A DNA stretch of 64,000 bases from Candidatus Aramenus sp. CH1. GTDB lineage: Archaea > Thermoproteota > Thermoprotei_A > Sulfolobales > Sulfolobaceae. Below, one piece after another: positions 1 through 64,000 of the stretch. The DNA is taken from positions 62,001-126,000 of the forward strand of contig JALBWU010000002.1 of NCBI GenBank assembly GCA_022678445.1. Reading direction: 5' to 3'. How positions within the stretch are numbered: position 1 is the first letter of the stretch; each line of letters opens with the position of its first letter. The position numbers were made by a program, and so were the translations under genes. A model generated the notes under the pieces. It was not told where the DNA came from. It saw only the letters and a list, made by a program, of their open reading frames with translations, and did no database searches.

Positions 1-1
1 T

Positions 2-256
2 AGCGGTCTAGAAAAGGTGTACGGGCAAGACCTGAAGGTAGACAAGGACAAGCTAATACAAATCTTGATGGAGAACATGAGGATTGGAGAGGAGGAGGCT
101 AGGAAAATAGGTCTCGGCTCGCTGATGGGGTTTGCGATGATACTGGACGACTTGGGCATTACTTACCTTAACGGGGCCCTAGTTGTGGTGGACGCCGTAA
201 AGACCAACTGGGAGATAGTGGTTAGGGAGCTACAGTCTGGGGTGGTAAGGGTATGA
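2..256 (+). CDS. DUF2173-family protein, 5' end outside window
   Basis: This is the C-terminal part of a small soluble protein of the DUF2173 family, whose biochemical role is unknown. The frame is already open at nucleotide 2, so translation probably begins left of the window. A GTG at 17 is the first in-frame start visible, but using it would drop the N-terminal third that the full-length paralogue at 49271-49609 has. Shared landmarks are the short motif MGFAM (HGWAV in the paralogue), the hydrophobic strand ALVVV and a closing helix with an aromatic residue. Its stop overlaps the next start (ATGA at 253-256), so the two genes are coupled. The family assignment comes from internal comparison and memory of the family. 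Confidence 0.6.
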   Translation, partial: SGLEKVYGQDLKVDKDKLIQILMENMRIGEEEARKIGLGSLMGFAMILDDLGITYLNGALVVVDAVKTNWEIVVRELQSGVVRV

Positions 257-723
257 GCAAGGTAAAGGGTTACGTGGGAAGCGTGAAGATAGACGACTCG
301 GGCAACGTAGTTAGGACTGACCTAGACAAGGAAGAGGCGGAGGAAATAGCGAATGCCTTGAAGTTTAACGTGCAGAAGGGAAACGAGGAAGCGAGGGAAC
401 TGGGCTTTAGCAAGATGCACGGCTTTGCCATGTTTGGGTCTGAGAAGAGCCTCGCTTTTATGAAGAACAAGGCCCTACTCGTCAGGACCAAGGAGGCGGA
501 TTGGCAGGAACTCTTCGTCATGTACACTTACATAAAGAGCTGGCTAGCTGGAGGAATAGCGCTTATAGCGATTTCCATCGTTATGTTCATCTTGGCCATA
601 TTTACCTCTGCTCTGGACTACTTCGCGCCGGAACCGAGGTTGTATCTACCGTCTATCCTACTCTTAATAGGGGTATTCATGGTAGGGCTATCCAAAACTA
701 GGTTCAGCTATAGGCTAGAGTAA
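253..723 (+). CDS. DUF2173-like domain fused to two membrane helices
   Basis: Residues 1-90 repeat the DUF2173 pattern of the preceding gene and of 49271-49609: an acidic N-terminal helix, then HGFAM and a strand-helix unit ending in ADWQELF (ADFNEIF in the 49-kb paralogue). From about residue 95 the protein turns into two hydrophobic segments (around 95-117 and 130-148) separated by an acidic/proline loop, ending in a basic tail. It is therefore a membrane-anchored version of a family that is otherwise about 110 aa and soluble. It is translationally coupled to the gene before it. The function of the domain is not known; tethering to the membrane and pairing with a soluble paralogue suggest a complex at the inner face, which is inference. 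Confidence 0.6.
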   Translation: MSKVKGYVGSVKIDDSGNVVRTDLDKEEAEEIANALKFNVQKGNEEARELGFSKMHGFAMFGSEKSLAFMKNKALLVRTKEADWQELFVMYTYIKSWLAGGIALIAISIVMFILAIFTSALDYFAPEPRLYLPSILLLIGVFMVGLSKTRFSYRLE

Positions 724-743
724 TTTCGTATTTTTGCTCTTCA

Positions 744-1901
744 TCAAGTAAATATCTTTTTTGATATTATCATTTTCATAACGTTCATAGCTCCCTCAGC
801 TCCAACTAGGTAGGACGCTATTCCCCTGTAGGCGATCTCGACTAGGGCGTCCTTTGTGTAGCTGTAAGCTCCCATCCACATCATGACAGACTTTATCACG
901 TCAAACGCCGTCTGTGGACCAACCAGCTTGGCCATTGCGGAGTAGGCCGGTATCTGATCTCGGAACTTTTCCTCGTTATCCAACATCCACGCTGCCTTGT
1001 AGGTCAATAGCTTCGCCATCTCTAGCCTTGTGTAAAGCTCTGATGCCTCGAAGGCTATCGCCTGGTGGTCCTTCAGCTTCTTCCCAAAGGCTTCCCTCTC
1101 TTTCGCGTAATTTAGTCCCATTTCGAGTATTACTTCAGCACTACCTATACAAGCTGCTGAAACCAAAACTCTAGCGTGGTTAAAACCATCCATAGCGTAA
1201 TAGAATCCCTTGTTTTCCTCTCCCACTAAGTTCTTAACTGGGACTTTGATACCATGATATCTCATGATACCCGTTGAGATCCCCATCCTGCCCGAGTTGG
1301 ATATTAGGGACGTTTCAACTCCCTCTTGGTCTGTTGGCACGTATATCATTGAGATCCCTCTATGCCCTTCCGGCGAAGTCCTAACTAGCGTTAGGTGGCC
1401 TCCTCCCCACTTCTTTGCCTCGCCCACCCCACTAATGTAAGACTTCTCCCCTTCGATTACGTAGTGCTTGCCCTCTTTCCTTGCTGACGTCTTGAGGTTG
1501 GCCACGTCGCTCCCGCCCGAAGGCTCAGTAGAGGCTATCCCCAGGAACCAGTCGCCGGAGACCACCTTTGGCAAGACCTCTTCCCTTACCCCCTTTCCGT
1601 ATTTGTCCAAGACGTAACCCCAGGAGGCCTCCAAAAGGAACATCACCGCCGTGGCCATGCTGAAGTCTGCCCTCGCTATTTCCTCCGCTGCTATCGCAGT
1701 TAACGTGAAAGAGGCCTTTTGCCCACCTACGTCCTCTGAGACGGGCATAGCCCACAGTCCAAGTTTGGCCATATCCTTTACTAGATCCCTTGGTATCCCT
1801 TCCTCGTCTATCTTCCTGACAATTGGTCTAACCCTCTTAGAGAGGAAATCCCTTAGCTCCTCCCTGAAGAGGGCCTCTTCCTCCGAGAAGGAAAAGTCCA
1901 T
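744..1901 (-). CDS. Acyl-CoA dehydrogenase
   Basis: FAD-dependent acyl-CoA dehydrogenase, oxidising an acyl-CoA to the 2-enoyl-CoA and passing electrons to electron-transfer flavoprotein (an ETF pair lies at 16446-18037). The 385-aa length and domain order match the family: N-terminal helical domain (FSEEEALFREELRDFL), a central beta domain with the FAD/substrate motif (ASTEPSGGSD, around 125-135) and a C-terminal four-helix domain (REAFGKKLKDHQA). A Glu near residue 369 in AEGAMN sits where the catalytic base of many family members lies. The ATG at 1901 is 21 nt after the stop of the winged-helix gene, so the two probably share a transcript. The acyl chain preferred cannot be read from the sequence. 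Confidence 0.9.
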   Translation of the reverse strand: MDFSFSEEEALFREELRDFLSKRVRPIVRKIDEEGIPRDLVKDMAKLGLWAMPVSEDVGGQKASFTLTAIAAEEIARADFSMATAVMFLLEASWGYVLDKYGKGVREEVLPKVVSGDWFLGIASTEPSGGSDVANLKTSARKEGKHYVIEGEKSYISGVGEAKKWGGGHLTLVRTSPEGHRGISMIYVPTDQEGVETSLISNSGRMGISTGIMRYHGIKVPVKNLVGEENKGFYYAMDGFNHARVLVSAACIGSAEVILEMGLNYAKEREAFGKKLKDHQAIAFEASELYTRLEMAKLLTYKAAWMLDNEEKFRDQIPAYSAMAKLVGPQTAFDVIKSVMMWMGAYSYTKDALVEIAYRGIASYLVGAEGAMNVMKMIISKKIFT

Positions 1902-1922
1902 AAAGAGTATTGCATTTTGAGG

Positions 1923-2168
1923 TTAAATTTCCGGGTTTCTTAAGCTCACGCACTCCGAGATCGTGTATACCTTCGACCTAGTGTCTTGAAGGCAGATCCT
2001 TGCTGACACCAATCCCTTTTCCCTTAATATCCTTATCGCCTCCCGAATTGTCCTCTCTGGGAGGCACGTCTCTTCCTTAATTTCCTTAAACGTTGCCGAT
2101 CCCTTGTATTCTAAGACCTTATAGACAAGCTTTGCCGAGCACGGTAGTTCGCGTATCCTAGGGTCCAC
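1923..2168 (-). CDS. Small winged-helix DNA-binding protein
   Basis: An 81-aa protein that is almost entirely one winged helix-turn-helix: a first helix (SAKLVYKVLEY), the helix-turn-helix (FKEIKEE then ERTIREAIRILREKG) and a wing (LVSARI...VYTIS). It contains three cysteines (in LPCSAK, ETCLPE and ARICLQ) plus one near the C terminus, which may only stabilise the fold. Translation starts at a GTG (2168) with a TATA box 26 nt upstream. It is cotranscribed with the acyl-CoA dehydrogenase and could regulate that operon; this is inferred from position only. MarR/TrmB-like is the nearest fold description. Confidence 0.75.
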   Translation of the reverse strand: MDPRIRELPCSAKLVYKVLEYKGSATFKEIKEETCLPERTIREAIRILREKGLVSARICLQDTRSKVYTISECVSLRNPEI

Positions 2169-2190
2169 AATTAATACTTTGGAAGTGGAC

Positions 2191-2200
2191 TTTAAAATTT
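2191..2200 (-). promoter_or_regulatory. TATA box of the winged-helix/acyl-CoA dehydrogenase operon
   Basis: An A/T-only stretch reading AAATTTTAAA on the minus strand, centred 26-28 nt upstream of the GTG at 2168. This is the spacing of leaderless crenarchaeal genes and decides the GTG as start. Confidence 0.55.
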
Positions 2201-2260
2201 AGTTTTGTGTGCAATTTTAGCATCAAACGAACTCCGCATTAAAATCTACTTTATAAGGAA

Positions 2261-2270
2261 AAATTTATAA
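2261..2270 (+). promoter_or_regulatory. TATA box of the 89-aa protein gene
   Basis: AAATTTATAA lies about 28 nt before the ATG at 2294, giving a leaderless or nearly leaderless transcript. The strongly A/T-rich 2205-2293 interval serves both this promoter and the divergent one. Confidence 0.55.
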
Positions 2271-2293
2271 CTTGCTATAAAAATCATATTATT

Positions 2294-2563
2294 ATGGGAG
2301 TAAGGGAGACCGAAAAGGAGATAATAATAGAGGTGCCGTTCTTTGAACCAGTGGTAATACCCAAGGAGAAGGTAGAAAAAGTCGAGGAAGGGGTGCCCCC
2401 AGATGAACTTTGCTCCCTCATAAGCGAGGTGGCCAAGAGGGGAGTCCTCATAGCGGGGACAACAATAGACGGCAAGGTATCTTACTATAACATTTCCCCT
2501 AACAAGAAGTGTATAAAGATAACGCTAAAGGACGGCAGGGTGTTCTACGTGAACAGGGACTGA
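2294..2563 (+). CDS. Small protein of unknown function
   Basis: An 89-aa acidic protein that I do not recognise. It has a short N-terminal strand (EIIIEVPFF), a proline and lysine/glutamate-rich middle, and two beta-rich segments (GVLIAGTTI, CIKITLKDGRVFYV). Two cysteines are present (in ELCSL and KKCIK). There is no signal peptide or membrane segment. It stands alone between a divergent regulator gene and the peroxiredoxin, with its own TATA box, so it is probably monocistronic. The clear promoter and good codon pattern support a real gene. Confidence 0.6.
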   Translation: MGVRETEKEIIIEVPFFEPVVIPKEKVEKVEEGVPPDELCSLISEVAKRGVLIAGTTIDGKVSYYNISPNKKCIKITLKDGRVFYVNRD

Positions 2564-2623
2564 ACTCTAGGAGAAACGCTCAATCACTAAAGTTTAAAAA
2601 TTTTTATATTTTTCAATAATTAC

Positions 2624-2634
2624 GCTTTTATATT
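2624..2634 (+). promoter_or_regulatory. TATA box of the peroxiredoxin gene
   Basis: GCTTTTATATT is centred 25-26 nt before the ATG at 2654. A second A/T stretch 30 nt further upstream could be an alternative promoter. Confidence 0.55.
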
Positions 2635-2653
2635 TTTCCGTGAGAGGTATATT

Positions 2654-3121
2654 ATGGTAGACGTAGGAGAAAGGGCTCCACGACTGGAGCTTGTGGACAC
2701 GGAGCTAAAGAAAGTCGTGCTACCGGACGATTTTAAGGGAAAGACACTAGTAATAGCTTTCTACCCTGCTGCGTTCACGTCGGTTTGCACCAAGGAGATT
2801 TGTACCTTTAGGGACAGCCTTGCCAGGTTCAACGACTTAAACGCGGCAGTGGTTGGGATAAGCGTCGACCCTCCCTTCAGCAACAAGGCCTTTAAAGAGC
2901 ACAACAAGATAAATTTCCCCTTGTTAAGCGACTTCAACAGAGAAGCAGTAAAAGCTTTCGGAGTAGCCGGAGAGCTCCCCGTGTTAAAGGGCTACGTGCT
3001 GGCCAAAAGGTCTGTGTTCGTCGTGGACAGGGAGTTCGTTATAAGGTATAAGTGGATCTCGGAAGATCCAGGGAAGGAGCCCAACTACGAGGAAATAAGG
3101 GAAGTGGTGTCAAAACTCTAG
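2654..3121 (+). CDS. Peroxiredoxin, Bcp/AhpC-TSA family
   Basis: Thiol peroxidase that reduces hydrogen peroxide and organic peroxides. The thioredoxin fold carries the active-site segment YPAAFTSVC, giving the peroxidatic cysteine C45, with a second cysteine five residues later (C50, CTKEIC) as in two-cysteine Bcp proteins. The Thr of the PxxxT/SxxC motif is shifted to FTSVC, as in many archaeal members. Later landmarks are VVGISVDPP and a C-terminal FVVDREF strand. The 155-aa length is normal. Its stop at 3121 overlaps the end of convergent merA by 4 nt. The reductant is not evident nearby. It probably protects against peroxide in the cytosol. Confidence 0.9.
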   Translation: MVDVGERAPRLELVDTELKKVVLPDDFKGKTLVIAFYPAAFTSVCTKEICTFRDSLARFNDLNAAVVGISVDPPFSNKAFKEHNKINFPLLSDFNREAVKAFGVAGELPVLKGYVLAKRSVFVVDREFVIRYKWISEDPGKEPNYEEIREVVSKL

Positions 3122-4446
3122 TCCACGCAACAGCTCATCTTCGTTACGTCCCTGTAGAACGAAAGTGACGCTATTTTTAACGCCTCCCCCATAGTTGGGA
3201 ACACATGTACTGTATCTATTACGTCGTCTACGGTGGCCCTAAGCTTTATCGCTAGGGCAGCCTCGTTTATCACTTCGGCGGCGTTCTCTCCTACCATCTG
3301 TACTCCTAGAATCCTCTTAGTGGACTCATGTACAACCATCTTTATTAGTCCCTCGCTTCCCAGGATGTTGGCCTTGGTAACGTCCTCCATTCTAACTATC
3401 CTACTTACGGACTCGGTGGCCTCGTAGGAGGTCAAGCCAACTCTAGCCGCGTTGGGTTGCGTAAATATTGCTTGCGGTACGCTCAGCATGTCTACGCTCT
3501 TCTTGCTACCCGTCAAGGCGTTCTCTGCAGCTATTGCCCCCTGTTTCCCAGCCAAGGCCTCGAGCATCGTTTCGCCTATAACGTCGCCCGCAGCGTAGAT
3601 GTTGGAGTTTGTGGTAGAGAGGTCTTCGTTTACCTTAATCCCTCCACGTTCGTTTAGCTCTACCCCTGCAGCGCCCAAGTTCAAGTCTACGTTGGGCTTC
3701 CTCCCGGTAGCTACGAGTATCTCATCTGCCTCTACCTCCCCCTTGTTAGTGACCACCACTTTTCCAGTTCCCTTTCTTATCTCCTTTATCAATACCCCAG
3801 TGGCTACGTGTATGCCGTCTCTGATCAGCACCCTTTCTATTTCTGCTGAGATCTCTGGCTCCCAGTCCGGGATAAGCCTATTGCTCCTCTGCAGCACAGC
3901 AACCTCTACGCCCAGCCTTTTGTAAATTTGCGAGAACTCTAGTGCCAAAGCTCTACCTCCAATTACGACTAGAGAGCCTATCTTCCTGTCAGGGTTTAGG
4001 GCCTCTACGTTAGTCCAGTACCCCACGTCTTTTAATCCTGGGATTTCAGGTATTGAGGGGGAAGAACCAGTAGCTATGATGAACTTTTTTCCCTCGACGA
4101 CCTCAGAGCCTACCTTAACTGCGTTTGGCGAAATGAAGTGGGCCTTCCCCTCAATGAGCTTTACGTCGTACGAGCTTAGCACGTTCTCGTATTTCTTCTT
4201 CCTCAGCCTCTCCACCAGTTCCCTCGTCTCCTTGAATGCGCTAAAGAAGTCCGACGACGAGTTGCAGGCCTTCAGCGTTTCCCCAATGTGTAACAGCTTT
4301 TTACTTGGGACGCATCCTACGTTAACGCACGTACCTCCCAGAGGACCGTAACCTACTAGCGTCGGCTTGTAGCCTAGCTCGTTTGCCCTAATAAGTGCAG
4401 CGAAGCCTGCAGCTCCGTAGCCGAGTATTACGAGGTCCTCTGTCAT
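3118..4446 (-). CDS. merA: Mercuric reductase MerA
   Basis: FAD/NAD(P)H-dependent reductase converting Hg(II) to volatile Hg(0). The pyridine-nucleotide disulfide fold is complete: N-terminal FAD-binding GYGAAG, redox-active pair C40/C45 in GGTCVNVGC, NAD(P)-binding VVIGGRALALE and the second FAD motif YAAGDV. The decisive feature is the vicinal cysteine pair at the C terminus (C439-C440 in MSCCVD), which separates MerA from dihydrolipoamide dehydrogenase and presents Hg(II) to the active site of the partner subunit. There is no N-terminal HMA domain, as in other archaeal MerA. merH lies directly upstream (1-nt gap), so the two are cotranscribed, opposite the ArsR-type regulator. Confidence 0.9.
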   Translation of the reverse strand: MTEDLVILGYGAAGFAALIRANELGYKPTLVGYGPLGGTCVNVGCVPSKKLLHIGETLKACNSSSDFFSAFKETRELVERLRKKKYENVLSSYDVKLIEGKAHFISPNAVKVGSEVVEGKKFIIATGSSPSIPEIPGLKDVGYWTNVEALNPDRKIGSLVVIGGRALALEFSQIYKRLGVEVAVLQRSNRLIPDWEPEISAEIERVLIRDGIHVATGVLIKEIRKGTGKVVVTNKGEVEADEILVATGRKPNVDLNLGAAGVELNERGGIKVNEDLSTTNSNIYAAGDVIGETMLEALAGKQGAIAAENALTGSKKSVDMLSVPQAIFTQPNAARVGLTSYEATESVSRIVRMEDVTKANILGSEGLIKMVVHESTKRILGVQMVGENAAEVINEAALAIKLRATVDDVIDTVHVFPTMGEALKIASLSFYRDVTKMSCCVD

Positions 4447-4447
4447 G

Positions 4448-4594
4448 TCATTTCCCCTCGTACCTATCGGCGCAGTGAGAACAGCAGAAGTAGTGCGTTA
4501 CACCGTTTATTGATCTAGTGTACGCCGTGTCCTCTGTTACTGGCACTCCACACGTCTCGCACTTCAGCTCTTTTAAGTTCATTCTCAACTTCAT
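4448..4594 (-). CDS. merH: MerH, 48-aa TRASH-domain metal-binding protein
   Basis: A 48-residue protein read on the minus strand from the ATG at 4594 to a TGA at 4448-4450. It begins MKLRMNLKELKCETCG and ends with FCCSHCADRYEGK. The spacing of the cysteines (CETC, then about 25 residues later CCSHC) is that of the TRASH metal-binding domain. In Sulfolobus solfataricus the TRASH protein MerH precedes merA and is thought to traffic mercury to the regulator. Here it sits 1 nt upstream of merA. An internal ATG at codon 5 is an alternative start. Transcription would start from the TTATAAACT region around 4627-4637, within reach of the palindromic operator. Confidence 0.85.
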   Translation of the reverse strand: MKLRMNLKELKCETCGVPVTEDTAYTRSINGVTHYFCCSHCADRYEGK

Positions 4595-4640
4595 GCAAAC
4601 ACACCTACAAATGTATTCTAGTTTACTAGTTTATAAGTTC

Positions 4641-4660
4641 ATATGAACATTTATTCATAT
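4641..4660. promoter_or_regulatory. Palindromic operator in the merH-merR intergenic region
   Basis: The 20-bp site has perfect 7-bp arms (ATATGAA and TTCATAT) around a 6-bp spacer. Immediately overlapping it is a second perfect 12-bp palindrome, GTTCATATGAAC (4638-4649). It lies between the divergent merH and merR starts, beside both TATA-like elements. ArsR-family repressors bind A/T-rich palindromes of this kind, so MerR is the likely ligand; binding itself is inferred. Confidence 0.7.
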
Positions 4661-4693
4661 AACTTTTAATAACTTTAGCGTGAGAGTATACTT

Positions 4694-5062
4694 ATGGGCA
4701 ACAAGGAACCTCTACTGAGCGAGCTAGAGAACTTCTTTCAAGCGCTCTCCGATAAGACTAGGCTCGAGATCGTCCTCTCGCTTTTAGAGGGAGAAAAGAA
4801 CGTTCAGGAACTCTCTGCCTCCCTGGGGAAGTCACAGTCCCTGATTTCACACCACCTCGCCTGCCTTAGGAACTGCGGTGCAGTAAAGGTAAGGAAGGTT
4901 GGTAAGTTTGTGTACTACTCAATAGCCGACGACCACGTCAAGGATATACTTAGCCAAGCCATAGATCACGTTAGCGAGTACAGTAAGTCAATACTCTCCT
5001 GCGAGATAGTGAGCCAGGAGAAGGGGCAGGGGGTTAAAGCGGAACAGACTGAAACTCGATGA
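4694..5062 (+). CDS. merR: ArsR-family repressor, probable MerR of the mercury operon
   Basis: A 122-aa ArsR-type winged-helix protein: dimerisation helix (FFQALSDKTRLEIVLSLL), recognition helix (SQSLISHHLACLRNCG) and wing (VRKVGKFVYYSI). Three cysteines (C57 and C61 in the recognition-helix region, C103 near the C terminus) are candidate mercury ligands; the position of C57 recalls the ELxCxC metal site region of ArsR/SmtB proteins. Divergence from merH-merA, with a palindrome between, matches the archaeal mer locus, in which an ArsR protein (named MerR although unrelated to bacterial MerR) represses merHA until Hg(II) is present. The MFS gene 46 bp downstream may be cotranscribed. Confidence 0.85.
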   Translation: MGNKEPLLSELENFFQALSDKTRLEIVLSLLEGEKNVQELSASLGKSQSLISHHLACLRNCGAVKVRKVGKFVYYSIADDHVKDILSQAIDHVSEYSKSILSCEIVSQEKGQGVKAEQTETR

Positions 5063-5107
5063 TTTTGTATTAACTAACTTTATAACTTGCTAAAATAAGG
5101 TTAGCAC

Positions 5108-6460
5108 ATGGAAGACGAGTTTAGCAAGGTGGACTTCTCTAAGTGGACCTCCTCCCATTGGTCACTCTTCACTTCCCTAGCCATTGGTTTCTTCATGTGG
5201 GGGGTCATAGCTTCCATAGCACCGTTGTTTTACCCTTCGGTGAACCAAGTCTGGTTCTTGATAGTGCCCATTGTAGCTCAGCTGGCAGGGGATCTAGGTA
5301 TATCGGCACTCTCTGACCTCAAGCTAGGGAGGAAGGGGACTTTCTTCCTCACGATGGTCCTTTATGGTGCTGGGTCCCTCTTGATCTTTGGAGCGTCTAC
5401 TTTGAGCGTTTACGGCGTGATTCCCTCGTCCTCTCCCCTGTTTCTGGGGCTGGTCACCTTGGGGATTATACTGGGCAACCTAGGGATAGAGGGCGAGGTG
5501 CCTACAGCGTTATCTTACGCGTCTGAGACAATGCCCTTGAGGTTGAGGGAGACGATGCTGGTACTCTTGCCGAATTTCGACAACGTAGGGGCAATGATGG
5601 CGTCTCTAATAGCCTTGGTGACCTATAACTTGACAGATTCCTCCTTAGTGGAGCTAAGGTTCTTGGGGCTCTTCGCAATTATCTTAGTTGGTGTGGCCAT
5701 CTTCGTGAGGTATAGGATCCCAGAGAGCGTTAGGTGGCTGGTGAAGGCTAAGAAGGAGGAGAAAGCTGAGGAGGAACTAAAGAAGTTCTCTCCGGAGGCA
5801 AGGGAAGAGTACGTAAGGCTGAACAAGAGGACTTCGTTAGCCACTAGGTTCGCCTTCCTTGTGATCATATCCGTGTCCCAGTACTTAACTTACGGACTCA
5901 TGGCCTACGTAATAGCCGACTACTACTTCTCTGGGACCTCAGTTGACCAAGTAATCTTCGTGGCAAACCTGGGTGCTTCGCTTGCTGGGTTCTTGGCCTC
6001 TGCCCTGGCGAACAGGATGGCTTCAAGGATCTTCGCTTTGTTCTCCTACTTAGGTGGTGTCTCCACCATGGGACTAATCGTGGGATACGTGATCATCCCC
6101 GGCCTGCTGGCTTACGCTCTCCCAACGCTCTACGTAATGTTTTACGCCCTTCTTTTCCTCAACATGTTCTTCAGCGAGTTCGGCTGGGCCGCGAGGACAA
6201 TATACGAACCTACCTTGATGCCCATACGGGCAAGGGCCTTTTTCATTGGACTAATAAGGATGTTCCCAATGGTCTCCTACGCCCTCTCCATACAGCTGAC
6301 CAGTGGGTTCAACGAGCTACAGTTCGTGATGTACAACCTAGCCCTGTGGCTATTGGGGGCAGGCGGCTCGCTGATGTGGCTCTTCAAGGGCTACGACGTA
6401 AACATGGTTCCAATAGAGCAGACTTCACAAGAGGACGTCAAAAAAGGCGCTATAACTTAG
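5108..6460 (+). CDS. MFS transporter (sugar-porter-like)
   Basis: A 450-aa membrane protein with about 12 hydrophobic segments split by a charged central loop (KAKKEEKAEEELKKF, about residues 215-230). The first half has the family signature loop between helices 2 and 3 (SDLKLGRKG), and RYRIPESVRWL at the start of the central loop recalls the PESPRWL motif of sugar porters. The substrate is not predictable. Position downstream of the ArsR-type regulator suggests it may belong to the metal-response transcript, although a separate promoter is possible in the A/T-rich 5063-5107 gap (GATTTTGTATTAAC). Its 3' end overlaps the convergent regulator at 6450 by 11 nt. Confidence 0.85.
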   Translation: MEDEFSKVDFSKWTSSHWSLFTSLAIGFFMWGVIASIAPLFYPSVNQVWFLIVPIVAQLAGDLGISALSDLKLGRKGTFFLTMVLYGAGSLLIFGASTLSVYGVIPSSSPLFLGLVTLGIILGNLGIEGEVPTALSYASETMPLRLRETMLVLLPNFDNVGAMMASLIALVTYNLTDSSLVELRFLGLFAIILVGVAIFVRYRIPESVRWLVKAKKEEKAEEELKKFSPEAREEYVRLNKRTSLATRFAFLVIISVSQYLTYGLMAYVIADYYFSGTSVDQVIFVANLGASLAGFLASALANRMASRIFALFSYLGGVSTMGLIVGYVIIPGLLAYALPTLYVMFYALLFLNMFFSEFGWAARTIYEPTLMPIRARAFFIGLIRMFPMVSYALSIQLTSGFNELQFVMYNLALWLLGAGGSLMWLFKGYDVNMVPIEQTSQEDVKKGAIT

Positions 6461-6815
6461 TGTTCCTCATAGATTCGGCGCACTTGTGGAGGTCCACCTT
6501 TACCTTATCCCATAGGTCCGTCTGCAAAGAGTAGACGTACTTCGGTCTCCCTATCCTAGAGCCCTCAAGTTTTTTCCTGACGACCAGCCCAAGGTCTATT
6601 AACCTCCTTAAGGACGACTCCACAGTGGTCTTGCTGAACCTCATTATACCTGCAAGTTCTTGGGAGGTCACAGGCTTCCCTAACTCCATTAGTTTTATAA
6701 AGCACGCCACTTCTGTCTCCGATAGCTTATAACAGCACTTTATGTTGTGCCACTTTTCGTTCTCGTTCTCGCGATTTAGTAAACGCTCTTCCATATGATA
6801 ATTGAGGATAATCAA
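6450..6815 (-). CDS. Winged-helix transcriptional regulator, MarR/TrmB-like
   Basis: A 121-aa winged-helix protein: LSETEVACFIKLMELGK, then the helix-turn-helix SQELAGIMRFSKTTVESSLRRL, then a wing (LVVRKKLEG...KYVYSL) and a C-terminal helix. Two adjacent cysteines (IKCCYKL) lie before the domain. The start could also be the Met at codon 8 (6794), which drops a weak hydrophobic lead-in. It faces the MFS gene tail to tail, so co-regulation is not implied by position. The family resembles archaeal TrmB/MarR-type repressors; target unknown. Confidence 0.75.
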   Translation of the reverse strand: MIILNYHMEERLLNRENENEKWHNIKCCYKLSETEVACFIKLMELGKPVTSQELAGIMRFSKTTVESSLRRLIDLGLVVRKKLEGSRIGRPKYVYSLQTDLWDKVKVDLHKCAESMRNTKL

Positions 6816-6959
6816 ACATAAAAAGTTTTTTAAGTTTTTTAGTGAATCTATTTTTACGAATTTTAACTTTACATTATCCTAAAATTAAGTTACAGTGGCG
6901 AAGGGAGAAGGCTCCTGCTGTGGATGGTAAGACCAAAGACGGCTTAGTCTAGGAAACCC

Positions 6960-6970
6960 TTTTATTTTTA
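6960..6970 (+). promoter_or_regulatory. TATA box of the AlaX-glcE transcript
   Basis: TTTTATTTTTA is centred about 24-26 nt before the GTG at 6988, which supports that GTG as a leaderless start. Confidence 0.5.
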
Positions 6971-6987
6971 TCCATTAAAAAGGTGTT

Positions 6988-7437
6988 GTGAGCTACGCGG
7001 AAATGAGGACTCACACGGCTCTCCACGTGGTCAAGGGGGCCGTGAGGAAGGTCTTGGGGGCAAAGTGGACAGCTAGCACCTACGTTGAAGGGCAACACGG
7101 GAGGTTAACTGTCCAGTTTGAGAGGAAGCCAGAGGACAAGGAAATGGAAGAGGTCTTTCTCCTGGCTAACAAGAAGGTCGAGGAAAACTCTCCAGTACTT
7201 GTAGAGGAACTTCCCAGAGAGGAGGCTGAGAAAAAATACGGTGACGAGATGTACGACCTCTTTCCAGTTCCACCAGAGGTGAAGGTCCTAAAGGTAGTCG
7301 TCATCCCAGACTGGAACGTCAACGCATGCAACAAACCCCACACTAAGACTACAGGCGAAGTCGGGAGGATCTCCCTAGACCACTGGAGGTTTAGAAACTC
7401 CAAGAAACTCCTCGAGATCTCATTTAACATAGGGTAG
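6988..7437 (+). CDS. AlaX-type aminoacyl-tRNA editing protein
   Basis: A free-standing editing domain related to the second half of alanyl-tRNA synthetase, which hydrolyses mischarged Ser- or Gly-tRNA(Ala). Both zinc-ligand motifs are present: HxxxH (H9 and H13 in RTHTALH) and CxxxH (C114 and H118 in ACNKPH), followed by the typical TTGEVG. At 149 aa it is of the short AlaX type without the extra N-terminal domain. Its TAG overlaps the GTG start of the downstream flavoprotein gene (7435-7439), so the two are coupled, an odd pairing of translation quality control with a glycolate-type dehydrogenase. Confidence 0.85.
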
Positions 7438-8411
7438 TGAAGTTGGACTGGGTAGACAAGCTCTCCAAGGTAGTCGAAGTCAAGGGAGGCACGTCCTCTG
7501 GTAACGTCAATACCAAGGTCGAGGTGTATCCTGCAACTTACGAGGAACTCGCTGAGACAGTGAGGTTGTGCGCGGAGGAGAAGCTGAAGGCGTACGTCCA
7601 CGGATTCAATGCCCACCACATAGGCAAAAAGGTGTCCGCTGACGTTGGGATATCAACGTTGAGGCTCAACAAGGAAATTGAGATGTCCGAGGAGGACTTG
7701 TACGTCAAGGTCCAAGCTGGAGCCTCTTTCAGGGAACTTAAAGAGGAGCTGAAGGCCCACAGCCTCACTGTGCCCTTCAACTACAGCGGGAGCGTAGGGG
7801 GTTTCGCGTCAACTAATTTACCTTCAGTGTTCACGTCATTGGGGTATCCAAAGGACTGGTTGTTGGGCGCAATCGTTGTGACTGGCCTCGGCGAGGTGGT
7901 GAAAAGCGGCTCTACGACCACGAAGTTCTCCTCAGGCTATAAGATATGGAAGGTGCTCTCTGGCTCTCTGGGGTGGTTGGGGGCATACGCTGAACTCAAC
8001 GTAAGGCTACTTCCCTATTTCGAGTACCACTTTGAAGAGGTAAGGGACCACGAAAGGGCGTTCAAGGAGAGGGCATTGGGAGTTATCGGCGTGAAGGTTG
8101 GGGAAGAAGTGAAGAAGTTTGCAGTGAAGAGGGGTGATGGAGAGAAGTTGGAGATACCGGAGGTGTTCGACTTCTCCGTTCTGTCAATCAGAGGTAAAGA
8201 GTTTGAGGAAATTAAAGGCGTCAACGCTGACTTTTGCGTCGCCTATTACGGTCTGGGCATAGTGAGGTGTTTAGGTGGTACTCCACCTAAGGGTAAGAAG
8301 TTAGTTAAGGAAAGGGGATGCGAGGGGGACTGCTTTAACGCAAACTACACTTCCCTTAGGCTCTTAAAGAAGTCCCTAGACCCCAGGGGCGTCTTCTTCG
8401 ACGTTATCTGA
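7437..8411 (+). CDS. glcE: FAD-binding oxidoreductase, glycolate oxidase GlcE-like subunit
   Basis: A 324-aa FAD-binding type 4 (VAO/PCMH) domain with a shortened C-terminal cap, as in GlcE. The N-terminal half has VYPATYEELAETVRLC, the flavin-contacting GSVGGFAST and the strand LGAIVVTGLGEVV; the C-terminal part is short, and the helical C-terminal domain of full-length VAO enzymes is largely missing. It precedes full-length GlcD and the iron-sulfur GlcF on the same strand, which is the usual GlcDEF composition. The set would oxidise glycolate or another 2-hydroxy acid and pass electrons to the quinone pool at the membrane. Start: GTG at 7437, overlapping the AlaX stop. Confidence 0.75.
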   Translation: MKLDWVDKLSKVVEVKGGTSSGNVNTKVEVYPATYEELAETVRLCAEEKLKAYVHGFNAHHIGKKVSADVGISTLRLNKEIEMSEEDLYVKVQAGASFRELKEELKAHSLTVPFNYSGSVGGFASTNLPSVFTSLGYPKDWLLGAIVVTGLGEVVKSGSTTTKFSSGYKIWKVLSGSLGWLGAYAELNVRLLPYFEYHFEEVRDHERAFKERALGVIGVKVGEEVKKFAVKRGDGEKLEIPEVFDFSVLSIRGKEFEEIKGVNADFCVAYYGLGIVRCLGGTPPKGKKLVKERGCEGDCFNANYTSLRLLKKSLDPRGVFFDVI

Positions 8412-8426
8412 GATGTGAAAGTGTCG

Positions 8427-8436
8427 ATTTTTTAAA
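8427..8436 (+). promoter_or_regulatory. Internal TATA box before glcD
   Basis: TTTTTTAAAC is centred about 26 nt before the GTG of glcD at 8458, in a 46-nt gap that otherwise holds nothing. glcD-glcF may therefore be transcribed separately from AlaX-glcE. Confidence 0.5.
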
Positions 8437-8457
8437 CTGTAAAAACAACTTTGACTA

Positions 8458-9825
8458 GTGATTGAGGAACTAAGGAAGATAGTGGGGGACAAGTGGGTCA
8501 TAACTGGGGAGGAGAGGGAGCTATACTCCTTTGACGGGTTCACCGCGGTCTCCGGGGAGCCCTCAGTCGTAGTCCTTCCGGGGGACGAAGAGGAGGCAGT
8601 TGAGGTACTGAGGTACTTGTTTTCGAGGAGGGTCAAGGTGGTTATAAGGGGCAGTGGGACTAGCTTGAGCGGAGCTACGATTCCCCTCCAAGGGGAAGTG
8701 GTCGTTGCTATGACTAGGCTGAACAAGGTCTACTCCGTGGATGGGTATGAGATTGAGGTTGGCCCCGGGATAGCGAACGCCATGGTCACTAAGAGCGCTC
8801 CAAAGGAATTGTTCTACGCCCCAGATCCCTCAAGCTACGTGGTCTCCTCAATAGGCGGTAACGTGTCCCACGACTCCGGAGGGATGAGGGTGGTGAAGTA
8901 CGGTCCAACATTTAACAGTGTGCTTTCGCTGAAGGTAATCCTGACGAATGGAGAGGTAGAGGAGTTTACCCCTTCCCCTTTCTTCAACCCTACCTCCATT
9001 TTTGTGGGGTCTGAGGGTACCCTTGGAGCCATACTGAGGGCAAGGCTTAAGCTAGTGCCAAAACCTAAGGCGAGAAAGACCATAGTGGGCGTCTTTCAGA
9101 CAGTGGACGACGCGTCCAGGGCAGTAGTGGGCATATTCAAGGTGGGCGTAGTTCCTTCAGCCCTTGAGATGATGGACAAGACATCGGTGTCCATAGTGGA
9201 GAGGAGCAGGTACAAAGCTGGCCTTCCCCTCGCCCACGTACTCCTCATAGAGCTAGACGAGGACTTAGAGGAGAGCACAGCCCGCGTCGTCAAGGTAATA
9301 AGGGATAACAACGGCGAGTTCTTCGAGCCAGAGGACGATTCACCATACTGGAACGCTAGGAAGGGGGCATTTCCAGCTATGGGCGTAGTGTCAAGGGCAT
9401 ATCTAACGCTTGACTGCAACGTGCCCAGGGGGAAGCTACCCTTGATCCTCTCCAAGGTAGAGGAGATGTCGAGGGCTAAGGGAGTTACAATAGCAAACGT
9501 CTTCCACGCGGGGGACGGGAACCTCCACCCCTTAATACCCTTTGACCCCAACGACAAGGCCAGTTTAAGGAAAGCGATTGAGGTGGGTAGCGAGATAACT
9601 GAGTTGGCCATCAGCCTCGGTGGTGTACCGTCAGGGGAACACGGCATCGGCGTGGAGAAGGTCAAATTCCTGGAAAGGTACTACAACGCAACTGACCTCG
9701 AGGTCATGGAGAGGATAAGGAAGGCCTTTGACCCTCACGGGATCTTAAACCCTTGTAAGTCATTCCTTAAGGAGAAGTGTAAACCCAGGGATGAGGTGTT
9801 TAGGTGGCTATGGGAGTGGGACTAG
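8458..9825 (+). CDS. glcD: Glycolate oxidase GlcD-like FAD subunit
   Basis: A full-length (455 aa) VAO-family flavoprotein that oxidises a 2-hydroxy acid, classically glycolate to glyoxylate, though D-lactate dehydrogenases share the architecture. Visible landmarks are VVIRGSGTSLSG (FAD pyrophosphate), APDPSSY...SIGGNVSHDSGG (flavin site), VGSEGTLG, and the C-terminal FHAGDGNLHPLI and GEHGIG motifs holding the conserved histidines of the catalytic face. It starts at a GTG with its own TATA box and overlaps glcF by 22 nt at its 3' end, showing tight coupling with the iron-sulfur subunit. Substrate cannot be fixed from the sequence. Confidence 0.85.
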   Translation: MIEELRKIVGDKWVITGEERELYSFDGFTAVSGEPSVVVLPGDEEEAVEVLRYLFSRRVKVVIRGSGTSLSGATIPLQGEVVVAMTRLNKVYSVDGYEIEVGPGIANAMVTKSAPKELFYAPDPSSYVVSSIGGNVSHDSGGMRVVKYGPTFNSVLSLKVILTNGEVEEFTPSPFFNPTSIFVGSEGTLGAILRARLKLVPKPKARKTIVGVFQTVDDASRAVVGIFKVGVVPSALEMMDKTSVSIVERSRYKAGLPLAHVLLIELDEDLEESTARVVKVIRDNNGEFFEPEDDSPYWNARKGAFPAMGVVSRAYLTLDCNVPRGKLPLILSKVEEMSRAKGVTIANVFHAGDGNLHPLIPFDPNDKASLRKAIEVGSEITELAISLGGVPSGEHGIGVEKVKFLERYYNATDLEVMERIRKAFDPHGILNPCKSFLKEKCKPRDEVFRWLWEWD

Positions 9826-10823
9826 AGCTTGACAAACTAGAGCTGGACAAGTGCGTTCACTGCGGTTTCTGCCTAGAGGTCTGCCCTACCTACGTGATAA
9901 CTGGGAGCGAAGTCCACTCTCCCAGGGGGAGGATATGGGCGGTCAGGCTAGGGGTAAAGAGCGAGGGTCTTGAAACGTGTGTGTTTTGCAGGAGGTGTGA
10001 AGCGGCCTGTCCCAGCGGAGTTGAGTACGGTAAGGCTATCTCTTCTTACAGGAGGGCGGACGCCACTAAGAAGCTGGTACACAAGGTTCTGGAGACCCCT
10101 GGCCTACTTTACGCGTCCTTAAAGGTGTACTCTAGGTCTTCCTCCCCCATAGCCCTGAGGATTAAGGAATTCGTGAAGAGCTACCAACCTCCTCTCCAGC
10201 ACAAAGACGAAAACGCTGAGCTATTGCTCTTCCCAGGGTGCCTTAACTCCGTGGTGTACAGGGGGACAGTGGAGAAGGCCCTCAACTACTTGAGGCGGTT
10301 CTACAAGGTGGAGGTGTACAACAGTTGCTGTGGTCTTCCCCATTATGCTGAGGGGGAAAAGGAGAGGGCACTGAAGATAGCTGAGAAGCTAAAGGAGGCG
10401 TTTAAAGGGAAAGTGGTAGTCTCGCTGTCATCAAACTGCACCGCCCACATGAGGGAGATGGGCCTTAAGGTCTTCGACTTCGCAGAGTTCGTGGTTAAAA
10501 ATAACCTCCCATTGTCACAAAGGGAGATAACTGTGACAGTCCACGACCCGTGTCACGCGTCCCTCGTTGGACTAAACAAGTATACCAGGGAGATGCTGAA
10601 GAGGATGGGGGCAAAAATAGTGGAGATGGAAGACCCGTCCTTTGAGTGCGGTGCTGGAGGGACTTACTTTATCTTCAACCCTGAGCTCTCCCAAAAGATC
10701 GTGGAAGAGAAGGGTAGGAAAGTCAAGGCGACTGGCGTTGAAAACGTGATATCAACCAACCAGTCTTGCAGTTTAGCCCTTTCCTTGCACGGAAAAGTGT
10801 TACACGTAGCCGACCTTCTTTAG
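9804..10823 (+). CDS. glcF: Glycolate oxidase GlcF-like iron-sulfur subunit
   Basis: A 339-aa electron-transfer subunit. The N-terminal half has two 4Fe-4S clusters (CVHCGFCLEVCP around residues 17-28 and CVFCRRCEAACP around 59-70). The C-terminal half carries two CCG-type segments (NSCCGLPH and SFECGAGG), the domain also found in GlpC and HdrB. It accepts electrons from GlcD/GlcE flavins and passes them toward quinone. The GTG at 9804 lies inside the glcD 3' end; the ATG two codons later is an alternative start. It ends 4 nt into the convergent DUF3211-like gene. Confidence 0.85.
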   Translation: MAMGVGLELDKLELDKCVHCGFCLEVCPTYVITGSEVHSPRGRIWAVRLGVKSEGLETCVFCRRCEAACPSGVEYGKAISSYRRADATKKLVHKVLETPGLLYASLKVYSRSSSPIALRIKEFVKSYQPPLQHKDENAELLLFPGCLNSVVYRGTVEKALNYLRRFYKVEVYNSCCGLPHYAEGEKERALKIAEKLKEAFKGKVVVSLSSNCTAHMREMGLKVFDFAEFVVKNNLPLSQREITVTVHDPCHASLVGLNKYTREMLKRMGAKIVEMEDPSFECGAGGTYFIFNPELSQKIVEEKGRKVKATGVENVISTNQSCSLALSLHGKVLHVADLL

Positions 10824-11206
10824 ATCTTCCTTTTTATTCTCTCCAGCCTTACTTCCTCGTTCAAGTTTTTGGCGAAATTCTTTAACCACTTCCTTATAAG
10901 GAACGTCCCCGCCAACCTATGCATAAAGCCCTCGAAGTCGAACTTTATGGATCCGCTCTCGCCTAGGGCACTGACGGTGAGCCTACCGCTCCCCTTACCG
11001 CCCTTTGCGCTTAGGGTGAAGGCGTAAGTCACTGAGTTCTCTCCGGTGAAGACGTTTCCGCTCATGGTGAAAGGCACACCCATGTATTTCCCGTAGGCCA
11101 CGAACCTACTCTCGTTCACCTCCACACTGTACACTGGAGGAAACACCTTCGGAATCAAGAACGACGGATCGGAAACTACTTTAAGGAAAGCGTCAGTCTC
11201 GTGCAT
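10820..11206 (-). CDS. DUF3211-like START-fold protein
   Basis: A 128-aa soluble protein with the pattern of the DUF3211 family found in Sulfolobales: an N-terminal helix (DAFLKVVSDP), long beta strands (FVAYGKYMGVPFTMSG, SVTYAFTLSAKGG) and a long C-terminal helix (FLIRKWLKNFAKNLNEEV). The helix-grip shape suggests binding of a hydrophobic ligand, as in START/polyketide-cyclase folds, but no ligand is known. It resembles the larger protein at 40054-40740 in layout. The gene is convergent with glcF (4-nt overlap). Confidence 0.6.
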   Translation of the reverse strand: MHETDAFLKVVSDPSFLIPKVFPPVYSVEVNESRFVAYGKYMGVPFTMSGNVFTGENSVTYAFTLSAKGGKGSGRLTVSALGESGSIKFDFEGFMHRLAGTFLIRKWLKNFAKNLNEEVRLERIKRKI

Positions 11207-11284
11207 GACCCTAAATACAACTTATATTATCATTAATAGTGCACTTGGAATATAAAAATAAAAATGTTGTTATGAAAGCGTTGT

Positions 11285-11665
11285 TTACCAGACGGATATT
11301 ATTTGGGCACCCTCGGTGTCCATGGAGAAGCTCGTTATACCCGCTATCTCGTCAACGAGTTCGTTGTAGTCCTCCTTCGTCAAGTTAAACAGCTTGCTGG
11401 CGTAGGAGCAGGCGTATATCTTGACCTTCTTGGTCTTCTTGGCCTTCTTGAACAGACTTATGTAGTCCTCCTCCTTTTTCTCAACCATTGCCTTCGACGC
11501 TACGTCCTCTGTCTTGACCTCAGGAGTCTTAGTGAACGCTTTTACGGCGTTCATTGTTAGAAAGACGTATACCTCGTCACCCATGGAGGAGATTATAACT
11601 GACGTCATCGCAGCGTAGGCTAGCCTGGAGGCCTCGTTGGAGCCTACGATGATCCCCGCCTTCAT
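11285..11665 (-). CDS. DsrE-family sulfur carrier
   Basis: A 126-aa DsrE/DsrF-like protein: alternating strands and helices (GIIVGSNEASRLAYAAMTSVII, DEVYVFLTM) and a single conserved cysteine, C86, in KIYACSYASK, positioned like the persulfide-bearing cysteine of DsrE. Such proteins carry sulfane sulfur as protein-bound persulfide or thiosulfonate between TusA and the heterodisulfide-reductase-like (sHdr) complex of sulfur oxidisers. It follows the TusA-like gene by 6 nt on the same strand, so the two are one operon. No hdr genes are in this window. Confidence 0.8.
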   Translation of the reverse strand: MKAGIIVGSNEASRLAYAAMTSVIISSMGDEVYVFLTMNAVKAFTKTPEVKTEDVASKAMVEKKEEDYISLFKKAKKTKKVKIYACSYASKLFNLTKEDYNELVDEIAGITSFSMDTEGAQIISVW

Positions 11666-11671
11666 CCTTTC

Positions 11672-11911
11672 TCACTTTTGTAGCACTAGGATGTACTTGT
11701 TTCCCTCCTGTTTGTCCTCCACTACAGTTAAGTTCTTCTTCTTTGACCAGGCTAGTATGTCCTTCTTAGTAGCCTCGTCTCCTAGGATCACCTTTACTGC
11801 CTCTCCCTTTTCCATCTCGTCTAGCACTCCAGATAGTTCCCCTATGGGTCCCGCACATGACGAGCTCGTTAGATCCAATTCCTTGTATATCTTTACGGCC
11901 ATGTTTTCCAC
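11672..11911 (-). CDS. tusA: TusA-like sulfur carrier with altered CPxP motif
   Basis: A 79-aa TusA/SirA-fold protein: strand, the active-site cysteine C19 in SSSCAGPIGEL, a long helix, then ILGDEATKKDILAWSKK and a final strand. Canonical TusA has CPxP; here the residue after the cysteine is Ala (CAGP), while the second proline is kept. The cysteine would carry sulfur to or from DsrE. The GTG at 11911 has a TTTTAAAT box 26-30 nt upstream; the ATG at 11902 is the alternative start. Divergent from the SQR-like gene across a 276-bp A/T-rich region. Confidence 0.8.
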   Translation of the reverse strand: MENMAVKIYKELDLTSSSCAGPIGELSGVLDEMEKGEAVKVILGDEATKKDILAWSKKKNLTVVEDKQEGNKYILVLQK

Positions 11912-12187
11912 CTACAGTAGTATACTGGGAACGCCCTTTTAAATGTTTCATTTTTATTAAGAAGATATATAAATTAGTTGAGTTTGATATTTTATTTTAA
12001 TTTAATATTTATAAACTTTAAGAACGATGAAGTCTTCCTAATGATTTTTTAATATTTCTTTTATTTTGTATAATTTTAGATATATGCCCAAATAATTATA
12101 ACATAAGTCAGTACATATATTGGCAAAAAATTGATAGAATAGAAATGTTTATAATCTTAGTATCATTTATAATTTTAGGGATTAAGT

Positions 12188-13342
12188 ATGAAAAGGGTAA
12201 TCGTAGCTGGTGGAAATATAGCCGGGACCATAGTGGCAAACAGGTTAGCCCAAAAACTAGACGAAGAGTTGGACAAGGGGGAGGTTGAGATAGTAGTCCT
12301 AAATCCCTCCGACACGCACACGTATTTACCGGGCCAGCTACTGGTGGCGTTTGGGCTGGAGAACCCAGCGGAACTGCACAAGAAAGAAAGGGAATTACTA
12401 GACCCTAGGATAAAGTTCCTCCATGGAGAGAAGGGAACAATTACCAAGATCGACCCAGCTAACCACTCAGTAGTTACGGCAGACGGTGTATCTCACTCCT
12501 ACGACTACCTCGTTACAACTACGGGCGTGGAGTACAGCTGGGACGAGGTGCCTGGGTATAGGTCAGCGTCAGTGACCCCGTACGAAATGGACTCAGCCCT
12601 CAAGATGAGGGAAGAGCTGTCCTCCTTCAGCGGGGGCACAATAGTCGTAAACGTAGCCAAGTTACCGCACAGATGTCCAGTGGCACCGCTTGAGATCACC
12701 CTTATCCTAGACGACTACTTGAGGAAGAGAGGAATAAGGGACAAGACTAAGATTATCTACACGTACCCAACGCAAGGAGTGTTTGGCAGGCCTATTACTA
12801 ACAAGTTCATGTTAAAGCTGTTCGAAGAGAGAGGCATCGAAGTACACTCGCCTTTCAATGTGACAAGTGTGAACCCAACAGAGAAGGTAATAGAGTCCCA
12901 GGAGGGAGGTAAGCTTAAGTTTGACATGTTAATATCAGTGCCTCCTAACATGGGTGCCAAGGTCGTAGGCGACTCCGGTATTGGAGACAGGAGGAGGTGG
13001 ATACCAACGGACAAGTTCACGCTGAGGATGAAGGACCACTCCAACGTCTACGTTATGGGGGACGCAACAGACTTACCAGTCTCTAAGGCAGGCTCTACTG
13101 CTGACTTCGAGTCCTACATTGTCGCTAACAACGTAACAAACGACATTAAGGGCAACCTAGGCGTCAAGCATTACGGCGGAGACGTGCTGTGCTACATCGC
13201 AACAGGCACAGACCAGGCTACCTACATTAGGTTCAGCTACACCATGAACGAGAGCCCACCGCCGCCTTCCTACGTCCACTGGTGGGGCAAAATAATGTAC
13301 AACAAGATGTACTGGACTGTAACGGCGAAGGCGGTAGTCTAA
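12188..13342 (+). CDS. Sulfide:quinone oxidoreductase-like flavoprotein
   Basis: A 384-aa FAD oxidoreductase of the SQR/NDH-2 group. The N terminus has the dinucleotide-binding [11 protein letters not shown], the middle a second glycine-rich region, and the C terminus the FAD motif [17 protein letters not shown]. Only two cysteines occur (C163 in PHRCPVAP and C335 in DVLCYIA), at positions suited to the redox pair of SQR. It ends with an aromatic amphipathic region that could dip into the membrane. The next gene, DUF1641, starts directly at the stop codon (0-nt gap), a pairing seen in Sulfolobales. Expected role: oxidise sulfide or polysulfide and reduce quinone at the cytoplasmic face; related activities cannot be excluded. 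Confidence 0.75.
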
Positions 13343-14458
13343 ATGCAGTCCAGTCTAGACAAGCTATTTTCAAAGCTAGACGACAAGAAGATCGATGAAA
13401 TAGCCAAGCTAGTAGACCTCACCCCCACATTGAACCAGTTGCTGGAAAAGATAAACGAGCTTGAAGCTAGTGGAAGCCTAGACACACTGATAAACTCAGC
13501 CTACGTGATAAGGACATTCAAGGACATGCTCAACGACGACGCCATAGAGAGCCTAGGCACCATAGTGTCGTCCCTACTCGAGCTGGGTAGGACGCTCTCT
13601 GAGGACAGCGTGAACGCACACGTAAAAGTGTTGCTTGCCAACTCCGGCACTTTAGCCAACCTCACGACGAAGCTGAAGGAGATGATGAACGACGGCTCGC
13701 TTAACGCCGTATTGGACATGGCTTATACCATGAAGACCTTGAGGGACATGTTAAACGACGAGGCTATCCAGACCCTCGGTAGTGTGGTCTCGGGCTCACT
13801 AGAGCTACTAAAAGAGATAAACAAGCACTCGGAAGCTGTTAAATTGCTAGTAGATAAAATGCCAGCCCTCACTGACTTAATGAATAGGCTGGACGCTATG
13901 AGAAGTGACGGTACCTTGGACGTGTTACTCAACTCCGCATATGCATTAAAGACGTTTAAGGACATGCTCAACGACGAGGCACTCGCCAACATAGGTTCGT
14001 ACGTCTCGAACCTACTAGAAATAATGAAGGAGATGGACTACGACACTATCCACCAAGTAAAGAGGGTCATAAGAAAACTGGACACAATAAACAGCGTGTT
14101 AGACAAGGTTGAGGAGCTCAATGCCACGGGTGCTCTCGACGCTGCCATGAACATGGCATACGCGGCAAAGACCTTGAGGGACATGCTAAATGACGAGGCC
14201 CTCGAGCACATATCCGGCTATCTGTCGCAGTTCCTGGAGACATATCCCAAGGCTATGAAGTTCTTGGATGTTGCCCTCAGCGAGGTACCCAGTAAATTAG
14301 TTAGGGCAATATCGTCTGATGAGGTAAAGAAGGGGTTAGAGTCTCCACCTAAGGTCTCGCTAGGTGGTCTAGTAAAAATGATGAGCGATCCCGAAGTTCA
14401 GAAAGGTCTAGGTGTTATATTCGTTTTAGTAAAGGCAATAGGTAAGGAGTTCAGCTAA
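13343..14458 (+). CDS. DUF1641 protein with four repeats
   Basis: A 371-aa helical protein built from four copies of a roughly 73-residue unit. Each copy has a near-identical 29-residue core (starts at residues 44, 118, 190 and 263) of the form GsLDxxxNxAYxxKTxxDMLND followed by EAL/I...G. The family (DUF1641) commonly accompanies SQR-like flavoproteins and is thought to help anchor or organise them at the membrane; no catalytic residues are visible and no cysteine is present. It starts immediately after the SQR stop codon and has a hydrophobic C-terminal segment (GVIFVLVKAIG). Ordinary family members carry fewer repeats, so this is an expanded form, judged from memory. Confidence 0.75.
   Translation: MQSSLDKLFSKLDDKKIDEIAKLVDLTPTLNQLLEKINELEASGSLDTLINSAYVIRTFKDMLNDDAIESLGTIVSSLLELGRTLSEDSVNAHVKVLLANSGTLANLTTKLKEMMNDGSLNAVLDMAYTMKTLRDMLNDEAIQTLGSVVSGSLELLKEINKHSEAVKLLVDKMPALTDLMNRLDAMRSDGTLDVLLNSAYALKTFKDMLNDEALANIGSYVSNLLEIMKEMDYDTIHQVKRVIRKLDTINSVLDKVEELNATGALDAAMNMAYAAKTLRDMLNDEALEHISGYLSQFLETYPKAMKFLDVALSEVPSKLVRAISSDEVKKGLESPPKVSLGGLVKMMSDPEVQKGLGVIFVLVKAIGKEFS
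13472..14215 (+). repeat. Four intragenic repeats of about 73 codons
   Basis: The 87-bp cores lie at 13472-13558, 13694-13780, 13910-13996 and 14129-14215 (spacing 222, 216 and 219 bp). The protein motif DMLND with a following acidic or alanine residue is invariant. Nucleotide identity is lower than amino-acid identity, so the duplication is old and selected. Confidence 0.85.
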
Positions 14459-14531
14459 TTTTTTAAGTTTTTCGAAACTATAAAGGCTTACAAGGAAATG
14501 TATATATTCTCGTCTCTTAGAATTCTCACTA

Positions 14532-15317
14532 ATGTCCATTTGCGAAATATTTCCCTTAATAGCCGAATACACGTCTCAGGGAAAGGAAGTCGTTATGGTC
14601 ACGGAGTTGGGCAAAGTCCAGAGGAGGAGCATATTTGTGGACTCGAGGCTAGTCCTAGGTACTAAGGACCACGAAAGATACGTTGCCCTATTGGGAAAGG
14701 AGAGAAGGGTAGAGGTAGTTAACGGGGACGAGAAGGTCGTAGTGGAAAGAATCGATCCTAGACCTTCAATAATTCTGGTGGGCTCCGGCGTCATAGCTAA
14801 GGAGATATATAGGCTGGCTAAGTCGCTAGGCTTCATAGTCGCGGTAATAGCGGTGGACGCCAGAGAGGACGACTTTCCTGAGGCCAACTTGTTCTCGAAC
14901 TCAGGGGAGGTATTGGGCCAAATTGCTAAGGACTCCTTCGTCGTAATCGCGAACGAGGGCGGAAAGCCCTACGACATACCCTTTGCCCATATTGCGTTAA
15001 AAGGAGAGGCCAAGTACGTGGGCTTCCTCTCCAGCCAAAAGAGGGCAGCCTACACCATTGCCCAGCTCATTAAGATGGGAGTCCCCCTCGAGGAACTAAA
15101 GCAAAGGTTTTACGCACCGTTAGGCCTAGACCTCAACGCTAAGACAGCTGAGGAAATAGCTTTGAGCGCCCTCGCTGAGGTGGTCAAGCTCTTCAGAGGG
15201 GGCTCTGGGAAGCACCTCAGGGAGGTCAAGGACCCTTATAAGCTAGTCGACGACGCCCTCCAGGGAAAGATAGAGGATAACTGCAACTTCGTACCAAAGA
15301 AGGTGGGGAAGGGTTGA
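14532..15317 (+). CDS. XdhC/CoxF-family molybdenum hydroxylase maturation factor
   Basis: A 261-aa XdhC-type protein. The N-terminal XdhC/CoxI domain (about 1-80) is followed by a Rossmann domain with [22 protein letters not shown] (about 85-106), then the family's ARED-like acid loop and GFLSSQKRA. XdhC proteins bind molybdenum cofactor and help install the terminal sulfido ligand in xanthine-dehydrogenase-type enzymes. A possible client is the large subunit at 37824-39884, although the two are 23 kb apart. It overlaps the MFS gene that follows by 4 nt (TTGA). Confidence 0.8.
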
Positions 15318-16423
15318 ACGCTAAAAAGTACTTGGTTATAGGCTTCGTCCTGATGTGCTTTAACTCCCTTTACCAGTACTCCTGGAATGCTCTAGAGCCC
15401 CTGCTTAAGTCTGGCTTTGATGTTAGCCTCGTCGAGATTTCCCTGGGCTTCTCGCTCTTCAGCTTGTTCTCCTCAGGCTTCCAGCCCCTGGGTGGGCACT
15501 TCGCCGACAAAGAGGGCCCCAGAAGGATAGGCGTAATCTCTAGCCTACTGTCAGCAATGGGTTTCCTGGGCACGTACTTGTCCTCCAACGTCTACGCCTT
15601 CTACGTATTTTGGTCCATTGGCAGTATAGGCGAAGGAATACTTTACGGGATAGCCGCAAACCTGGCCATGAAGTGGTTTAAGGACAGGATGGGGTTTGCT
15701 ACCGGCATGGTCTCAATGGGTTTCGGCCTCGGTTCAGCCATTGCGAATCCCTTCATATCAATGGTAGGCAACTACAAGCTTGTGACCCTAGCCATAGGCC
15801 TAACTGAGCTGATGCTCTTGCCCATTCTCCTTCTTAAGGCGGAATACCCAACTATAACTGTTGGAAGACCTCCAGGGCAGGTAATTCTCACGGCCAAGTT
15901 TTGGCTCATTTACCTTTCCTTCGTGGGGGCAGTGGTGCCTCTAACGGTTATATCCTCGCAGTTGTCCGTGATAGGGAAGGCGTTGCCCCCAGAAGTCCTC
16001 GTAGCGCTAATCTCGATCTTTCCACTCCTGAGCGGGGGACTGAGGCCCTTCTTTGGCTACGTGGCTGACAGGGTCGGGATCGTTAGGTCTACAATACTCT
16101 TGAACTCCCTGCTCGCAGTCGGGGCGTTGTTGCTTTTCTTCAACCAGATTGCGGTCTCAACGATACTAGTGGGCTTTGCCGGAGGGTCTATGATTACCCT
16201 TTACTTCAACGTGTCTGGAGAGATCTTTGGTACCAGGTTCTCAACGGTTAACAGCGGTATACTCTACACGGGGAAGGCTTTGGGGGGAATACTGGGAAGC
16301 ACAGTGTTTGCCTTCCTCTATTCAATTAACCTTAGCCTGGCCTACTTGTTCGACGTGGCAAGCGGAGTTGTAGGAGTCCTTGGTCTACTGGCTGTGGCGT
16401 TAATGAAGAGGGTGAAGGACTAA
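15314..16423 (+). CDS. MFS transporter, OFA-like
   Basis: A 369-aa, about 12-helix major-facilitator protein. The loop after helix 2 reads [12 protein letters not shown], close to the G-x-x-x-D-R/K-x-G-R-R family motif, and the second half repeats it in GYVADRVG. Sequence feel is nearest to the oxalate/formate antiporter group, which moves carboxylates; substrate is inference. Translation starts at a TTG inside the XdhC stop, so expression is coupled to XdhC. It might import or export the substrate of the molybdenum enzyme that XdhC serves. Confidence 0.8.
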
Positions 16424-16445
16424 GAAGTAGAATCTGCCTCCCTTT

Positions 16446-17312
16446 TCACCCCTTAAGCTTGAGAATTTTTTCGGTAAACACCTTGCAGAACTCCACTGCG
16501 TCACCTGCTACGAAGTAGTCCGCGTTCTCAGCTATGGGCGCGTTCTCGTCCTTGTTTACCGCCACTACTACCTTTGAGTCCCTGATTCCAGCGATGTGTT
16601 GTGGTTGCCCTGATACCCCAAGGGCCAAGTACAGCCTAGGCCTTATCCTGAGCCCAGAAAGGCCGACCTGGACGTCCTCCGGCAACCAGCCTAGCTCGGC
16701 GCACACCGGCCTAGTGCCCGCAACGGCTCCACCAAGCACCGAGGCCAACTCCTGGGCGTAGCTGACGTTTTCCTTGGATCCTATACCCCTTCCTACTCCC
16801 ACCACTATCTGTGCAGTAGCTGGGCTTAACCCTCCTGAAGACCTCTTGACCTCTAACACTCTCACCTTGCCCTCCTTTAGCTCTACCCTCACCACTTCAG
16901 CCTCAACTTCCTTGGGCTCCCCTGGAAAGCTCGATACAGTTATCACGAGCGGAGTGGAAGACTCAACTTCCGCGGTAGCTATCCCGCTGTACGCCAGCCT
17001 AGTCGCACTTACCTTATTTCCTTCCAACTTTATGGAGGTAACGTCTGGTACATACCCAACCTTCAGCCTCCCAGCCACCCTTGAGGCTATTGCCCTATCC
17101 CTCCTCACGTTGCCAGTTACCAGGAGGTCGAAGTTCGTCGAGGAGAGGAAGTCCACTAGGCCGTCCTCGTCGACCTTGTCCACTAGGTAGAGCTTCCTCG
17201 TGAAGTTGACCTTCTGGGTAAAGACACCGACCGTGTCCTCTGTCAAGGACTGGGCTAACGCAGATGCCATCTTGAAGAACTGGAGTGCCTCCGAAAACAC
17301 TACTACCTTCAT
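16446..17312 (-). CDS. etfA: Electron transfer flavoprotein alpha subunit
   Basis: A 288-aa ETF alpha (FixB) protein. The C-terminal FAD-binding domain is clear: VGVGRGIGSKENVSYAQELA, GTRPVCAELGWLP, then SGQPQHIAGI and NKDENAPI. The N-terminal domain is shorter than usual in bacterial ETF alpha, which is common in archaea. Together with ETF beta it shuttles electrons from acyl-CoA dehydrogenases to a membrane quinone reductase. The start overlaps the stop of the beta subunit by 4 nt. Confidence 0.9.
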   Translation of the reverse strand: MKVVVFSEALQFFKMASALAQSLTEDTVGVFTQKVNFTRKLYLVDKVDEDGLVDFLSSTNFDLLVTGNVRRDRAIASRVAGRLKVGYVPDVTSIKLEGNKVSATRLAYSGIATAEVESSTPLVITVSSFPGEPKEVEAEVVRVELKEGKVRVLEVKRSSGGLSPATAQIVVGVGRGIGSKENVSYAQELASVLGGAVAGTRPVCAELGWLPEDVQVGLSGLRIRPRLYLALGVSGQPQHIAGIRDSKVVVAVNKDENAPIAENADYFVAGDAVEFCKVFTEKILKLKG

Positions 17313-18037
17313 AGCAACCCCTCCGACCTCAGGAGCTCTATTAACTTGTCCACTGCCTTGCCCATATCCCCCTCTTTAATCACTACCCTTTTCCTCTTTA
17401 CCACTAGGGGCTTCACGTCCTTTATCTTTACCTTTGTCTCCAAGCTAAAGTTGACTTCCTTCACCGGCTTCTTTGAGGACTCCATTATCTGCTTGACGCT
17501 GGGTATCCTTGGAGTGTTTATTTCTCCGCCCACCGAGATCACCGCAGGGAGCTCTCCCTCTACCTTCTCCGAGTAGGACACCATGCCCCTCTCTGCAACG
17601 AACTTCTTCCCCTCTAGTGAGAAAGACCTCACATTTGACACAAAGGGCATTCCCAGGAGCTCCGCCACGTAGCCGGGGACCCCAGTAGTACCGCTGTCGA
17701 CTGTCTGCTCCCCGAAAATTATTAAGTCTGGGCTTAGACCTCTGACGTTCTCGGATATGGCCATGGAGGTGCCGTAGACGTCGAGGTCGTTAGACTTTAC
17801 TACTATGACCTCGTCCAAGCCCATGGCTAGCGCCTCCCTTATGGCCTTCCTGTCTCCAGCTCCTACTGTAATGCCCATAGCCCTCCCACCGTTCCTCTCC
17901 TTTAGGCTCACCGCCTCTTCGATGGCGTTCTTGTCGTAGGTGTTGAGCTTTAATGGGACGTCTAAAAGTAACTTGTGCTCTGACACCCTAATGAGGGACT
18001 CATCAGGAACTACTTTGAAGCCTACAACTATATTCAT
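17309..18037 (-). CDS. etfB: Electron transfer flavoprotein beta subunit
   Basis: A 242-aa ETF beta (FixA) protein: VVGFKVVPD at the N terminus, NTYDKNAIEEAVSLKE, the nucleotide-binding GQQTVD-like segment (FGEQTVDSGTTGVPGYVAELL) and the C-terminal recognition region with IPSVKQIMESSKKP. It is transcribed ahead of etfA with a 4-nt overlap. The ATG at 18037 follows an A/T-rich stretch (ATTTTTGGTAAAA) that probably contains the promoter shared back-to-back with the DHA2 exporter region. No dehydrogenase or ETF:quinone reductase gene is adjacent. Confidence 0.9.
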   Translation of the reverse strand: MNIVVGFKVVPDESLIRVSEHKLLLDVPLKLNTYDKNAIEEAVSLKERNGGRAMGITVGAGDRKAIREALAMGLDEVIVVKSNDLDVYGTSMAISENVRGLSPDLIIFGEQTVDSGTTGVPGYVAELLGMPFVSNVRSFSLEGKKFVAERGMVSYSEKVEGELPAVISVGGEINTPRIPSVKQIMESSKKPVKEVNFSLETKVKIKDVKPLVVKRKRVVIKEGDMGKAVDKLIELLRSEGLL

Positions 18038-18150
18038 AAATTAAGTATATTTTTGGTAAAAAATAAAGATTATCTGTGGACATCCCCTCTTGCCAGTTGG
18101 ACTTGTCCTTTTTAAAAACGCTTATATGTTCGCTAACGAAACAGTAATTT

Positions 18151-19566
18151 ATGAAGGCTGAGCAGGTAGTATTAGCAGTAGTAGTCCTAGGGGTAATGAT
18201 GGGCGCCATTGACTCCACTATAGTCATCCTGGCGTTGCCCACCATGGTCCAAGATCTACACTCAGACCTCTTCACCATGATATGGGTCATCCTTATCTAC
18301 TTACTCGAGATCGCCGTGCTTACCACCCAGTTGGGAAGGATAGGGGACTCCTTCGGTAGGGGGAAGATCTACAACGTGGGGTTTATAATCTTCACAGTAG
18401 GTTCGGTCCTCTGTGGGGCCTCCCCATCTGCATACTTTCTCATAGGCTCAAGGGGGATACAAGCCATTGGAGCGTCAATGATGCAGGCCAACAGTGGGGC
18501 CATCGTGTCGGACTACTTTCCTCCCAATAGGAGGGGGAGGGCCTTCGGCTTTACCTCCATAGGCTGGAACGTCGGCGCAATGTTGGGCATAGTGCTGGGA
18601 GGTATAATAACCACCTTCGTGGGCTGGAGGTACGTATTCTACATTAACGTACCTATAGGCATAGTTGCTGCGTTGATAGGTTTCAGGGTAGTAAAGGACG
18701 TGAACAAGGTTAGGAGTAAGGTTGACTATATAGGAATGACTATCTTCGCGCTTTCCTTGGCTTCCATAACTTACGGTGCGGCAGACATAGCAGGAGAGGG
18801 GCTTGCGCTCAAGAACGAGATTCTCCTAGCTGTAGGCATAGCTCTTCTAGCAGCGTTCGTCTTAGCTGAGACCAGAACTGAGTTCCCACTTATAGACCTC
18901 AAGGTCTTCAGGAACAGGGTACTCACGGCGTCTTTACTTGCCTCGTTCTTTCAGAGCAGTGGCTACTTAGCAACGGCGTTCCTGCTAATAATGTACCTCC
19001 AGGGGATTAGGGGGCTTTCCCCCTTCTACGCTTCCCTCCTGTTAGTCCCGGGCTATGTGGTAGCAGGATCCATAGGTCCCTTCGCGGGGAGGCTCTCCGA
19101 CAAGATAGGGGCCAGGGTTCCCGCAACTTTTGGTATATTCCTCATGGCGGTGGTCTCGTCTTTCTACGCGCTAGAGTTGTCGACCAACACACCTTTGTAT
19201 TACATCATAATAGCCTCAGTTATTGGAGGGATGGGCTCGTCCCTGTTTTACCCGGCTAACAACAGCGCTGTCATGGCAAACGCCCCAAAGAGCTTGTACG
19301 GTGCCTTCTCTGGAATGCTGAGAACTCTGGGAAATACCGGCATCTTGGTGAGCTATGTTTTGGCCATAACCGTTGCCTCACTTTCTGTCCCTAGGTACGT
19401 CGCATTTGAGGTTTTCCTTGGAACTTCCAACCTAATAGGGGGCGTTGATGTTAAGTTCCTCGAGGGACTCCACGCGGCTTTCCTGGTATCAATAGCCATA
19501 CTTTCAGTCTCAGCCTTGTTATCGGTAGTGAGGGGTAAGGAGAATAGGGCAGAGATGGCTAAGTAG
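18151..19566 (+). CDS. MFS drug exporter, DHA2 (14-helix) family
   Basis: A 471-aa multidrug exporter of the EmrB/QacA type. Diagnostic features are [15 protein letters not shown] in helix 1 (motif D1), [16 protein letters not shown] in the helix 2-3 loop (motif A) and [14 protein letters not shown] in helix 5-6 (motif C region). It would expel hydrophobic toxic compounds in exchange for protons. The wreck of a MarR regulator begins at the base after its stop codon, so the pair looks like a former exporter-regulator operon. Confidence 0.9.
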
Positions 19567-19855
19567 TTGGTATTAAGGGCAGCCAGCGAGGAGCCCCGGC
19601 CAATGGTAGCCCTGTCCGAGGGGTATTACGTGACTAAAGCCGCCATCACTTCGCCTATAGATAGGCTGGAAGAGATGGGACTTGTGGAGAGAAGGGGAAG
19701 CGAGGAAGACAGGAGGACAATACTCGTGGAGATAACGGAGCAGCGTAGAAATCTTCCAAGACCTTGCAAGGGAGGTGCTGAAGGGCGTGGACGAGATAGA
19801 GGAGCTGAACGGGAAGCTCAACCTTATCCTAGAAAGGCTCAACAGTTTGGGTTAA
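19567..19855 (+). pseudogene. Broken MarR-family regulator
   Basis: The reading frame from 19567 gives the MarR winged-helix core (VTKAAITSPIDRLEEMGLVERRGSEEDRR) and reaches VEITE. It then goes out of frame near 19742-19750: the continuation of the family (EIFQDLAREVL...ILERLNSLG, stop TAA 19853-19855) is read in another frame. The N-terminal dimerisation helix, roughly 35-40 residues, is also missing because the exporter stop codon abuts the remnant. Two independent lesions indicate a true pseudogene rather than a single sequencing error. When intact it would have repressed the adjacent exporter. Confidence 0.85.
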
Positions 19856-20010
19856 ATGCGTTGCTCCCTTAGGTCTATTACCTTTTCCCCTTTTACCTCT
19901 GTGGCTATTGAAAATATTTATTTAATTCTCAACAGATTGTGAACTTCTGTGGGACATATTAGCTGTTGCCTCAAAAGTAATAAAGAGTATGAAATCGGTG
20001 GTGGGCAGTC

Positions 20011-21819
20011 GTGAACTACGGAGTGCTGAGCCTCTCCCTTCTTGTGACCCTGCTGTTAGCCTTCGTAATGGCTAAGCTAAAGGTAAGCCCGGTCATTGCC
20101 TACATGCTTGGGGGGTTTACGGCGGCGACCTTCCTCGGTTTCAGCTTTAGTTCCCCTGAATTTAGTCTGTTGAACTTCCTAGCGTTGAACTTGTTGGCGT
20201 TTGAGATAGGGGCTTCCTTCAACATATCCGCCACAAGGGAGTTGTTTCGTAGGGCGCTGGTAATAGCCCTAACGGAGATGATGTTCATCTTACTCCTCTC
20301 CTACTTCTTTGGGATCTACTTCCTCCACCTAGACCCCTTCCTCTCGCTCTTCCTGGTCTTAGCGTCGATAGACACCAGCACCGCAATCCTATATAAGCTG
20401 ACTGAGAAGACCCTCAACTACGATACGAGAGACCTCTTGGTAGCAGTGGCGTCCATAGAGGACATTGAGGTGTTTTTCCTCTATTCCATTATCGTTGCCC
20501 TTAACGGGACTTTCAGCCCATTGAGAACCACGTTCACCGTAGTTGAAGTCATCTTGGCTGGGCTAACCGTTTACGTGTTTGCCAAGTACTTTATTTCTGG
20601 CCTCTCCAAGGCATTTAGGGGGATAGAGGAGGAAAGCATTTCAATACTCCTCCCGGTGGCCCTTGTCTTCGTTTTCGAGTACGTCTCAGAACTGACCAAC
20701 ATACCGGCTACCTTGACAATGATACTGGCGGGCCTGGCCTTCTCGACCGTCGACGGTAGCGACAGGGTGCTCAAGCTCACTTCCCCCATTAGGGAGTTTG
20801 CCCTAATATTTTTCTTCCTGTCAGTGGGGAGCTACTTCCAATTAACCTCCGCGTTTCCGCTTCTCTTTGGCATCTCCCTTGTAGTGTTAGTGGTCAAGTA
20901 CTTCTCCTTCAGTACCGCGTCCTGGATAACCGGAGAGAACTTCGTCCACGCCTTCAGAAACGGGCTCTACATGTTGCCCATAAGCGAGTTCGGTATAATA
21001 GTGTCCCTCCAAGCCCTACAGCAGGGACTAGACGTTACGTCCATATACTACGTGTCGGTGACGGTGGTTCTGGTATCGTCGATATTTGCGTCAGTCATAG
21101 CTAATAGGGTTAGGGAAATAACTAAGCTCATAGACAGGGCGTTCTCAAGTTCAGTGTTATTGAAGGAAGTGAACAGTTTGATAATGACCGTAAACCACGC
21201 TGTGATTAAGGACGTGGAGCAGATATCTAAAAACAGGATATTTAGGGACTTCATGTGGGCAGTGCTTTACGTGTTTTTGCCCTACGTAGTTTTCCCCATC
21301 GTAGTGAAGGTAGAAGAGCTGGTAATTTCCCCACTCCCGCAGAGCCAACTACTGCTTCAAGTAGTTTACGCGTTTGAAACTGCACTAGCGATCCTGTTCT
21401 CTTACCAGTTCAGCAGGATAATGTCAAGGATTTTCAAAACCCTGCTGAACTTTGCAGAGCTCTCTGTAATGAGGCTTAGGGCTAGGAGCTCCGTAAAGAA
21501 GTTACTAACGTTCTTTACGTCAAGGCTAATAGTTCTCCCCTATTACCTAATCGCCTTGCTTTACATAGTCTTGACGGCCATACCCCTCTCGTATAAGCTT
21601 CCCACTATCGCAATACCCGTATTCGTGCTTGTATCCATAGTGGCCTCAGCGGTTGTACAACCGCTGACGTTTGGGTTCTACGACAAGAACAAGAAGCCAG
21701 AGATCGTGAGGGAGACCTTGAGGGCGGTCAAGAGGCTTAAAAAACGTGGAATTCCCTTACCCCGCAAGGGAAGCAAAAAAGGGAGGAAAGAAGTCATAGT
21801 CTCTCAACAGATCCCCTGA
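20011..21819 (+). CDS. Kef-type cation/proton antiporter (CPA2-like)
   Basis: A 602-aa membrane protein. The first 370 residues form an 11-13 helix monovalent cation:proton antiporter domain of the CPA2 type (KVSPVIAYMLGGFTAATFLG, ASIDTSTAILYKL, FLSVGSYFQLT). Two further hydrophobic regions follow (about 410-455 and 505-550), ending in a very basic, probably cytoplasmic tail (RLKKRGIPLPRKGSKKGRKE). No RCK/TrkA-N domain is present. The start is a GTG; upstream in-frame starts are absent. It may help maintain near-neutral cytoplasmic pH in acid. A second antiporter of a related family lies at 23318-24826. Confidence 0.8.
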   Translation: MNYGVLSLSLLVTLLLAFVMAKLKVSPVIAYMLGGFTAATFLGFSFSSPEFSLLNFLALNLLAFEIGASFNISATRELFRRALVIALTEMMFILLLSYFFGIYFLHLDPFLSLFLVLASIDTSTAILYKLTEKTLNYDTRDLLVAVASIEDIEVFFLYSIIVALNGTFSPLRTTFTVVEVILAGLTVYVFAKYFISGLSKAFRGIEEESISILLPVALVFVFEYVSELTNIPATLTMILAGLAFSTVDGSDRVLKLTSPIREFALIFFFLSVGSYFQLTSAFPLLFGISLVVLVVKYFSFSTASWITGENFVHAFRNGLYMLPISEFGIIVSLQALQQGLDVTSIYYVSVTVVLVSSIFASVIANRVREITKLIDRAFSSSVLLKEVNSLIMTVNHAVIKDVEQISKNRIFRDFMWAVLYVFLPYVVFPIVVKVEELVISPLPQSQLLLQVVYAFETALAILFSYQFSRIMSRIFKTLLNFAELSVMRLRARSSVKKLLTFFTSRLIVLPYYLIALLYIVLTAIPLSYKLPTIAIPVFVLVSIVASAVVQPLTFGFYDKNKKPEIVRETLRAVKRLKKRGIPLPRKGSKKGRKEVIVSQQIP

Positions 21820-23040
21820 CTATTCTTGCCCCCTTTATCGCCAGTTCCTCCTCGATAGTCAACGGAGGGAGTAGCCTAACTACGGACTCTCCTGCACCTA
21901 TTGGAAGGGCTCCCGCGTGGAAGGACTCCATTAAGGCCTTTTCTAGCCCCTCCTTGAAGGGCCTTTTTCCTTTCCTCAGTTCTAGGCCTATCATGAGGCC
22001 CTTGCCCCTGACCTCGTGGACATAGGGAGACCTCGCATCCATCAGCTCCTCCATTACCTCTTTTCCTACGTCGTTTACTCTTCTAAGAAGCTTGGGCACC
22101 TCTTCGAGGACTACCTTGGACGCTGAAAGGGCTAAGGGGTTCCCGCCGAAAGTGTTTGCGTGGGAACCAGGGGGGAGGTCCATCACCTCCGACCTACCTA
22201 CCACTGCTCCTAGGGGTAGGCCTCCGCCCAACGCCTTAGCCAAACACACGAGGTCAGGCTCCACGTTGTGGTGCTCAAAGGCAAACATCTTCCCGGTCCT
22301 TCCTATACCGGTCTGTACCTCGTCCACTATGAGCAGGATACCGTGTTTTCTGGTGAGGGCCCTCAACTTGGGTAGGAAGTCGTCTGGAGGGACCACACCC
22401 CTCCCTCTCCTTGTATCGGTTCCAGGATGAACGCGGCTACTTCGTTTGGGTCTACGACCTTCTCGAACATCCAGTCCTCTACGAACTCCATCAAGGAATC
22501 GACATCCTTAAAGAGCGGGTTCCTCTTGTCTGGGTAGGGTATTAGGAGGGTGGAAGGGAGGAGGGGAGAAAAGAAGCTCCTCTGCACCGACTTGCTTGAA
22601 GTAAACGAGAGCGAGCCCATTGTCCTCCCGTGAAAAGAGTTTACGAAACCCACCACGTACTGCCTCTTGGTGTGCCACCTGGCGATCTTTATTGCACCTT
22701 CAACGCTCTCCGTCCCGCTGTTTGCGAAGAACACCTTTGCGGGAAATGGCATGAGAGAGGAGAGCTTCTTTGCCACGTCCACTGCAAGCTCGTAGTAGAA
22801 GTCGGTCAGGCTGTAGTGGAAGAACTTCTCCATCTGCTCGGCTATGGCCTCTTTGACCTTTGGATAGTTGTGGCCCAGGGCGACTACCCCTATCCCTGCG
22901 TTGAGGTCTATGTACTCCCTCCCCTCTACGTCGTATACTAGGGAGCCTATAGCGTGGTCTATGACCAGTGGATACCATCGCCTAAAGGACTGCATGAGGT
23001 ACTTGGAGTCCTCTTCTATCACTTTGTTGACTTTGTCCAT
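21794..23040 (-). pseudogene. Class III aminotransferase with a frameshift
   Basis: PLP-dependent aminotransferase related to 4-aminobutyrate/acetylornithine aminotransferases. The N-terminal frame (23040 down to 22363) runs to EPIQGEGG and then into an out-of-frame tail and stop. The rest of the enzyme (VVPPDDFLPKLRAL..., the PLP lysine in CLAKALGGG, C-terminal domain to 21794) continues in another frame from about 22396. The junction lies in a G/T-rich run (22396-22405); adding one base restores a normal GGVVVPP and a protein of about 415 aa. Everything else, including the catalytic lysine and DEVQTGIGRTG, is intact, so this is either a very recent frameshift or a sequencing error. The 3' end overlaps the convergent antiporter by 26 nt. 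Confidence 0.8.
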
Positions 23041-23072
23041 AAAGTAAGGTTTGTTTCAGAACGTATTAAGCG

Positions 23073-23285
23073 TTAGTCCTTTCCTTCCTTCCTCTTGGTC
23101 TTCTTCTTTGCCTTTACCTTCTTTGCCTTCCTCTCCGGGAGCTTAAAGGAGACCAGTTCGTACCTATACCCTATGAGGAGTACAACCACTATGGGGACTA
23201 GGAGAATGGCTAGGGCTATTTCGGGGAAGTAGCCTATGTAAACTGGAGGAGGTGGAACGGTCACAGTGGTTGTGTTAGTTACCAT
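23073..23285 (-). CDS. Small single-helix membrane protein
   Basis: A 70-aa protein: a Thr/Pro-rich N terminus (TTTVTVPPPPVYIG), one membrane helix (about residues 23-42) and a strongly basic C-terminal tail (RKAKKVKAKKKTKRKEG). The tail would be cytoplasmic. No family is recognised. It lies 32 nt downstream of the antiporter at 23318-24826 on the same strand, so it could be an accessory subunit of that transporter. The biased composition lowers certainty, but its position inside a same-strand run supports a real gene. Confidence 0.55.
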   Translation of the reverse strand: MVTNTTTVTVPPPPVYIGYFPEIALAILLVPIVVVLLIGYRYELVSFKLPERKAKKVKAKKKTKRKEGKD

Positions 23286-23317
23286 CGCATATTTTTAACC
23301 CAAGTAGATATTAAGTT

Positions 23318-24826
23318 TTATGAGGAGAATAGGCGGAACAGCTCCCTCTCGTACACCGTTGCCTTTAGCTCTCCGTTTGACATTACCGCTATTACTATAG
23401 CCTCGGTTTCCCTGAACTTCCTAAGCACGTCTAGGACCCTCGCGTCATCGTCAACTATTACCACCTCGCTCAGCGGGACTTCACACGCCCTCAACCTCCC
23501 GTAATCCTCTGGGTTTACTTCAAGGAGAGTGGTGACGCTGAGGACGCCCACCGGTCTCCCGTTGCTTACTACCACTATCCCCCTGAGGCCCCTCTCGTTG
23601 ATCTTCTCGATAGCCTCCCTTAAATAGGACTCACAGCTCACTGTGATAAGGGGTATCTGGTTCAATACGTCCTTAAGCCTGGTGTTTAACCTAGCCCTAT
23701 CTCGGCTTGCGGTCTTAAAGCCTCCCCTCAGCTTAAACAGGATTGGCACTAGTAGCGCGGAGAACGATATAGCAAGGGTAGAGTAGGAGTACTCTTGGGA
23801 AGTTATGGCCCCCGCGTCGAGTGCAGTTATCAACAAGGAGACGTCAACGCCTCCCTTCACCGAAGTACCCAAGCCGTTGAGTACGGGGTCAACGTCGACT
23901 AACCTGCTCGATATGAAACCGGACAGGAACTTTGAGGATATCACGGCTGTCATAAGCGCAAGGCTCGAGAGGAGGAGCTGTGGCGTAAGCTTCACGAAGT
24001 AGAGCCCGATGCTTACGAAGAACAGGGGCTCGAAGAAACCGTACGTGAACCCCCTGAGCTTTTCCAGTAGATCTGGTCTGTCCTTGAAGTAGTCCCTTAG
24101 GAGGAAGCCCAGGAAGAGGGCAGAGATGGCGGAGTTGAACTTTAGGTAGTCCGCCAAGAAGCCCACAATGAGTATAATGGATATTACAGAGGCGAACTCT
24201 ATCTCCCTGACCTTCACGTAGCTTTCCATCTTTTCCAGGAACTTAGCTATGAATGGGCCAACGGCGAAAATCGCTATTATGAGCCCCAGTATTTCCAGTG
24301 TGGTGGAAAGGAGGTTTCCCCTTGACTCGAGGAATATGGAGAAGATTACCACCGACACGATCTCGACCAGGGTAGCCTGGTAGAAGAGTACCGTGCCTAC
24401 CCTTTCCTTTCCCATGCCGAGGTCCATTAGTAGTCTAGTGAGGGGCCCGGCACTGGTCATTATGAGGGGGACTAGGACTACAAGGGGGCTGGGCAACCCC
24501 ATCCTTATAACCACTAGCAGGACGATCCCTAGGGGTATAACTACTTGGAGCACAGATGCTGGGATAACCTTCTTAGGTATGCCGTAGTCTACGCTTATCT
24601 CTTCTACTCCTGCGAGGAATAACAGGAGGATTATGCCGAGGGACGATATAAACGAGACAATCGGGTTAACTTGAATTACCCCTGTTACCCCTGGGCCCAG
24701 CAGTATCCCTAAAAAGATGGAGCCCACAAACGGTATTAGCCCTAGCCGGGAGAACCCCTCTTCAGCCACCTTAGCCAGGATCAGCATTATTCCAAGATAG
24801 AGTAAGGTAATTACTAGGACGTTCAC
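23318..24826 (-). CDS. Cation/proton antiporter with C-terminal CBS pair
   Basis: A 502-aa protein. Residues 1 to about 375 form a CPA2-type sodium or potassium/proton antiporter with about 11-12 helices (VGSIFLGILLGPGVTG, SLGIILLLFLAGVE, FFEPLFFVSIGLYF). Residues 385-500 form two CBS domains (YLREAIEKINERGLRGIVVV...GVLSVTTLL and VVIVDDDARVLDVLRKF). CBS pairs bind adenine nucleotides, so transport may respond to energy state. The start is a GTG at 24826. A small basic membrane protein follows 32 nt downstream. Confidence 0.8.
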   Translation of the reverse strand: MNVLVITLLYLGIMLILAKVAEEGFSRLGLIPFVGSIFLGILLGPGVTGVIQVNPIVSFISSLGIILLLFLAGVEEISVDYGIPKKVIPASVLQVVIPLGIVLLVVIRMGLPSPLVVLVPLIMTSAGPLTRLLMDLGMGKERVGTVLFYQATLVEIVSVVIFSIFLESRGNLLSTTLEILGLIIAIFAVGPFIAKFLEKMESYVKVREIEFASVISIILIVGFLADYLKFNSAISALFLGFLLRDYFKDRPDLLEKLRGFTYGFFEPLFFVSIGLYFVKLTPQLLLSSLALMTAVISSKFLSGFISSRLVDVDPVLNGLGTSVKGGVDVSLLITALDAGAITSQEYSYSTLAISFSALLVPILFKLRGGFKTASRDRARLNTRLKDVLNQIPLITVSCESYLREAIEKINERGLRGIVVVSNGRPVGVLSVTTLLEVNPEDYGRLRACEVPLSEVVIVDDDARVLDVLRKFRETEAIVIAVMSNGELKATVYERELFRLFSS

Positions 24827-24939
24827 AGCGGAAATAGTCAGTTCGGCTTATAAAATTAAACCAACTCCGTGCTCGTCTTGACGTTAAGCGGGTCTCAAGG
24901 GAACAAAACCGAATTATACCCCAACGGTAAAGTTAGCCT

Positions 24940-25737
24940 ATGCGCAAAGTGGCAGTGTTGGGGACGGGCAAAATAGGTACAGCGATAATAAGGGCCCTAC
25001 TTGAGAGCTACCCTTCAGTTAGGGTCATATCCACGGGGAGGAGAGACGAGACGTTAATGAAGGCTAGGAGTCTGGGCGTTGAGGCGACCAAGGACAACGA
25101 CTACGCAGTAAGGGAGAGCGACCTAGTAATCCTAAGCGTGAAGCCTCAGCACTTCTCCACAGTGCTCTCCCAAGTGAAGTCTTGGGAGGGAAAGAAGGTG
25201 GTATCTGTGATGGCCGGGATAAGGACATCCACCCTCTCTTCACTGCTCAAGGGGACTAAGGTGTTCCGGGCAATGCCCAACATTAACGCAATAGTCAAGA
25301 GGTCCGTGACTGCCATAGCGGAGAACGGTGGGAGGGACGAGGAGATAGAGGAGGTATTTAGGGCGCTGGGTACTGTCTACTGGGTTCCAGAGGAGATGCT
25401 TGACGTCTGGACGGCACTTGTGGGGAGCGGACCTGCGTTTATCTCGGAGATAATAGATGGACTAGTCCTAGGGGCGGTGGAGTGCGGGATGCCCAGGGAT
25501 TTAGCCTACAGCGCTGTCCTTGACATGATAGCTGGGACTGTGGAGAACTTAAGGCTCAACGGAGATCATCCAGTTATGTTGAGGGACCGAGTGACCACCC
25601 CGTCTGGCACTACGATCAGGGGCTTGATGACCATGGAGGAACAGGGGGTCAAATCAGCGCTAATTAAGACCGTCGAGTCTGCGTACCGCAGGGCTAAGGA
25701 GATAGGTAACGAAATAGACAGAAAAATAAGGGATTAA
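24940..25737 (+). CDS. proC: Pyrroline-5-carboxylate reductase
   Basis: NAD(P)H-dependent enzyme of the last step of proline synthesis. The N-terminal Rossmann motif is VLGTGKIGTAI; the middle has SVKPQ and MAGI, then RAMPN; the C-terminal dimer domain shows ALVGSGPAFISEIIDGL and the signature VTTPSGTTIRGL. Length (265 aa) is typical. The last 4 nt overlap the end of the convergent wrbA gene. No other proline gene is adjacent. Confidence 0.93.
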   Translation: MRKVAVLGTGKIGTAIIRALLESYPSVRVISTGRRDETLMKARSLGVEATKDNDYAVRESDLVILSVKPQHFSTVLSQVKSWEGKKVVSVMAGIRTSTLSSLLKGTKVFRAMPNINAIVKRSVTAIAENGGRDEEIEEVFRALGTVYWVPEEMLDVWTALVGSGPAFISEIIDGLVLGAVECGMPRDLAYSAVLDMIAGTVENLRLNGDHPVMLRDRVTTPSGTTIRGLMTMEEQGVKSALIKTVESAYRRAKEIGNEIDRKIRD

Positions 25738-26315
25738 GAAGACAGCTTTTTGGTCACTTGCGCTAACCTCTTCCCCTGGAACCTCGCTATCTTCCTTTCG
25801 TTCTCGTCCAGCTCTTTCTTTATCCCCAAATGCGACGCCCCATAGGGCGAACCGCCAGTGGTAGTGGTGAAGAGCTCCTGGATGCCGTAACCCACGGGAA
25901 CTATTACCATGCCGAAGTGATAGGCGTAGGTGCTCATTGTCAATATAGTGCTTTCGTGACCTCCATGTACAGTCGACGCCTCCGTAAAGAACGTTACAGG
26001 CTTTCCGTACAGCTCTCCCTTCATCCATAGCTCTGCAGTGGTGTCCAGGAAGGTCTTGAGCGCTCCCGCCATGTTCCCGTACCTAGTGGGGGAACCTATG
26101 GCGATACCGTCAGCCCATCTCATGTCGTCCAGGGAGACCTCCGGGATGTCGTCGCTGGGCTGTATGTGCATCCTCTTTACGTATTCTTCTGGAAGAGTCT
26201 CCCTGACTCTCCTCAGCCTAGTTTCAGCCCCTTCCTCTTCTGCCCCCTTAGCTATTTCCCTTGCTAACTCCACTATGGAGCCGTACCCGTAGAAGAATAC
26301 GAGGATTTTTACCAT
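25734..26315 (-). CDS. wrbA: NAD(P)H:quinone oxidoreductase WrbA
   Basis: Flavodoxin-fold FMN enzyme reducing quinones by two electrons, avoiding semiquinone radicals. Landmarks: KILVFFYGYGSIVELA (FMN phosphate loop), the second FMN contact GSPTRYGNMAGALKTFLD, and STVHGGHESTILTM, which are characteristic of WrbA. The start at 26315 (193 aa) is preferred over an in-frame ATG at 26354 because a TATA box (CTTTTTTAACC on the minus strand, 26336-26346) lies exactly 26 nt upstream of it and the 13 extra residues are not part of the fold. Confidence 0.88.
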   Translation of the reverse strand: MVKILVFFYGYGSIVELAREIAKGAEEEGAETRLRRVRETLPEEYVKRMHIQPSDDIPEVSLDDMRWADGIAIGSPTRYGNMAGALKTFLDTTAELWMKGELYGKPVTFFTEASTVHGGHESTILTMSTYAYHFGMVIVPVGYGIQELFTTTTGGSPYGASHLGIKKELDENERKIARFQGKRLAQVTKKLSS

Positions 26316-26335
26316 GGGCTTTACACGGTATAGCG

Positions 26336-26346
26336 GGTTAAAAAAG
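26336..26346 (-). promoter_or_regulatory. TATA box of wrbA
   Basis: Minus-strand CTTTTTTAACC centred 26 nt upstream of the ATG at 26315; it would lie inside the coding region if the longer start were used. Confidence 0.55.
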
Positions 26347-26364
26347 TGACTCAACTTAACTAAT

Positions 26365-27753
26365 TCAATCTACTATCTTAAAGTACTTGAGCACGTTCTT
26401 CCTGTGGATTAGTTTCTCTACTTTCTTGTTGACGGTCACTGCACCCTCCCCCTTTCCTGTTACCTTGCCTATTGCCATGGGCTCTCCTCCCATCTCCCTC
26501 AGCTCGTCCATGACCTGGTCAGCGATCTTCTTACTGCAGAACACGAGGATGGCCCCGTTGGTTCCGGCGGTGGAGTTGGGAATTATGAAGTTCTCGGTGG
26601 CGAACTCCGCTATGTCCTCGTCGAAAACTGGTATCTCCTCAAGGTACACGTCGACCTTGGCCTTCTCCGCGAACTCCTTGACCACGAATATCCCCGGACC
26701 AGTGACGTCCGTTGTCATCTTAATGTGGTCCTCCGGGGAGAATGCCTTGCCGAACTCGGGCAAGTGGTTGTAGATCACTTTTGCGGGGCCCAAGTTTGGA
26801 ACTCTCATCAGGGATATCACGTCCCTCTTCACCTTCTCTACCCTGCTAAGCTTTATTCCCCTCTTCTCCATCTCCTCTAGGACCTCGGGGACTGCGAGTG
26901 CCCATAAGTAGAGGTTAATTGGGGTTAGCTCCCCTATCCTCCTTGAGGTTATTATGACGTCCCCCTCCTTGACTTGGTCGTAGTAGGTGGGTAGCTCGTG
27001 GTCCGACTTTGCAATAACAGTAGCGCCTATCATTAGGCCCCCCTTTCTCGGCTGTATTTCCTCTATGAGCTGGAGGCCGTACCTCCTGGCAAAGTCCTCA
27101 AAGTTCCTCTTAAGCTCCTCTTTTAGCTCGTCTGGCCCGTCATACACCGGGATTATCTTGATGTCCTTAAAGGCCCCCTTGGTGAACAAGTCGTTCAGCG
27201 AGTTGGAGACAGCCACGTCTACCTGCATCTGCGAGCCTGGGTCTTCCAGCGGGTCAACGATCTGGATGGTGTCGTTGTTTGCAAGGGTATAGGAGTTGAG
27301 CTTTTCCCCGTCCAACTTGAACATGTCCAGGACTGCCACTTCTGCGGTTGGGATCGTGGTCACTATGGAGTGTCCCTTGCCCACGGTGAGCTTCCTGCAG
27401 GTCTTCACAGAAGTGTAGACCTTGAACAAGAAGTCGGAGAACTTCTGGGGAGAGGACGCTGTGTCCTGGTTCACCTGAATCAAGCTCACAGCCCTGTCTG
27501 CGTCGTAGTTACCTCCGTCAATTAACCTCTTTACCTCTTCCCTTTCCCTGGAGACAAAGATATCGGCGTCCTCCCTCGGTAAGACGAGTATGTTGTTCTC
27601 TAGTAACTTTTCCTTTATCATTTCAAGGGCAGGGTAAACGGTGTCAACTAAGTCCACCTTGACGGCACAGCCTGTAGCCATGGAGAGGGGGTTCAGTCCT
27701 AGCCTCTTGTACCTTGCCAGGTTCTCGTTGAAGCGTTTGATTATTTCCTCCAT
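26365..27753 (-). CDS. SelD-related AIR-synthase-fold protein
   Basis: A 462-aa protein of the PurM/AIR synthase superfamily, nearest to selenophosphate synthetase. The N terminus has ATGCAVK, where C29 and K32 match the catalytic Cys/Lys of SelD; then VQIVDP-like acidic metal-binding turns ([12 protein letters not shown]), a domain break, and the C-terminal PurM domain ([15 protein letters not shown]...[13 protein letters not shown]). Sulfolobales are not known to make selenoproteins, so related proteins have been described as SelD-like and linked to sulfur metabolism; that role is unproven. The protein is about 100 aa longer than ordinary SelD. It has its own promoter region in 27754-27800. 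Confidence 0.75.
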
Positions 27754-27989
27754 AAGTTAAGTTTGTTTTTAGTATTTTTAAAAGTTTTGTTATATGCGAA
27801 TATCAAGAGATGAACTAAATCGAGTATATTAACCAAAGTATAGATAGGTCAAGGAAACGCGTTTTTAACGGGGTTAAAGTCACCATAAGTAGAACGTCTT
27901 TGGTCTGTCACTGGTCAGTTTAAGGAGAGGAGGGAAAAGGGGACAAGGGAGCACGCGTTTAAGGTCTAAAAAGCCCGATATCTTAGTGC

Positions 27990-28406
27990 TCACATAAACT
28001 TGGGGAACATCTTCCTCGCCTTCATTATCTCCACGTCCTCTTGGAAAGCCAGGTTCTTAGCCAAAGAGGACGCGTAACTCCCCTCGCCGAACTTCCAGTC
28101 TACTAGTTCCATAGTCACCTTCCTAGTCTCCCTCTCGTCATATATCCCCAACAAGTGGAAGTACTCGTGGGAAATGACCACGTACAAGTAGTCGTGTACT
28201 CTGTCGGAAGGGATTTGGTTAAGGGGAATGGCGTTGACGTTGATGACGTTACTGCTCTGTCTCACAAATCCCAGGACTGATGGATTAAAGGGGATGATTC
28301 TAACTTGGGCTTCAGCTACTTTTCCGTACTTCTTGTAGACGTCCTCTTGTACCTCTCTGAGTACTATATTAGGTGAGGTGGTCGGAGGCATAGATATGTA
28401 TATCAC
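27990..28406 (-). CDS. Small metzincin-like zinc metallopeptidase candidate
   Basis: A 138-aa protein without signal peptide. Its key feature is VVISHEYFHLLGIYDERET: H80, E81, H84 and D90 fit the HExxHxxGxxD pattern of metzincin-type zinc peptidases with Asp as third ligand. The sequence before it forms strands (AQVRIIPF, NVINVNAIPL) as expected for a catalytic N-terminal subdomain; the sequence after it is helical and basic. The whole chain is about the size of a minimal catalytic domain. Activity and substrate are unknown. The gene is monocistronic. Confidence 0.55.
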   Translation of the reverse strand: MIYISMPPTTSPNIVLREVQEDVYKKYGKVAEAQVRIIPFNPSVLGFVRQSSNVINVNAIPLNQIPSDRVHDYLYVVISHEYFHLLGIYDERETRKVTMELVDWKFGEGSYASSLAKNLAFQEDVEIMKARKMFPKFM

Positions 28407-28604
28407 TTCCGCGGGATTTAAACTAGTGTTAACGGACTGCGAAGGAGTGAGCGCTACCTAATAAGGGGGTTGTATAGGCGGGCCGTGGTCTCGCGGTATT
28501 AAGGCTTTACCTCTTACCTGTAACACGTAAAGGTTCACTGGGAGGCTCGTGTAAAATTGACTTTATTTTCATAGTTAAAAAAAGAAGATATCCTATTGTA
28601 TAAA

Positions 28605-28615
28605 AAGTTTAAATA
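28605..28615 (+). promoter_or_regulatory. TATA box of the carbonic-anhydrase-like gene
   Basis: AAGTTTAAATA is centred 26 nt before the ATG at 28637; leaderless start. Confidence 0.55.
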
Positions 28616-28636
28616 CTCAATCCCAGTTTTAGTAAT

Positions 28637-29194
28637 ATGCGCGTTATTCTAAGTTGTATGGACTATAGGCTAACCGAAGAGATAATGAAAAGGATGGATC
28701 AAAACACAATAGTCTTAAGGAACGCCGGGGCGAACGTGAACGAGTTTAAGGACATCCTCAAGTCCCTTAACCCCGACGAGGTAGTTTACCTCCCACACAC
28801 AGACTGTGCAGCCATGAAGCTCGTTCTCTCTTCAGTGAAGCAGGGGGAAGAAGTGACTCCTAAGATCGAGTCCTCCTTGGTGTCCCAGTTTAGGGGAAGG
28901 CAGTTCAACGACCTCAAGGAGCTCGAAGAGTTGAACCACAAGCTGGGCTTAGAGGCAGTAAAACAAGTAGTCCCGAAGGCCAAGGTCATCTCCGAGCTCA
29001 TAGACGTCAATAAGCTGAAGTGGCCGGAGAGGAAGCCAGTGGTCTACTTGCTTAAGTCAACATCCAAGTACACTAACGACATGATAGGTGGGTATGTGAT
29101 ACAGTCAATGAACAAAACGTCTGTTGAAGCCGACCTAGAGATAGCGAGCAAGCTGAACTTGAAAGTGGTTAAGGACGAGTTCTCCAATGCTTAA
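28637..29194 (+). CDS. Beta-carbonic anhydrase-like hydrolase
   Basis: A 185-aa protein of the beta-carbonic anhydrase fold. The zinc ligands are visible: C7 in CMDYR (CxDxR), and H54 and C57 in HTDC (HxxC). The dyad partners D9 and R11 are present. Carbonic anhydrase activity (CO2 hydration) is the default call. Carbon disulfide hydrolases of thermoacidophilic Sulfolobales share this fold and these ligands, so CS2 or COS hydrolysis is a real alternative; the C-terminal extension that closes the catenane entrance of those enzymes cannot be judged by eye. It is followed after 26 nt by the CBS protein. Confidence 0.7.
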   Translation: MRVILSCMDYRLTEEIMKRMDQNTIVLRNAGANVNEFKDILKSLNPDEVVYLPHTDCAAMKLVLSSVKQGEEVTPKIESSLVSQFRGRQFNDLKELEELNHKLGLEAVKQVVPKAKVISELIDVNKLKWPERKPVVYLLKSTSKYTNDMIGGYVIQSMNKTSVEADLEIASKLNLKVVKDEFSNA

Positions 29195-29220
29195 ATCCTA
29201 GAAAATCTATAATTATATTT

Positions 29221-29970
29221 ATGAAAGTCGAAGAAGTGATGAACAAAGTAGCGGTAGCGGTAGGCCTAGAGGATTCAGTGTCCGACGTAATTAAGGCGTT
29301 AGCCAAGAACAGGGACGGTAGGGTAGTTGTGTTAAACCAGAGGGAGGAGCCAGTCAGCGTCATAACCACCAGGAGCGTTGTAGCCGGTTTCGCGGAGTAC
29401 GGCGAGAAGGTCTACGAGTTAAAGGCCAAGGACTTAATGAGCGAGGGCTTCATAGCGGTCTCCCCTGGCGAAGACGTAGGGAGGACGATAAGGGTAATGG
29501 TCTCCAACAGGATAGGCGGAGTACCCGTGGTGGAGAAGGGCGTTATCCTGGGAATGTTCACGGAAAGGCAAGCCCTCAGCTTAGCGTCTTGTAATGCTTT
29601 TGCTGGGGTCGTGGACTCCATAATGACGAGGAACCCCATTACGATAAGGGGCGATACAGACATGCTTGAGGCATCCAAAGTGATGTTCTCCAAGAACATA
29701 AGGAGGTTGCCGATAGTGAAGGGCGACAAGCTAATAGGAATAATCACGGCAGGTGACGTAGTTAAGCAGTTGGCACAGGGGAAGCCGAACGGGAAGGTGA
29801 CGGAGGCGGGTACCCTCAACCCCATCACTGTCACCCCCTATCACAGGATATTTCAAGTCGCGAGGCTCATGCTCGAGAAAAACATAGGAACCCTTCCAGT
29901 TGTCAACGAGAGGCTGGAGGGGATAGTGACGGAGAGGGACGTCCTCCTGTCCCTAGTTACCGTTTTTTAA
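29221..29970 (+). CDS. Four-CBS-domain protein
   Basis: A 249-aa soluble protein made only of CBS domains in two Bateman pairs, about residues 1-62, 70-122, 132-186 and 192-249. Typical segments are KVEEVMNKVAVAV, DLMSEGFIAVSPGEDV, SIMTRNPITIRGDTDM and PITVTPYHRI, with the closing VTERDVLL. Such proteins bind AMP, ATP or S-adenosyl nucleosides and act as sensors for partner proteins; no partner is fused here. It lies 26 nt after the carbonic-anhydrase-like gene and may be cotranscribed. Its end overlaps the convergent cupin gene by 4 nt. Confidence 0.85.
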   Translation: MKVEEVMNKVAVAVGLEDSVSDVIKALAKNRDGRVVVLNQREEPVSVITTRSVVAGFAEYGEKVYELKAKDLMSEGFIAVSPGEDVGRTIRVMVSNRIGGVPVVEKGVILGMFTERQALSLASCNAFAGVVDSIMTRNPITIRGDTDMLEASKVMFSKNIRRLPIVKGDKLIGIITAGDVVKQLAQGKPNGKVTEAGTLNPITVTPYHRIFQVARLMLEKNIGTLPVVNERLEGIVTERDVLLSLVTVF

Positions 29971-30344
29971 CACTCCTCCTCCATGGGAGTTATGTTCATG
30001 TTTTTGGGGTAATCAATCACGCAGATGAACTCCAGTTTCCCTTCGCCCACGTTCACTATCGCGTGCTTTACCTTGGAGTTTATGAAGATGAAGTCCCCCT
30101 CCCCCAACTCGAGCTTCTCGTTACCAACGCATACCCTAGCCTTACCCTTTAGGATGTATAAGGTCTCTACGTAGTCGTGGTAGTGCATCTGTATGAGCCC
30201 CCTTTCCTTGATGGTGAATTTCCTCATTGCGTAAGGTGCCCCGTGGTCCCTAGTGACGAGCCACCTAATATAGGACTCCCTGGACTTGCCTATCTTGACT
30301 GGGTCCTGTCTAACCTCGTCTGACTTACCGTAGTAAAACTCCAT
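29967..30344 (-). CDS. Single-domain cupin protein
   Basis: A 125-aa cupin beta-barrel. The first cupin motif appears around IQMHYHDYVETLYILKGK (two His and a Glu as metal ligands) and the second as GDFIFINSKVKHAI (a His). The N terminus is basic and probably DNA- or membrane-independent. Function is unassigned; archaeal single-domain cupins include isomerases and dioxygenase-like metal proteins. Monocistronic on the minus strand. Confidence 0.75.
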   Translation of the reverse strand: MEFYYGKSDEVRQDPVKIGKSRESYIRWLVTRDHGAPYAMRKFTIKERGLIQMHYHDYVETLYILKGKARVCVGNEKLELGEGDFIFINSKVKHAIVNVGEGKLEFICVIDYPKNMNITPMEEEC

Positions 30345-30383
30345 GAGCGATATCTAGCCTAGACCTTAAAATTGCTTTCGCGC

Positions 30384-31001
30384 TCAGTCCCCGAGGAGGC
30401 TCGACGCTATCCTCTCTGCCTCAAAGACGTCGTCGCCGTACAACTCCGCGGGGGTCCTCAAGTCTCTCACGCCGGAGGCCAACAGCGCGGTGAGCCACAC
30501 TATCCTATGCAACCTTTCCAGGTCCATGTACTTCCTGAAGACCGACTCTACCACCGTTGTAGGGATGCCCTTGTCCACAACATAGTCGACCACCCTTTCC
30601 CTGTGCTTCAATACCATCTTGTCAACCTTGCCGAAGAGCTCCAGTTTAGCGTACTTCTGGACCACCAACCTCCTGAGCTCTTTGGGCAGGTAGAACAAAA
30701 GGAACGACATTGAGGAGGCCACGGTTACAGGAGTGATGACCTTGAGGTTCTTCCTTATGCTCCCCCTGAGCTTGTTCTTGAACTTCTTGAGAGCCAAGGA
30801 CGGCTGTCCCTCTAGCTCCAAGTAGTCAAAGTAGTCCAAAGTCCTCAGCCCCTCTGTTGGAGGGATTAAAAGGAGTTCCTCGTCAGAGAGGTAACAGCTC
30901 TCGTTTTCGTAAAACTTCTTAACACAAGTAATTAACTTCCAAGAGGAAATGTCCATGTGTAGTGATTTAAAAACCACATTATCTGTAAGTGAAGATTCCA
31001 T
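30384..31001 (-). CDS. Unknown helical protein
   Basis: A 205-aa protein I do not recognise. It has a hydrophobic central stretch (VASSMSFLLFYLP, about residues 100-112 of this start) and many Lys/Arg-rich helices (RGSIRKNLK, RLVVQKYAKLELFGKVDKMVLKHRERVVDYV). The C-terminal third (LERLHRIVWLTALLASG...AELYGDDVFEAERIA) is helical and acidic. The start at 31001 is chosen because a TATA box (ATTTATATTTC on the minus strand, 31021-31031) is 25-26 nt upstream; the ORF could run 18 codons further, but those codons cover the promoter. No operon partner. Confidence 0.65.
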   Translation of the reverse strand: MESSLTDNVVFKSLHMDISSWKLITCVKKFYENESCYLSDEELLLIPPTEGLRTLDYFDYLELEGQPSLALKKFKNKLRGSIRKNLKVITPVTVASSMSFLLFYLPKELRRLVVQKYAKLELFGKVDKMVLKHRERVVDYVVDKGIPTTVVESVFRKYMDLERLHRIVWLTALLASGVRDLRTPAELYGDDVFEAERIASSLLGD

Positions 31002-31020
31002 GATGTACATATACTTTAAA

Positions 31021-31032
31021 GAAATATAAATC
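31021..31032 (-). promoter_or_regulatory. TATA box of the unknown helical protein gene
   Basis: AGATTTATATTT on the minus strand, centred about 25 nt upstream of the ATG at 31001. Confidence 0.5.
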
Positions 31033-31211
31033 TTTGTAAGCATAAAGATGAGCAAAAATATTTAAGAAACATAATTCTCTAAACGTGAAAATATTTCAAT
31101 AGATTACGCATCAGTTAGCAACAAAGCAGTGACTCAGCACAAGGGGACGTGAAAGGGGTAGAGACTTTGAGTCTTTCTAAACCTTTTATTCCTCGACTCT
31201 TTCTTAACTTG

Positions 31212-31721
31212 ATGAGGGCACTATTTCCAGGGAGATTTCAGCCCTTCCACCTAGGACATCTTAACGTTGTGAGGTGGGCTTTTCAAAACTTTGACGAGGT
31301 CGTAATCTTGGTCGGCAGCTCTTCAGAGAGCCATACCCTTTACAATCCGTTCACAGCGGGAGAGAGGATAGAGATGATCTTCAACTCCGTCAAAGATGAG
31401 GTCTCCAAGGTGTTTATTGTCCCGTTGATGGAGTCCTTTGAGAACAAGAACTGGATACACGAAGTGGAGCTTATCGCCCCACGCTTCGACGTAGTCATCT
31501 CCGGGAACCCGCTAGTGGTAGCAGGGAGCAAGGAGTACAGGGTGATTCCCCCTCCCCAGTTCAACAGGGAGAAGTACAACTCCACGTTGATTAGGTCTCT
31601 GATGTTGAAGGGGGAGAACTGGAGGGAACTAGTCCCCCAACAAGTATACGAATACATTAAGGTCATTGGAGGGGAGGAGAGGATCAGGGAGATAGCTAGG
31701 ACAGACAAGGTAGAAGACTGA
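31212..31721 (+). CDS. nadM: Nicotinamide-nucleotide adenylyltransferase
   Basis: Archaeal NadM, joining NMN and ATP to NAD. The nucleotidyltransferase signature GRFQPFHLGH is at the very N terminus, and the second motif STLIR (ISSTxIR type) is near residue 138 of this start. The start at 31212 gives 169 aa, the usual length, with the GRFQ motif near residue 6; a GTG at 31149 in the same frame would add 21 residues not found in the family. A CTTTTATT box (31183-31190) lies 26 nt before 31212. Confidence 0.9.
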   Translation: MRALFPGRFQPFHLGHLNVVRWAFQNFDEVVILVGSSSESHTLYNPFTAGERIEMIFNSVKDEVSKVFIVPLMESFENKNWIHEVELIAPRFDVVISGNPLVVAGSKEYRVIPPPQFNREKYNSTLIRSLMLKGENWRELVPQQVYEYIKVIGGEERIREIARTDKVED

Positions 31722-31771
31722 ACACGTGTTCGTAAGTTAGCTTTAAAAAAAATCCTAACAATATTGAATTT

Positions 31772-33256
31772 ATGAGGTTTGTAAGGGAGTCGTCCGGGCT
31801 AATAAAGAACGCGTCACTCCTCGACGCCACCATGTTGAACGTGGCCAACATGGGGGCGGGGCTGGCGATCTTCGTCGGCATTTCCCCATACATTGTCCCT
31901 GGGGCCGTGCTCTGGGTCGCGTCCCTGCTCACCTTCCTTGTGACATTGCCTTTGTTGCTACTTTACACGTTCTTCATAAAGGAGATCCACAGGACTGGCG
32001 GGGACTACGTCTGGCTCTCCAGGAAGCTGTCGGGTAAGGTGGGTGCAGTGATGGGGATAGCTCTGGCCTTCAACATGCCCCCCTTCTTTGCCCTCTCCGC
32101 CTTCTTTTCCGTGACTGCGATCTCGACGACGCTAACCGTCATAGGTACCCTTAACCACCAGCAGTTTTTGGTGGACGCGTCCAACGTCTTCAACAACGAG
32201 TGGGTCGACTACGCCATTGCTGCTGTGGCGTTTGCGGTGGTGATAGCGATAAACGTGTTTAGGCCCAAGTGGGGGTTTAGCCTGGTCTCAGCGTTGGGCA
32301 CATTGGCAGTGGTGGGCACGGTAGTAGCGACGCTAGTGCTCGCAGTTAACGTTCACGACTTCCACTCCAGGATAGCTCCGTTCCTTCAAGCTTTCTCCCT
32401 AACACCTAAGCCCTACACTGGGCCGTTATTTAGCTGGCCCGCCACGCTCTACATGTTGCCCTACTTCGCCTCCTTTGCGTACATATGGCTCTACGCAGGC
32501 CCAGCGGTCTCCGCGGAGATAAAGACCGAGAGGGGCATCAAGTACAACTTGCTGTTGGGAAGCCTACTTACCCTGTTCCTCATCACAGTGCCCTTCTGGC
32601 TGATGGACGTGGCTGGAGGATACGGCTTCAACTTCTCCCTTTACCAGACTGGTACTTATAACTTCTGGAGCGTTGCCATGGCTCTAGCAGGCAACGAGGC
32701 ACTCCAGTGGTTCATTGGGATAAGCTTGATAGCGTGGGAGTTCTTTGTCATGGCTTTTGGTGTAGTGGTGTTCGCGAGGTATGTGTTTGCGTTCGCCTTC
32801 GACAGGCTCTTCCCAGAGGTGTTCGCGAGGCTCAACAGACAGAGCTCCCCCGTGTACGCCCACTTGTTGGACTTTGCCGTTACGCTCGTGTTCCTGCTCT
32901 TTCCCATCATCCTGCCGACAGGGTACGAGGCCCTTTACAGCTATACTCCATTGGCTGTGGCGTACTTGTTCCTTATTTCGCTTGCGGGGGTTAGGTTTGC
33001 TAGGGAGAAGAGGAGTCTGGCCATCTTGGCGACTTCGGTGCTCTCAGCTACATTCATGGCCTTCATGGGCTATGAGTCCTTCACGAACCCCTACTTCGGG
33101 GTGATAACCTCTAATGGACAGCCGTACATGCCGGGGATAGCTTACGTGGTGAGCTTGGTAGGCCTCGGCGTTGTGATATACGTGGCCTCAAAGGTCTATA
33201 ACTTGAGGAGGGGCATTAACATAGACTTGAACTACAAAGAGATCCCGCCAGAGTAG
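31772..33256 (+). CDS. APC-family amino acid permease
   Basis: A 494-aa polytopic protein with about 12 membrane helices. The N-terminal segment [21 protein letters not shown] resembles the unwound first helix of APC permeases that contacts the substrate amino group, and [14 protein letters not shown] follows helix 2 as in that family. It likely imports amino acids or amines with protons. A second, unrelated-looking APC permease is at 50870-52432. The ATG at 31772 lies after an A/T-rich stretch (CTTTAAAAAAAATCC) 25-30 nt upstream. Monocistronic. Confidence 0.85.
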
Positions 33257-33601
33257 GCTTTCCTTCTAGGAGAGCTTCTAGACTTTCCGCAAACTACTTG
33301 TATTTTAACTTTACGTTATGGGAAGCACCCTTTTCAGCTTAAAAACCCTATTATACCCGCCTCGTCTTTCGTCATTTTCTAACGCACTACGATATTTAGG
33401 GAGATTGTCCACTACTAGGGAATGTGTGTAATAAAGATACTAGACAGATGTTAAACATTGGAATGTTTTATTTGTACACTAAATAGATTGACATGTCACC
33501 CAAAAGTTGTTATTAACAGTGCGAACTAAGGTTATCTAGTTTATGTTCTGTATTATGATAGTAAAAAAAACTAGATTAAGTAGTAAGATAATAGAGGAAA
33601 A
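33257..33601. other. 345-nt intergenic region
   Basis: No ORF with coding character on either strand. The first 90 nt contain the end of the permease transcript with T-rich runs (TTTTAACTTTAC). Around 33391-33455 there is a segment (GGGAGATTG, CACTA, AAGATACTAGACA) that loosely matches segments at 52700-52775 and 60672-60705. The last 70 nt are A/T-rich and presumably hold the promoter of the secreted-protein pseudogene. Confidence 0.4.
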
Positions 33602-34156
33602 ATGTCCATAAGGTTAAAAATATCAAGAAATCCTCTAATAAAGAAATCTATATTGTTAATAGCTATGCTAATACCTATGCTAGCAGTTGTAACGTCTTTC
33701 GCGATTGAAGGAGGACCAACTTTTAATTGGAGTAGCCTTACCGTGAGTATAGGTAGTTATGCCTAAGGTGAGGGCACCATTACCGTATACCCAGATATTT
33801 TCCCAGTTGCGTCAGTAAACTTTGCAGTTTTGACTAACTACACAGTTAACGGCGTGGAAATGCCTAGTTTTACCATCATAGGTACTGAGGGTGGCATACC
33901 TCCTGTTCCTGTTCAACTCGTAACGTGGCAGGGGCAGGTATACTGGGGTGCACAGTACCTATGCGTTGTCGCGTTAGTACCTTACCAAACTACTATAGGC
34001 TACGCTATCGAACAACCTATACCCATTAACACTGCACTAATAGGACAGTATGATTACGGTATAGCAGGGATGCTGACTCTTAATATAACTCCATGGTGGC
34101 TCTCCCCTGTTGATGGGCAGACTTACGCCTATAGTGCAATATGTATAACATCATAG
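33602..34156 (+). pseudogene. Secreted protein gene interrupted by an in-frame TAA
   Basis: One continuous frame of 184 sense codons plus an internal TAA at 33764-33766 (codon 55). The N terminus is a clear secretion signal: basic start (MSIRLKISRNPLIKK), hydrophobic core and a likely cleavage near VTSFA. After the stop the frame stays open for 129 codons with strand-rich, Tyr/Gly/Pro-rich sequence typical of crenarchaeal surface proteins (TITVYPD, VYWGAQYL, INTALIGQYD). A single nonsense change is the simplest explanation. An ATG at 33854 or a TTG at 33830 could restart translation but without a signal peptide. It heads an operon with an FtsX-type permease and an ABC ATPase, and was probably the exported or sensed product. 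Confidence 0.75.
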
Positions 34157-34167
34157 AGGTTCTAAAA

Positions 34168-35242
34168 ATGCAGAAGTTCGTAATTAGACAGCTCTTAACA
34201 AGGGGCACAGCAAGGGATCTAACCATTTTTTTAATAGTCTTTGTTCTGTTTTTGTTCGTCCTTAACACCTTCTTGACCTTTACCTTCCTTTCATCGTTAA
34301 TTCAAACGGTTTCTTCAGGAAACCCTAATATATATGCCGTGGAAATAGCACCAGGTCTTTCACAATATGACGGCCAAGTCGTGGAAGAGCTAGAGCACCT
34401 CTTTGGGAAGAATGCCTTGGCTCCCTTCGGGAGCGTCTACGTGGCAACAAGGCATGGGGGAGCCACAGTGGAGGCCGTGGCAGTAAGCAACTTGAGCGTA
34501 GCTAGGCAGCTTCTCCCTATTTCAAAGGCCGTGGCACAAGGGAGCTATCCAGAGTACGGGGTTTACTTGGTCGAGGAAGTAATGCAGAAGCAAGGCCTTA
34601 GCCTTGGGGATGAGGTAAACGTGTATGTTGGCAACGCAACTGTCCCTATGAAAGTCGTGGGAGTTCTGTACAACTCCTTTTTCGCTGCAGAGGGTTTTGC
34701 GATAATCCCACTAAGTAACTTGACCGAGATGGCCATTAACCTTATGAATGTCGCACTCTACTACAACCAGACCGCGTTGCAAGAGTTTAGAGCCTTCCTG
34801 TCTTCCCATTATTACGAGGGCCTCCCATTAACTGGATGGTTCTTGGTTTATCACTTTAGCGCGTTACCTAGTAGGTTCTAGTATACTTAAAGCCTCTATG
34901 GTGGCCGAGGTCGTCTACGTGTTACTTTCGTTGCTCCTAGTGTTCAGGGTAAGGGGGAAGTTCTCCAACGTCTTGGCGTTGAGTTTGCTCAACGGAATCA
35001 GTACGAGGAAGGCGTTTAAAATGCTAATGTTGCCTTTCTTAGTAGTCGGCATAATACCCTTAGTGATGTACTTGGGGAGCTACTACCTTTTTGAATTCTA
35101 TTGGTACCCACTATACACAGCCTATCCCCTGATCTTGGGCCTAGTTGGGGTAGTCTTCTCTTCCCTGCTGATAGATTACTACACCGTATCCTCAGCCTAC
35201 AGTGACCAGCAGAAGTTCTTGAAGGTGAGGAGCATTGAGTGA
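34168..35242 (+). pseudogene. FtsX/MacB-type ABC permease with a frameshift
   Basis: The first frame (ATG at 34168, preceded by GAGGT at 34155-34159) encodes a basic N terminus, membrane helix 1 (about residues 18-45) and a large extracytoplasmic domain of about 170 residues (YAVEIAPGL..., VGNATVPMKVVGVLY), then stops at 34879-34881. The next frame, open through LARYLVGSS...AEVVYVLLSLLLV, supplies the three C-terminal helices of an FtsX permease and ends at 35242. The switch lies within about 34840-34870. Rejoined, the protein would be about 355 aa with the 1+3 helix topology of MacB/LolCE permeases. It overlaps the ATPase gene by 8 nt. Either a decayed gene or a sequencing error. Confidence 0.75.
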
Positions 35243-35852
35243 CGTTGTGGAAATGAATGCAGTAAAGTCATTTAAGAACTTCACGCTTGAGGTAGACCTA
35301 AACGTGAGCGAGGGCGAAAAGGTACTTATTCAGGGGCCCAACGGCTCTGGGAAGACTACCTTGCTTTACCTAATTTACGGTGTTCTCATTCCAGATAAGG
35401 GCTACGTTAATGTCTTTGGGAAGAATCCGAGTGTCGAGATGAGAAGGGACGAGATGTACATGCTGGAGGAGCACTTAGTGTTCCTAGAGAACCTCAAGTT
35501 AAGGGACAACTTGGAGTTCATTAAGTCCCTCAGGGGCTTCAAGGATGACCTCCTGATGGATCTGTTAAAGACGTTTAATCTACCTATGGACAAGAAGCCT
35601 TACCAGCTTAGCTCTGGACAGACGAGGCTGTTCAAGATAGCGTTAGCGTTCTCCTCTGGGGCAAGGCTACTCCTGCTCGACGAGCCCACGTCCAACTTGG
35701 ACTCGAGGAACTCTGAGGTGGTCAAGGGTCTGATAGAGGCGTATCCTTGGGCTGTGGTGTTCGCGTCCCACGACCCCATGCTAAAGGAGGCGTGCAACAA
35801 GGTGTTGTACTTAAGGGTAGGGAAGGTGGAGAAAATCGAGAAGGTCAAGTAA
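35235..35852 (+). CDS. ABC transporter ATPase (MacB/LolD-like)
   Basis: A 205-aa ATP-binding subunit: Walker A GPNGSGKTT, a Q-loop region (EEHLVFLENL, with Glu/His in place of the usual Gln), the signature YQLSSGQTRLFKIAL (SSGQ form), Walker B LLLLDEPTSNLD and the H-loop VFASHDP. All catalytic residues are intact although the partner permease is frameshifted. Start is a TTG at 35235, overlapping the permease stop. With the permease it would form an exporter or mechanotransmission system acting on surface or secreted proteins. Confidence 0.85.
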   Translation: MSDVVEMNAVKSFKNFTLEVDLNVSEGEKVLIQGPNGSGKTTLLYLIYGVLIPDKGYVNVFGKNPSVEMRRDEMYMLEEHLVFLENLKLRDNLEFIKSLRGFKDDLLMDLLKTFNLPMDKKPYQLSSGQTRLFKIALAFSSGARLLLLDEPTSNLDSRNSEVVKGLIEAYPWAVVFASHDPMLKEACNKVLYLRVGKVEKIEKVK

Positions 35853-35908
35853 TTGACGGCGCGTTTTCCAGTTAACTTGAGGGAGACTTCAATTTTTCTT
35901 GACCTCTT

Positions 35909-36439
35909 TTACTTCACTACTGCCACAGCCCTAGCGGGGCCCCCGTCCCCTCCCTTAATCAACAGGGGGAAACAAAGGAAGTCGACGTACTTATTGAGGA
36001 GCTTGTCCAAGTTTGCCAAGTTTTCTACTATCACTCCCCTTGACAGGAGCTCCTTGTGCACTTCCATGGAGCCAACGCTCATGGAGTCCACCCCTATCAC
36101 CCTGCTCTTCACCTTCTTCGCCTGCTCCAAGCTGAGCTCCCTCCCACCAGTGTAGATCAACAACACGTCAACGTCTACGTTTATGGAGTCGAGCTCCTCT
36201 AGCCTAACCACGTAAGCCCTACCGGAGAACAGTTCCACGGGAATCTGATCCAACGTCTTTCCATCCTTAAACACATGGGCCGGGACGTCAACGTGGGTGC
36301 CAGCGTGGGAGCTCAGCGTGAGTCTGCTCACGTAGTACCCCTGGTTCTCAAGCCTCTCCACCTTTACTTCTGGATCCCCTGGGTAGACACTCATCCCTCC
36401 CTCTATTGGGACAGTGAGGTCAACTATCGTGTTTTCCAC
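35909..36439 (-). CDS. Cyclase-family (kynurenine formamidase-like) metal hydrolase
   Basis: A 176-aa member of the putative cyclase family, which includes kynurenine formamidase and isatin hydrolase. The metal-binding signature HAGTHVDVPAH (around residues 44-54) is perfect, and the N-terminal DLTVPIEGGMSVYPGDP is typical. Length is slightly below KynB (about 205 aa). The gene starts 4 nt after the stop of the Csx1-like gene, so the two form an operon, an unexplained combination. Substrate unknown; no tryptophan-catabolism genes are nearby. Confidence 0.8.
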   Translation of the reverse strand: MENTIVDLTVPIEGGMSVYPGDPEVKVERLENQGYYVSRLTLSSHAGTHVDVPAHVFKDGKTLDQIPVELFSGRAYVVRLEELDSINVDVDVLLIYTGGRELSLEQAKKVKSRVIGVDSMSVGSMEVHKELLSRGVIVENLANLDKLLNKYVDFLCFPLLIKGGDGGPARAVAVVK

Positions 36440-36443
36440 CCCT

Positions 36444-37763
36444 TTACGATTCCTCCTTATCTAAGTTCTTTATTCCGTTTATTATTTCTTCCACGCACTC
36501 CTTCCTGTACTTCAGCAGGATCTTCCTCTCCTTCACCTTAACCACGGTAGACCTCCTCTCGAACCCCGCGTGGGAGACCATCCTGACTTTGTCGAACTCG
36601 CACTCTGTCTCCTCCTCTACCTCCCTTTTCCTCAGCCAGTCCGAGACCTTCATCTCGCCCAGCTTGAGCAGGTAATCTAGGGATACCTCTGTCTCTTTCT
36701 CGAGAAGGCTAGCGAGCTCCTTTATCCTCTCCAGTTCGGCGTTTATTACGACCCTCCTGCCCTCGCCCATCAGCTCCGACACCTCAAGGATTCTGTCTAC
36801 GTCGAACTCCTCCCCCTCAGCTAGCTTCCTGTAGTTCTGGATGAAGTGGTACCCCATGTAGTAGTAGATGGAGTTCTCGTGCGCCTCTAGTCCTGCCTCC
36901 ACTAGGTATAGCTTCTCGCTCTTGTTCACCTTTATGGACTCCTTAATCTTCCTCTCCAGCTCCTCCTCTTTGACGAAGTTCTCCAGCTTTGCCTCCCTTA
37001 CCAAGTACAGGAGGGCCAGGGGTAAGCCGTACTGGATCGCCTTCCCTACCCCGTAGATGTCCGACTTGCCAGTCGCGTTTATCCCCTTCTCTCCTGCCTG
37101 CTTTACTAGCTTTATCTCTTGTGTGAAGAAGCCTGCTAGGTCCACTTTCCTCACAACCTCCCTTTTAGTGGCGTAGAGCTTCACCTCCTCGTTCTCTGCA
37201 AAGCACGGTGGGGACGCAACCTGCATCACCTCCACCTCCTTCTTCGTGGTGGACGCAAAGTCGTAAACTGCGAGCTCTGTGGCCCTAGAGGAGGCCAAGG
37301 ACTCAATGCTGGACGCTAGGGAAACGTCGAGCACGACTAGGTCTGGCACCTCCTCTATGAGCGTCTTGTAGAGGTTGAGGTAGAGGAAAAGCTCGTAGTT
37401 GCTTATGCCCTCCCTGTGGTCGTGAATTACGCCGTTAGATACGAATACCCCAGAACTGGGTAGCACGAAAGACCTCGTGTCTCCAAAAAACTCCTTTGCC
37501 TTTTCCTTGAGCTGTGCCTCAAGCGACGCGTAGTCTGGAGGTGGATCCCTAAGCGTGAAGGAGAGCGTAGACGACTGGAACACTACCTTTGACACCTCGA
37601 ACTTCTCGTCCTTCAGGAAGTCCTCCTCAGAGAGGAAGGAGGCACTCTCCTTGATGACGACGTCGAGGCTGTTTCCCCTCTCGTCCACTGGGTGGAACGG
37701 TATCTTGTTACCCGGAGGTAACTTGCTGACAACAGCTACGATTAGAGCTTTCACATTACTCAT
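36444..37763 (-). CDS. Diverged Csx1/MJ1666-family CARF-HEPN-like protein
   Basis: A 439-aa protein resembling the Csx1/MJ1666 family of CRISPR-associated, cyclic-oligoadenylate-activated ribonucleases. The N-terminal half is Rossmann-like, as in CARF domains (KALIVAVVS; LVVLDVSLASSIESLA at the position of the LDLTHGxNYM loop). The C-terminal end, VSHAGFERRSTVVKV...ILLKY, matches the family's HAGFExN region. Both functional motifs look degenerate: the HGxN of the CARF loop is replaced by ASSI, and the HEPN arginine is out of register (R394-x3-H398 instead of R-x4-6-H). No cas genes or repeats are in the window. The ATG at 37763 is chosen; a TTG at 37793 would add 10 residues. Recognition is by eye. 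Confidence 0.55.
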   Translation of the reverse strand: MSNVKALIVAVVSKLPPGNKIPFHPVDERGNSLDVVIKESASFLSEEDFLKDEKFEVSKVVFQSSTLSFTLRDPPPDYASLEAQLKEKAKEFFGDTRSFVLPSSGVFVSNGVIHDHREGISNYELFLYLNLYKTLIEEVPDLVVLDVSLASSIESLASSRATELAVYDFASTTKKEVEVMQVASPPCFAENEEVKLYATKREVVRKVDLAGFFTQEIKLVKQAGEKGINATGKSDIYGVGKAIQYGLPLALLYLVREAKLENFVKEEELERKIKESIKVNKSEKLYLVEAGLEAHENSIYYYMGYHFIQNYRKLAEGEEFDVDRILEVSELMGEGRRVVINAELERIKELASLLEKETEVSLDYLLKLGEMKVSDWLRKREVEEETECEFDKVRMVSHAGFERRSTVVKVKERKILLKYRKECVEEIINGIKNLDKEES

Positions 37764-37823
37764 TAGGACGGGTCCATAAAAAACCTCACCCAACTTTTTT
37801 AGCTACTGCGTCAATTATCAACC

Positions 37824-39884
37824 GTGAAGAGGTCTGACCTAGAGGGAGTAATTAAAGGCAAGGGCAACTTCGTGGACGACCTTCCCTTCTCTGGATATCA
37901 CGCAGCGTTCGTCAGGAGTACCTATCCTCACGCTAGGATAAGGGTAGACCCGTCAGACGCTGTGAAGCGGGGCGCGCTAGTCCTAACGGGGGAAGATGTA
38001 AGGATAATATCGAGCTCGGTTACCGAAAATGAGGGCTCTGCAACAGTGTTACCCCTCGCCCTCAAGAAGGTCAGGTTTCAAGGGGAGCCTATAGCGCTGG
38101 TCCTGGCAGACGACCCTTACAAGGCCGCGGACCTTGCTGAACTAGTGAACGTGGACTACGAACCTTTAGAGCCGGTCTCGAACGTAGAGGAGGCCCTCTC
38201 CGGGAAGTCCTTGGTTTTCGAGGAAAAGGGCTCAAACGTCGTGTACAACAGGTTGTACGAGTACGGCAGGATGCCGAGAGAGGACAGGAGTATAGAGCTT
38301 GAGCTCTACTGGAGCAGGTCAAGCGGTAACCCCATCGAGACCTACGGCGTGATAGTCTACCCTCAAGGCGACTCGCTAAAGGTGATATCCAACGTGCAAG
38401 CCCCCTATTTCCAAGGACAGCTCATCTCCAAGGTATTGGGGAAAGTGAACATGGTCCCTGTGAGGCACGGGGGAAGCTTTGGGGCCAAGTTCTCTGTAGC
38501 AGACTACATAATAGCGCTTGGATTGGCGTCGAAGAAGTTCAATGTGCCCATAAAGTGGGTAGAGACGAGGACGGAGCACTTAATGGCGTCAAAGAGCTCC
38601 GGGCCCGAGAGGAAGTTCAAGGTAACGGCATACTTTAAGTCAGACGGAACGGTCACCGGGCTTGACTTCAAGGTGTGGGAGGACGTAGGGGCGACGCTGT
38701 TCAACGGGCAAGCTTACAAGCCCGAAGGTATACTGGGGGGACCATACAAGGTGAGGAACATAAGGTACGAGGCCTCCTTAGTAGCTACAAATAAGAACCC
38801 AGCAGGAGCTTTCAGGGGAGCAGGGACACCTCCCCACACGTGGGCACTTGAGAGGGTAATGGACGCAATAGCGGACGAATTGAGGGCGGACAGATCTGAG
38901 GTCAGGGAGAAGAACTTAGTCGACTCCTTCCCCTACGAGGCGCCCTACGCAATGTACGACTCCGGCGACCCAAAGGGGCTGTTGAAGCTGGCTTTGTCGA
39001 GGCAGGACGTCTTAGAGCTGAGGAAGAGAGGGTACGGTGTAGGGATAGCTGTCTCCACCGATCCAAGTACCCCTGCGGGACAGGAGGGAGTGAAGATAGT
39101 GCTCAAGAAGGGCAAGTTGGTCGTGAAGGTAGGCTACGGACCTGAGGGGCAAGGTAACGAACACGTGGCCAGGCTACTTGTCTCAAAGTTCCTAGGCGTA
39201 CCAGTGGAAAAAGTGGACGTGGAGCTTGCCGAGAGCAATGAGGGCGTGTCCTCCTTTGGTCCTGGAGGGAGCAGGATGAGCGTGTTCCTCTCTGGCGCAA
39301 TTAAGGGGGCGACAGAGGAACTGGTAAGCAAGCTCAAGAGGGAGCTGGGAGCGGAGAAGTTTGAGGATGGTTACTTCATTACCAAGAAAGGGGAGAGGGT
39401 AAACATACTCGAGCTAGAGGGTGAGGCTACTTACGTTGTGTCGCTCCAAGGTAAAAAAGGTAGGTTCTTGGCATATCCCTTTGCTGTCGACATAGCAGTT
39501 GTGAAGGTAGACGAGACTGGTCTAATAAGGCCAGTGAAGCTAATCGTGTACATAGACCCCGGCACTCCCCTTGACGAAGAGGTGGTAAAGGAGCAGGTCA
39601 TAGGAGGGTCATACATAGGAGTTTCCTTGGCGCTGTACGAGAGGTACGTATATGAGGGAGGCCAACTACTCACTACAAGCTTGTCTGACTACAACATGAT
39701 CACTGCAGTTGAGGTACCGGAGTTTGAGGTGAACATAGTGCCTACTCCCTCGCCCTATACTCCCCTGGGCTCAAAGGGCATAGGGGAGATACCAGTGGGA
39801 GTGGCAGCGGCTGCGGTGACAAGCGCTGTCGAGGACCTCCTAAAGAGGAGGGTCAGCAGGATTCCCGTGGACGTGTCCATCTAG
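37824..39884 (+). CDS. Molybdopterin hydroxylase large subunit (xanthine/aldehyde/CO dehydrogenase family)
   Basis: A 686-aa catalytic subunit. The N-terminal aldehyde oxidase a/b hammerhead domain (GKGNFVDDLPFSGYHAAFVRS) is followed by molybdopterin-binding segments: GGSFGAKF, AFRGAG, YGPEGQGN and, near the C terminus, GSKGIGEIPVG with the catalytic Glu. The CO-dehydrogenase active-site loop VAYRCSFR is not seen, so this is not a CO dehydrogenase; an aldehyde or aromatic/heterocycle hydroxylase is more likely. It lacks the medium (FAD) and small (2Fe-2S) subunit genes next to it. It is about 80-100 aa shorter than common members. The GTG start at 37824 is divergent from the Csx1-like gene across 60 nt. 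Confidence 0.8.
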   Translation: MKRSDLEGVIKGKGNFVDDLPFSGYHAAFVRSTYPHARIRVDPSDAVKRGALVLTGEDVRIISSSVTENEGSATVLPLALKKVRFQGEPIALVLADDPYKAADLAELVNVDYEPLEPVSNVEEALSGKSLVFEEKGSNVVYNRLYEYGRMPREDRSIELELYWSRSSGNPIETYGVIVYPQGDSLKVISNVQAPYFQGQLISKVLGKVNMVPVRHGGSFGAKFSVADYIIALGLASKKFNVPIKWVETRTEHLMASKSSGPERKFKVTAYFKSDGTVTGLDFKVWEDVGATLFNGQAYKPEGILGGPYKVRNIRYEASLVATNKNPAGAFRGAGTPPHTWALERVMDAIADELRADRSEVREKNLVDSFPYEAPYAMYDSGDPKGLLKLALSRQDVLELRKRGYGVGIAVSTDPSTPAGQEGVKIVLKKGKLVVKVGYGPEGQGNEHVARLLVSKFLGVPVEKVDVELAESNEGVSSFGPGGSRMSVFLSGAIKGATEELVSKLKRELGAEKFEDGYFITKKGERVNILELEGEATYVVSLQGKKGRFLAYPFAVDIAVVKVDETGLIRPVKLIVYIDPGTPLDEEVVKEQVIGGSYIGVSLALYERYVYEGGQLLTTSLSDYNMITAVEVPEFEVNIVPTPSPYTPLGSKGIGEIPVGVAAAAVTSAVEDLLKRRVSRIPVDVSI

Positions 39885-40020
39885 TCATCGACAACTAGTG
39901 TCTCACCTATATGTCCTCTTGCCGGCTAAGCGATGCCTTGAAATGAGATGCGCTTTTTCCAAATATTTAAACATAGAACGTTGGACCGATGCTTTCTAAA
40001 CTCAAGTAAGTACAACTGGA

Positions 40021-40032
40021 TTTATTTAAATT
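40021..40032 (+). promoter_or_regulatory. TATA box of the DUF3211 gene
   Basis: TTTATTTAAATT, centred about 27 nt before the ATG at 40054. Confidence 0.5.
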
Positions 40033-40053
40033 TCTTAAAAAAGATCTATAATT

Positions 40054-40740
40054 ATGGAAGTCAGCTACGATTTTGAGGTAGAGCAGGGTCCTGATATCGT
40101 CAAAGGGTACTTGTTGGAGCCGGAAAACTTGATGAAGTACGTACCCGCGTTCAAGGGTATCGAGCGTACCGGAGAAGATGAGTGGGAGCTCAAGGTATCT
40201 TGGCTCATTACGCTAAAGCTAAAGGTAATTAGGCAGATGACTAGAGACGAGATAACTTACCTTATCAAGAAGACTGGGGGGATGATAAAGGTAGAGTCTT
40301 ACCTCAGGTTCGTAATACTACCTACAAAGGGAAGGACTGTCGTAAAACTAATTTTCTTTTACAAGGGGCCATTTGAGGGGATAGCCAAGAGGCAGACGGA
40401 GTCCTTTTACAAAAGGGGAATAGAGATCTTCAAGAGGGACATGGAGTCAGCGAGGACTCCCGAGAAAACCACAGAAAGCAAGGTGGTAGTAAGTGGGAAC
40501 AACCAGTTTCCGTCGATCCTGCAGATGAAGACCGTAGAGGTGAAGATGATATCGGCAAAGGACGTCGAGGACGTTATTGGGGAGGCCATAGCAAAAAGCC
40601 TCGATGCACACGTCCTCCTCATCCTCTCAGACGGAGAGAATGTAGTGGAACTTAAGTTCTACGGGGGCGACGTAGTGGAATCCAAGGGAGACCTAAAGTC
40701 CCTCAAGGAGCCCATAAAGGTCGTTGTGAAGACTAAGTAG
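40054..40740 (+). CDS. DUF3211-type START-fold protein with C-terminal extension
   Basis: A 228-aa soluble protein. Residues 1-130 read as a START/polyketide-cyclase helix-grip domain: EVSYDFEVEQGPDIVKGYL, LMKYVPAFKGI, long strands (YLRFVILP, TVVKLIFFYKG) and a closing long helix (QTESFYKRGIEIFKRDME). The last 70 residues form a separate small alpha/beta module (VEVKMISAKDVEDVIGEAIAKSL...VVVKTK). This layout is that of Sulfolobales DUF3211 proteins, which have no known ligand. Compare the shorter relative at 10820-11206. It stands alone with its own promoter. Confidence 0.65.
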   Translation: MEVSYDFEVEQGPDIVKGYLLEPENLMKYVPAFKGIERTGEDEWELKVSWLITLKLKVIRQMTRDEITYLIKKTGGMIKVESYLRFVILPTKGRTVVKLIFFYKGPFEGIAKRQTESFYKRGIEIFKRDMESARTPEKTTESKVVVSGNNQFPSILQMKTVEVKMISAKDVEDVIGEAIAKSLDAHVLLILSDGENVVELKFYGGDVVESKGDLKSLKEPIKVVVKTK

Positions 40741-40791
40741 TCTCCTTCTCCCTTCGATTAGATTAATTTCCTTGTAATGCTAGTAGAGGTC

Positions 40792-41739
40792 ATGAACCTG
40801 TTTGCTTTCCTACTCGTGCTATCCATTGTACCACAAGCCATTCACGTGGGTCTAGGCCCCGTCAGTATAACGTCTTACAACGACGAACTCTTTGTAGTAA
40901 ACTACAATTCTAGCACAGTGACAGTGGTACAGAACGACCAACCGGTAACAAATATAAGCGTTGGTAAAGGGCCAACGATAGCCATAGCCTCCAGCAATTA
41001 CGTCTACGTGGCCGACTTTCTCTCGTCACAAGTGTCGGTCATAGACCCAAGCACCTTTAAGGTGGTCTCCAACGTTACCGTACCCACTCCCTATGCCCTT
41101 GTCTACGTGCCACAGTACGGCGAAGTGTTCGCGACAGAGACCTTCAGCGACCAAGTTGCCGTGATAAAGGGAACTACACTCGTAAAGAACATAAGCGTAG
41201 GCGGGCAACCGACTTACTTGGCGTACGACCCAAGCGACTCGTTGGTGTATGTCTTGGTCCAGTTCCCAAGCCCGCAAGTCCTGGCGATCTCCCCGGCCAA
41301 CTATTCCGTCGTTTATTCCGTTCCCCTTGACTACTTCCCTACGACCATGGCGTATGGGGGTAGAGAGGTCTACGTGACCAGCGTGGCCTCGGGCTACCTT
41401 ATGACCATACAAGGGGACCACGTGTCTTACCAAAAGGTCGCTGAAGGCATCTTTGGAGTAGCATACTACAACGGTTACCTCTACTTGACCGACGTGGAGA
41501 ACAACTCCGTGTTAGTGTACAGGGGAGGGTCCTTCGTGTCCTCAGTACCTATGGGCAACAAACCGTCTTTTATTTACCCGTTTAACGGTAAGATCTACGT
41601 CACCATTGCTGGAGAGGACTACGTCTACTTCTTCGACGCCTATTCTCCCCCAGTAAACCTAGAGTTGCCAGCGTTTATTGTCTGGGTAATACTAGTTGTC
41701 GTTGCGGTGGCGTACGTCTCTGTGAGGAGACGTTTATGA
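40792..41739 (+). CDS. Surface-anchored YVTN-type beta-propeller protein
   Basis: A 315-aa exported protein. The start at 40792 gives a standard signal peptide (MNLFAFLLVLSIVPQA); an ATG 5 codons upstream is possible. The body is made of about six 40-residue blades with the repeated pattern VYVxDFxSxQVSVID / GGQPTYLAYDP / VYVTSVASG, as in YncE/SlaA-like YVTN propellers. Many N-x-S/T sites suggest glycosylation. A C-terminal membrane helix (about 290-310) with a basic end (RRRL) anchors it, leaving the propeller outside. Ligand unknown. Confidence 0.8.
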   Translation: MNLFAFLLVLSIVPQAIHVGLGPVSITSYNDELFVVNYNSSTVTVVQNDQPVTNISVGKGPTIAIASSNYVYVADFLSSQVSVIDPSTFKVVSNVTVPTPYALVYVPQYGEVFATETFSDQVAVIKGTTLVKNISVGGQPTYLAYDPSDSLVYVLVQFPSPQVLAISPANYSVVYSVPLDYFPTTMAYGGREVYVTSVASGYLMTIQGDHVSYQKVAEGIFGVAYYNGYLYLTDVENNSVLVYRGGSFVSSVPMGNKPSFIYPFNGKIYVTIAGEDYVYFFDAYSPPVNLELPAFIVWVILVVVAVAYVSVRRRL

Positions 41740-41790
41740 CTAATTTTTTAGGTTGGTTATTTAAATAACCCCATTTGTCAAATATTACCA

Positions 41791-42324
41791 ATGTCCTCCA
41801 TTTTCGACAGTTTGAACTCTTGGAACGTAAAGCCGTTTAGGCGTATGGGGGTAACTATTGACGAGGAAATATACTTCGCAAGGTCGTTGCTGAAGGACGT
41901 GGAGTCCTCTAGGCTCGTCTTAGAGATAGGAGGAGGCAACTGTCTAGTGTCCGAGATCATCAGGAGGAGCGGTAAGGCAAGGGAAGTCGTGAGCGTAGAC
42001 ACTTGGAACGAGGAGATAACCATTAACGACGTGAAGTCCTACATTAAAGGAGTGGAGCTAGTTAGGAACCTCTTCCCTTTGCCGTTTAGGGACGAGTCGT
42101 TGGACATGGTCTACTCAGTCCTCTACTTCTACAACGTTAAGAGGGAGAACAGGAGGGAGCTCGCTAGGGAAGTGTACAGGGTATTGAAGAAGGGAGGTAA
42201 GTTTATCTTAGTCGAGCCCGAAATAGTTAGGAACATGAGGAAGGACTTCATCTCGGCAGGGTTTAAGGAGGAGTCCTATCGCTCTGAGCAGGCGGTCTTC
42301 TTCTCTAAGATGGTAAAGGGATAA
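41791..42324 (+). CDS. Class I SAM-dependent methyltransferase
   Basis: A 177-aa Rossmann-fold methyltransferase. Motif I is LVLEIGGGNCLVSEI (SAM binding), motif II VVSVDTWNEE, motif IV NLFPLPFRDESLDMVYSVLY and motif V/VI VYRVLKKGGKFILVEP, as in UbiE/Methyltransf_11 proteins. Substrate unknown. The start ATG has a TATTTAAATAA box 26 nt upstream (41759-41769). Monocistronic. Confidence 0.85.
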   Translation: MSSIFDSLNSWNVKPFRRMGVTIDEEIYFARSLLKDVESSRLVLEIGGGNCLVSEIIRRSGKAREVVSVDTWNEEITINDVKSYIKGVELVRNLFPLPFRDESLDMVYSVLYFYNVKRENRRELAREVYRVLKKGGKFILVEPEIVRNMRKDFISAGFKEESYRSEQAVFFSKMVKG

Positions 42325-42428
42325 GGATGCCGAAAAAGCCCAAAGGTCAGCGGGAGCGCTCTTTCTTTGCAACGTAACTTCGTAGAGAACCTACCTCAAC
42401 GACTAAAAACGCGGGCAGCCTTTATGCT

Positions 42429-43256
42429 TCACTTTACTGCCCTCCTTCCTCCCAGCTGACTGAGCAGTACTCCAGCTAACGCTAGCCCTGAGCCTAGAAC
42501 CTCCATGGGGGTGGGAACGTTGTCAAGTATCGCAAACGAGAACAAGTAGGCTGCCACGGGGACCATAATGACAAGCGTTGACGAGTTCAAGGGACCAAGG
42601 CTCTTCACAGCCGTGAACCAGAAGATGAACCCTAGCGCTTGAGCGAGTAACGCAACTAGAAGGGCGTAGGGCAACCCACTCAAGGAGAACGAATAGGACG
42701 CAGGGAGGAATGGGACGACAAAAACCGTGGAGAAAAGCGAGCTGAACGCGTTGAGCTTGATCACGTCGATCCTCATTAGGTTCCTCCGAAAGTATATGGT
42801 ACCTATCGCCCAAATAATAGCCCCCACTACTGCTACCAGAGAGCCTATGCTAAAGCTCGTGCTGTCCACTGAGATGAAGATCCCCGCAAAAGCTATGACC
42901 GTCCCCACGATTTGCAGCAAGCTCAACCTCTCGTGCATCAGCCTCAAGAGCACTATGACGAAAATTGGTTGAGTGTATATCAGCACAGAGGCTAGTGCTG
43001 GGTTGGTGGAGAAGTTTATGGCTATGTTGAGAAGGATCACGAAGAGGCCCATGTTCAATATCGCGTTAATCGCCTCCTTAACCCCTACTACCATGCCCCT
43101 GGCGTAAGCTAGCAACACCACTCCTCCGACTAAGAACCTTATGAAAGTAAGGACAAAAGGCGACATAAAGTAGAGGGCTAACTTCGAGAGGGGAAACGAA
43201 AGCCCCCAGACGACGACCACTCCTAGGATAGATAGGTATCCTTTTAGGGAGCTCAC
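42429..43256 (-). CDS. EamA/DMT-family transporter
   Basis: A 275-aa membrane protein with ten predicted helices in two EamA halves ([15 protein letters not shown]...; ...[15 protein letters not shown] and the second repeat ending in [12 protein letters not shown]). It belongs to the drug/metabolite transporter superfamily, exporters of amino acids and small metabolites. GTG start with a minus-strand ATTTAAATATAT box about 24-28 nt upstream. Monocistronic. Confidence 0.88.
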
Positions 43257-43436
43257 AGTTTACTTAGGGAAGTAAATATATTTAAATCTATTCTAGACCG
43301 AAAGGAATAATAAATGTCATTTGAAAGCAAATGATTCCCTTGCCATAACTGTACATTCGATAGCGTTATACACTAAAAAGATTTCACCTAAAAGCTTTAA
43401 CTAAATGGCGTAAGAATGAAAAAATTTAAAAAGAAA

Positions 43437-43446
43437 CATTTAAGAG
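43437..43446 (+). promoter_or_regulatory. TATA box of the 33-aa ORF operon
   Basis: CATTTAAGAG, centred 26 nt upstream of the ATG at 43468. This places the transcription start at the first codon of the tiny ORF and not at the larger gene after it. Confidence 0.55.
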
Positions 43447-43467
43447 TACAGTCTACGATTTAATATT

Positions 43468-43569
43468 ATGCAAAAAGCCCTACTGAAGGAAAAGGAGAAG
43501 AAAGAGGAAAGGGTAGAAGAAGAGAGGACGGTGGACCTAACCTCAATAAGGCCTAGGGGTCTAGATTGA
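43468..43569 (+). CDS. 33-aa highly charged micro-ORF
   Basis: ATG at 43468 to TGA at 43567-43569. The peptide starts MQKALLKEKEKKEERVEEE and ends RPRGLD; 16 of 33 residues are Lys, Arg or Glu, so it would be a short charged helix. It is directly followed by the ATG of the 325-aa gene with no gap, and the only good TATA box sits 26 nt before its own start codon. It is therefore either a real micro-protein subunit or a leader peptide controlling the downstream gene. No family recognised. Confidence 0.55.
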   Translation: MQKALLKEKEKKEERVEEERTVDLTSIRPRGLD

Positions 43570-44547
43570 ATGGAGTATAAAGAGGGCGACTTTCTAAGCG
43601 TCCAGCACTACGTGAGGTACTTAATAGCCGAGAAACTTAAGACCAACGTTAGGAAGATAGACGAATACGTATACTACGAGGTAGGGGAACTCGACGAGTT
43701 CTTCCCAGTGAACTTCGTGTTAGGAAAGGACTCATCGACCGGGAAACTGTTCGTGATGCCTGTGAGGAGAAGGTGTCACATCCCCGATGGTTTCCCAGAG
43801 GAGGCTAAGGCCAGGCTGAGGAGGTGTATGGGCTTTGACTACCACGCCTACGAGGACTTCAAGTTCACCAGAGGAATAGGCATAAGACTACAGGGAGACC
43901 TAGTAATGGAAGTAAGGGAGGTATTTGAAGACGAAAGGGAAGTCCTTTCTTTCCTGTCCCCTTCAAATTTTCCAGACCTCTTTAACTCTTACGTGAGGGA
44001 GAGGCTAAAGGACAACAAGGAAGTCGCAGAGGTGGAGAGGCTTGGCTCCCTCTACGTGGAGCTCATGGACTACGTTTTAAGGTCGACCTTGCCAAAGGAG
44101 AAGGAGAGGGCAGTAATGAGGTTGTTAAGAAAGGTTGAGAAGGAGCTCACTTCCCGCTTCGACTTCGAGGTAGTGAACGTCTACGAGAGGAAAAGGAGCG
44201 TTTTCCACAGGAGTGAGAAGTGCATAAGGTTCATAGACGTCCAGGGGGCGCTTGAGAACTTTAGGCGGAGGAAGGTGACAAGGGAGGACTTCGTGGACTA
44301 TGTTAAGTCGAGGACGCAGGGTCTTGCGATCAAGCTAGGACACTACACGACCCCACACTTAATAAGGCTGAAGGGAGTACTAGTTAACGCTGAGGTGAAC
44401 TTAGCTGGAGTCATCATGTTTGGCCCTCAAGCAGTTTACTTGAGCCACCCCGAGCATGGAGAAGAGGCGTATTACGTGCCAAAGCCCAGTTACGTCCTCT
44501 TTAGGCTAATGGGCATGGAGCCGGAGCTAGAGGCGTTTCTCTGGTGA
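43570..44547 (+). CDS. Unknown 325-aa protein
   Basis: I do not recognise this protein. It is soluble and rich in charged helices. Notable pieces are a cluster of basic residues with cysteines (VRRRCHIP...RLRRCMGFDYHAYEDF), a long central helix region (KERAVMRLLRKVEKELTSRFD), and FHRSEKCIRFIDVQGALENFRRR. The C-terminal third is strand-rich (LIRLKGVLVNAEVNLAGVIMFGPQAVYL). Three cysteines and several His/Cys pairs could bind metal. The Arg-rich surface suggests nucleic-acid binding, which is only a guess. It is coupled to the micro-ORF at 43468-43569. Confidence 0.65.
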   Translation: MEYKEGDFLSVQHYVRYLIAEKLKTNVRKIDEYVYYEVGELDEFFPVNFVLGKDSSTGKLFVMPVRRRCHIPDGFPEEAKARLRRCMGFDYHAYEDFKFTRGIGIRLQGDLVMEVREVFEDEREVLSFLSPSNFPDLFNSYVRERLKDNKEVAEVERLGSLYVELMDYVLRSTLPKEKERAVMRLLRKVEKELTSRFDFEVVNVYERKRSVFHRSEKCIRFIDVQGALENFRRRKVTREDFVDYVKSRTQGLAIKLGHYTTPHLIRLKGVLVNAEVNLAGVIMFGPQAVYLSHPEHGEEAYYVPKPSYVLFRLMGMEPELEAFLW

Positions 44548-44600
44548 GGTGCTTCTGATTTTTCGAATTAGTTTATTTTCCCGTTTTTCCCATTGGTCGT

Positions 44601-45449
44601 ATGTCTAGCTCTAGCGAGATAGGAGCTTTACAGAGGTTAAGACAAGGCGTACTTTACTTCATAATAGTTCCACTTTTGTTATTTCTTGCGCTCGTTTTGG
44701 ACTCCACAGTAGTAGTGCCTATTTTGGCAGGATTAATCTCCTTAGCTTTGATATTCCTAGGTTACGTTAACATCAGGGAAGGCTTCAAGGAGTTACTGAG
44801 TTACGGAAAGGACACGAGCCTAGGTGTAAGCGCCACTTCTATACTGCTAGCGGGAGTGATCGTGACTCTGATAGGGGCTATTTTGACCGTAATAGCTATC
44901 GGGCTTGTCGTGTTGATACTGGGGGTAATAATGTACTTTATAGGCATGATATTGTTGGGTATAGCCTTCTACAACTTGGGAAAGAGCTACAATAACTCAA
45001 CGCTCAGCGCTGCCGGTATACTGATGGCGATACCGATAGGGATAGTTCAGTTTATAGGGGAGATACTTGCGTACGTCGAGTTAGGCCACTTGGTAAATAC
45101 GCTCCAAGTGTACCCTCAACAGCCCGGCCAGTTCCAGCCATTCCCTCCTCAGCCTCCCCAAGGCCAACCTACTCAAGGCTTCTACCAAGTTGGGACTGGG
45201 GTCATAAGGAGTAATGGGGCTGTCACCGTCACGGTGTACAGTCCATATTCTGTCAGCGTGTCTTACGCAGAGCTCGTCAACTTTGGCTTAACTACCACTT
45301 CTATAACTCCCACTTTCCTTTCCCAAGGCAATAACGTGATAACAATAAACTTTGGCGGCGTGACAAACCTGTCGCCCGGCACGACGTACACGGTGAGGAT
45401 ACATCTAATTAACGGTCAAGCCATTGACGCGATCGTCATGTGCCAGTAG
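44601..45449 (+). CDS. DUF973-type membrane protein
   Basis: A 282-aa protein of a family (DUF973) common in Sulfolobales. Five to six membrane helices occupy residues 15-160; a Pro/Gln-rich linker (PQQPGQFQPFPPQPPQGQP, about 174-192) follows; and the last 85 residues form a Thr/Ser-rich beta domain (TVTVYSPYSVSVSYAELV) ending in a cysteine. The linker and beta domain probably lie at the cell exterior. No function is established. The TATA-like TTTATTTTCC (44571-44580) lies about 26 nt before the start. Confidence 0.7.
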   Translation: MSSSSEIGALQRLRQGVLYFIIVPLLLFLALVLDSTVVVPILAGLISLALIFLGYVNIREGFKELLSYGKDTSLGVSATSILLAGVIVTLIGAILTVIAIGLVVLILGVIMYFIGMILLGIAFYNLGKSYNNSTLSAAGILMAIPIGIVQFIGEILAYVELGHLVNTLQVYPQQPGQFQPFPPQPPQGQPTQGFYQVGTGVIRSNGAVTVTVYSPYSVSVSYAELVNFGLTTTSITPTFLSQGNNVITINFGGVTNLSPGTTYTVRIHLINGQAIDAIVMCQ

Positions 45450-45536
45450 GATAGATTTTATAAAAGTTCGTATATGAAACATTTAACGCCTTTTGAAAGA
45501 AACCTTTATTTTTAGATATATCTATGATACCTTATA

Positions 45537-47114
45537 ATGTATGACGCGATTCTCTCGGCAGATAGAGGATCGTTCACCGACTACAACGGCTCTAGCGTAC
45601 TAGGCTACGTGGCGTGTATGCCCTATAGACTAGTGCCAAGGGTGTTCATGGACAAGTTCTTCACCCCTCCCGTGAAGACCGACAAGGAGGGGAAGGCTAT
45701 CTACGCTCCGTACGCCTTGAGGAAGATCGAGGCAGTGTTGGTAAATTCGGGGTTCAAGGTCGCCGTGATCCCGCCAGAGAGGCTCCACGCCTTCGCCGGG
45801 AAGACGAGGGTAGTTGGCTTCACTGTTCACGATCCCTTTGGCCTCAACCCTGTGAGTGCAAAGCTCTCTTTCCTATTCGGAGGAGGACCAACCTGGACAG
45901 CTAAGTTCTTTCAGGAGTTCGGTGAAGAGGTAAAGGGGCTAAAGCAAAGGTATGGCTTTAAGGTGATAGCAGGAGGGCCAGGGGCGTGGGAGCTAAGCCT
46001 TGCAAAGCCGGAGTGGATTGACGTCCTCTTCTTGAACGAGGCTGAGTTGGAGCTCCCGAAGGTGGTAAAAGCCTTGTTAGACAACCAAGAAGTGCCGAGG
46101 ATAGTTCACGGGAAGAGCCCGAAAGCAGATCAAATCCCATCAATAGTTAACCCGGCCAGACTGGGGGAAGTGCAGATAACTAGGGGGTGCCCAAGGGGTT
46201 GTAAGTTCTGTTCCATAACCCCGGAGACGTTTAGGTCAATTCCACTGGACGTGATCAAGAAGGAGGTAGAGGTTAATCTAAAGGGCGGGATAAGGAGGGT
46301 CGAGTTCATCACCGACGACATCATGCTCTACGGTTCCCAGAAGCTTAGGACCAATCACGACGCCATAGTCAAGCTCTTTACCGAGGTAATGGGGATGGGG
46401 GTGGACGGTATATGGTTCCCCCATATCTCGGCCCCAGCAGTGAGGGAAAGCCCCAAGACCGTGAGGGCAATGTCTGAGATAGCGAGGTATGACGTGGACA
46501 GGGCTGCGGCCCCTGTAGTTGGACTTGAGACGGGGAGCGTGAAGATCATGGAGAAGTACATGTCTGCAAAGGCGTTCCCTTGGACTCCGAGGGAGTGGAG
46601 GGACGTTATCATAGACGCCACTGGCATCATGAACGATAACTACATCTACCCCTGCTACACAATGACAATAGGCTACCCTGAGGAGACTGAAGAGGACTTG
46701 AAGCAAAGCATAGACCTCGTCCAGTCCATAATAGACCACAAGTTCACTGCGTGGGTGTTCCCGTTGCCCGTGATACCAATATCTACTACCTACATAGCGA
46801 AGAACCCATATCCCAAGCCTGAGACCCTCCCGGAGGACTACTGGGACCTGCTCTACATCTCGTGGAAGTACAACCTCAAGGTTACTAGGGAGCTCGTGCC
46901 CATTCTCACTGGTGGGATAAGGAACAAGTTCGTCAAGAGGCTTGTGGTTACTATGATAAACAAGACCTTCTCTAATATCGAGGAGATCTTCAAGGCGCTG
47001 AAGGAGACCAAGGGCGAGTACTCTAAGACTTTCTCTAACGTTAACTTGAACAGCATAATAGGGGTGATTAAAGCAATTTATTGGCTAGTTAGGCTAAGCG
47101 CGAAGCCCGCATAA
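45537..47114 (+). CDS. B12-binding/radical SAM enzyme
   Basis: A 525-aa enzyme with an N-terminal cobalamin-binding-like domain (about 1-190, including VIAGGPGAWEL) and a radical SAM domain whose cluster motif is RGCPRGCKFC (CxxxCxxC, about residues 218-227), followed by FITDDIMLYG and the GLETGS strand of the SAM site. The N-terminal pattern YDAILSADRGSFTDYNG and APYALRKIEA belong to a family of archaeal radical SAM proteins. GDGT ring synthases (Grs) of Sulfolobus are B12/radical SAM enzymes of similar size, so a membrane-lipid role is possible; this is not decided here. Own promoter (CTTTATTTTTAG, about 28 nt upstream). Confidence 0.75.
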   Translation: MYDAILSADRGSFTDYNGSSVLGYVACMPYRLVPRVFMDKFFTPPVKTDKEGKAIYAPYALRKIEAVLVNSGFKVAVIPPERLHAFAGKTRVVGFTVHDPFGLNPVSAKLSFLFGGGPTWTAKFFQEFGEEVKGLKQRYGFKVIAGGPGAWELSLAKPEWIDVLFLNEAELELPKVVKALLDNQEVPRIVHGKSPKADQIPSIVNPARLGEVQITRGCPRGCKFCSITPETFRSIPLDVIKKEVEVNLKGGIRRVEFITDDIMLYGSQKLRTNHDAIVKLFTEVMGMGVDGIWFPHISAPAVRESPKTVRAMSEIARYDVDRAAAPVVGLETGSVKIMEKYMSAKAFPWTPREWRDVIIDATGIMNDNYIYPCYTMTIGYPEETEEDLKQSIDLVQSIIDHKFTAWVFPLPVIPISTTYIAKNPYPKPETLPEDYWDLLYISWKYNLKVTRELVPILTGGIRNKFVKRLVVTMINKTFSNIEEIFKALKETKGEYSKTFSNVNLNSIIGVIKAIYWLVRLSAKPA

Positions 47115-47197
47115 TTTTTCCCCGTTTTTCTCTATCTAGACACGCAAGTAGTATTAGTAGAAAGGTAAAAAAGGGTTTCACCCCAAGCTACTTCACC

Positions 47198-47707
47198 ATG
47201 CTTACAGAGGATCAAGTGATTTCAGCGATAAAGGAGCTGTACAACGGAAGGCCCGTGCCTTATTCCAAGATTAAGAAGAAGCTCAAGGTGGACGGGGAAG
47301 AGGTAACGTGGATATTGGAAAAGCTGGAAAGGGAGGGTAAGTTGAGGAAAGTGGAAGTGGGTGGGGGGAAGTCTTTCGAGCCCGTGGAGGGGGTCGACAA
47401 GATAGACCTGGTGTTGACAGAGGTAAAGCAACTCCGGGAAGAGGTGAGAAAGCTCCAAGAGCTCTACTCTGACAGGAAGAGGGTTAGCGAGAGCGCCTTT
47501 GACGAGATCTACGAGAAGGTCAAGGACAACTTGGGCTACGCCCACCTTTCCGCCATAAGGGTCGAGATGGGGCTCTCAAAGGAGGAGTTCTACTCAAAGA
47601 TGGGTAAACACGTAGAGGAGCACTACGACCTCATTGCGGGAGGCGATGAGGGCTTCGTCAGGAAGGGCTCGGTGTACGGCATAGTTAGGAGGAGGAGGTC
47701 AAGATGA
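47198..47707 (+). CDS. Winged-helix protein with coiled coil, partner of the AAA ATPase
   Basis: A 169-aa protein. Residues 1-65 form a winged helix (SAIKELYNGRPVPYSKIKKKLKVDGEEVTWILEKLEREGKL). Residues 70-95 form a coiled coil (VLTEVKQLREEVRKLQELY). The C-terminal part (about 100-160) is helical with a short strand and ends in RRRRSR. It overlaps the ATPase gene by 4 nt (ATGA at 47704-47707), so the two proteins are made in step and probably interact. Role unknown; DNA binding is likely. Confidence 0.7.
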   Translation: MLTEDQVISAIKELYNGRPVPYSKIKKKLKVDGEEVTWILEKLEREGKLRKVEVGGGKSFEPVEGVDKIDLVLTEVKQLREEVRKLQELYSDRKRVSESAFDEIYEKVKDNLGYAHLSAIRVEMGLSKEEFYSKMGKHVEEHYDLIAGGDEGFVRKGSVYGIVRRRRSR

Positions 47708-49038
47708 TCTGCAAAATACCTAAGGTAACCGTGACCACTTGGAACAGCAACGACGTCATACTCGTCGGCCCTACGTATAGGCAGTTCCTGCAGAAGACGC
47801 TTGAGGCAGTGAGGAACAAGGACATCGCGTCCACTATAGGCCAGCCCGGGATGGGGAAGACCACCATCTTGAGGAAGGCCTATAGCTCCTTGAGTTCTCT
47901 TGCCTTCTTCCTAGACTTGTCCAGTAAGGGCGAAATAGAGGAGGAGTTTTGGAGCAAGGTGGATAAAGCACAGCTTAGGGCACTGGTGGTCGAGAAGCTG
48001 AGGGCCAAGAAGGGGAAGCTCGGCTACTCCTTCTTCAAGAGGCTAATGGGAGTGAAGTTCGAGGACTGGCTCGAGAAGGCCTGCGACAAGTACTCAGACA
48101 GGGACTTGAGGATCTACTGTATGTCTTACTCAAGGGACTTCGACGGCATGATAAAGCTCCTCTTAGACTTGAGAGGGATCACAGAACTTTCGCTCTTCAT
48201 AGACGAGGTAAGGGAGTCCCACCTAGCAAAGATACACAGGCTGATCAACGCAGGGCTCGAAATCCCAGTGATCATGGCAATCCCGACAGACGCCTACAGC
48301 AGGGTAACCGACTTGGCAATAAGGAGGAGGTTGGACGAGAGCAGGATATCCCTGGACAACAGCCTTACGGAGCAGGACATCAAGGAGATTGTGGACGCCT
48401 ACTGCCCCCAGCTCTCAGAAGAGCTCTTCCCTATAGTCCTCTCATTGTGGAAGGGTAGGGAGCTGAACACCGTGAGCTCCATGCTCCAGTTTGTGAAGTC
48501 CCAAGTTGACAAGCTGTCTGAGGAGTGCAAGGAGGACGTCTCCTGCTATAAGAAGAAGCTGTTGGAGTCCCACTCACTGAAGAACCCAGAGAGCGACTCC
48601 AAGGACCTCGAGAGGATGATCAGGGAGACGCTCAGCTCAATGGCCAGCGAGCTCGGCATAAGCTACGTCCACCCTAGGGGTAAGAGGGTGGAGGTCAAGG
48701 GCAAGTACGTTACCGTGGGCATCTTCTTCTTAAAGGACAGCCTCGCCTACTTGGGGATGGTTAAGCTCATGAACGACGACAAGGAAGAGGACGAGGAGGT
48801 GAAGCTGTTGTCGTCGGTGGAGAAGGTAGAGCACGAGAAGAAGGAGTACGTGGTCGCAAAGAAGTTCGTGATAACCAACTCCCAGAGCCTAAACGCGTTC
48901 GGTAACGTGAAGGTGGAGGTCACGACAATGGAGGCGGTGAGGATCTTGCAAGGGGACAGCTTGATCCTAGAGGAGAAGCTAAAGGAACTCTTCTCGGGCT
49001 TTGCCGAAAAGAAGGACGAAGTACAAGTGACCAGCTAA
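47704..49038 (+). CDS. AAA+/STAND-like ATPase paired with a winged-helix protein
   Basis: A 444-aa ATPase. Walker A is GQPGMGKTT (residues 46-54); Walker B is LSLFIDE (162-168, D167/E168); the sensor and arginine-finger region includes LAIRRRLDESRI (about 208-220). The fold resembles archaeal Orc1/Cdc6-like or AAA_16 ATPases. The last 130 residues form a separate alpha/beta domain (VEVKGKYVTVGIFFLKDSLAYLGMVKL...) with no recognised match; this part contains strands resembling PD-(D/E)xK or sensing domains, but no catalytic triad is evident. Translationally coupled to the winged-helix gene. It may drive DNA remodelling or defence; neither is shown. Confidence 0.65.
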   Translation: MICKIPKVTVTTWNSNDVILVGPTYRQFLQKTLEAVRNKDIASTIGQPGMGKTTILRKAYSSLSSLAFFLDLSSKGEIEEEFWSKVDKAQLRALVVEKLRAKKGKLGYSFFKRLMGVKFEDWLEKACDKYSDRDLRIYCMSYSRDFDGMIKLLLDLRGITELSLFIDEVRESHLAKIHRLINAGLEIPVIMAIPTDAYSRVTDLAIRRRLDESRISLDNSLTEQDIKEIVDAYCPQLSEELFPIVLSLWKGRELNTVSSMLQFVKSQVDKLSEECKEDVSCYKKKLLESHSLKNPESDSKDLERMIRETLSSMASELGISYVHPRGKRVEVKGKYVTVGIFFLKDSLAYLGMVKLMNDDKEEDEEVKLLSSVEKVEHEKKEYVVAKKFVITNSQSLNAFGNVKVEVTTMEAVRILQGDSLILEEKLKELFSGFAEKKDEVQVTS

Positions 49039-49229
49039 GGTATAGGTAACATTTATGTTAACTCCTTAATTATCAAGGAAGTAGCGTTCTGTCACGCTAT
49101 TTAAATTTTCTCCTTCTTTAACGGGGGTTATCGTGTTTATATAACAGTTTACGTTCTCTTGGAATACCTTGAAAATTATAATAATAATTTAAGTATTGAA
49201 GTTAGCAAAAGAATATTTTTTATTAATAA

Positions 49230-49240
49230 TTTTTATATAA
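49230..49240 (+). promoter_or_regulatory. TATA box of the DUF2173 gene
   Basis: TTTTTATATAA, centred about 35 nt before the ATG at 49271, giving a leader of roughly 10 nt. The 190 nt upstream are very A/T-rich and hold no gene. Confidence 0.5.
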
Positions 49241-49270
49241 ACGAAATAATATGGTATACTTAGACCTAAA

Positions 49271-49609
49271 ATGGCGTCCAAGCTAGACCGCCTAATGCAA
49301 CTAAAGGGAGCTATAGCGGCAGGAGAGTTCACAGCAGACGGGAAGCTAGTGGAGTACAAGGGACAACTGAGCAAGGAATTGGCAGAGATGGTTGCCATGA
49401 TGTGCGCCGCCAACAGCCTAATGGGGAAGATGCAAGCAGAGGGCTTCACTAAGTTCAGCGGAATGAAGTGGACCCCGTTCCACGGCTGGGCAGTGGCTGC
49501 AGGAGACTACGCCGTGTGCGTCATGGGCAACTACGGGGTTTTCGTGGAACTGGAGAAGGCAGACTTCAACGAGATTTTCAAGACGTTAATGGTAGTGGCG
49601 AGAAGCTAA
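49271..49609 (+). CDS. DUF2173-family protein (full-length, soluble)
   Basis: A 112-aa protein typical of DUF2173, common in sulfur-oxidising archaea and bacteria. It starts with LDRLMQLKGAIAAGEFTADGK, then LAEMVAMMCAANSLMGKMQAEG, then a Trp/Pro core (GMKWTPFHGWAVAAGDYAVCVMG) and a last helix. The alternation of strands and helices (GAIAAGEF, AVCVMGNYGVFVEL) recalls roadblock/LC7 proteins, which dimerise; that fold is an inference. The cysteines (in MMCAAN and AVCVMG) and the abundant Met/Trp make it a plausible redox or small-molecule sensor. It is related to the two genes at 2-723. Confidence 0.75.
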   Translation: MASKLDRLMQLKGAIAAGEFTADGKLVEYKGQLSKELAEMVAMMCAANSLMGKMQAEGFTKFSGMKWTPFHGWAVAAGDYAVCVMGNYGVFVELEKADFNEIFKTLMVVARS

Positions 49610-49628
49610 GAGAAGCTAAAAACCTTTT

Positions 49629-50720
49629 TTACCTTTCCACTACCTTTCTGACGTTTTTGTCGAAGGGCGAGTAGATTATCCCCTTTTCCGTTATTATGGC
49701 GGTAACGTACTTCGGAGGGGTAACGTCAAACACCGGGTTGTAAACTTTCACCCCCTCTGGCGCTATTGGCACTCCCCTCACAGTCCTGACCTCGTTTGGA
49801 TCCCTTTCCTCTATTACCACATCCTCTACCCTGCTCTTTAAGTCGAACGTGCTGGTGGGAGCAAGGGCATAGAAGGGTATTCCCAGTTCGTGGGCTATGA
49901 CCGCCTCTTTGAATGTACCTATCTTGTTGAATACGTGGCCGTCGGCCAGTATCCTGTCCGCCCCCACCATCACGCTGTTCACCATCCCCTTGTACATGAC
50001 TAGGCCCACCGCGGTGTCCGCGATCAGCGTTACCGGGATACCCTCGGCCATCAGTTCGTACACAGTGAGTCTGCTACCCTGGAGCCACGGCCTGGTCTCA
50101 GGGGCTATTACCGAGACCTTCATACCTAGGGCGTGAGCTACCTTCACGGGGGCTAGCGCGGTGCCCAAACCCGTGCCAGTAGCTAGACCTCCTGCGTTGC
50201 ACTGGGTCAATATGGTATCCCCCTCGTTTACCTTCTCCAGACCGTAGAGTCCCATCTGCAACTCTGCCTCGTACTCCTCGTCGTATATTTTCTTAGCCTC
50301 GGCCTTCATGAGGTCCATGAGTTCCCTTACGTTCTTGACCAACCCGTTCTCAACGGCATTCCTAGCTACGTTTAACATGCGGGAAGTGGCCCAGCTCAAG
50401 TTGACCGCAGTGGGTCTCGCCCTGTCTAAGGTCGCCTTGGCCCTCGACAGGGAAGAAAGTGCCTCCTCTAGGGTAGAGGAGTTGAGTAATGCCGTAACCA
50501 TACCGTAAGCCCCAGTGATGCCTATCGCCGGCGCCCCCCTAACCTTCATCTGCCTTATTGCGTCAGCCACTTCCTCTGGCGTTCTGGTCTCTACGAACGC
50601 CTTCTCAAAGGGCAAGGCTGACTGATCCAGGAGGACAAGAACGTTCCTCTGGTCGTCCCAGTTCAAAGGTACAAGCTTTGGTCTGTACATTTCCTTTAAT
50701 TCCTTGAGTGATATCTTCAT
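49629..50720 (-). CDS. mtnA: S-methyl-5-thioribose-1-phosphate isomerase
   Basis: Enzyme of the methionine salvage pathway, isomerising methylthioribose-1-phosphate to methylthioribulose-1-phosphate; the close relatives aIF2B and ribose-1,5-bisphosphate isomerase share the fold. Assigning MtnA rests on [14 protein letters not shown], the catalytic cysteine in [10 protein letters not shown], and the catalytic Asp in VGADRI followed by NKIGT. Length (363 aa) fits. The convergent gap to the DUF2173 gene is only 19 nt and contains a shared T-rich terminator-like run (CCTTTTTTACC, 49623-49633). Confidence 0.9.
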
Positions 50721-50869
50721 GTGGAAAGATTAACGAGAGTAGGTAAAAATCTTTCCGAGCACAAAAGCACGGTAAATGAGGTGCTTGGATAATATAACCT
50801 TCTCTCCAGAACTGAACGAGATAAAAGCGGGGGATTAATTGAAAAACGGGTTCCCTTGAAACATTTTTA

Positions 50870-52432
50870 CTACTTAACTTCTTGTCTCCTTTCCTCTTCA
50901 ACTATGTTGACAGTCTTCCCTATCTTGTTCCTTATTTCCGGCTTCTTCTTCCATGTCCACAGCGAGTAGGCTATCGTGAAGGCTAAGTACACCGTGGAGG
51001 CAATGACTGCCTGCGTGTACGGGAAGACTGGAGGCCACACGCTGGTGTACAGCACGAAGGCGAATATGCCGGTGGCTACGGTTGGGAAGGCGTAGTGCTG
51101 AATTAGGTGGATGGCGCCTTGTTCAGTCCAAAGTGCCCTCTCCTTTAGCCTGTAGAAAAGCACCGACACCGAGGTGTTCATGGTCACGTGGGTCACCACT
51201 AGCCCCACTAGGGCCATTGTGGTCAAGAATCCGAACGCATTCTCTAGGGCGTTGATTACTTGGGTTGAAGTCGCTGGTAGGCTGAGCATCTGAACTGGGC
51301 TTACGCCAGAGAAGTAGCCTGCTATGAAGCCCGCTATTACCGCAATTACGGTGGAAGACACTCCGACGAACGCCAATGCCTTAGTGGGCGTGACGAACTT
51401 CCTGTCCACGTACGCAAAGAACTTGGGGAGCACCCCGTCCCTAGCCATGGCAAAGTAGACCCTACCTGCGTTGGACTGCATTGCGACGCTGTCGGAGAAC
51501 GCCGAGTTGAAGGCAAAGAGAGCCAGCAGGAGCCCTCCAGCGATACCCATGTACTCGGTGTACACTATTATCCCTGGAATACCGCTGTTGGTGAAGCTCA
51601 TCATGTTGTCCACTCCCCAGCCCACGGTTAGCGCGTAGGCTACCTCGGTCAGCACTGCCCCGACTATGAACACCCCCATCATCAGTGCCTTCCTTATGGA
51701 CTTAGAGTGTTTCGCCTCTTCCCCTAGGGGCGCTGAACCGCCATAGCCTATGAAGCTTGTTATCCCAAATATCATGCCCAAGCCCAGCGCTGCCAGGGGC
51801 CCTCCCAACGGGGCGAACTGGCTACCGTACACTTGGTTCCACGCGAACGGGTTGAAGACGTTGATTGTGTTATCAGGGGCCTTCAGGATAACTATCAAGC
51901 TAGTCGCGGCCAAGAAGGCAACTTCTGCGAGCGCCGCGTACCTAATGTACTTCATCTGGGGCCTTATGCCGACCATCGCCAACGCTATCGGCGCCATTAT
52001 GAACACTACAATAAGCGGTATCCATACCCAGCCAGGGAGGGAGATGCCCCAGAAGTGGTTGAGCACGCCGGGTAGTACTATCCCTCCCACGTAGATGGGT
52101 ATAGCTGCTGTACTCACTATCTGGTACATCGGGTACATTAGTCCAACTACCATTGCAGCCCTTGGGCCAAAGGCAGTAGCCACGTAACCATAGTAGCCCC
52201 CAGCGCTAGCGTGTCTCTTGGCTAGGTGGTATAGGGTGTTGACCTCAAGGTACATCACTGCCATAGCCAGCAGGAACGCCAACGGCGTCAGCACGAACGC
52301 GGCGGCAGCAGCTGACGTTATGAACGCCACTGTGTCGCAAGCTGGAGCCATTGCGGCTATCTCTTGTCCTAGGGCCTCCAACGTCCCGACTACTCCCTTT
52401 TTGAGCCTTGGAACCTCTTGCTGATCGCTCAT
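50870..52432 (-). CDS. APC-superfamily amino acid permease
   Basis: A 520-aa polytopic transporter with 12-14 helices. The N-terminal ATLEALGQEIAAMAPACDTVAFITSAAA-type region (GTLEALGQEIAAMAPACD) is that of archaeal amino acid permeases, and KRHASAGGYYGYVATAFG follows helix 2 as in the family. The central segment SFIGYGGSAPLGEEAKHSKS (YGG...GEE) is the helix 6 substrate region. Substrate unknown. A minus-strand TATA box (TTTTTATATT, 52454-52463) lies 26 nt upstream of the ATG at 52432. Confidence 0.88.
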   Translation of the reverse strand: MSDQQEVPRLKKGVVGTLEALGQEIAAMAPACDTVAFITSAAAAAFVLTPLAFLLAMAVMYLEVNTLYHLAKRHASAGGYYGYVATAFGPRAAMVVGLMYPMYQIVSTAAIPIYVGGIVLPGVLNHFWGISLPGWVWIPLIVVFIMAPIALAMVGIRPQMKYIRYAALAEVAFLAATSLIVILKAPDNTINVFNPFAWNQVYGSQFAPLGGPLAALGLGMIFGITSFIGYGGSAPLGEEAKHSKSIRKALMMGVFIVGAVLTEVAYALTVGWGVDNMMSFTNSGIPGIIVYTEYMGIAGGLLLALFAFNSAFSDSVAMQSNAGRVYFAMARDGVLPKFFAYVDRKFVTPTKALAFVGVSSTVIAVIAGFIAGYFSGVSPVQMLSLPATSTQVINALENAFGFLTTMALVGLVVTHVTMNTSVSVLFYRLKERALWTEQGAIHLIQHYAFPTVATGIFAFVLYTSVWPPVFPYTQAVIASTVYLAFTIAYSLWTWKKKPEIRNKIGKTVNIVEEERRQEVK

Positions 52433-52788
52433 ATATTTAGGGTAACCCTAATAATATAAAAATTTGTCGCTAGCGGAGTCTAAGCAAACAGAGACTATGG
52501 AGAATTGGCTGTGCCGTAAAGCTCGAAAGTTTGCCGTTAAGTTTATACATAACGGTGTTCTCTCGGAGTGGAAAACTCAGCTGTACCAACCCTACTCTTT
52601 GAAATAAGAAATGTTACAGAAGCTAAGGTCTTTGGGTCAGGAAGCCTATAATGTTAAAGAAAGAGGGTTAGAAGAATAGCCTTATTCTCAAGCCCTTATA
52701 TTATGGAGATTGCTCACTATTACGTACTTATCTTATCATAAATTGATACTATTAGTTGACAAAGATTAAAGTTACATTAAACGTGCTA
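52433..52788. other. 356-nt intergenic region
   Basis: No coding ORF. The first 40 nt hold the promoter of the amino acid permease. A short inverted repeat CCGTTA...TAACGG occurs at about 52535-52556. Around 52700-52775 there is a segment (GGAGATTG, CACTATTACG, GATACTATTAGTTGACA) loosely similar to segments upstream of 33602 and 60790. The 52590-52700 part shows no recognisable feature. Confidence 0.4.
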
Positions 52789-52968
52789 TTATTTTCTTAA
52801 TTTTAACTTACCAACGAACAGTAGCACCTTCTTTCCCATTAACTCGGTTTCAATAGCGTAAAATGGTCTCATTTCGATTAGCCTTTCTCCCTGGATTTCA
52901 ACCCTCTTAACCTTAATCTCTTTAGATCTGTACCCCTTTTCTTTTAGTTTATCAATAATATTTTGCAT
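52789..52968 (-). CDS. 59-aa basic small protein
   Basis: A 59-residue protein from the ATG at 52968 to a TAA at 52789-52791. It begins MQNIIDKLKEKGYRSKEIKV and ends LLFVGKLKLRK; the middle (KRVEIQGERLIEMRPFYAIETELMGKKVLLF) looks like a small alpha-beta-beta fold with many Lys/Glu. The start has a perfect TTTTAAAA box at 52992-52999, 26-27 nt upstream, and the stop is followed by A/T-rich sequence. No family recognised; a nucleic-acid-binding or regulatory peptide is possible. Confidence 0.6.
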   Translation of the reverse strand: MQNIIDKLKEKGYRSKEIKVKRVEIQGERLIEMRPFYAIETELMGKKVLLFVGKLKLRK

Positions 52969-52990
52969 GTTATTATATGTGTGTATGAAG

Positions 52991-53000
52991 GTTTTAAAAA
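52991..53000 (-). promoter_or_regulatory. TATA box of the 59-aa protein gene
   Basis: TTTTTAAAAC on the minus strand, centred 27 nt before the ATG at 52968. It supports the small gene as real. Confidence 0.55.
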
Positions 53001-53011
53001 ACTTTTTTCCT

Positions 53012-54073
53012 TTAGAAAACTTCTCTCGCGGTCTGGATCAGCCGATAGGAAGATACGTGTAGTTGCGACGCCAGGGCTTGTATGCCAAGCTTAGTGCCTA
53101 TCACGTTTAGTCCACCTAAGTATGCACCGTAGACGTCGCTGGGGGGAGGCATGGCCCCAGCCATGAAGCCGAAGTCGGTAGCTAAGGAAGTGGAGTTTGC
53201 GTAGTAAACTTGTACCGCCTTGTCTCCAGCTAGGAAGAAGAACGGGGCCGCAAACTGGGGGTTCTCTATCGTAAACGCAGTGGCATTAACGCTGTGTACC
53301 TCGACTCCAGCTGAGGGTAAAACGTTGTTAGTCTCAGTAGAAAAGCTGTCTATGCTGAGCGAGACACCGCTGACCAGGGTGTAAGGCCATACGAACCCCA
53401 AGACATCTGTGGCCACGACCATGACGCCGCTCACTTTCATTTGGACGCCGTTATTGCTTACGGTAGCTATGGTCACCCCGTTGAGCTGTATTACCCATTG
53501 CCCGTTGCTGTAGAAAACGGTCTCGTTTATGGGGGAGGACGCACTTAGGGTAAGCCCTCCGTATATGACGTAGATTACTCCGTAATAGATTGGCGCGTTT
53601 GGCACAAACCACACATTGACGTCTGGGACCACTGTACCGTTACCCAAGTTGGCCGCGCCGTCCTGTATCCACATCCAGTTTACGGGTAGCGTAACTGGCG
53701 GAGGAATGAAGTAGTTGAAGTATGGACTCACCAAGCTGACGTTTAGGTAACCAGACACGTTGACTGGGACGTTAAGCATGTACGCTACCGTGTAGTTTCC
53801 GTCAGACACTCCGGAGAACCCCCTTGTCCATAGGGCAGTGTAATTTGAGAGCCCCGTGACCGTGGAGTAGCCTCCCACCGCCCAGTCGTAAGTCATACTT
53901 GAGGTGGCGGGAACGCTCAGGAACTCCGAGGAGGAGGCGAAGATCCCGTCCTCGAACATTTCCCTACTCCATACAGCTTGAGCTAAGTAGACGACTAGCG
54001 TACTCGACACTAACAACAGTACAATAAGGGCTTTTAGAAAGACATTTCCGCGCTTCCTTGGTTTTCCAGACAT
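53012..54073 (-). CDS. Secreted or membrane-anchored surface protein
   Basis: A 353-aa exported protein. The start at 54073 gives MSGKPRKRGN followed by one hydrophobic helix (about 13-34) that ends with LAQAVW, a plausible signal peptidase site or signal anchor. The exterior part is rich in Tyr, Ser, Thr, Asn and N-x-S/T sites with strand-rich blocks (GYLNVSLVSPYFNYF, VIYVIYGGLTLSAS). No enzymatic motif is seen. An ATG 32 codons upstream exists, but the TATA box (ATTTAAAT, 54097-54104) lies 27 nt before 54073. Divergent from the amphipathic peptide gene across about 80 nt. Confidence 0.7.
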   Translation of the reverse strand: MSGKPRKRGNVFLKALIVLLLVSSTLVVYLAQAVWSREMFEDGIFASSSEFLSVPATSSMTYDWAVGGYSTVTGLSNYTALWTRGFSGVSDGNYTVAYMLNVPVNVSGYLNVSLVSPYFNYFIPPPVTLPVNWMWIQDGAANLGNGTVVPDVNVWFVPNAPIYYGVIYVIYGGLTLSASSPINETVFYSNGQWVIQLNGVTIATVSNNGVQMKVSGVMVVATDVLGFVWPYTLVSGVSLSIDSFSTETNNVLPSAGVEVHSVNATAFTIENPQFAAPFFFLAGDKAVQVYYANSTSLATDFGFMAGAMPPPSDVYGAYLGGLNVIGTKLGIQALASQLHVSSYRLIQTAREVF

Positions 54074-54096
54074 TACGTTATATAAAACGATGTTAT

Positions 54097-54104
54097 ATTT
54101 AAAT
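54097..54104 (-). promoter_or_regulatory. TATA box of the surface protein gene at 53012-54073
   Basis: ATTTAAAT, 27 nt upstream of the ATG at 54073 on the minus strand, which decides the short start. Confidence 0.5.
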
Positions 54105-54121
54105 TTTATGTAAATAGATAA

Positions 54122-54130
54122 GATATAAAC
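54122..54130 (+). promoter_or_regulatory. TATA box of the amphipathic micro-protein gene
   Basis: GATATAAAC, centred 30 nt before the ATG at 54156 and 42 nt before the ATG at 54168. It gives a nearly leaderless message for the longer form or a leader of about 15 nt for the shorter one. Confidence 0.5.
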
Positions 54131-54155
54131 ATTGAAAATATCGATTTTTTCTATC

Positions 54156-54281
54156 ATGGGAAAAACCATGGCAGAAAGTAGCCTCAGTCTCCTAATACAA
54201 CTAATAGAACAACTACTAAATACGATATTAGGACTCCTAGAGACCCTGCTCCAGGCCCTAATCCAAGTCTTCGCAGTGTAA
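54156..54281 (+). CDS. 41-aa leucine-rich amphipathic micro-protein
   Basis: ATG at 54156 (second ATG at 54168) to TAA at 54279-54281. After a short polar start (MGKTMAESS) the rest is one predicted amphipathic helix: 12 Leu and 4 Ile in 41 residues, with polar residues at about positions 15, 18, 22, 26, 29, 33 and 37, every 3-4 residues. The net charge is slightly negative (three Glu, one Lys). A TATA box precedes it and a T-rich run follows the stop, so it is a complete transcription unit. It has no family match I know. A membrane-active or oligomer-forming peptide is inferred from shape. Confidence 0.6.
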   Translation: MGKTMAESSLSLLIQLIEQLLNTILGLLETLLQALIQVFAV

Positions 54282-54292
54282 AAGGCATAAGG

Positions 54293-54307
54293 TTTTTCTT
54301 CTTTTTA
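54293..54307 (+). terminator. T-rich terminator after the micro-protein gene
   Basis: TTTTTCTTCTTTTTA begins 12 nt after the TAA at 54281; a further run TTCTTTTTAATT follows at about 54313. Archaeal RNA polymerase terminates at such T-tracts without needing a hairpin. Confidence 0.55.
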
Positions 54308-54427
54308 TTCAACTTCTTTTTAATTCCCAAAGTATTTCTGATTGTCTTTAGTTATCTGAAAATATACAGTTTTCTACGTTATTAAAAGTTTTTATATCGG
54401 TCATATTGAATGTAGAGTAGATGCCAG

Positions 54428-54706
54428 ATGAAATGTAAGTTCTGCGGGTCATCTAACGTCATAAAGTACGGAAAGCTGAAGACTGGCAAGCAAGTTTACT
54501 TCTGCAAGGCCTGCAGGAGGTACTGGGTCGAGAACGCAGTTTTCCACAAGTACCCTGAGTCTGTTAGGTCAAAGGCCTTAAGCCTTTTCCTGCAGGGCGT
54601 GCCAGTCAGGGAGATCTCGAAGGAGTTCCTCATCCCACGCTCCACGATATACAAGTGGATAGAGAAGTACTGTAAGGGGGACGGGGAAAAAGGGGGTTTA
54701 CAGTGA
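54428..54706 (+). CDS. Zinc-ribbon plus helix-turn-helix protein (InsA-like, transposase-derived)
   Basis: A 92-aa protein. The first 33 residues form a four-cysteine zinc ribbon (CKFCGSSNVIKYG...YFCKACRRYW). Residues 43-80 form a helix-turn-helix (RSKALSLFLQGVPVREISKEFLIPRSTIYKWI). The combination is that of the N-terminal part of IS1/InsA-like transposases, without the DDE catalytic domain. It overlaps the secreted-protein gene by 4 nt (GTGA at 54703-54706), so here it is probably a domesticated regulator translated with that gene. No terminal inverted repeats were noticed around it. Confidence 0.7.
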   Translation: MKCKFCGSSNVIKYGKLKTGKQVYFCKACRRYWVENAVFHKYPESVRSKALSLFLQGVPVREISKEFLIPRSTIYKWIEKYCKGDGEKGGLQ

Positions 54707-55563
54707 AGAGATGGCTCCTTTCCCTCACTCTCCTATTACTTCTCACCCTCCCCCTCCTCGGAGTGAGGCATTCTGCAGGTCTACCAAGTGGATCGGAACT
54801 GACCTATCAGGTCTCCTTTTCCCTCAACGCATTAGTTGTAAGTCAACAGGGAACTGGGGTTGTGACCCAGCATGTCTTAGGGGGCACCAACTTCACTTTA
54901 CTGTTTAGTACCTTTGGTTACGGGAGTATTTACTCGCTAGCGAGCAAGGACAACGTTAACCTAACGTCTTACTTCTTGATGGAAATGTATAACGGGACTT
55001 ACAATAAGAGCGTTGGACTGGGTAACGGTTTCCCCATGCTCTCCTCTAGCGAGCTGGAGTCCTTAAAGACAGGCAACTTCCAGGAAAACGGCTCTGAGGC
55101 AACTGTGGTTGCGTGTAATTACACCACCTCCAAAGGTACCTTCCCCGTCTACAAGATCACGTTAGTAAAGAGCGAGGCCTTGGGGACAGGGAACATAACG
55201 CTCTGGGTTAACGCTTCCAACGGCGTAATCATGCAGGAGTACATCGAGGTCTCCACTTTTCTGGGCTCTGCTACCATAACCGCGAAGCTGGTGAACTGGA
55301 GCATACCACAACCCAACGCCTCCCAAGTGAGCTCTAGCACTACAGTTTCGAACACGACCTTCACTACGTCCAGCGCCACCATGACCTCTACGACCTATAC
55401 GCATATCCCAGTCACGACTTCCAGTGGTCCCCGGCCAACCTCCTCCACCACCGAAAGCAGTGGCTCTGCTACTACCTCAATTCACAGCGTTCCTATCTAT
55501 GTACCAATAGCAGTAGTCGCCGTCGTAGTTGTCCTATCTGTGTTCCTCCTAAGGAGGAAGTGA
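54703..55563 (+). CDS. Secreted protein with Ser/Thr-rich stalk and C-terminal anchor
   Basis: A 286-aa exported protein, starting at a GTG coupled to the zinc-ribbon gene. Residues 1-25 form a signal peptide (WLLSLTLLLLLTLPLLG). The body (25-200) is strand-rich with several N-x-S/T sites and two cysteines. Residues 200-255 are a Ser/Thr-rich stalk, probably heavily glycosylated. The last 30 residues form a membrane helix (VPIYVPIAVVAVVVVLSVFLL) with RRK at the end. An ABC exporter gene pair follows after 67 nt, suggesting a related role at the cell surface. Confidence 0.75.
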   Translation: MKRWLLSLTLLLLLTLPLLGVRHSAGLPSGSELTYQVSFSLNALVVSQQGTGVVTQHVLGGTNFTLLFSTFGYGSIYSLASKDNVNLTSYFLMEMYNGTYNKSVGLGNGFPMLSSSELESLKTGNFQENGSEATVVACNYTTSKGTFPVYKITLVKSEALGTGNITLWVNASNGVIMQEYIEVSTFLGSATITAKLVNWSIPQPNASQVSSSTTVSNTTFTTSSATMTSTTYTHIPVTTSSGPRPTSSTTESSGSATTSIHSVPIYVPIAVVAVVVVLSVFLLRRK

Positions 55564-55600
55564 CTCGATCGCCCTAGGGAGTTCTGACACCGGTGAAAAG

Positions 55601-55609
55601 GTTTTTATG
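55601..55609 (+). promoter_or_regulatory. TATA box of the ABC exporter operon
   Basis: GTTTTTATG is centred 26 nt before the ATG at 55631. It makes 55631 a better start than the GTG at 55616. Confidence 0.55.
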
Positions 55610-55630
55610 CAGTAGGTGACAGTACAGGGT

Positions 55631-56548
55631 ATGTCCTTCTCTGTAGAGGTAGACAGCGTGACGAAAAGACTTGGGAAGTCCGTTGTCCTCGACGGCGTCT
55701 CCTTAACTGTTGACAAATCTGGATGTTACGCGGTCCTTGGTCCAAATGGCGCAGGGAAGACTACCCTTTTCAGAATACTGACGACTCTGATTTACCCGGA
55801 CAAGGGAAAGGTCCTGATCAACGGAGAGGACGCGTTCAAGGACAAGGAGAAGGCGTTAGGGAACTTGGGGGCCCTAGTCAGCGTCCCAGAGCCTCCGGAC
55901 TTCATGAAGGTCGGGGAATTCATAGAGTTCTCCGCAAAACTGAGGGGAAGGAAGGCAAAGCTCAACGAGCTAAACGAGAAATTAGACCTTCCCGACCTAA
56001 ACAGGAGGTGCGGTAAGCTTTCCAAGGGACAAAAAAGGAGGGTGTTCTTGGCAGCGTTGATAGCCCAAGACCCGGACATAATAGTTTTGGATGAACCCAC
56101 TGACGGTCTAGACCCCATTGAGATCTTCAAGGTAAAGGGCGTCATTAGGGAGTTGAAGAGGGACAAGATCATTCTCTACTCTTCTCACATCATGTCGGAG
56201 GTTGTGGACATATGCGACTACGTCTTTATCATGAATAAGGGTAAAATAGTCTATAAAAGCACAATAACTAACCTAGAGAGAATGTTTAGGCCCACCTCGT
56301 TGAGGGTAGAGTTAGAGTACCATATATCAATCGACGAGCTGAAGGCCACACTTAACGGCCTTGTCAAGTCGATAAAGGAGGACGGCGACAGGAGGTATGA
56401 GGTCGAGTTCGATGGAAACTCAGAGACGAGGCAGAAGATATTGAAGATCCTAGTGGACAACTTTCAAGTTAGGAGCTTCTACGACTCCACCTCCTCGCTT
56501 GAGAGCGCCTTTGTGAAGGTTTTGGGTGTCTTTAATGGCGGGAGTTAA
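55631..56548 (+). CDS. ABC exporter ATPase
   Basis: A 305-aa ATPase of the ABC-2 exporter type: Walker [10 protein letters not shown], the signature as CGKLSKGQKRRVFLAAL, Walker B IIVLDEPTDGLD, and the H-loop YSSHIMSE. The canonical Q-loop glutamine appears to be replaced around VSVPEPPDFM. The extra C-terminal 80 residues (LRVELEYHISIDELKATL...) are the regulatory domain common in daunorubicin-resistance-type ATPases. It overlaps the permease gene by 14-22 nt and forms an exporter with it. Confidence 0.88.
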   Translation: MSFSVEVDSVTKRLGKSVVLDGVSLTVDKSGCYAVLGPNGAGKTTLFRILTTLIYPDKGKVLINGEDAFKDKEKALGNLGALVSVPEPPDFMKVGEFIEFSAKLRGRKAKLNELNEKLDLPDLNRRCGKLSKGQKRRVFLAALIAQDPDIIVLDEPTDGLDPIEIFKVKGVIRELKRDKIILYSSHIMSEVVDICDYVFIMNKGKIVYKSTITNLERMFRPTSLRVELEYHISIDELKATLNGLVKSIKEDGDRRYEVEFDGNSETRQKILKILVDNFQVRSFYDSTSSLESAFVKVLGVFNGGS

Positions 56549-57317
56549 AGACCTCTTCTACTATAACCTGTTGTTTTACGCAAGGACGAGGAGGTTCCAA
56601 ATAATGTTGCCCCTTTCAGTGGTCGTGGCGTTCCTCAACACAATCTTAGTCGTCTTCAAGGTAGTCTCTAAGCCCCCCTCCCCTTACTTGTTTACGGAGG
56701 CGAACCTGGGTTATTCCGAGATACTGTTCATCCTAATTGCTTCCATGTTTGCAGGAGACCTCGTCTCAAGGGACTTCTCTAAGGAGGGGCTGTTTATCCT
56801 CACCCAACCCTTTGAGAGGTGGAAGGTGTTTGCGGTGAAGCTCATAGCCTCGGCGTTTGCCTCAATAGCGGTAGCTTTAGCCTATTTGGCCGGTTCCTTT
56901 GCCTCCACTTACGCCCTGTACAAGTTCGTGGTACCTACGTGGTCCGAGATAATTGGGATCTCTATCCTGGCAGTGGTTTCCCTTGTCTGCTTCGTCTCTT
57001 TTTTCAGCGCGTTGGTGAAGAGCCCAACGATCTCAATAACGGTATCCATATTTATCCTCCTTATAGCGTTCCCCTTAGTGCAGTCGATCATGGGCGACGT
57101 AAACAGGGAACCCTTCTTCCTAGTCACTTACGCCCTAGAGGTGATCACTAACTTAGCCCAAAGCACATATCCACCGCATGCGGTGCCCGTGGCGGGAGAC
57201 AGCGTCACTTACAATCCGACAGTTCCGGAAAGCGTGGCGATATTCCTAGCCTACTTGGCGTTAGGCGCCCTCGCGTCGTTGGTAATTTACAAAAAGAAGG
57301 AACTAGCAGAGGCTTAA
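56535..57317 (+). CDS. ABC-2-type membrane permease
   Basis: A 260-aa permease with six membrane helices, partner of the ATPase upstream. The typical ABC-2 features are a first helix at about 26-44 (MLPLSVVVAFLNTILVV), the cytoplasmic RDFSKEGLFILTQPFERWKVF before helix 3 and a last helix ending in KKKELAEA. Start at the ATG 56535 or the GTG at 56526; both lie inside the ATPase 3' end. Substrate unknown; the neighbouring surface genes suggest export of a surface component or peptide. Confidence 0.85.
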   Translation: MAGVKDLFYYNLLFYARTRRFQIMLPLSVVVAFLNTILVVFKVVSKPPSPYLFTEANLGYSEILFILIASMFAGDLVSRDFSKEGLFILTQPFERWKVFAVKLIASAFASIAVALAYLAGSFASTYALYKFVVPTWSEIIGISILAVVSLVCFVSFFSALVKSPTISITVSIFILLIAFPLVQSIMGDVNREPFFLVTYALEVITNLAQSTYPPHAVPVAGDSVTYNPTVPESVAIFLAYLALGALASLVIYKKKELAEA

Positions 57318-57355
57318 AACGTTTTTATACTTGAAGATGAAGTATATTTGGGTAG

Positions 57356-57583
57356 GTGTTCGTGAAGATAAATCTAGCCTCCCTGCTGGAAAGTAAGGGG
57401 ATTAACGCAGAGGAAATAGACGCTAAAAGGCTTGTCATAGAGACCAACGACGGTAGAGTGATCTATGCTGAGGAGCCATCCATAGCTAAGACGAGGTTTT
57501 TCGGAATGGACGTACTGTTAGTTCTTGCTGACCTAGACGAGGGAAAGAAAGAGAAGCAGGAACAAGCAAATAGCTCAAAATAA
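57356..57583 (+). CDS. Small protein of unknown function
   Basis: A 75-aa soluble protein I do not recognise. It has a helix-strand start (KINLASLLESKGINAEEI), two strands (RLVIETNDGRVIYAEEPS, MDVLLVLADL) and a lysine/glutamate/glutamine tail (KKEKQEQANSSK). GTG start at 57356 (or 57362), with a GTTTTTATAC box about 26-30 nt upstream. Monocistronic, 38 nt downstream of the permease. Confidence 0.55.
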   Translation: MFVKINLASLLESKGINAEEIDAKRLVIETNDGRVIYAEEPSIAKTRFFGMDVLLVLADLDEGKKEKQEQANSSK

Positions 57584-57809
57584 TTTAACTACTATGTCTT
57601 CTTTTTATAAAGAATATTCTATTCCCTATTCGCTTTTGATAATCTCTAGGATATAAACATGAAGAAGATATAAGTTTTTAAAAAGTATACATTAGATTAT
57701 TTGTTTAGAAAAATTGAGATATATAAGATTTATTTAATGTAAAATGCCGAAATAAGGCGTAAGCGGTAAACCCCGATAAATACAAGGGTGATAGGTTTTT
57801 AAAAAAAGT

Positions 57810-57818
57810 TTTTATATA
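57810..57818 (+). promoter_or_regulatory. TATA box of the pilin-like operon
   Basis: TTTTATATA, 40 nt before the ATG at 57855; the transcript would start near 57840, giving a leader of about 15 nt that contains the Shine-Dalgarno site. Confidence 0.55.
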
Positions 57819-57840
57819 GAGAGTTTGATCATAAAAATAT

Positions 57841-57849
57841 AAGGAGGTG
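57841..57849 (+). promoter_or_regulatory. Strong Shine-Dalgarno site of the pilin-like gene
   Basis: AAGGAGGTG ends 5 nt before the ATG at 57855 and is complementary to the 3' end of 16S rRNA over at least seven bases. Most first genes of transcripts in this window are leaderless, so this is an exception and points to strong, initiation-controlled expression. Confidence 0.7.
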
Positions 57850-57854
57850 TCAAT

Positions 57855-59822
57855 ATGAACGTTGGACTGAAGGGTTCTTGGAGGAGTGGTCACTCCAAGA
57901 GGGAAGGTATTAGTTCGGTTGTGGGAATGTTGATCGTTCTCATTATCCTCATAGCTGTCCTCATTCCGTTTACTTATCTCGTGCTCTCCCTTCCTTCCTC
58001 CCAGTCGACTGCAGCAGACAACGCCCAAGCAATTAACTCCGTAGCAACGTCCCAAAAGAACGAAGTGGTTGTAATAGAGTCGAGTGAACAGTTGAGCACT
58101 GCAAGCTTCTTGGCGACGAATCACCCCGTGTACTACGGGTTAGTTTACTCTCGGGAGGGAGGGATCTTGTACGTATTACTGTTACAGAACGCGGTGCCCT
58201 CCCCACCTCTTGAGATTAAAACAATCCTAGGGTACAACGGTGCTAGGTGGGTAGTTGTTAAGTCGTTAAACGAGGTGGTAAACGAGACAACCGCTGATCA
58301 CACCTTTAACGGGTTTAAGGCAGCTGCAATTAATGTAGGATCAGATTACGAGGAGCTGATGGTGGAGACAAACTTCGGGAACTTAATCCCCGTGACTCCG
58401 TATGAGAGCATACCCTTGCCGTTAGCCAAGGAGACCGCAGGGATAGTGTACTTACAGCCCAAAAACTTCATCGTGGTCCAACAGCCAAAATTAGTACTAC
58501 TAAGCCAAATACCTGGGATTAGCTCGAATAAGTTGGAGGATGGTGTTAGCTTGGTGTACTTGGCTAAACAAATAGGCAACTCCTTTACTGTTTCATGTGC
58601 TGAGATAGTGGGCTTGAATGGAGAATTCCACTACGTGGGATATTACCAAGGGGTCATAAGTAGCAATCCTCTTTCTTTTTCCCTTTACTACTTTAACGGC
58701 ACGTTGGACGGTAGCTGGCAGGTTCCTCCATACGAGAATATTATATCTCCTAATGGATCCTACAACGGTTCGATAACTCTACCGGCACCATTCTTCGAAA
58801 CTCCTATTAATGTGAGTGTGAAGGGGTACGTTAATGCAGTAGTCAACGGTTCCAATGTGACACTAACCGACTTCTTAGGTAACGTGACCTTGAGCAATAA
58901 AACAGTACTAGTATTCAATGGAAGTAATAAGATACTAGAAATCTTTCCTAATGGTACAAATTCAACTTTAACTTATCGCGGTAGCTACGAGATAAACGCT
59001 ACAAACATGACCTCCATTGAGGGGAAGGGTCTCATAACGTTTACAAACTCTCAAGTTCCAGTCTATTCTTTTGGCTTATATTTAGGCGAGGAATACGTCA
59101 CTGCTATGATCTCTGGCTACCTAAATGGCTCCATAACGATAAGTAACAATAACAACTTCATTTACCCGTATGGTGAGGGCGAATTCAACGGTCCTTTCGA
59201 AATTCAGACGAACTCCGTGTTTGCCGCCGCCGGTTTTTCCGAGTTTAGCGGGATCATAAACGCTACTATGTCCCCAGACTACATACCCTTTGGATATTCA
59301 GCCACCCTCTCCTTGTTCATCAACTCCACGTCAGAGAATAATGGCTACATTAAGAGCTACAATGGTTTGGAACCGTGGGTTGAGGAGCCCCTAGTTATCA
59401 GGTTCAACTTCGCTATAGCTAACCCGTCTAACTACTCTCTAAAGGTCTACTATGGATACCTCTTCTTTAAGGAGCAGTTTGTACTCGACTTCCTGATGTC
59501 CTCCGGGAGTAAAACTGGACAGGAGTCCGGCTACTTCTTAGGAGATGTCCAGTTTAACTTGCCCAATGGTCCGCTTCTGATACCTCCTAGCGGGTTAGTC
59601 AATGAAACTGTGCAGATAGCTGTACCGCTCCAGATCAATTTCTTCAACCCACAAGCGTATTCCGCCTTCAACGAAAGCATCAATAATGAGAACCAGTTCG
59701 TAATCTACCCGCAATACGAGGAACTAACCATAGAGTTCTACACCAATGTCGGCTACCTGGCCTCGTCCACTTTCTACATACCGGTGCAGCAGCCTATAAC
59801 AGTCCAAGCCCAGCAGGGGTGA
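57855..59822 (+). CDS. Large pilin-like surface protein with class III signal peptide
   Basis: A 655-aa exported protein. The N terminus has a class III (type IV pilin/archaellin) signal: basic residues, then KREG before the hydrophobic helix (SSVVGMLIVLIILIAVLIPFTYLVL). The prepilin peptidase PibD would cut after the Gly of KREG, leaving the helix at the mature N terminus. The remaining 600 residues are an extracellular beta-rich, Asn/Ser/Thr-rich domain with very many N-x-S/T sites, so heavily glycosylated. It is far larger than ordinary archaeal pilins (about 130-200 aa), suggesting an adhesin on a pilin anchor. Its partner gene follows after 6 nt. Confidence 0.75.
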   Translation: MNVGLKGSWRSGHSKREGISSVVGMLIVLIILIAVLIPFTYLVLSLPSSQSTAADNAQAINSVATSQKNEVVVIESSEQLSTASFLATNHPVYYGLVYSREGGILYVLLLQNAVPSPPLEIKTILGYNGARWVVVKSLNEVVNETTADHTFNGFKAAAINVGSDYEELMVETNFGNLIPVTPYESIPLPLAKETAGIVYLQPKNFIVVQQPKLVLLSQIPGISSNKLEDGVSLVYLAKQIGNSFTVSCAEIVGLNGEFHYVGYYQGVISSNPLSFSLYYFNGTLDGSWQVPPYENIISPNGSYNGSITLPAPFFETPINVSVKGYVNAVVNGSNVTLTDFLGNVTLSNKTVLVFNGSNKILEIFPNGTNSTLTYRGSYEINATNMTSIEGKGLITFTNSQVPVYSFGLYLGEEYVTAMISGYLNGSITISNNNNFIYPYGEGEFNGPFEIQTNSVFAAAGFSEFSGIINATMSPDYIPFGYSATLSLFINSTSENNGYIKSYNGLEPWVEEPLVIRFNFAIANPSNYSLKVYYGYLFFKEQFVLDFLMSSGSKTGQESGYFLGDVQFNLPNGPLLIPPSGLVNETVQIAVPLQINFFNPQAYSAFNESINNENQFVIYPQYEELTIEFYTNVGYLASSTFYIPVQQPITVQAQQG

Positions 59823-59828
59823 AAGTAC

Positions 59829-60338
59829 ATGGAGAGCGCGATCTCCACGTTCATACTGGCCATCGCTACTGTCGTAATAGGTGTAGTACTATTCGGCTTA
59901 ATCTCCAGTTACGTAGCAGTCCAAGCTACCACAACTAACGAGATAAAGGAGGCTCAAGCCCTAGCGTCGACCCTCCAGATTAGGGAACAGATATCCTACG
60001 GTGAGGCTATCGTAGTTCCCTACCTTCCTGGGTACAGCAGGCTGATCTACGTAGTCGCATTTAATGTGCCACAGAATTTGACGACAGCGGAGTCCCTAAG
60101 CCTAATAACCCCCTCAATGGGAACTCCAGTTGAGGTAAACTACACTTCCGGTGTGTCGACCTCGATAACCGTGTACTCCACTTCTGGAAAAGAGATATAC
60201 TCTGGCCCCGCCTTGCTTTACAACACGACCTCTAATTCCGTTAGTATAATATCCCTTCCTACCCACGGCTACACAGTAGTCTGGTTTATGGTAGACATAG
60301 ACGGGAAGCTGTACAGGATAGGATACCTAGAGCTCTAA
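59829..60338 (+). CDS. Small pilin-like/ArlF-G-like membrane protein
   Basis: A 169-aa protein: an N-terminal hydrophobic helix (AISTFILAIATVVIGVVLFGLISSYVAV, about residues 4-30) and a beta-rich, Ser/Thr-rich extracellular domain of about 135 residues (GKEIYSGPALLYNTT...YTVVWFMVDIDG). The layout resembles archaellar stator proteins ArlF/ArlG and minor pilins, but the helix is not preceded by a K/R-G cleavage site. It is in an operon with the large pilin-like protein, 6 nt apart. Confidence 0.7.
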   Translation: MESAISTFILAIATVVIGVVLFGLISSYVAVQATTTNEIKEAQALASTLQIREQISYGEAIVVPYLPGYSRLIYVVAFNVPQNLTTAESLSLITPSMGTPVEVNYTSGVSTSITVYSTSGKEIYSGPALLYNTTSNSVSIISLPTHGYTVVWFMVDIDGKLYRIGYLEL

Positions 60339-60789
60339 GACAAGGCATGTTTTTAGTCTTTCACGTTATTTTTAGTCTTTCACGTTATTACTAGAAGGTA
60401 TTTTTAGATTATAGTGGCTAATAAATGGTATCCAAGATATCTACACCGCTAACATTGTTATCCTATTAAAAAATATAGAAAAATCTAGTTGTCTGTTCTT
60501 TACTCATAATTGTGTATAAGAATCAAACATTAGTTTGCCAACTTTTCTCAAGTGTATTTACGTAAGTATTTCAATCTAAAAGATACTAGATCTTCTAAAT
60601 TAGAACTTATTTTTACCATACTTTATATCCTTAATTATCAGAATATCTGGTTCTTAGTTCTATGTTATCTCGATATTATTACGTGATCTAATAGTTGATA
60701 ATTTAAGCTAAATTTGCTGAAGTATAACACACGTAAGGTCAGATGACAAGACTTTTTACTTGGGTACACTAGTCTTATACGTATCACTC
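60339..60789. other. 451-nt intergenic region with tandem repeat
   Basis: A/T-rich, no coding ORF seen. It opens with a perfect 19-bp tandem duplication (60351-60388) just after the pilin-like operon. The middle is featureless. The segment 60672-60705 (ATTATTACGT, GATCTAATAGTTGATAA) is loosely similar to segments at 33391-33455 and 52700-52775. The end (GACTTTTTACTT, 60743-60754) may carry the promoter of the TPR gene. Confidence 0.5.
60351..60388 (+). repeat. Perfect 19-bp tandem direct repeat
   Basis: TTTTAGTCTTTCACGTTAT occurs at 60351-60369 and again at 60370-60388. It begins 13 nt after the stop of the small pilin-like gene. The T-runs could act as a doubled terminator. Confidence 0.85.
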
Positions 60790-61938
60790 ATGGGAGGAGA
60801 GGATCACAACTTAAGGGCAGTTTCCCTGATCAACGACGGCGAAAAGAAGGTAAAGCTGGGGGAAGTTACTGAGGCAGAGCAATCCCTAAAGAGGGCCCTC
60901 TTGGAACTAGACGAGGCAATAAAGGAAGAGGACAGCCCGAAGTACCACTACAACAAGGGCGTAGCTTACCTAAACCTAGCAAGGGCCTACTCCTTGACCG
61001 ACGAGGAAAAGGCGATGGAATCCCTGGAAGAGGCACTAAGGGAGTTCGAAGTCGCCTTGAAGCACTCTGATAAAGGGGTCTTCCACAACGGCAGGGGCAC
61101 CGCCCTTGCGGAAATGGCCAGGCTCAGGAGGAATAAGGGCGACGACGTTGCCCTCCTTCTCGAGGAGGCGATAAGGGAGTTCTCAAAGGCAATACTCATG
61201 GAGCCGGAGGAGCCCAGCTATAGAGTAAACTTGACCAACGTCGTGTCCTTCCTCGCCGAGTCCAAGGCCCTTTCCGGAGACCTGGAGGAGACAGAGAGGC
61301 TCCTCTCCAAGGTCGTTGAGGAGTACGAGAAGACGTCCACGAATGACCCAGACTTGAGCTACGCTAATGCAGTTACCTTAATGGAGATGGCAATGGTGAG
61401 AAAACAACTGGGAAAAGTGGAGCAGGCGAGGAAAGACCTTGAGGTCGCCTTAGCTGAGCTAGACAAGGCCATAGCCAAGAACCCCATATCCTCAGACTAC
61501 CACAACGCCAGGGGCAACGCCCTCCTACTCCTGTCAGAGGTACTACCACAAGGGGAAATTGAGAACGCCCTGTCGGAGGCCGTGAAGGAGTTCGACGAGG
61601 CGGTCTGGAACAACCCCATGTACCCATTCTACCACGTTGGAAAGGCAAACGTACTGGTCAAGCTAAGCCAGCTCTCTGCCGTAAAGGCAGAGGACTACTT
61701 GAGGCAGGCCATCTCAGAGTACTCTGAGGTCCTTCAGATAGCCAAGGACAACCCGGACTACTTGACCCTTAGGGCAAAGGCCTACCTAGAGCTTGGGAAG
61801 GCCACAGGGGACGCCAAGTACGTAGACGAGGCGGTGAAGGATCTGGACAGGGCGAGCAGGTACTCTACGTCTCCAGAGATAAAACAGCTTAGAGAGGAGG
61901 CAATTAAGCTAAAGCTAGGGCTGAGGAGGAAGGGCTAA
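60790..61938 (+). CDS. Tetratricopeptide-repeat protein
   Basis: A 382-aa, all-helical soluble protein composed of TPR-like helix pairs: GEVTEAEQSLKRALLELDEAIKE, KAMESLEEALREFEVALKHS, LLEEAIREFSKAILMEPEEP, and others ending in AVKDLDRASRYS, about seven to eight units. TPR arrays act as scaffolds for other proteins. The start at 60790 is chosen; a TTG at 60760 would add a short hydrophobic stretch. It lies between the pilin-like operon and an ABC exporter operon on the other strand (4-nt overlap at the 3' ends). Confidence 0.75.
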   Translation: MGGEDHNLRAVSLINDGEKKVKLGEVTEAEQSLKRALLELDEAIKEEDSPKYHYNKGVAYLNLARAYSLTDEEKAMESLEEALREFEVALKHSDKGVFHNGRGTALAEMARLRRNKGDDVALLLEEAIREFSKAILMEPEEPSYRVNLTNVVSFLAESKALSGDLEETERLLSKVVEEYEKTSTNDPDLSYANAVTLMEMAMVRKQLGKVEQARKDLEVALAELDKAIAKNPISSDYHNARGNALLLLSEVLPQGEIENALSEAVKEFDEAVWNNPMYPFYHVGKANVLVKLSQLSAVKAEDYLRQAISEYSEVLQIAKDNPDYLTLRAKAYLELGKATGDAKYVDEAVKDLDRASRYSTSPEIKQLREEAIKLKLGLRRKG

Positions 61939-62459
61939 GGCCTCCTAGCCCTCTCAAAAAGCATTGTGGTCAGCCCTAGGACTGTGAGCACCAACCCCAA
62001 CGCCTCCACTAAACTGGGATTCTCCACTAGGTTCATCCTCGTGACGGACATCTTCACGTAGATGGGGTAGGTAGCGTTCCTGGACTCGACTAGCTTCTCC
62101 TCGTGGATCACTTTCTGGACAGTGACGTTACCGCAACTCAAGGACTCTGTGACGTTTATAACTTTGGTTACGTTCATGGAGTACAGTTCCTGGTAAGGTA
62201 ATATGACCCATTCCCCGGGCGTCAATGGGATCACGGAGTCCAGCTTCACTATCGACTTTTCCCCGTTATGTACTACCTCGACGTAGGCGGAGACGTTAGT
62301 GGCGTTCTCTATAAGCTCAAGTTCCCCATAGACAGTTGGAGGAACGTTTAAGGACAGTTCCTTTGACAGGACTTGCGTGTTCATCACGTGAGCGTTAATG
62401 GAGGCTAAACCCAAGGAGAGGAGGGCAATGCCAAAGGCAAAGGCTAAACTCCCCTTCAT
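61935..62459 (-). CDS. Membrane protein with extracellular beta domain, third gene of ABC operon
   Basis: A 174-aa protein: N-terminal signal or anchor helix (FAFGIALLSLGLASINA), an exterior beta domain of about 125 residues with six to seven N-x-S/T sites, and a C-terminal membrane helix (LVLTVLGLTTMLFERARRP). One cysteine (SLSCGN). It follows the ABC permease with a 4-nt overlap, so it is the third component of that exporter, perhaps a periplasm-side accessory protein. Confidence 0.7.
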   Translation of the reverse strand: MKGSLAFAFGIALLSLGLASINAHVMNTQVLSKELSLNVPPTVYGELELIENATNVSAYVEVVHNGEKSIVKLDSVIPLTPGEWVILPYQELYSMNVTKVINVTESLSCGNVTVQKVIHEEKLVESRNATYPIYVKMSVTRMNLVENPSLVEALGLVLTVLGLTTMLFERARRP

Positions 62460-63163
62460 ACCTCTAACCCCCTGAACTTAAGGAAGGAAAGCACGAAAGC
62501 CAATACCGCTACCAACCCGTCCACGGCTACCCCTACCTCCACCTGCTGGTAGAGGTCCTTGCCTAAGGCGGTTATTATCCAAGGTACAAACGGGTTGGTG
62601 AAGGAAAGAGCAAAGATCTTCCCGTACTCTCCTTGGAGGGCGTAAAAGTACTCCCCAGCACCGCCGAACACGAAGACCCCACCAAGGACGAAGATGGACA
62701 TCAAGGTGGACACTCCTGGGCTCCTGAATATCAAGGTGAGCAGTAGGACTAGGTTTTCGGCGAAGAAATATCCAACTACGAAGGTGAAAGCCAACAGGGG
62801 TGGGACTGGGACGCCAGAGAGAAGGGAGTAGAGGGCAGTAGTAAAGGCCCAGAGCAGTATGGGCACCACCACGTCAGAGAAATAGATGAACGCGAAGAGC
62901 TCCTCCCTCCTCACGGGGGTCGTAAGGAAGGAGATTATGCTCTCCTTGTACAGATGATCTCCCGTGACAAAGATCACGTTCCTAAGGCCTAGGGAGAAGG
63001 CCAAGGTCTCGGAGACACTGATCACCGGGACCATGGACAGCACAACCCCCAAGAGGGAGAACCCTCCCCTCTCGTAGAAGGCACTCAAGAAGACGTTTGA
63101 TACCAACATAGTTGGCAGTACAAGCTCTAGCGTGGGCTCCCTGTACCTCTCCTTAAAGACCAT
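62456..63163 (-). CDS. ABC-2-type membrane permease
   Basis: A 235-aa permease with about six helices (TLELVLPTMLVSNVFLSAFY, LSMVPVISVSETLAFSL, FAFIYFSDVVVPILLWAF, LLAFTFVVGYFFAENLVLLLTLIF, and two more). The cytoplasmic segment FLTTPVRREELFAF before helix 3 is typical of ABC-2 permeases. The ATG at 63163 comes 1 nt after the ATPase stop; an in-frame ATG at 63196 inside the ATPase gene would add 11 residues. Confidence 0.85.
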   Translation of the reverse strand: MVFKERYREPTLELVLPTMLVSNVFLSAFYERGGFSLLGVVLSMVPVISVSETLAFSLGLRNVIFVTGDHLYKESIISFLTTPVRREELFAFIYFSDVVVPILLWAFTTALYSLLSGVPVPPLLAFTFVVGYFFAENLVLLLTLIFRSPGVSTLMSIFVLGGVFVFGGAGEYFYALQGEYGKIFALSFTNPFVPWIITALGKDLYQQVEVGVAVDGLVAVLAFVLSFLKFRGLEV

Positions 63164-63164
63164 G

Positions 63165-64000
63165 TTAAACACTTGAAAACCTCTTGAACGCCTCATCCAA
63201 GGAGTACCTCCTCACGTTTATTACGTTTACCCCTGCGTCGTCTAACTTGTCGACTATCTCCCTCATCCTCCCCCTTACCTTCAAGTATCCCCCTTCCATC
63301 TCCCCTTGGCCAATGACCTTTATCGCTTTCTCCGGGTTGTCGACCAGCAGGTAAACCTCTTCCTCCTCTCCTGCCATTGCGTCGTTTATTCTACCCGCAA
63401 AAGTGATCCTTCCCTCGTTTATGAAGACGGCGTGGGTGATGACCTTCTCCAGCTCGGAGAGTATGTGGGAAGAGATGAAGAACGTCACCTCCCTCCTGTT
63501 TAGCCTCTTCACTGCCTCGTAGAACTCCATCCTAGCGCTTGGGTCCAGGTTGGCCGTAGGTTCGTCTGCGACTATGAGCTCGGGTTCCTTCAAGAGGGCT
63601 GAGGCCAGCTGTACCCTCTGGGCCAGCCCCGAGGAGAGCTGGTTGAGCCTCTTGTTGAGGTGGGGGCCCAAGTTGAATTCCTCTATGACATCCCTTGGGT
63701 CCTTACCGTATATCCTTCCAATGTCGTAGAGGTACTCCTTGACCTTTGCCTCCTGCGGGTGGTGGATAGTGGTGAAGACCACGGAGAACCTCTCGTAAAG
63801 CCTTGGGTTGTTCCAGGGATCCTCCCCAAGCACCTCTACTTTTCCTCCTGACTTCCGCAAGAGCCCTGCGATGACCTTTATGGTAGTGGTCTTGCCGGCG
63901 CCGTTGGGCCCTATAAAACCTGTTATTGACCCTTTCTCTACTCTGAAGGTGACGTTAATCACTTCCCTCCTGCCAAAGACCCTCGCGAGGTTCTCGGCAA
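63165..64000 (-). CDS. ABC exporter ATPase, 5' end outside window
   Basis: ATP-binding subunit of the ABC-2 exporter. Walker A is GPNGAGKTT, the signature [17 protein letters not shown], Walker [13 protein letters not shown] and the H-loop FISSHI. The frame stays open through the right edge ([13 protein letters not shown] upstream of the GTG at 63962), and this extra stretch matches the usual first strand of such ATPases, so the true start lies beyond 64000. The C-terminal domain ([17 protein letters not shown]...) is the regulatory extension. The ATPase, permease and beta-domain protein form one operon. Confidence 0.85.

What the first reader, a model, noticed from the sequence alone, without database searches (positions are those of the whole stretch)
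54156..54281. Complete transcription unit for a 41-aa amphipathic helical peptide
A TATA box, an ATG, 41 codons and a T-rich terminator frame a peptide that is a single leucine-rich amphipathic helix with polar residues every 3-4 positions. It resembles membrane-active peptides (phenol-soluble-modulin-like) more than any cellular protein I know, and lies beside surface-protein and ABC exporter genes. It could be an antimicrobial peptide, a pore, or an oligomerising membrane factor.
Basis: partly seen in the sequence, partly recalled or inferred. Interest (0 to 1): 0.65.

Follow-up and report, generated by a model that had tools for sequence, protein, structure and literature searches.

The report
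Archaeal amphipathic peptide with export cassette
A heat- and acid-loving archaeon carries a tiny conserved gene for a 37-residue oily helix that always travels with its own transporter genes and usually with small chaperone-like genes, which suggests a new family of archaeal secreted membrane-active peptides.

Summary
The ORF is a real gene: relatives occur in 6 other genomes of the family (7 of 214 in the order), with selection on the protein (pN/pS 0.23 in frame against 0.76 and 3.39 in the other frames). The polar face survives in all ten peptides found. The conserved start is ATG 54168, giving 37 aa, not 41.

The peptide is part of a cassette. In 31 family genomes, the adjacent ABC-2 permease occurs in exactly the 7 that carry the peptide. 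The core, shared by five genomes, is: peptide (1-3 copies per cassette), two exported proteins, an HTH regulator derived from an IS1 transposase, ABC ATPase, ABC-2 permease, and two NAC-domain-like mini-proteins (nascent-chain chaperone family). These lack the UBA domain and are extra to the canonical NAC present in every genome. Some cassettes also have a possible PH-like two-TM protein. A sister genome lacks a 10.65-kb segment holding the cassette.

Best explanation (about 0.5): a leaderless, membrane-active peptide, shielded by dedicated NAC-like chaperones and exported by its own ABC-2 transporter. This is analogous to PSM/Pmt and leaderless bacteriocins but is a member of neither: the peptides are mostly anionic and match no known family. 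Export and activity are untested.

The parts
54168..54281 (+). Amphipathic peptide gene, 37 aa, conserved start ATG 54168
   Evidence: Profile E 6e-16 in own genome; relatives in G009, G012 (2), G013, G019, G020, G023; pN/pS 0.23 versus G012a; helix pLDDT 95
54124..54131 (+). TATA-like element (TATAAACA) at -44..-37 from the conserved ATG
   Evidence: Similar spacing (-38..-44) upstream of most of the ten peptide genes; the window's own match to the consensus is weak (5 of 8)
54293..54322 (+). T-rich run downstream of the stop codon, terminator-like
   Evidence: T runs follow the peptide stop codons in the other loci too
52789..52968 (-). 59-aa NAC-like mini-protein (clade 2)
   Evidence: Conserved in 5 cassettes; profile match to the 75-aa clade prob 94%, E 1.2e-7, to canonical NAC prob 62%; no NAC hit of its own in Pfam or NCBIfam
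53012..54073 (-). 353-aa exported protein with N-terminal hydrophobic helix, divergent from the peptide, no known family
   Evidence: Found in 5 of 31 family genomes, all peptide carriers; a second, weak G020 hit (119609-119794, E 1.5e-4) lies outside the cassette; no Pfam or PDB match
54428..54706 (+). 92-aa zinc-ribbon + HTH protein derived from the N-terminus of an IS1-type transposase, without catalytic domain; likely regulator
   Evidence: NF033558 E 4.6e-16 over residues 3-81 only; conserved in 5 cassettes
54703..55563 (+). 286-aa exported protein with C-terminal transmembrane anchor
   Evidence: Conserved in the cassettes, 25-61% identity outside the near-identical G013/G020 pair
55616..56548 (+). 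ABC exporter ATPase
   Evidence: PF00005 E 5.7e-27; best NCBIfam matches GldA, DrrA and lantibiotic-protection types, all below cut-off
56526..57317 (+). ABC-2 type permease
   Evidence: PF12679 E 0.0012, below cut-off; present in exactly the 7 of 31 family genomes that carry the peptide; full-strength matches in the same 7 of 214 order genomes
57356..57583 (+). 75-aa NAC-domain mini-protein without UBA domain (clade 1)
   Evidence: TIGR00264 E 2.2e-6, 28 bits against an equivalog cut-off of 80; three orthologues pass the Pfam NAC cut-off, best 25.3 vs 21.3 bits; hhalign to canonical NAC prob 97%, 42% identity
57855..59822 (+). 655-aa exported protein with pilin-like N-terminus (accessory)
   Evidence: Homologues beside the peptide genes in G012 and G019 only; Pilin_N E 0.51 only
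59829..60338 (+). 169-aa exported protein with pilin-like N-terminal helix (accessory)
   Evidence: Homologues in G012 and G019
51112..61761 (.). Segment absent from the sister genome G001 (91% DNA identity on both sides, 51 bases between)

Best explanation
The peptide is the secreted product of an accessory cassette. It is made without a leader, as a 37-aa helix whose polar residues fill a sector of roughly 150 degrees while the rest is hydrophobic. In the cytosol two small NAC-like proteins of the same cassette bind it and keep it from aggregating or entering the cell's own membrane. The ABC ATPase and ABC-2 permease export it. Outside, at the low pH of these organisms, its acidic side chains lose charge and it inserts into or coats membranes of competitors, or acts as a surface-active factor. 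The two exported proteins handle it at the surface or give immunity, and the IS1-derived HTH protein sets expression. Shown: gene, selection on the protein, helix pattern, cassette linkage, NAC-domain homology of the 75-aa protein. Inferred: chaperoning, export, membrane activity, immunity, regulation.
For: Coding selection and retained amphipathicity in ten peptides. Strict co-occurrence with the permease, 7 of 7 in 31 family genomes, and the same 7 of 214 in the order at full strength. Conserved gene set in five genomes. One to three diverged peptides per cassette, as in multi-peptide leaderless bacteriocins. Dedicated NAC-domain proteins only in carriers, besides a canonical NAC in all 31. 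The ATPase is nearest to exporter-type families. No leader or basic n-region before the helix (sequence). Patchy spread: permease of G013 is 81% identical to another genus (G009) but 47% to its own genus (G023), and the segment is missing in the sister genome. [quoted passage not shown] EntDD14, a leaderless two-peptide bacteriocin, needs PH-domain proteins for export and is toxic when retained (PMC8657885).
Against: No expression, secretion or activity data. The peptides are neutral or anionic (0 to -5), whereas leaderless bacteriocins are cationic (own knowledge). G023's cassette has no NAC-like protein in the region fetched and the genome has no 353-aa protein. The PH-like assignment of the extra membrane protein is sub-threshold and its PDB profile search gave no credible match. 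No protein could be shown to give immunity. Few genomes carry the cassette, so the co-occurrence rests on seven cases, four of them in two close groups (G013/G020, G012/G019).
Confidence: 0.5

Rival explanations
1. The peptide is not exported but is a small membrane subunit or regulator of the ABC-2 transporter, which itself exports something else (lipid, surface protein, drug).
For: Permease and peptide are strictly linked; small helical subunits of transporters are known (own knowledge). The ATPase also resembles ABCA-type lipid exporters.
Against: The peptide has its own TATA-like element and T-rich end and 1-3 diverged copies per cassette; it has a one-sided polar stripe and a Kyte-Doolittle maximum of 1.6-2.1 rather than a plain transmembrane helix; a NAC-like pair would be odd for one transporter subunit.
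Confidence: 0.2
2. The peptide is a structural or assembly factor of cell-surface structures made by the exported and pilin-like proteins of the cassette: it oligomerises in or on the membrane and the ABC proteins serve the assembly.
For: Two exported proteins are conserved, and pilin-like proteins are adjacent in window, G012 and G019.
Against: The pilin-like proteins are not conserved in G009, G013 and G020, which have a different large exported protein and MacB-like permeases there; peptides keep amphipathicity but change length and ends, unlike a tightly fitted subunit.
Confidence: 0.15
3. The peptide is a signal: a leaderless peptide pheromone exported by the ABC-2 transporter and sensed through the HTH protein or the exported proteins.
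For: The regulator gene lies beside the peptide in five cassettes; PSMs themselves release the PmtR repressor (PMC5354552).
Against: No known sensor or receptor family was recognised in the cassette; very hydrophobic 37-46 aa helices would be unusual pheromones (own knowledge).
Confidence: 0.1
4. Intracellular toxin of a toxin-antitoxin or abortive-infection unit, with the NAC-like proteins as antidote.
For: Hydrophobic short toxins are common (own knowledge); the cassette is patchy and absent from a sister genome.
Against: The only PADLOC matches are to ATPase domains of the ABC ATPase; a dedicated ABC exporter and two exported proteins would be unneeded.
Confidence: 0.05

Closest known systems
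Phenol-soluble modulins with the Pmt ABC exporter (staphylococci)
   Same: Leaderless short amphipathic helix, several peptides, dedicated ABC exporter, regulator gene adjacent to the exporter genes (PMC5354552)
   Different: No match to any Pfam or NCBIfam peptide family; one ATPase and one permease instead of four Pmt components; NAC-like proteins; archaeal; peptide genes lie in the exporter cassette
Leaderless bacteriocins (EntDD14, enterocin L50, aureocin A53)
   Same: No leader, one or more peptides, ABC transporter in the cluster, possibly PH-like membrane proteins in four cassettes (PMC8657885)
   Different: Peptides neutral or anionic, no Trp, no family match; NAC-like proteins; no activity shown
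Sulfolobicins
   Same: Antimicrobial proteins of Sulfolobus acting on relatives (PMC4609331)
   Different: Sulfolobicin sequences were not compared here; [quoted passage not shown]
Archaeal NAC (TIGR00264 / PF01849, structure 1tr8)
   Same: NAC domain in the 75-aa protein and its orthologues
   Different: NAC domain only: no UBA domain and no basic N-terminus; two paralogues, one only weakly NAC-like; only in cassette carriers

Membership tests
Phenol-soluble modulins | Matches a curated PSM peptide family | tested here: not met
   8 peptides against Pfam and NCBIfam, E up to 10: no peptide-toxin family
Phenol-soluble modulins | Short leaderless amphipathic alpha-helix | tested here: met
   Hydrophobic moment p <= 0.0003 in all ten; single helix pLDDT 95 for the window peptide
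Phenol-soluble modulins | Exported by a dedicated ABC transporter | tested here: inconclusive
   Strict gene linkage to ATPase + ABC-2 permease; transport not testable
Phenol-soluble modulins | Membrane-lytic activity | not testable with these tools
   Needs synthetic peptide assays
Leaderless bacteriocins | Cationic, usually Trp-containing peptide | tested here: not met
   Net charge 0 to -5, no Trp
Leaderless bacteriocins | Cluster with ABC transporter and PH-domain membrane proteins | tested here: inconclusive
   ABC genes in all seven; PH-like protein in four, Pfam bPH only at E 0.02-0.3, no credible PDB match
Leaderless bacteriocins | Growth inhibition of other strains | not testable with these tools
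   No bench data
Sulfolobicins | Homology to SulA/SulB | not tested
   Sulfolobicin sequences were not at hand
NAC domain (75-aa protein) | Score above the curated NAC domain cut-off | tested here: met
   Met by three orthologues (25.3, 23.0, 22.4 vs 21.3 bits); the window member itself has no Pfam hit but TIGR00264 E 2.2e-6
NAC domain (59-aa protein) | Score above the curated NAC domain cut-off | tested here: not met
   No NAC hit; linked only by profile comparison
Canonical archaeal NAC | C-terminal UBA domain | tested here: not met
   Cassette proteins end after the NAC domain

The most novel reading that the evidence does not exclude
An archaeal peptide-secretion system of a kind not described: a pair of NAC-domain-only proteins, split off from the universal nascent-chain chaperone, acts as a dedicated chaperone for one to three leaderless, acid-activated amphipathic helices and hands them to an ABC-2 exporter, making thermoacidophiles producers of pH-triggered membrane peptides.
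Probability: 0.3. Interest if true: 0.85.

Novelty: new variant of a known kind. Interest (0 to 1): 0.68.

Why it matters
I know of no leaderless peptide-export system from thermoacidophilic archaea (own knowledge; the literature searches here found none), and the only archaeocins of this family that came up are sulfolobicins. A cassette that couples such peptides to its own NAC-derived proteins would show how a very hydrophobic, potentially self-toxic peptide is carried through the cytosol, and would be the first case known to me of the nascent-chain chaperone recruited to a peptide-secretion locus. The peptides are short enough to synthesise, so activity on tetraether membranes at low pH is directly testable. 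It also shows that archaeal genes of under 40 codons can be recognised through their partners.

Tried and rejected
Pfam and NCBIfam searches of the peptide: nothing useful. Pattern scans of viral contigs and named genomes with the peptide profile found no confirmed relative; the only named carrier came through the permease, Sulfolobus sp. UBA167, so the other carriers are known only by handles. No permease on plasmids, no 353-aa protein in phages or viral contigs: a viral or plasmid origin is not supported. The fold of the 353-aa protein from a single sequence was useless (pLDDT 36). The PDB profile search with the PH-like protein gave ubiquitin matches over about 30 residues, taken as chance. 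A weak PDB match of the peptide profile to a cross-alpha amyloid-like peptide (E 0.26) is not evidence. Weak order-level peptide hits at E 0.01-0.05 are partial matches of 13-25 positions and were dismissed, as was a distant permease match in G159 (E 3e-11).

Full report
Observation. At 54156-54281 (+) the window has an ORF of 41 codons with a TATA-like element upstream and T-rich DNA downstream. Comparison with relatives places the start at the in-frame ATG 54168: the close relatives begin MAESS, and MGKT is not conserved. The product is MAESSLSLLIQLIEQLLNTILGLLETLLQALIQVFAV (37 aa).

Reality of the gene. Searches of 60 relatives, then of 31 family and 214 order genomes with profiles, find peptide genes in seven genomes only: G000 (window), G009, G012, G013, G019, G020, G023. 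A scan of the fetched cassette regions for short amphipathic frames adds two diverged peptides, G012c and G023b, giving ten genes; a profile that includes them finds no further ones. Window against G012a: pN/pS 0.23 in frame, 0.76 and 3.39 in the other frames; G013 against G009: dN/dS 0.11. In all ten, the hydrophobic moment exceeds shuffles (p <= 0.0003) and nearly all polar residues of the helix lie within about 80 degrees of the polar-face centre. AlphaFold predicts one helix. TATA-like elements lie at about -38 to -44 in most of the ten genes, weakest in the window and G012b.

Cassette. The permease at 56526-57317 occurs in exactly the seven carriers among 31 family genomes and, at full strength, in the same seven of 214 order genomes. 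If the genes were independent, the chance of a perfect match among 31 would be 4e-7; the relatedness of carriers (G013/G020; G012/G019) makes the real figure less extreme. In G019 the peptide and permease are on separate contigs. Clustering of ORFs gives a core shared by window, G009, G012, G013 and G020: 59-aa protein, 353-aa exported protein, peptide, zinc-ribbon/HTH protein, 286-aa exported protein, ATPase, permease, 62-75-aa protein. (ORF clustering at E 1e-4 splits the peptides into groups; their kinship rests on the profile searches.) G023 keeps the 286-aa type, ATPase and permease with two peptides, and adds a protease with a pro-kumamolisin domain; the 353-aa, HTH and NAC-like genes were not found in the region fetched. 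A two-TM protein with a possible PH domain is present in G009, G013, G020 and G023.

NAC-like proteins. The 75-aa protein matches TIGR00264 (archaeal NAC) at E 2e-6, below the equivalog cut-off. Three orthologues pass the Pfam NAC cut-off. Profile comparison with canonical Sulfolobaceae NAC gives probability 97% and 42% identity over 59 columns. All 31 family genomes have one canonical NAC over the cut-off; a second, sub-threshold one is found only in G000, G009, G012, G013 and G020, in the cassette. The 59-aa protein is linked to the 75-aa clade (probability 94%) and more weakly to NAC itself (62%). Both lack the UBA domain and the basic N-terminus of canonical NAC.

Regulator and exporter. 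The 92-aa protein matches only the N-terminal 79 positions of the IS1 transposase model, so it reads as a DNA-binding protein without transposase activity (inference). The ATPase belongs to the exporter type (GldA, DrrA, lantibiotic protection, ABCA), without passing any equivalog cut-off.

Spread. Permease identity is 81% between G009 and G013, which the search tool places in different genera, and 47% between G013 and G023 of one genus. The sister genome G001 matches the window at 91% up to 51111 and from 61762 on, with 51 bases between. The remaining APC gene is truncated in G001, so a deletion there is likelier than an insertion here (inference). This is an accessory locus.

Mechanism. A leaderless hydrophobic helix needs to be kept soluble, kept out of the producer's membrane, and exported. 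The cassette provides NAC-like proteins and an ABC-2 exporter for this. The known parallels are PSM/Pmt (PMC5354552) and EntDD14, whose PH-domain proteins are needed for export and whose retention is toxic (PMC8657885). Archaeal NAC is described as a ribosome-associated chaperone that shields nascent chains and, in the one solved case, a homodimer (PMC7264160); two paralogues in one cassette suggest a heterodimer (inference). The acidic residues would be largely uncharged at the low external pH of these organisms, which could switch the peptide from cytosol-compatible to membrane-inserting; this is inference without a test.

Limits. No transcription, secretion or activity data exist here. Lack of homologues in Pfam and NCBIfam does not prove that the literature has none; searches of open-access papers found no description.

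Noticed in passing
window 51112-61761; L098:3963-4013: A 10.65-kb segment including the whole cassette is missing in the sister genome G001, leaving 51 bases between flanks 91% identical; the APC transporter gene is truncated there.
   Followed up: partly
L015:12907-13023 (-) and L019:10258-10398 (+): Extra, diverged amphipathic peptide genes (38 and 46 aa) beside the main peptide genes in G012 and G023.
   Followed up: yes
window 54428-54706: Zinc-ribbon/HTH part of an IS1-type transposase kept as a stand-alone 92-aa gene in five cassettes, apparently domesticated.
   Followed up: partly
L017, L018, L045 downstream of the permease: In G009, G013 and G020 the cassette is followed by an ~825-aa exported protein (CARDB domains in G009) and two MacB-like permeases; G013 and G020 also show a LolD-like ATPase.
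   Followed up: no
L019:12425-14221: G023's cassette contains a secreted protease with a pro-kumamolisin activation domain between the exported protein and the ABC ATPase.
   Followed up: no
window 62456-63962 (-): A second ABC permease and ATPase pair outside the variable segment, present in G001 too.
   Followed up: no
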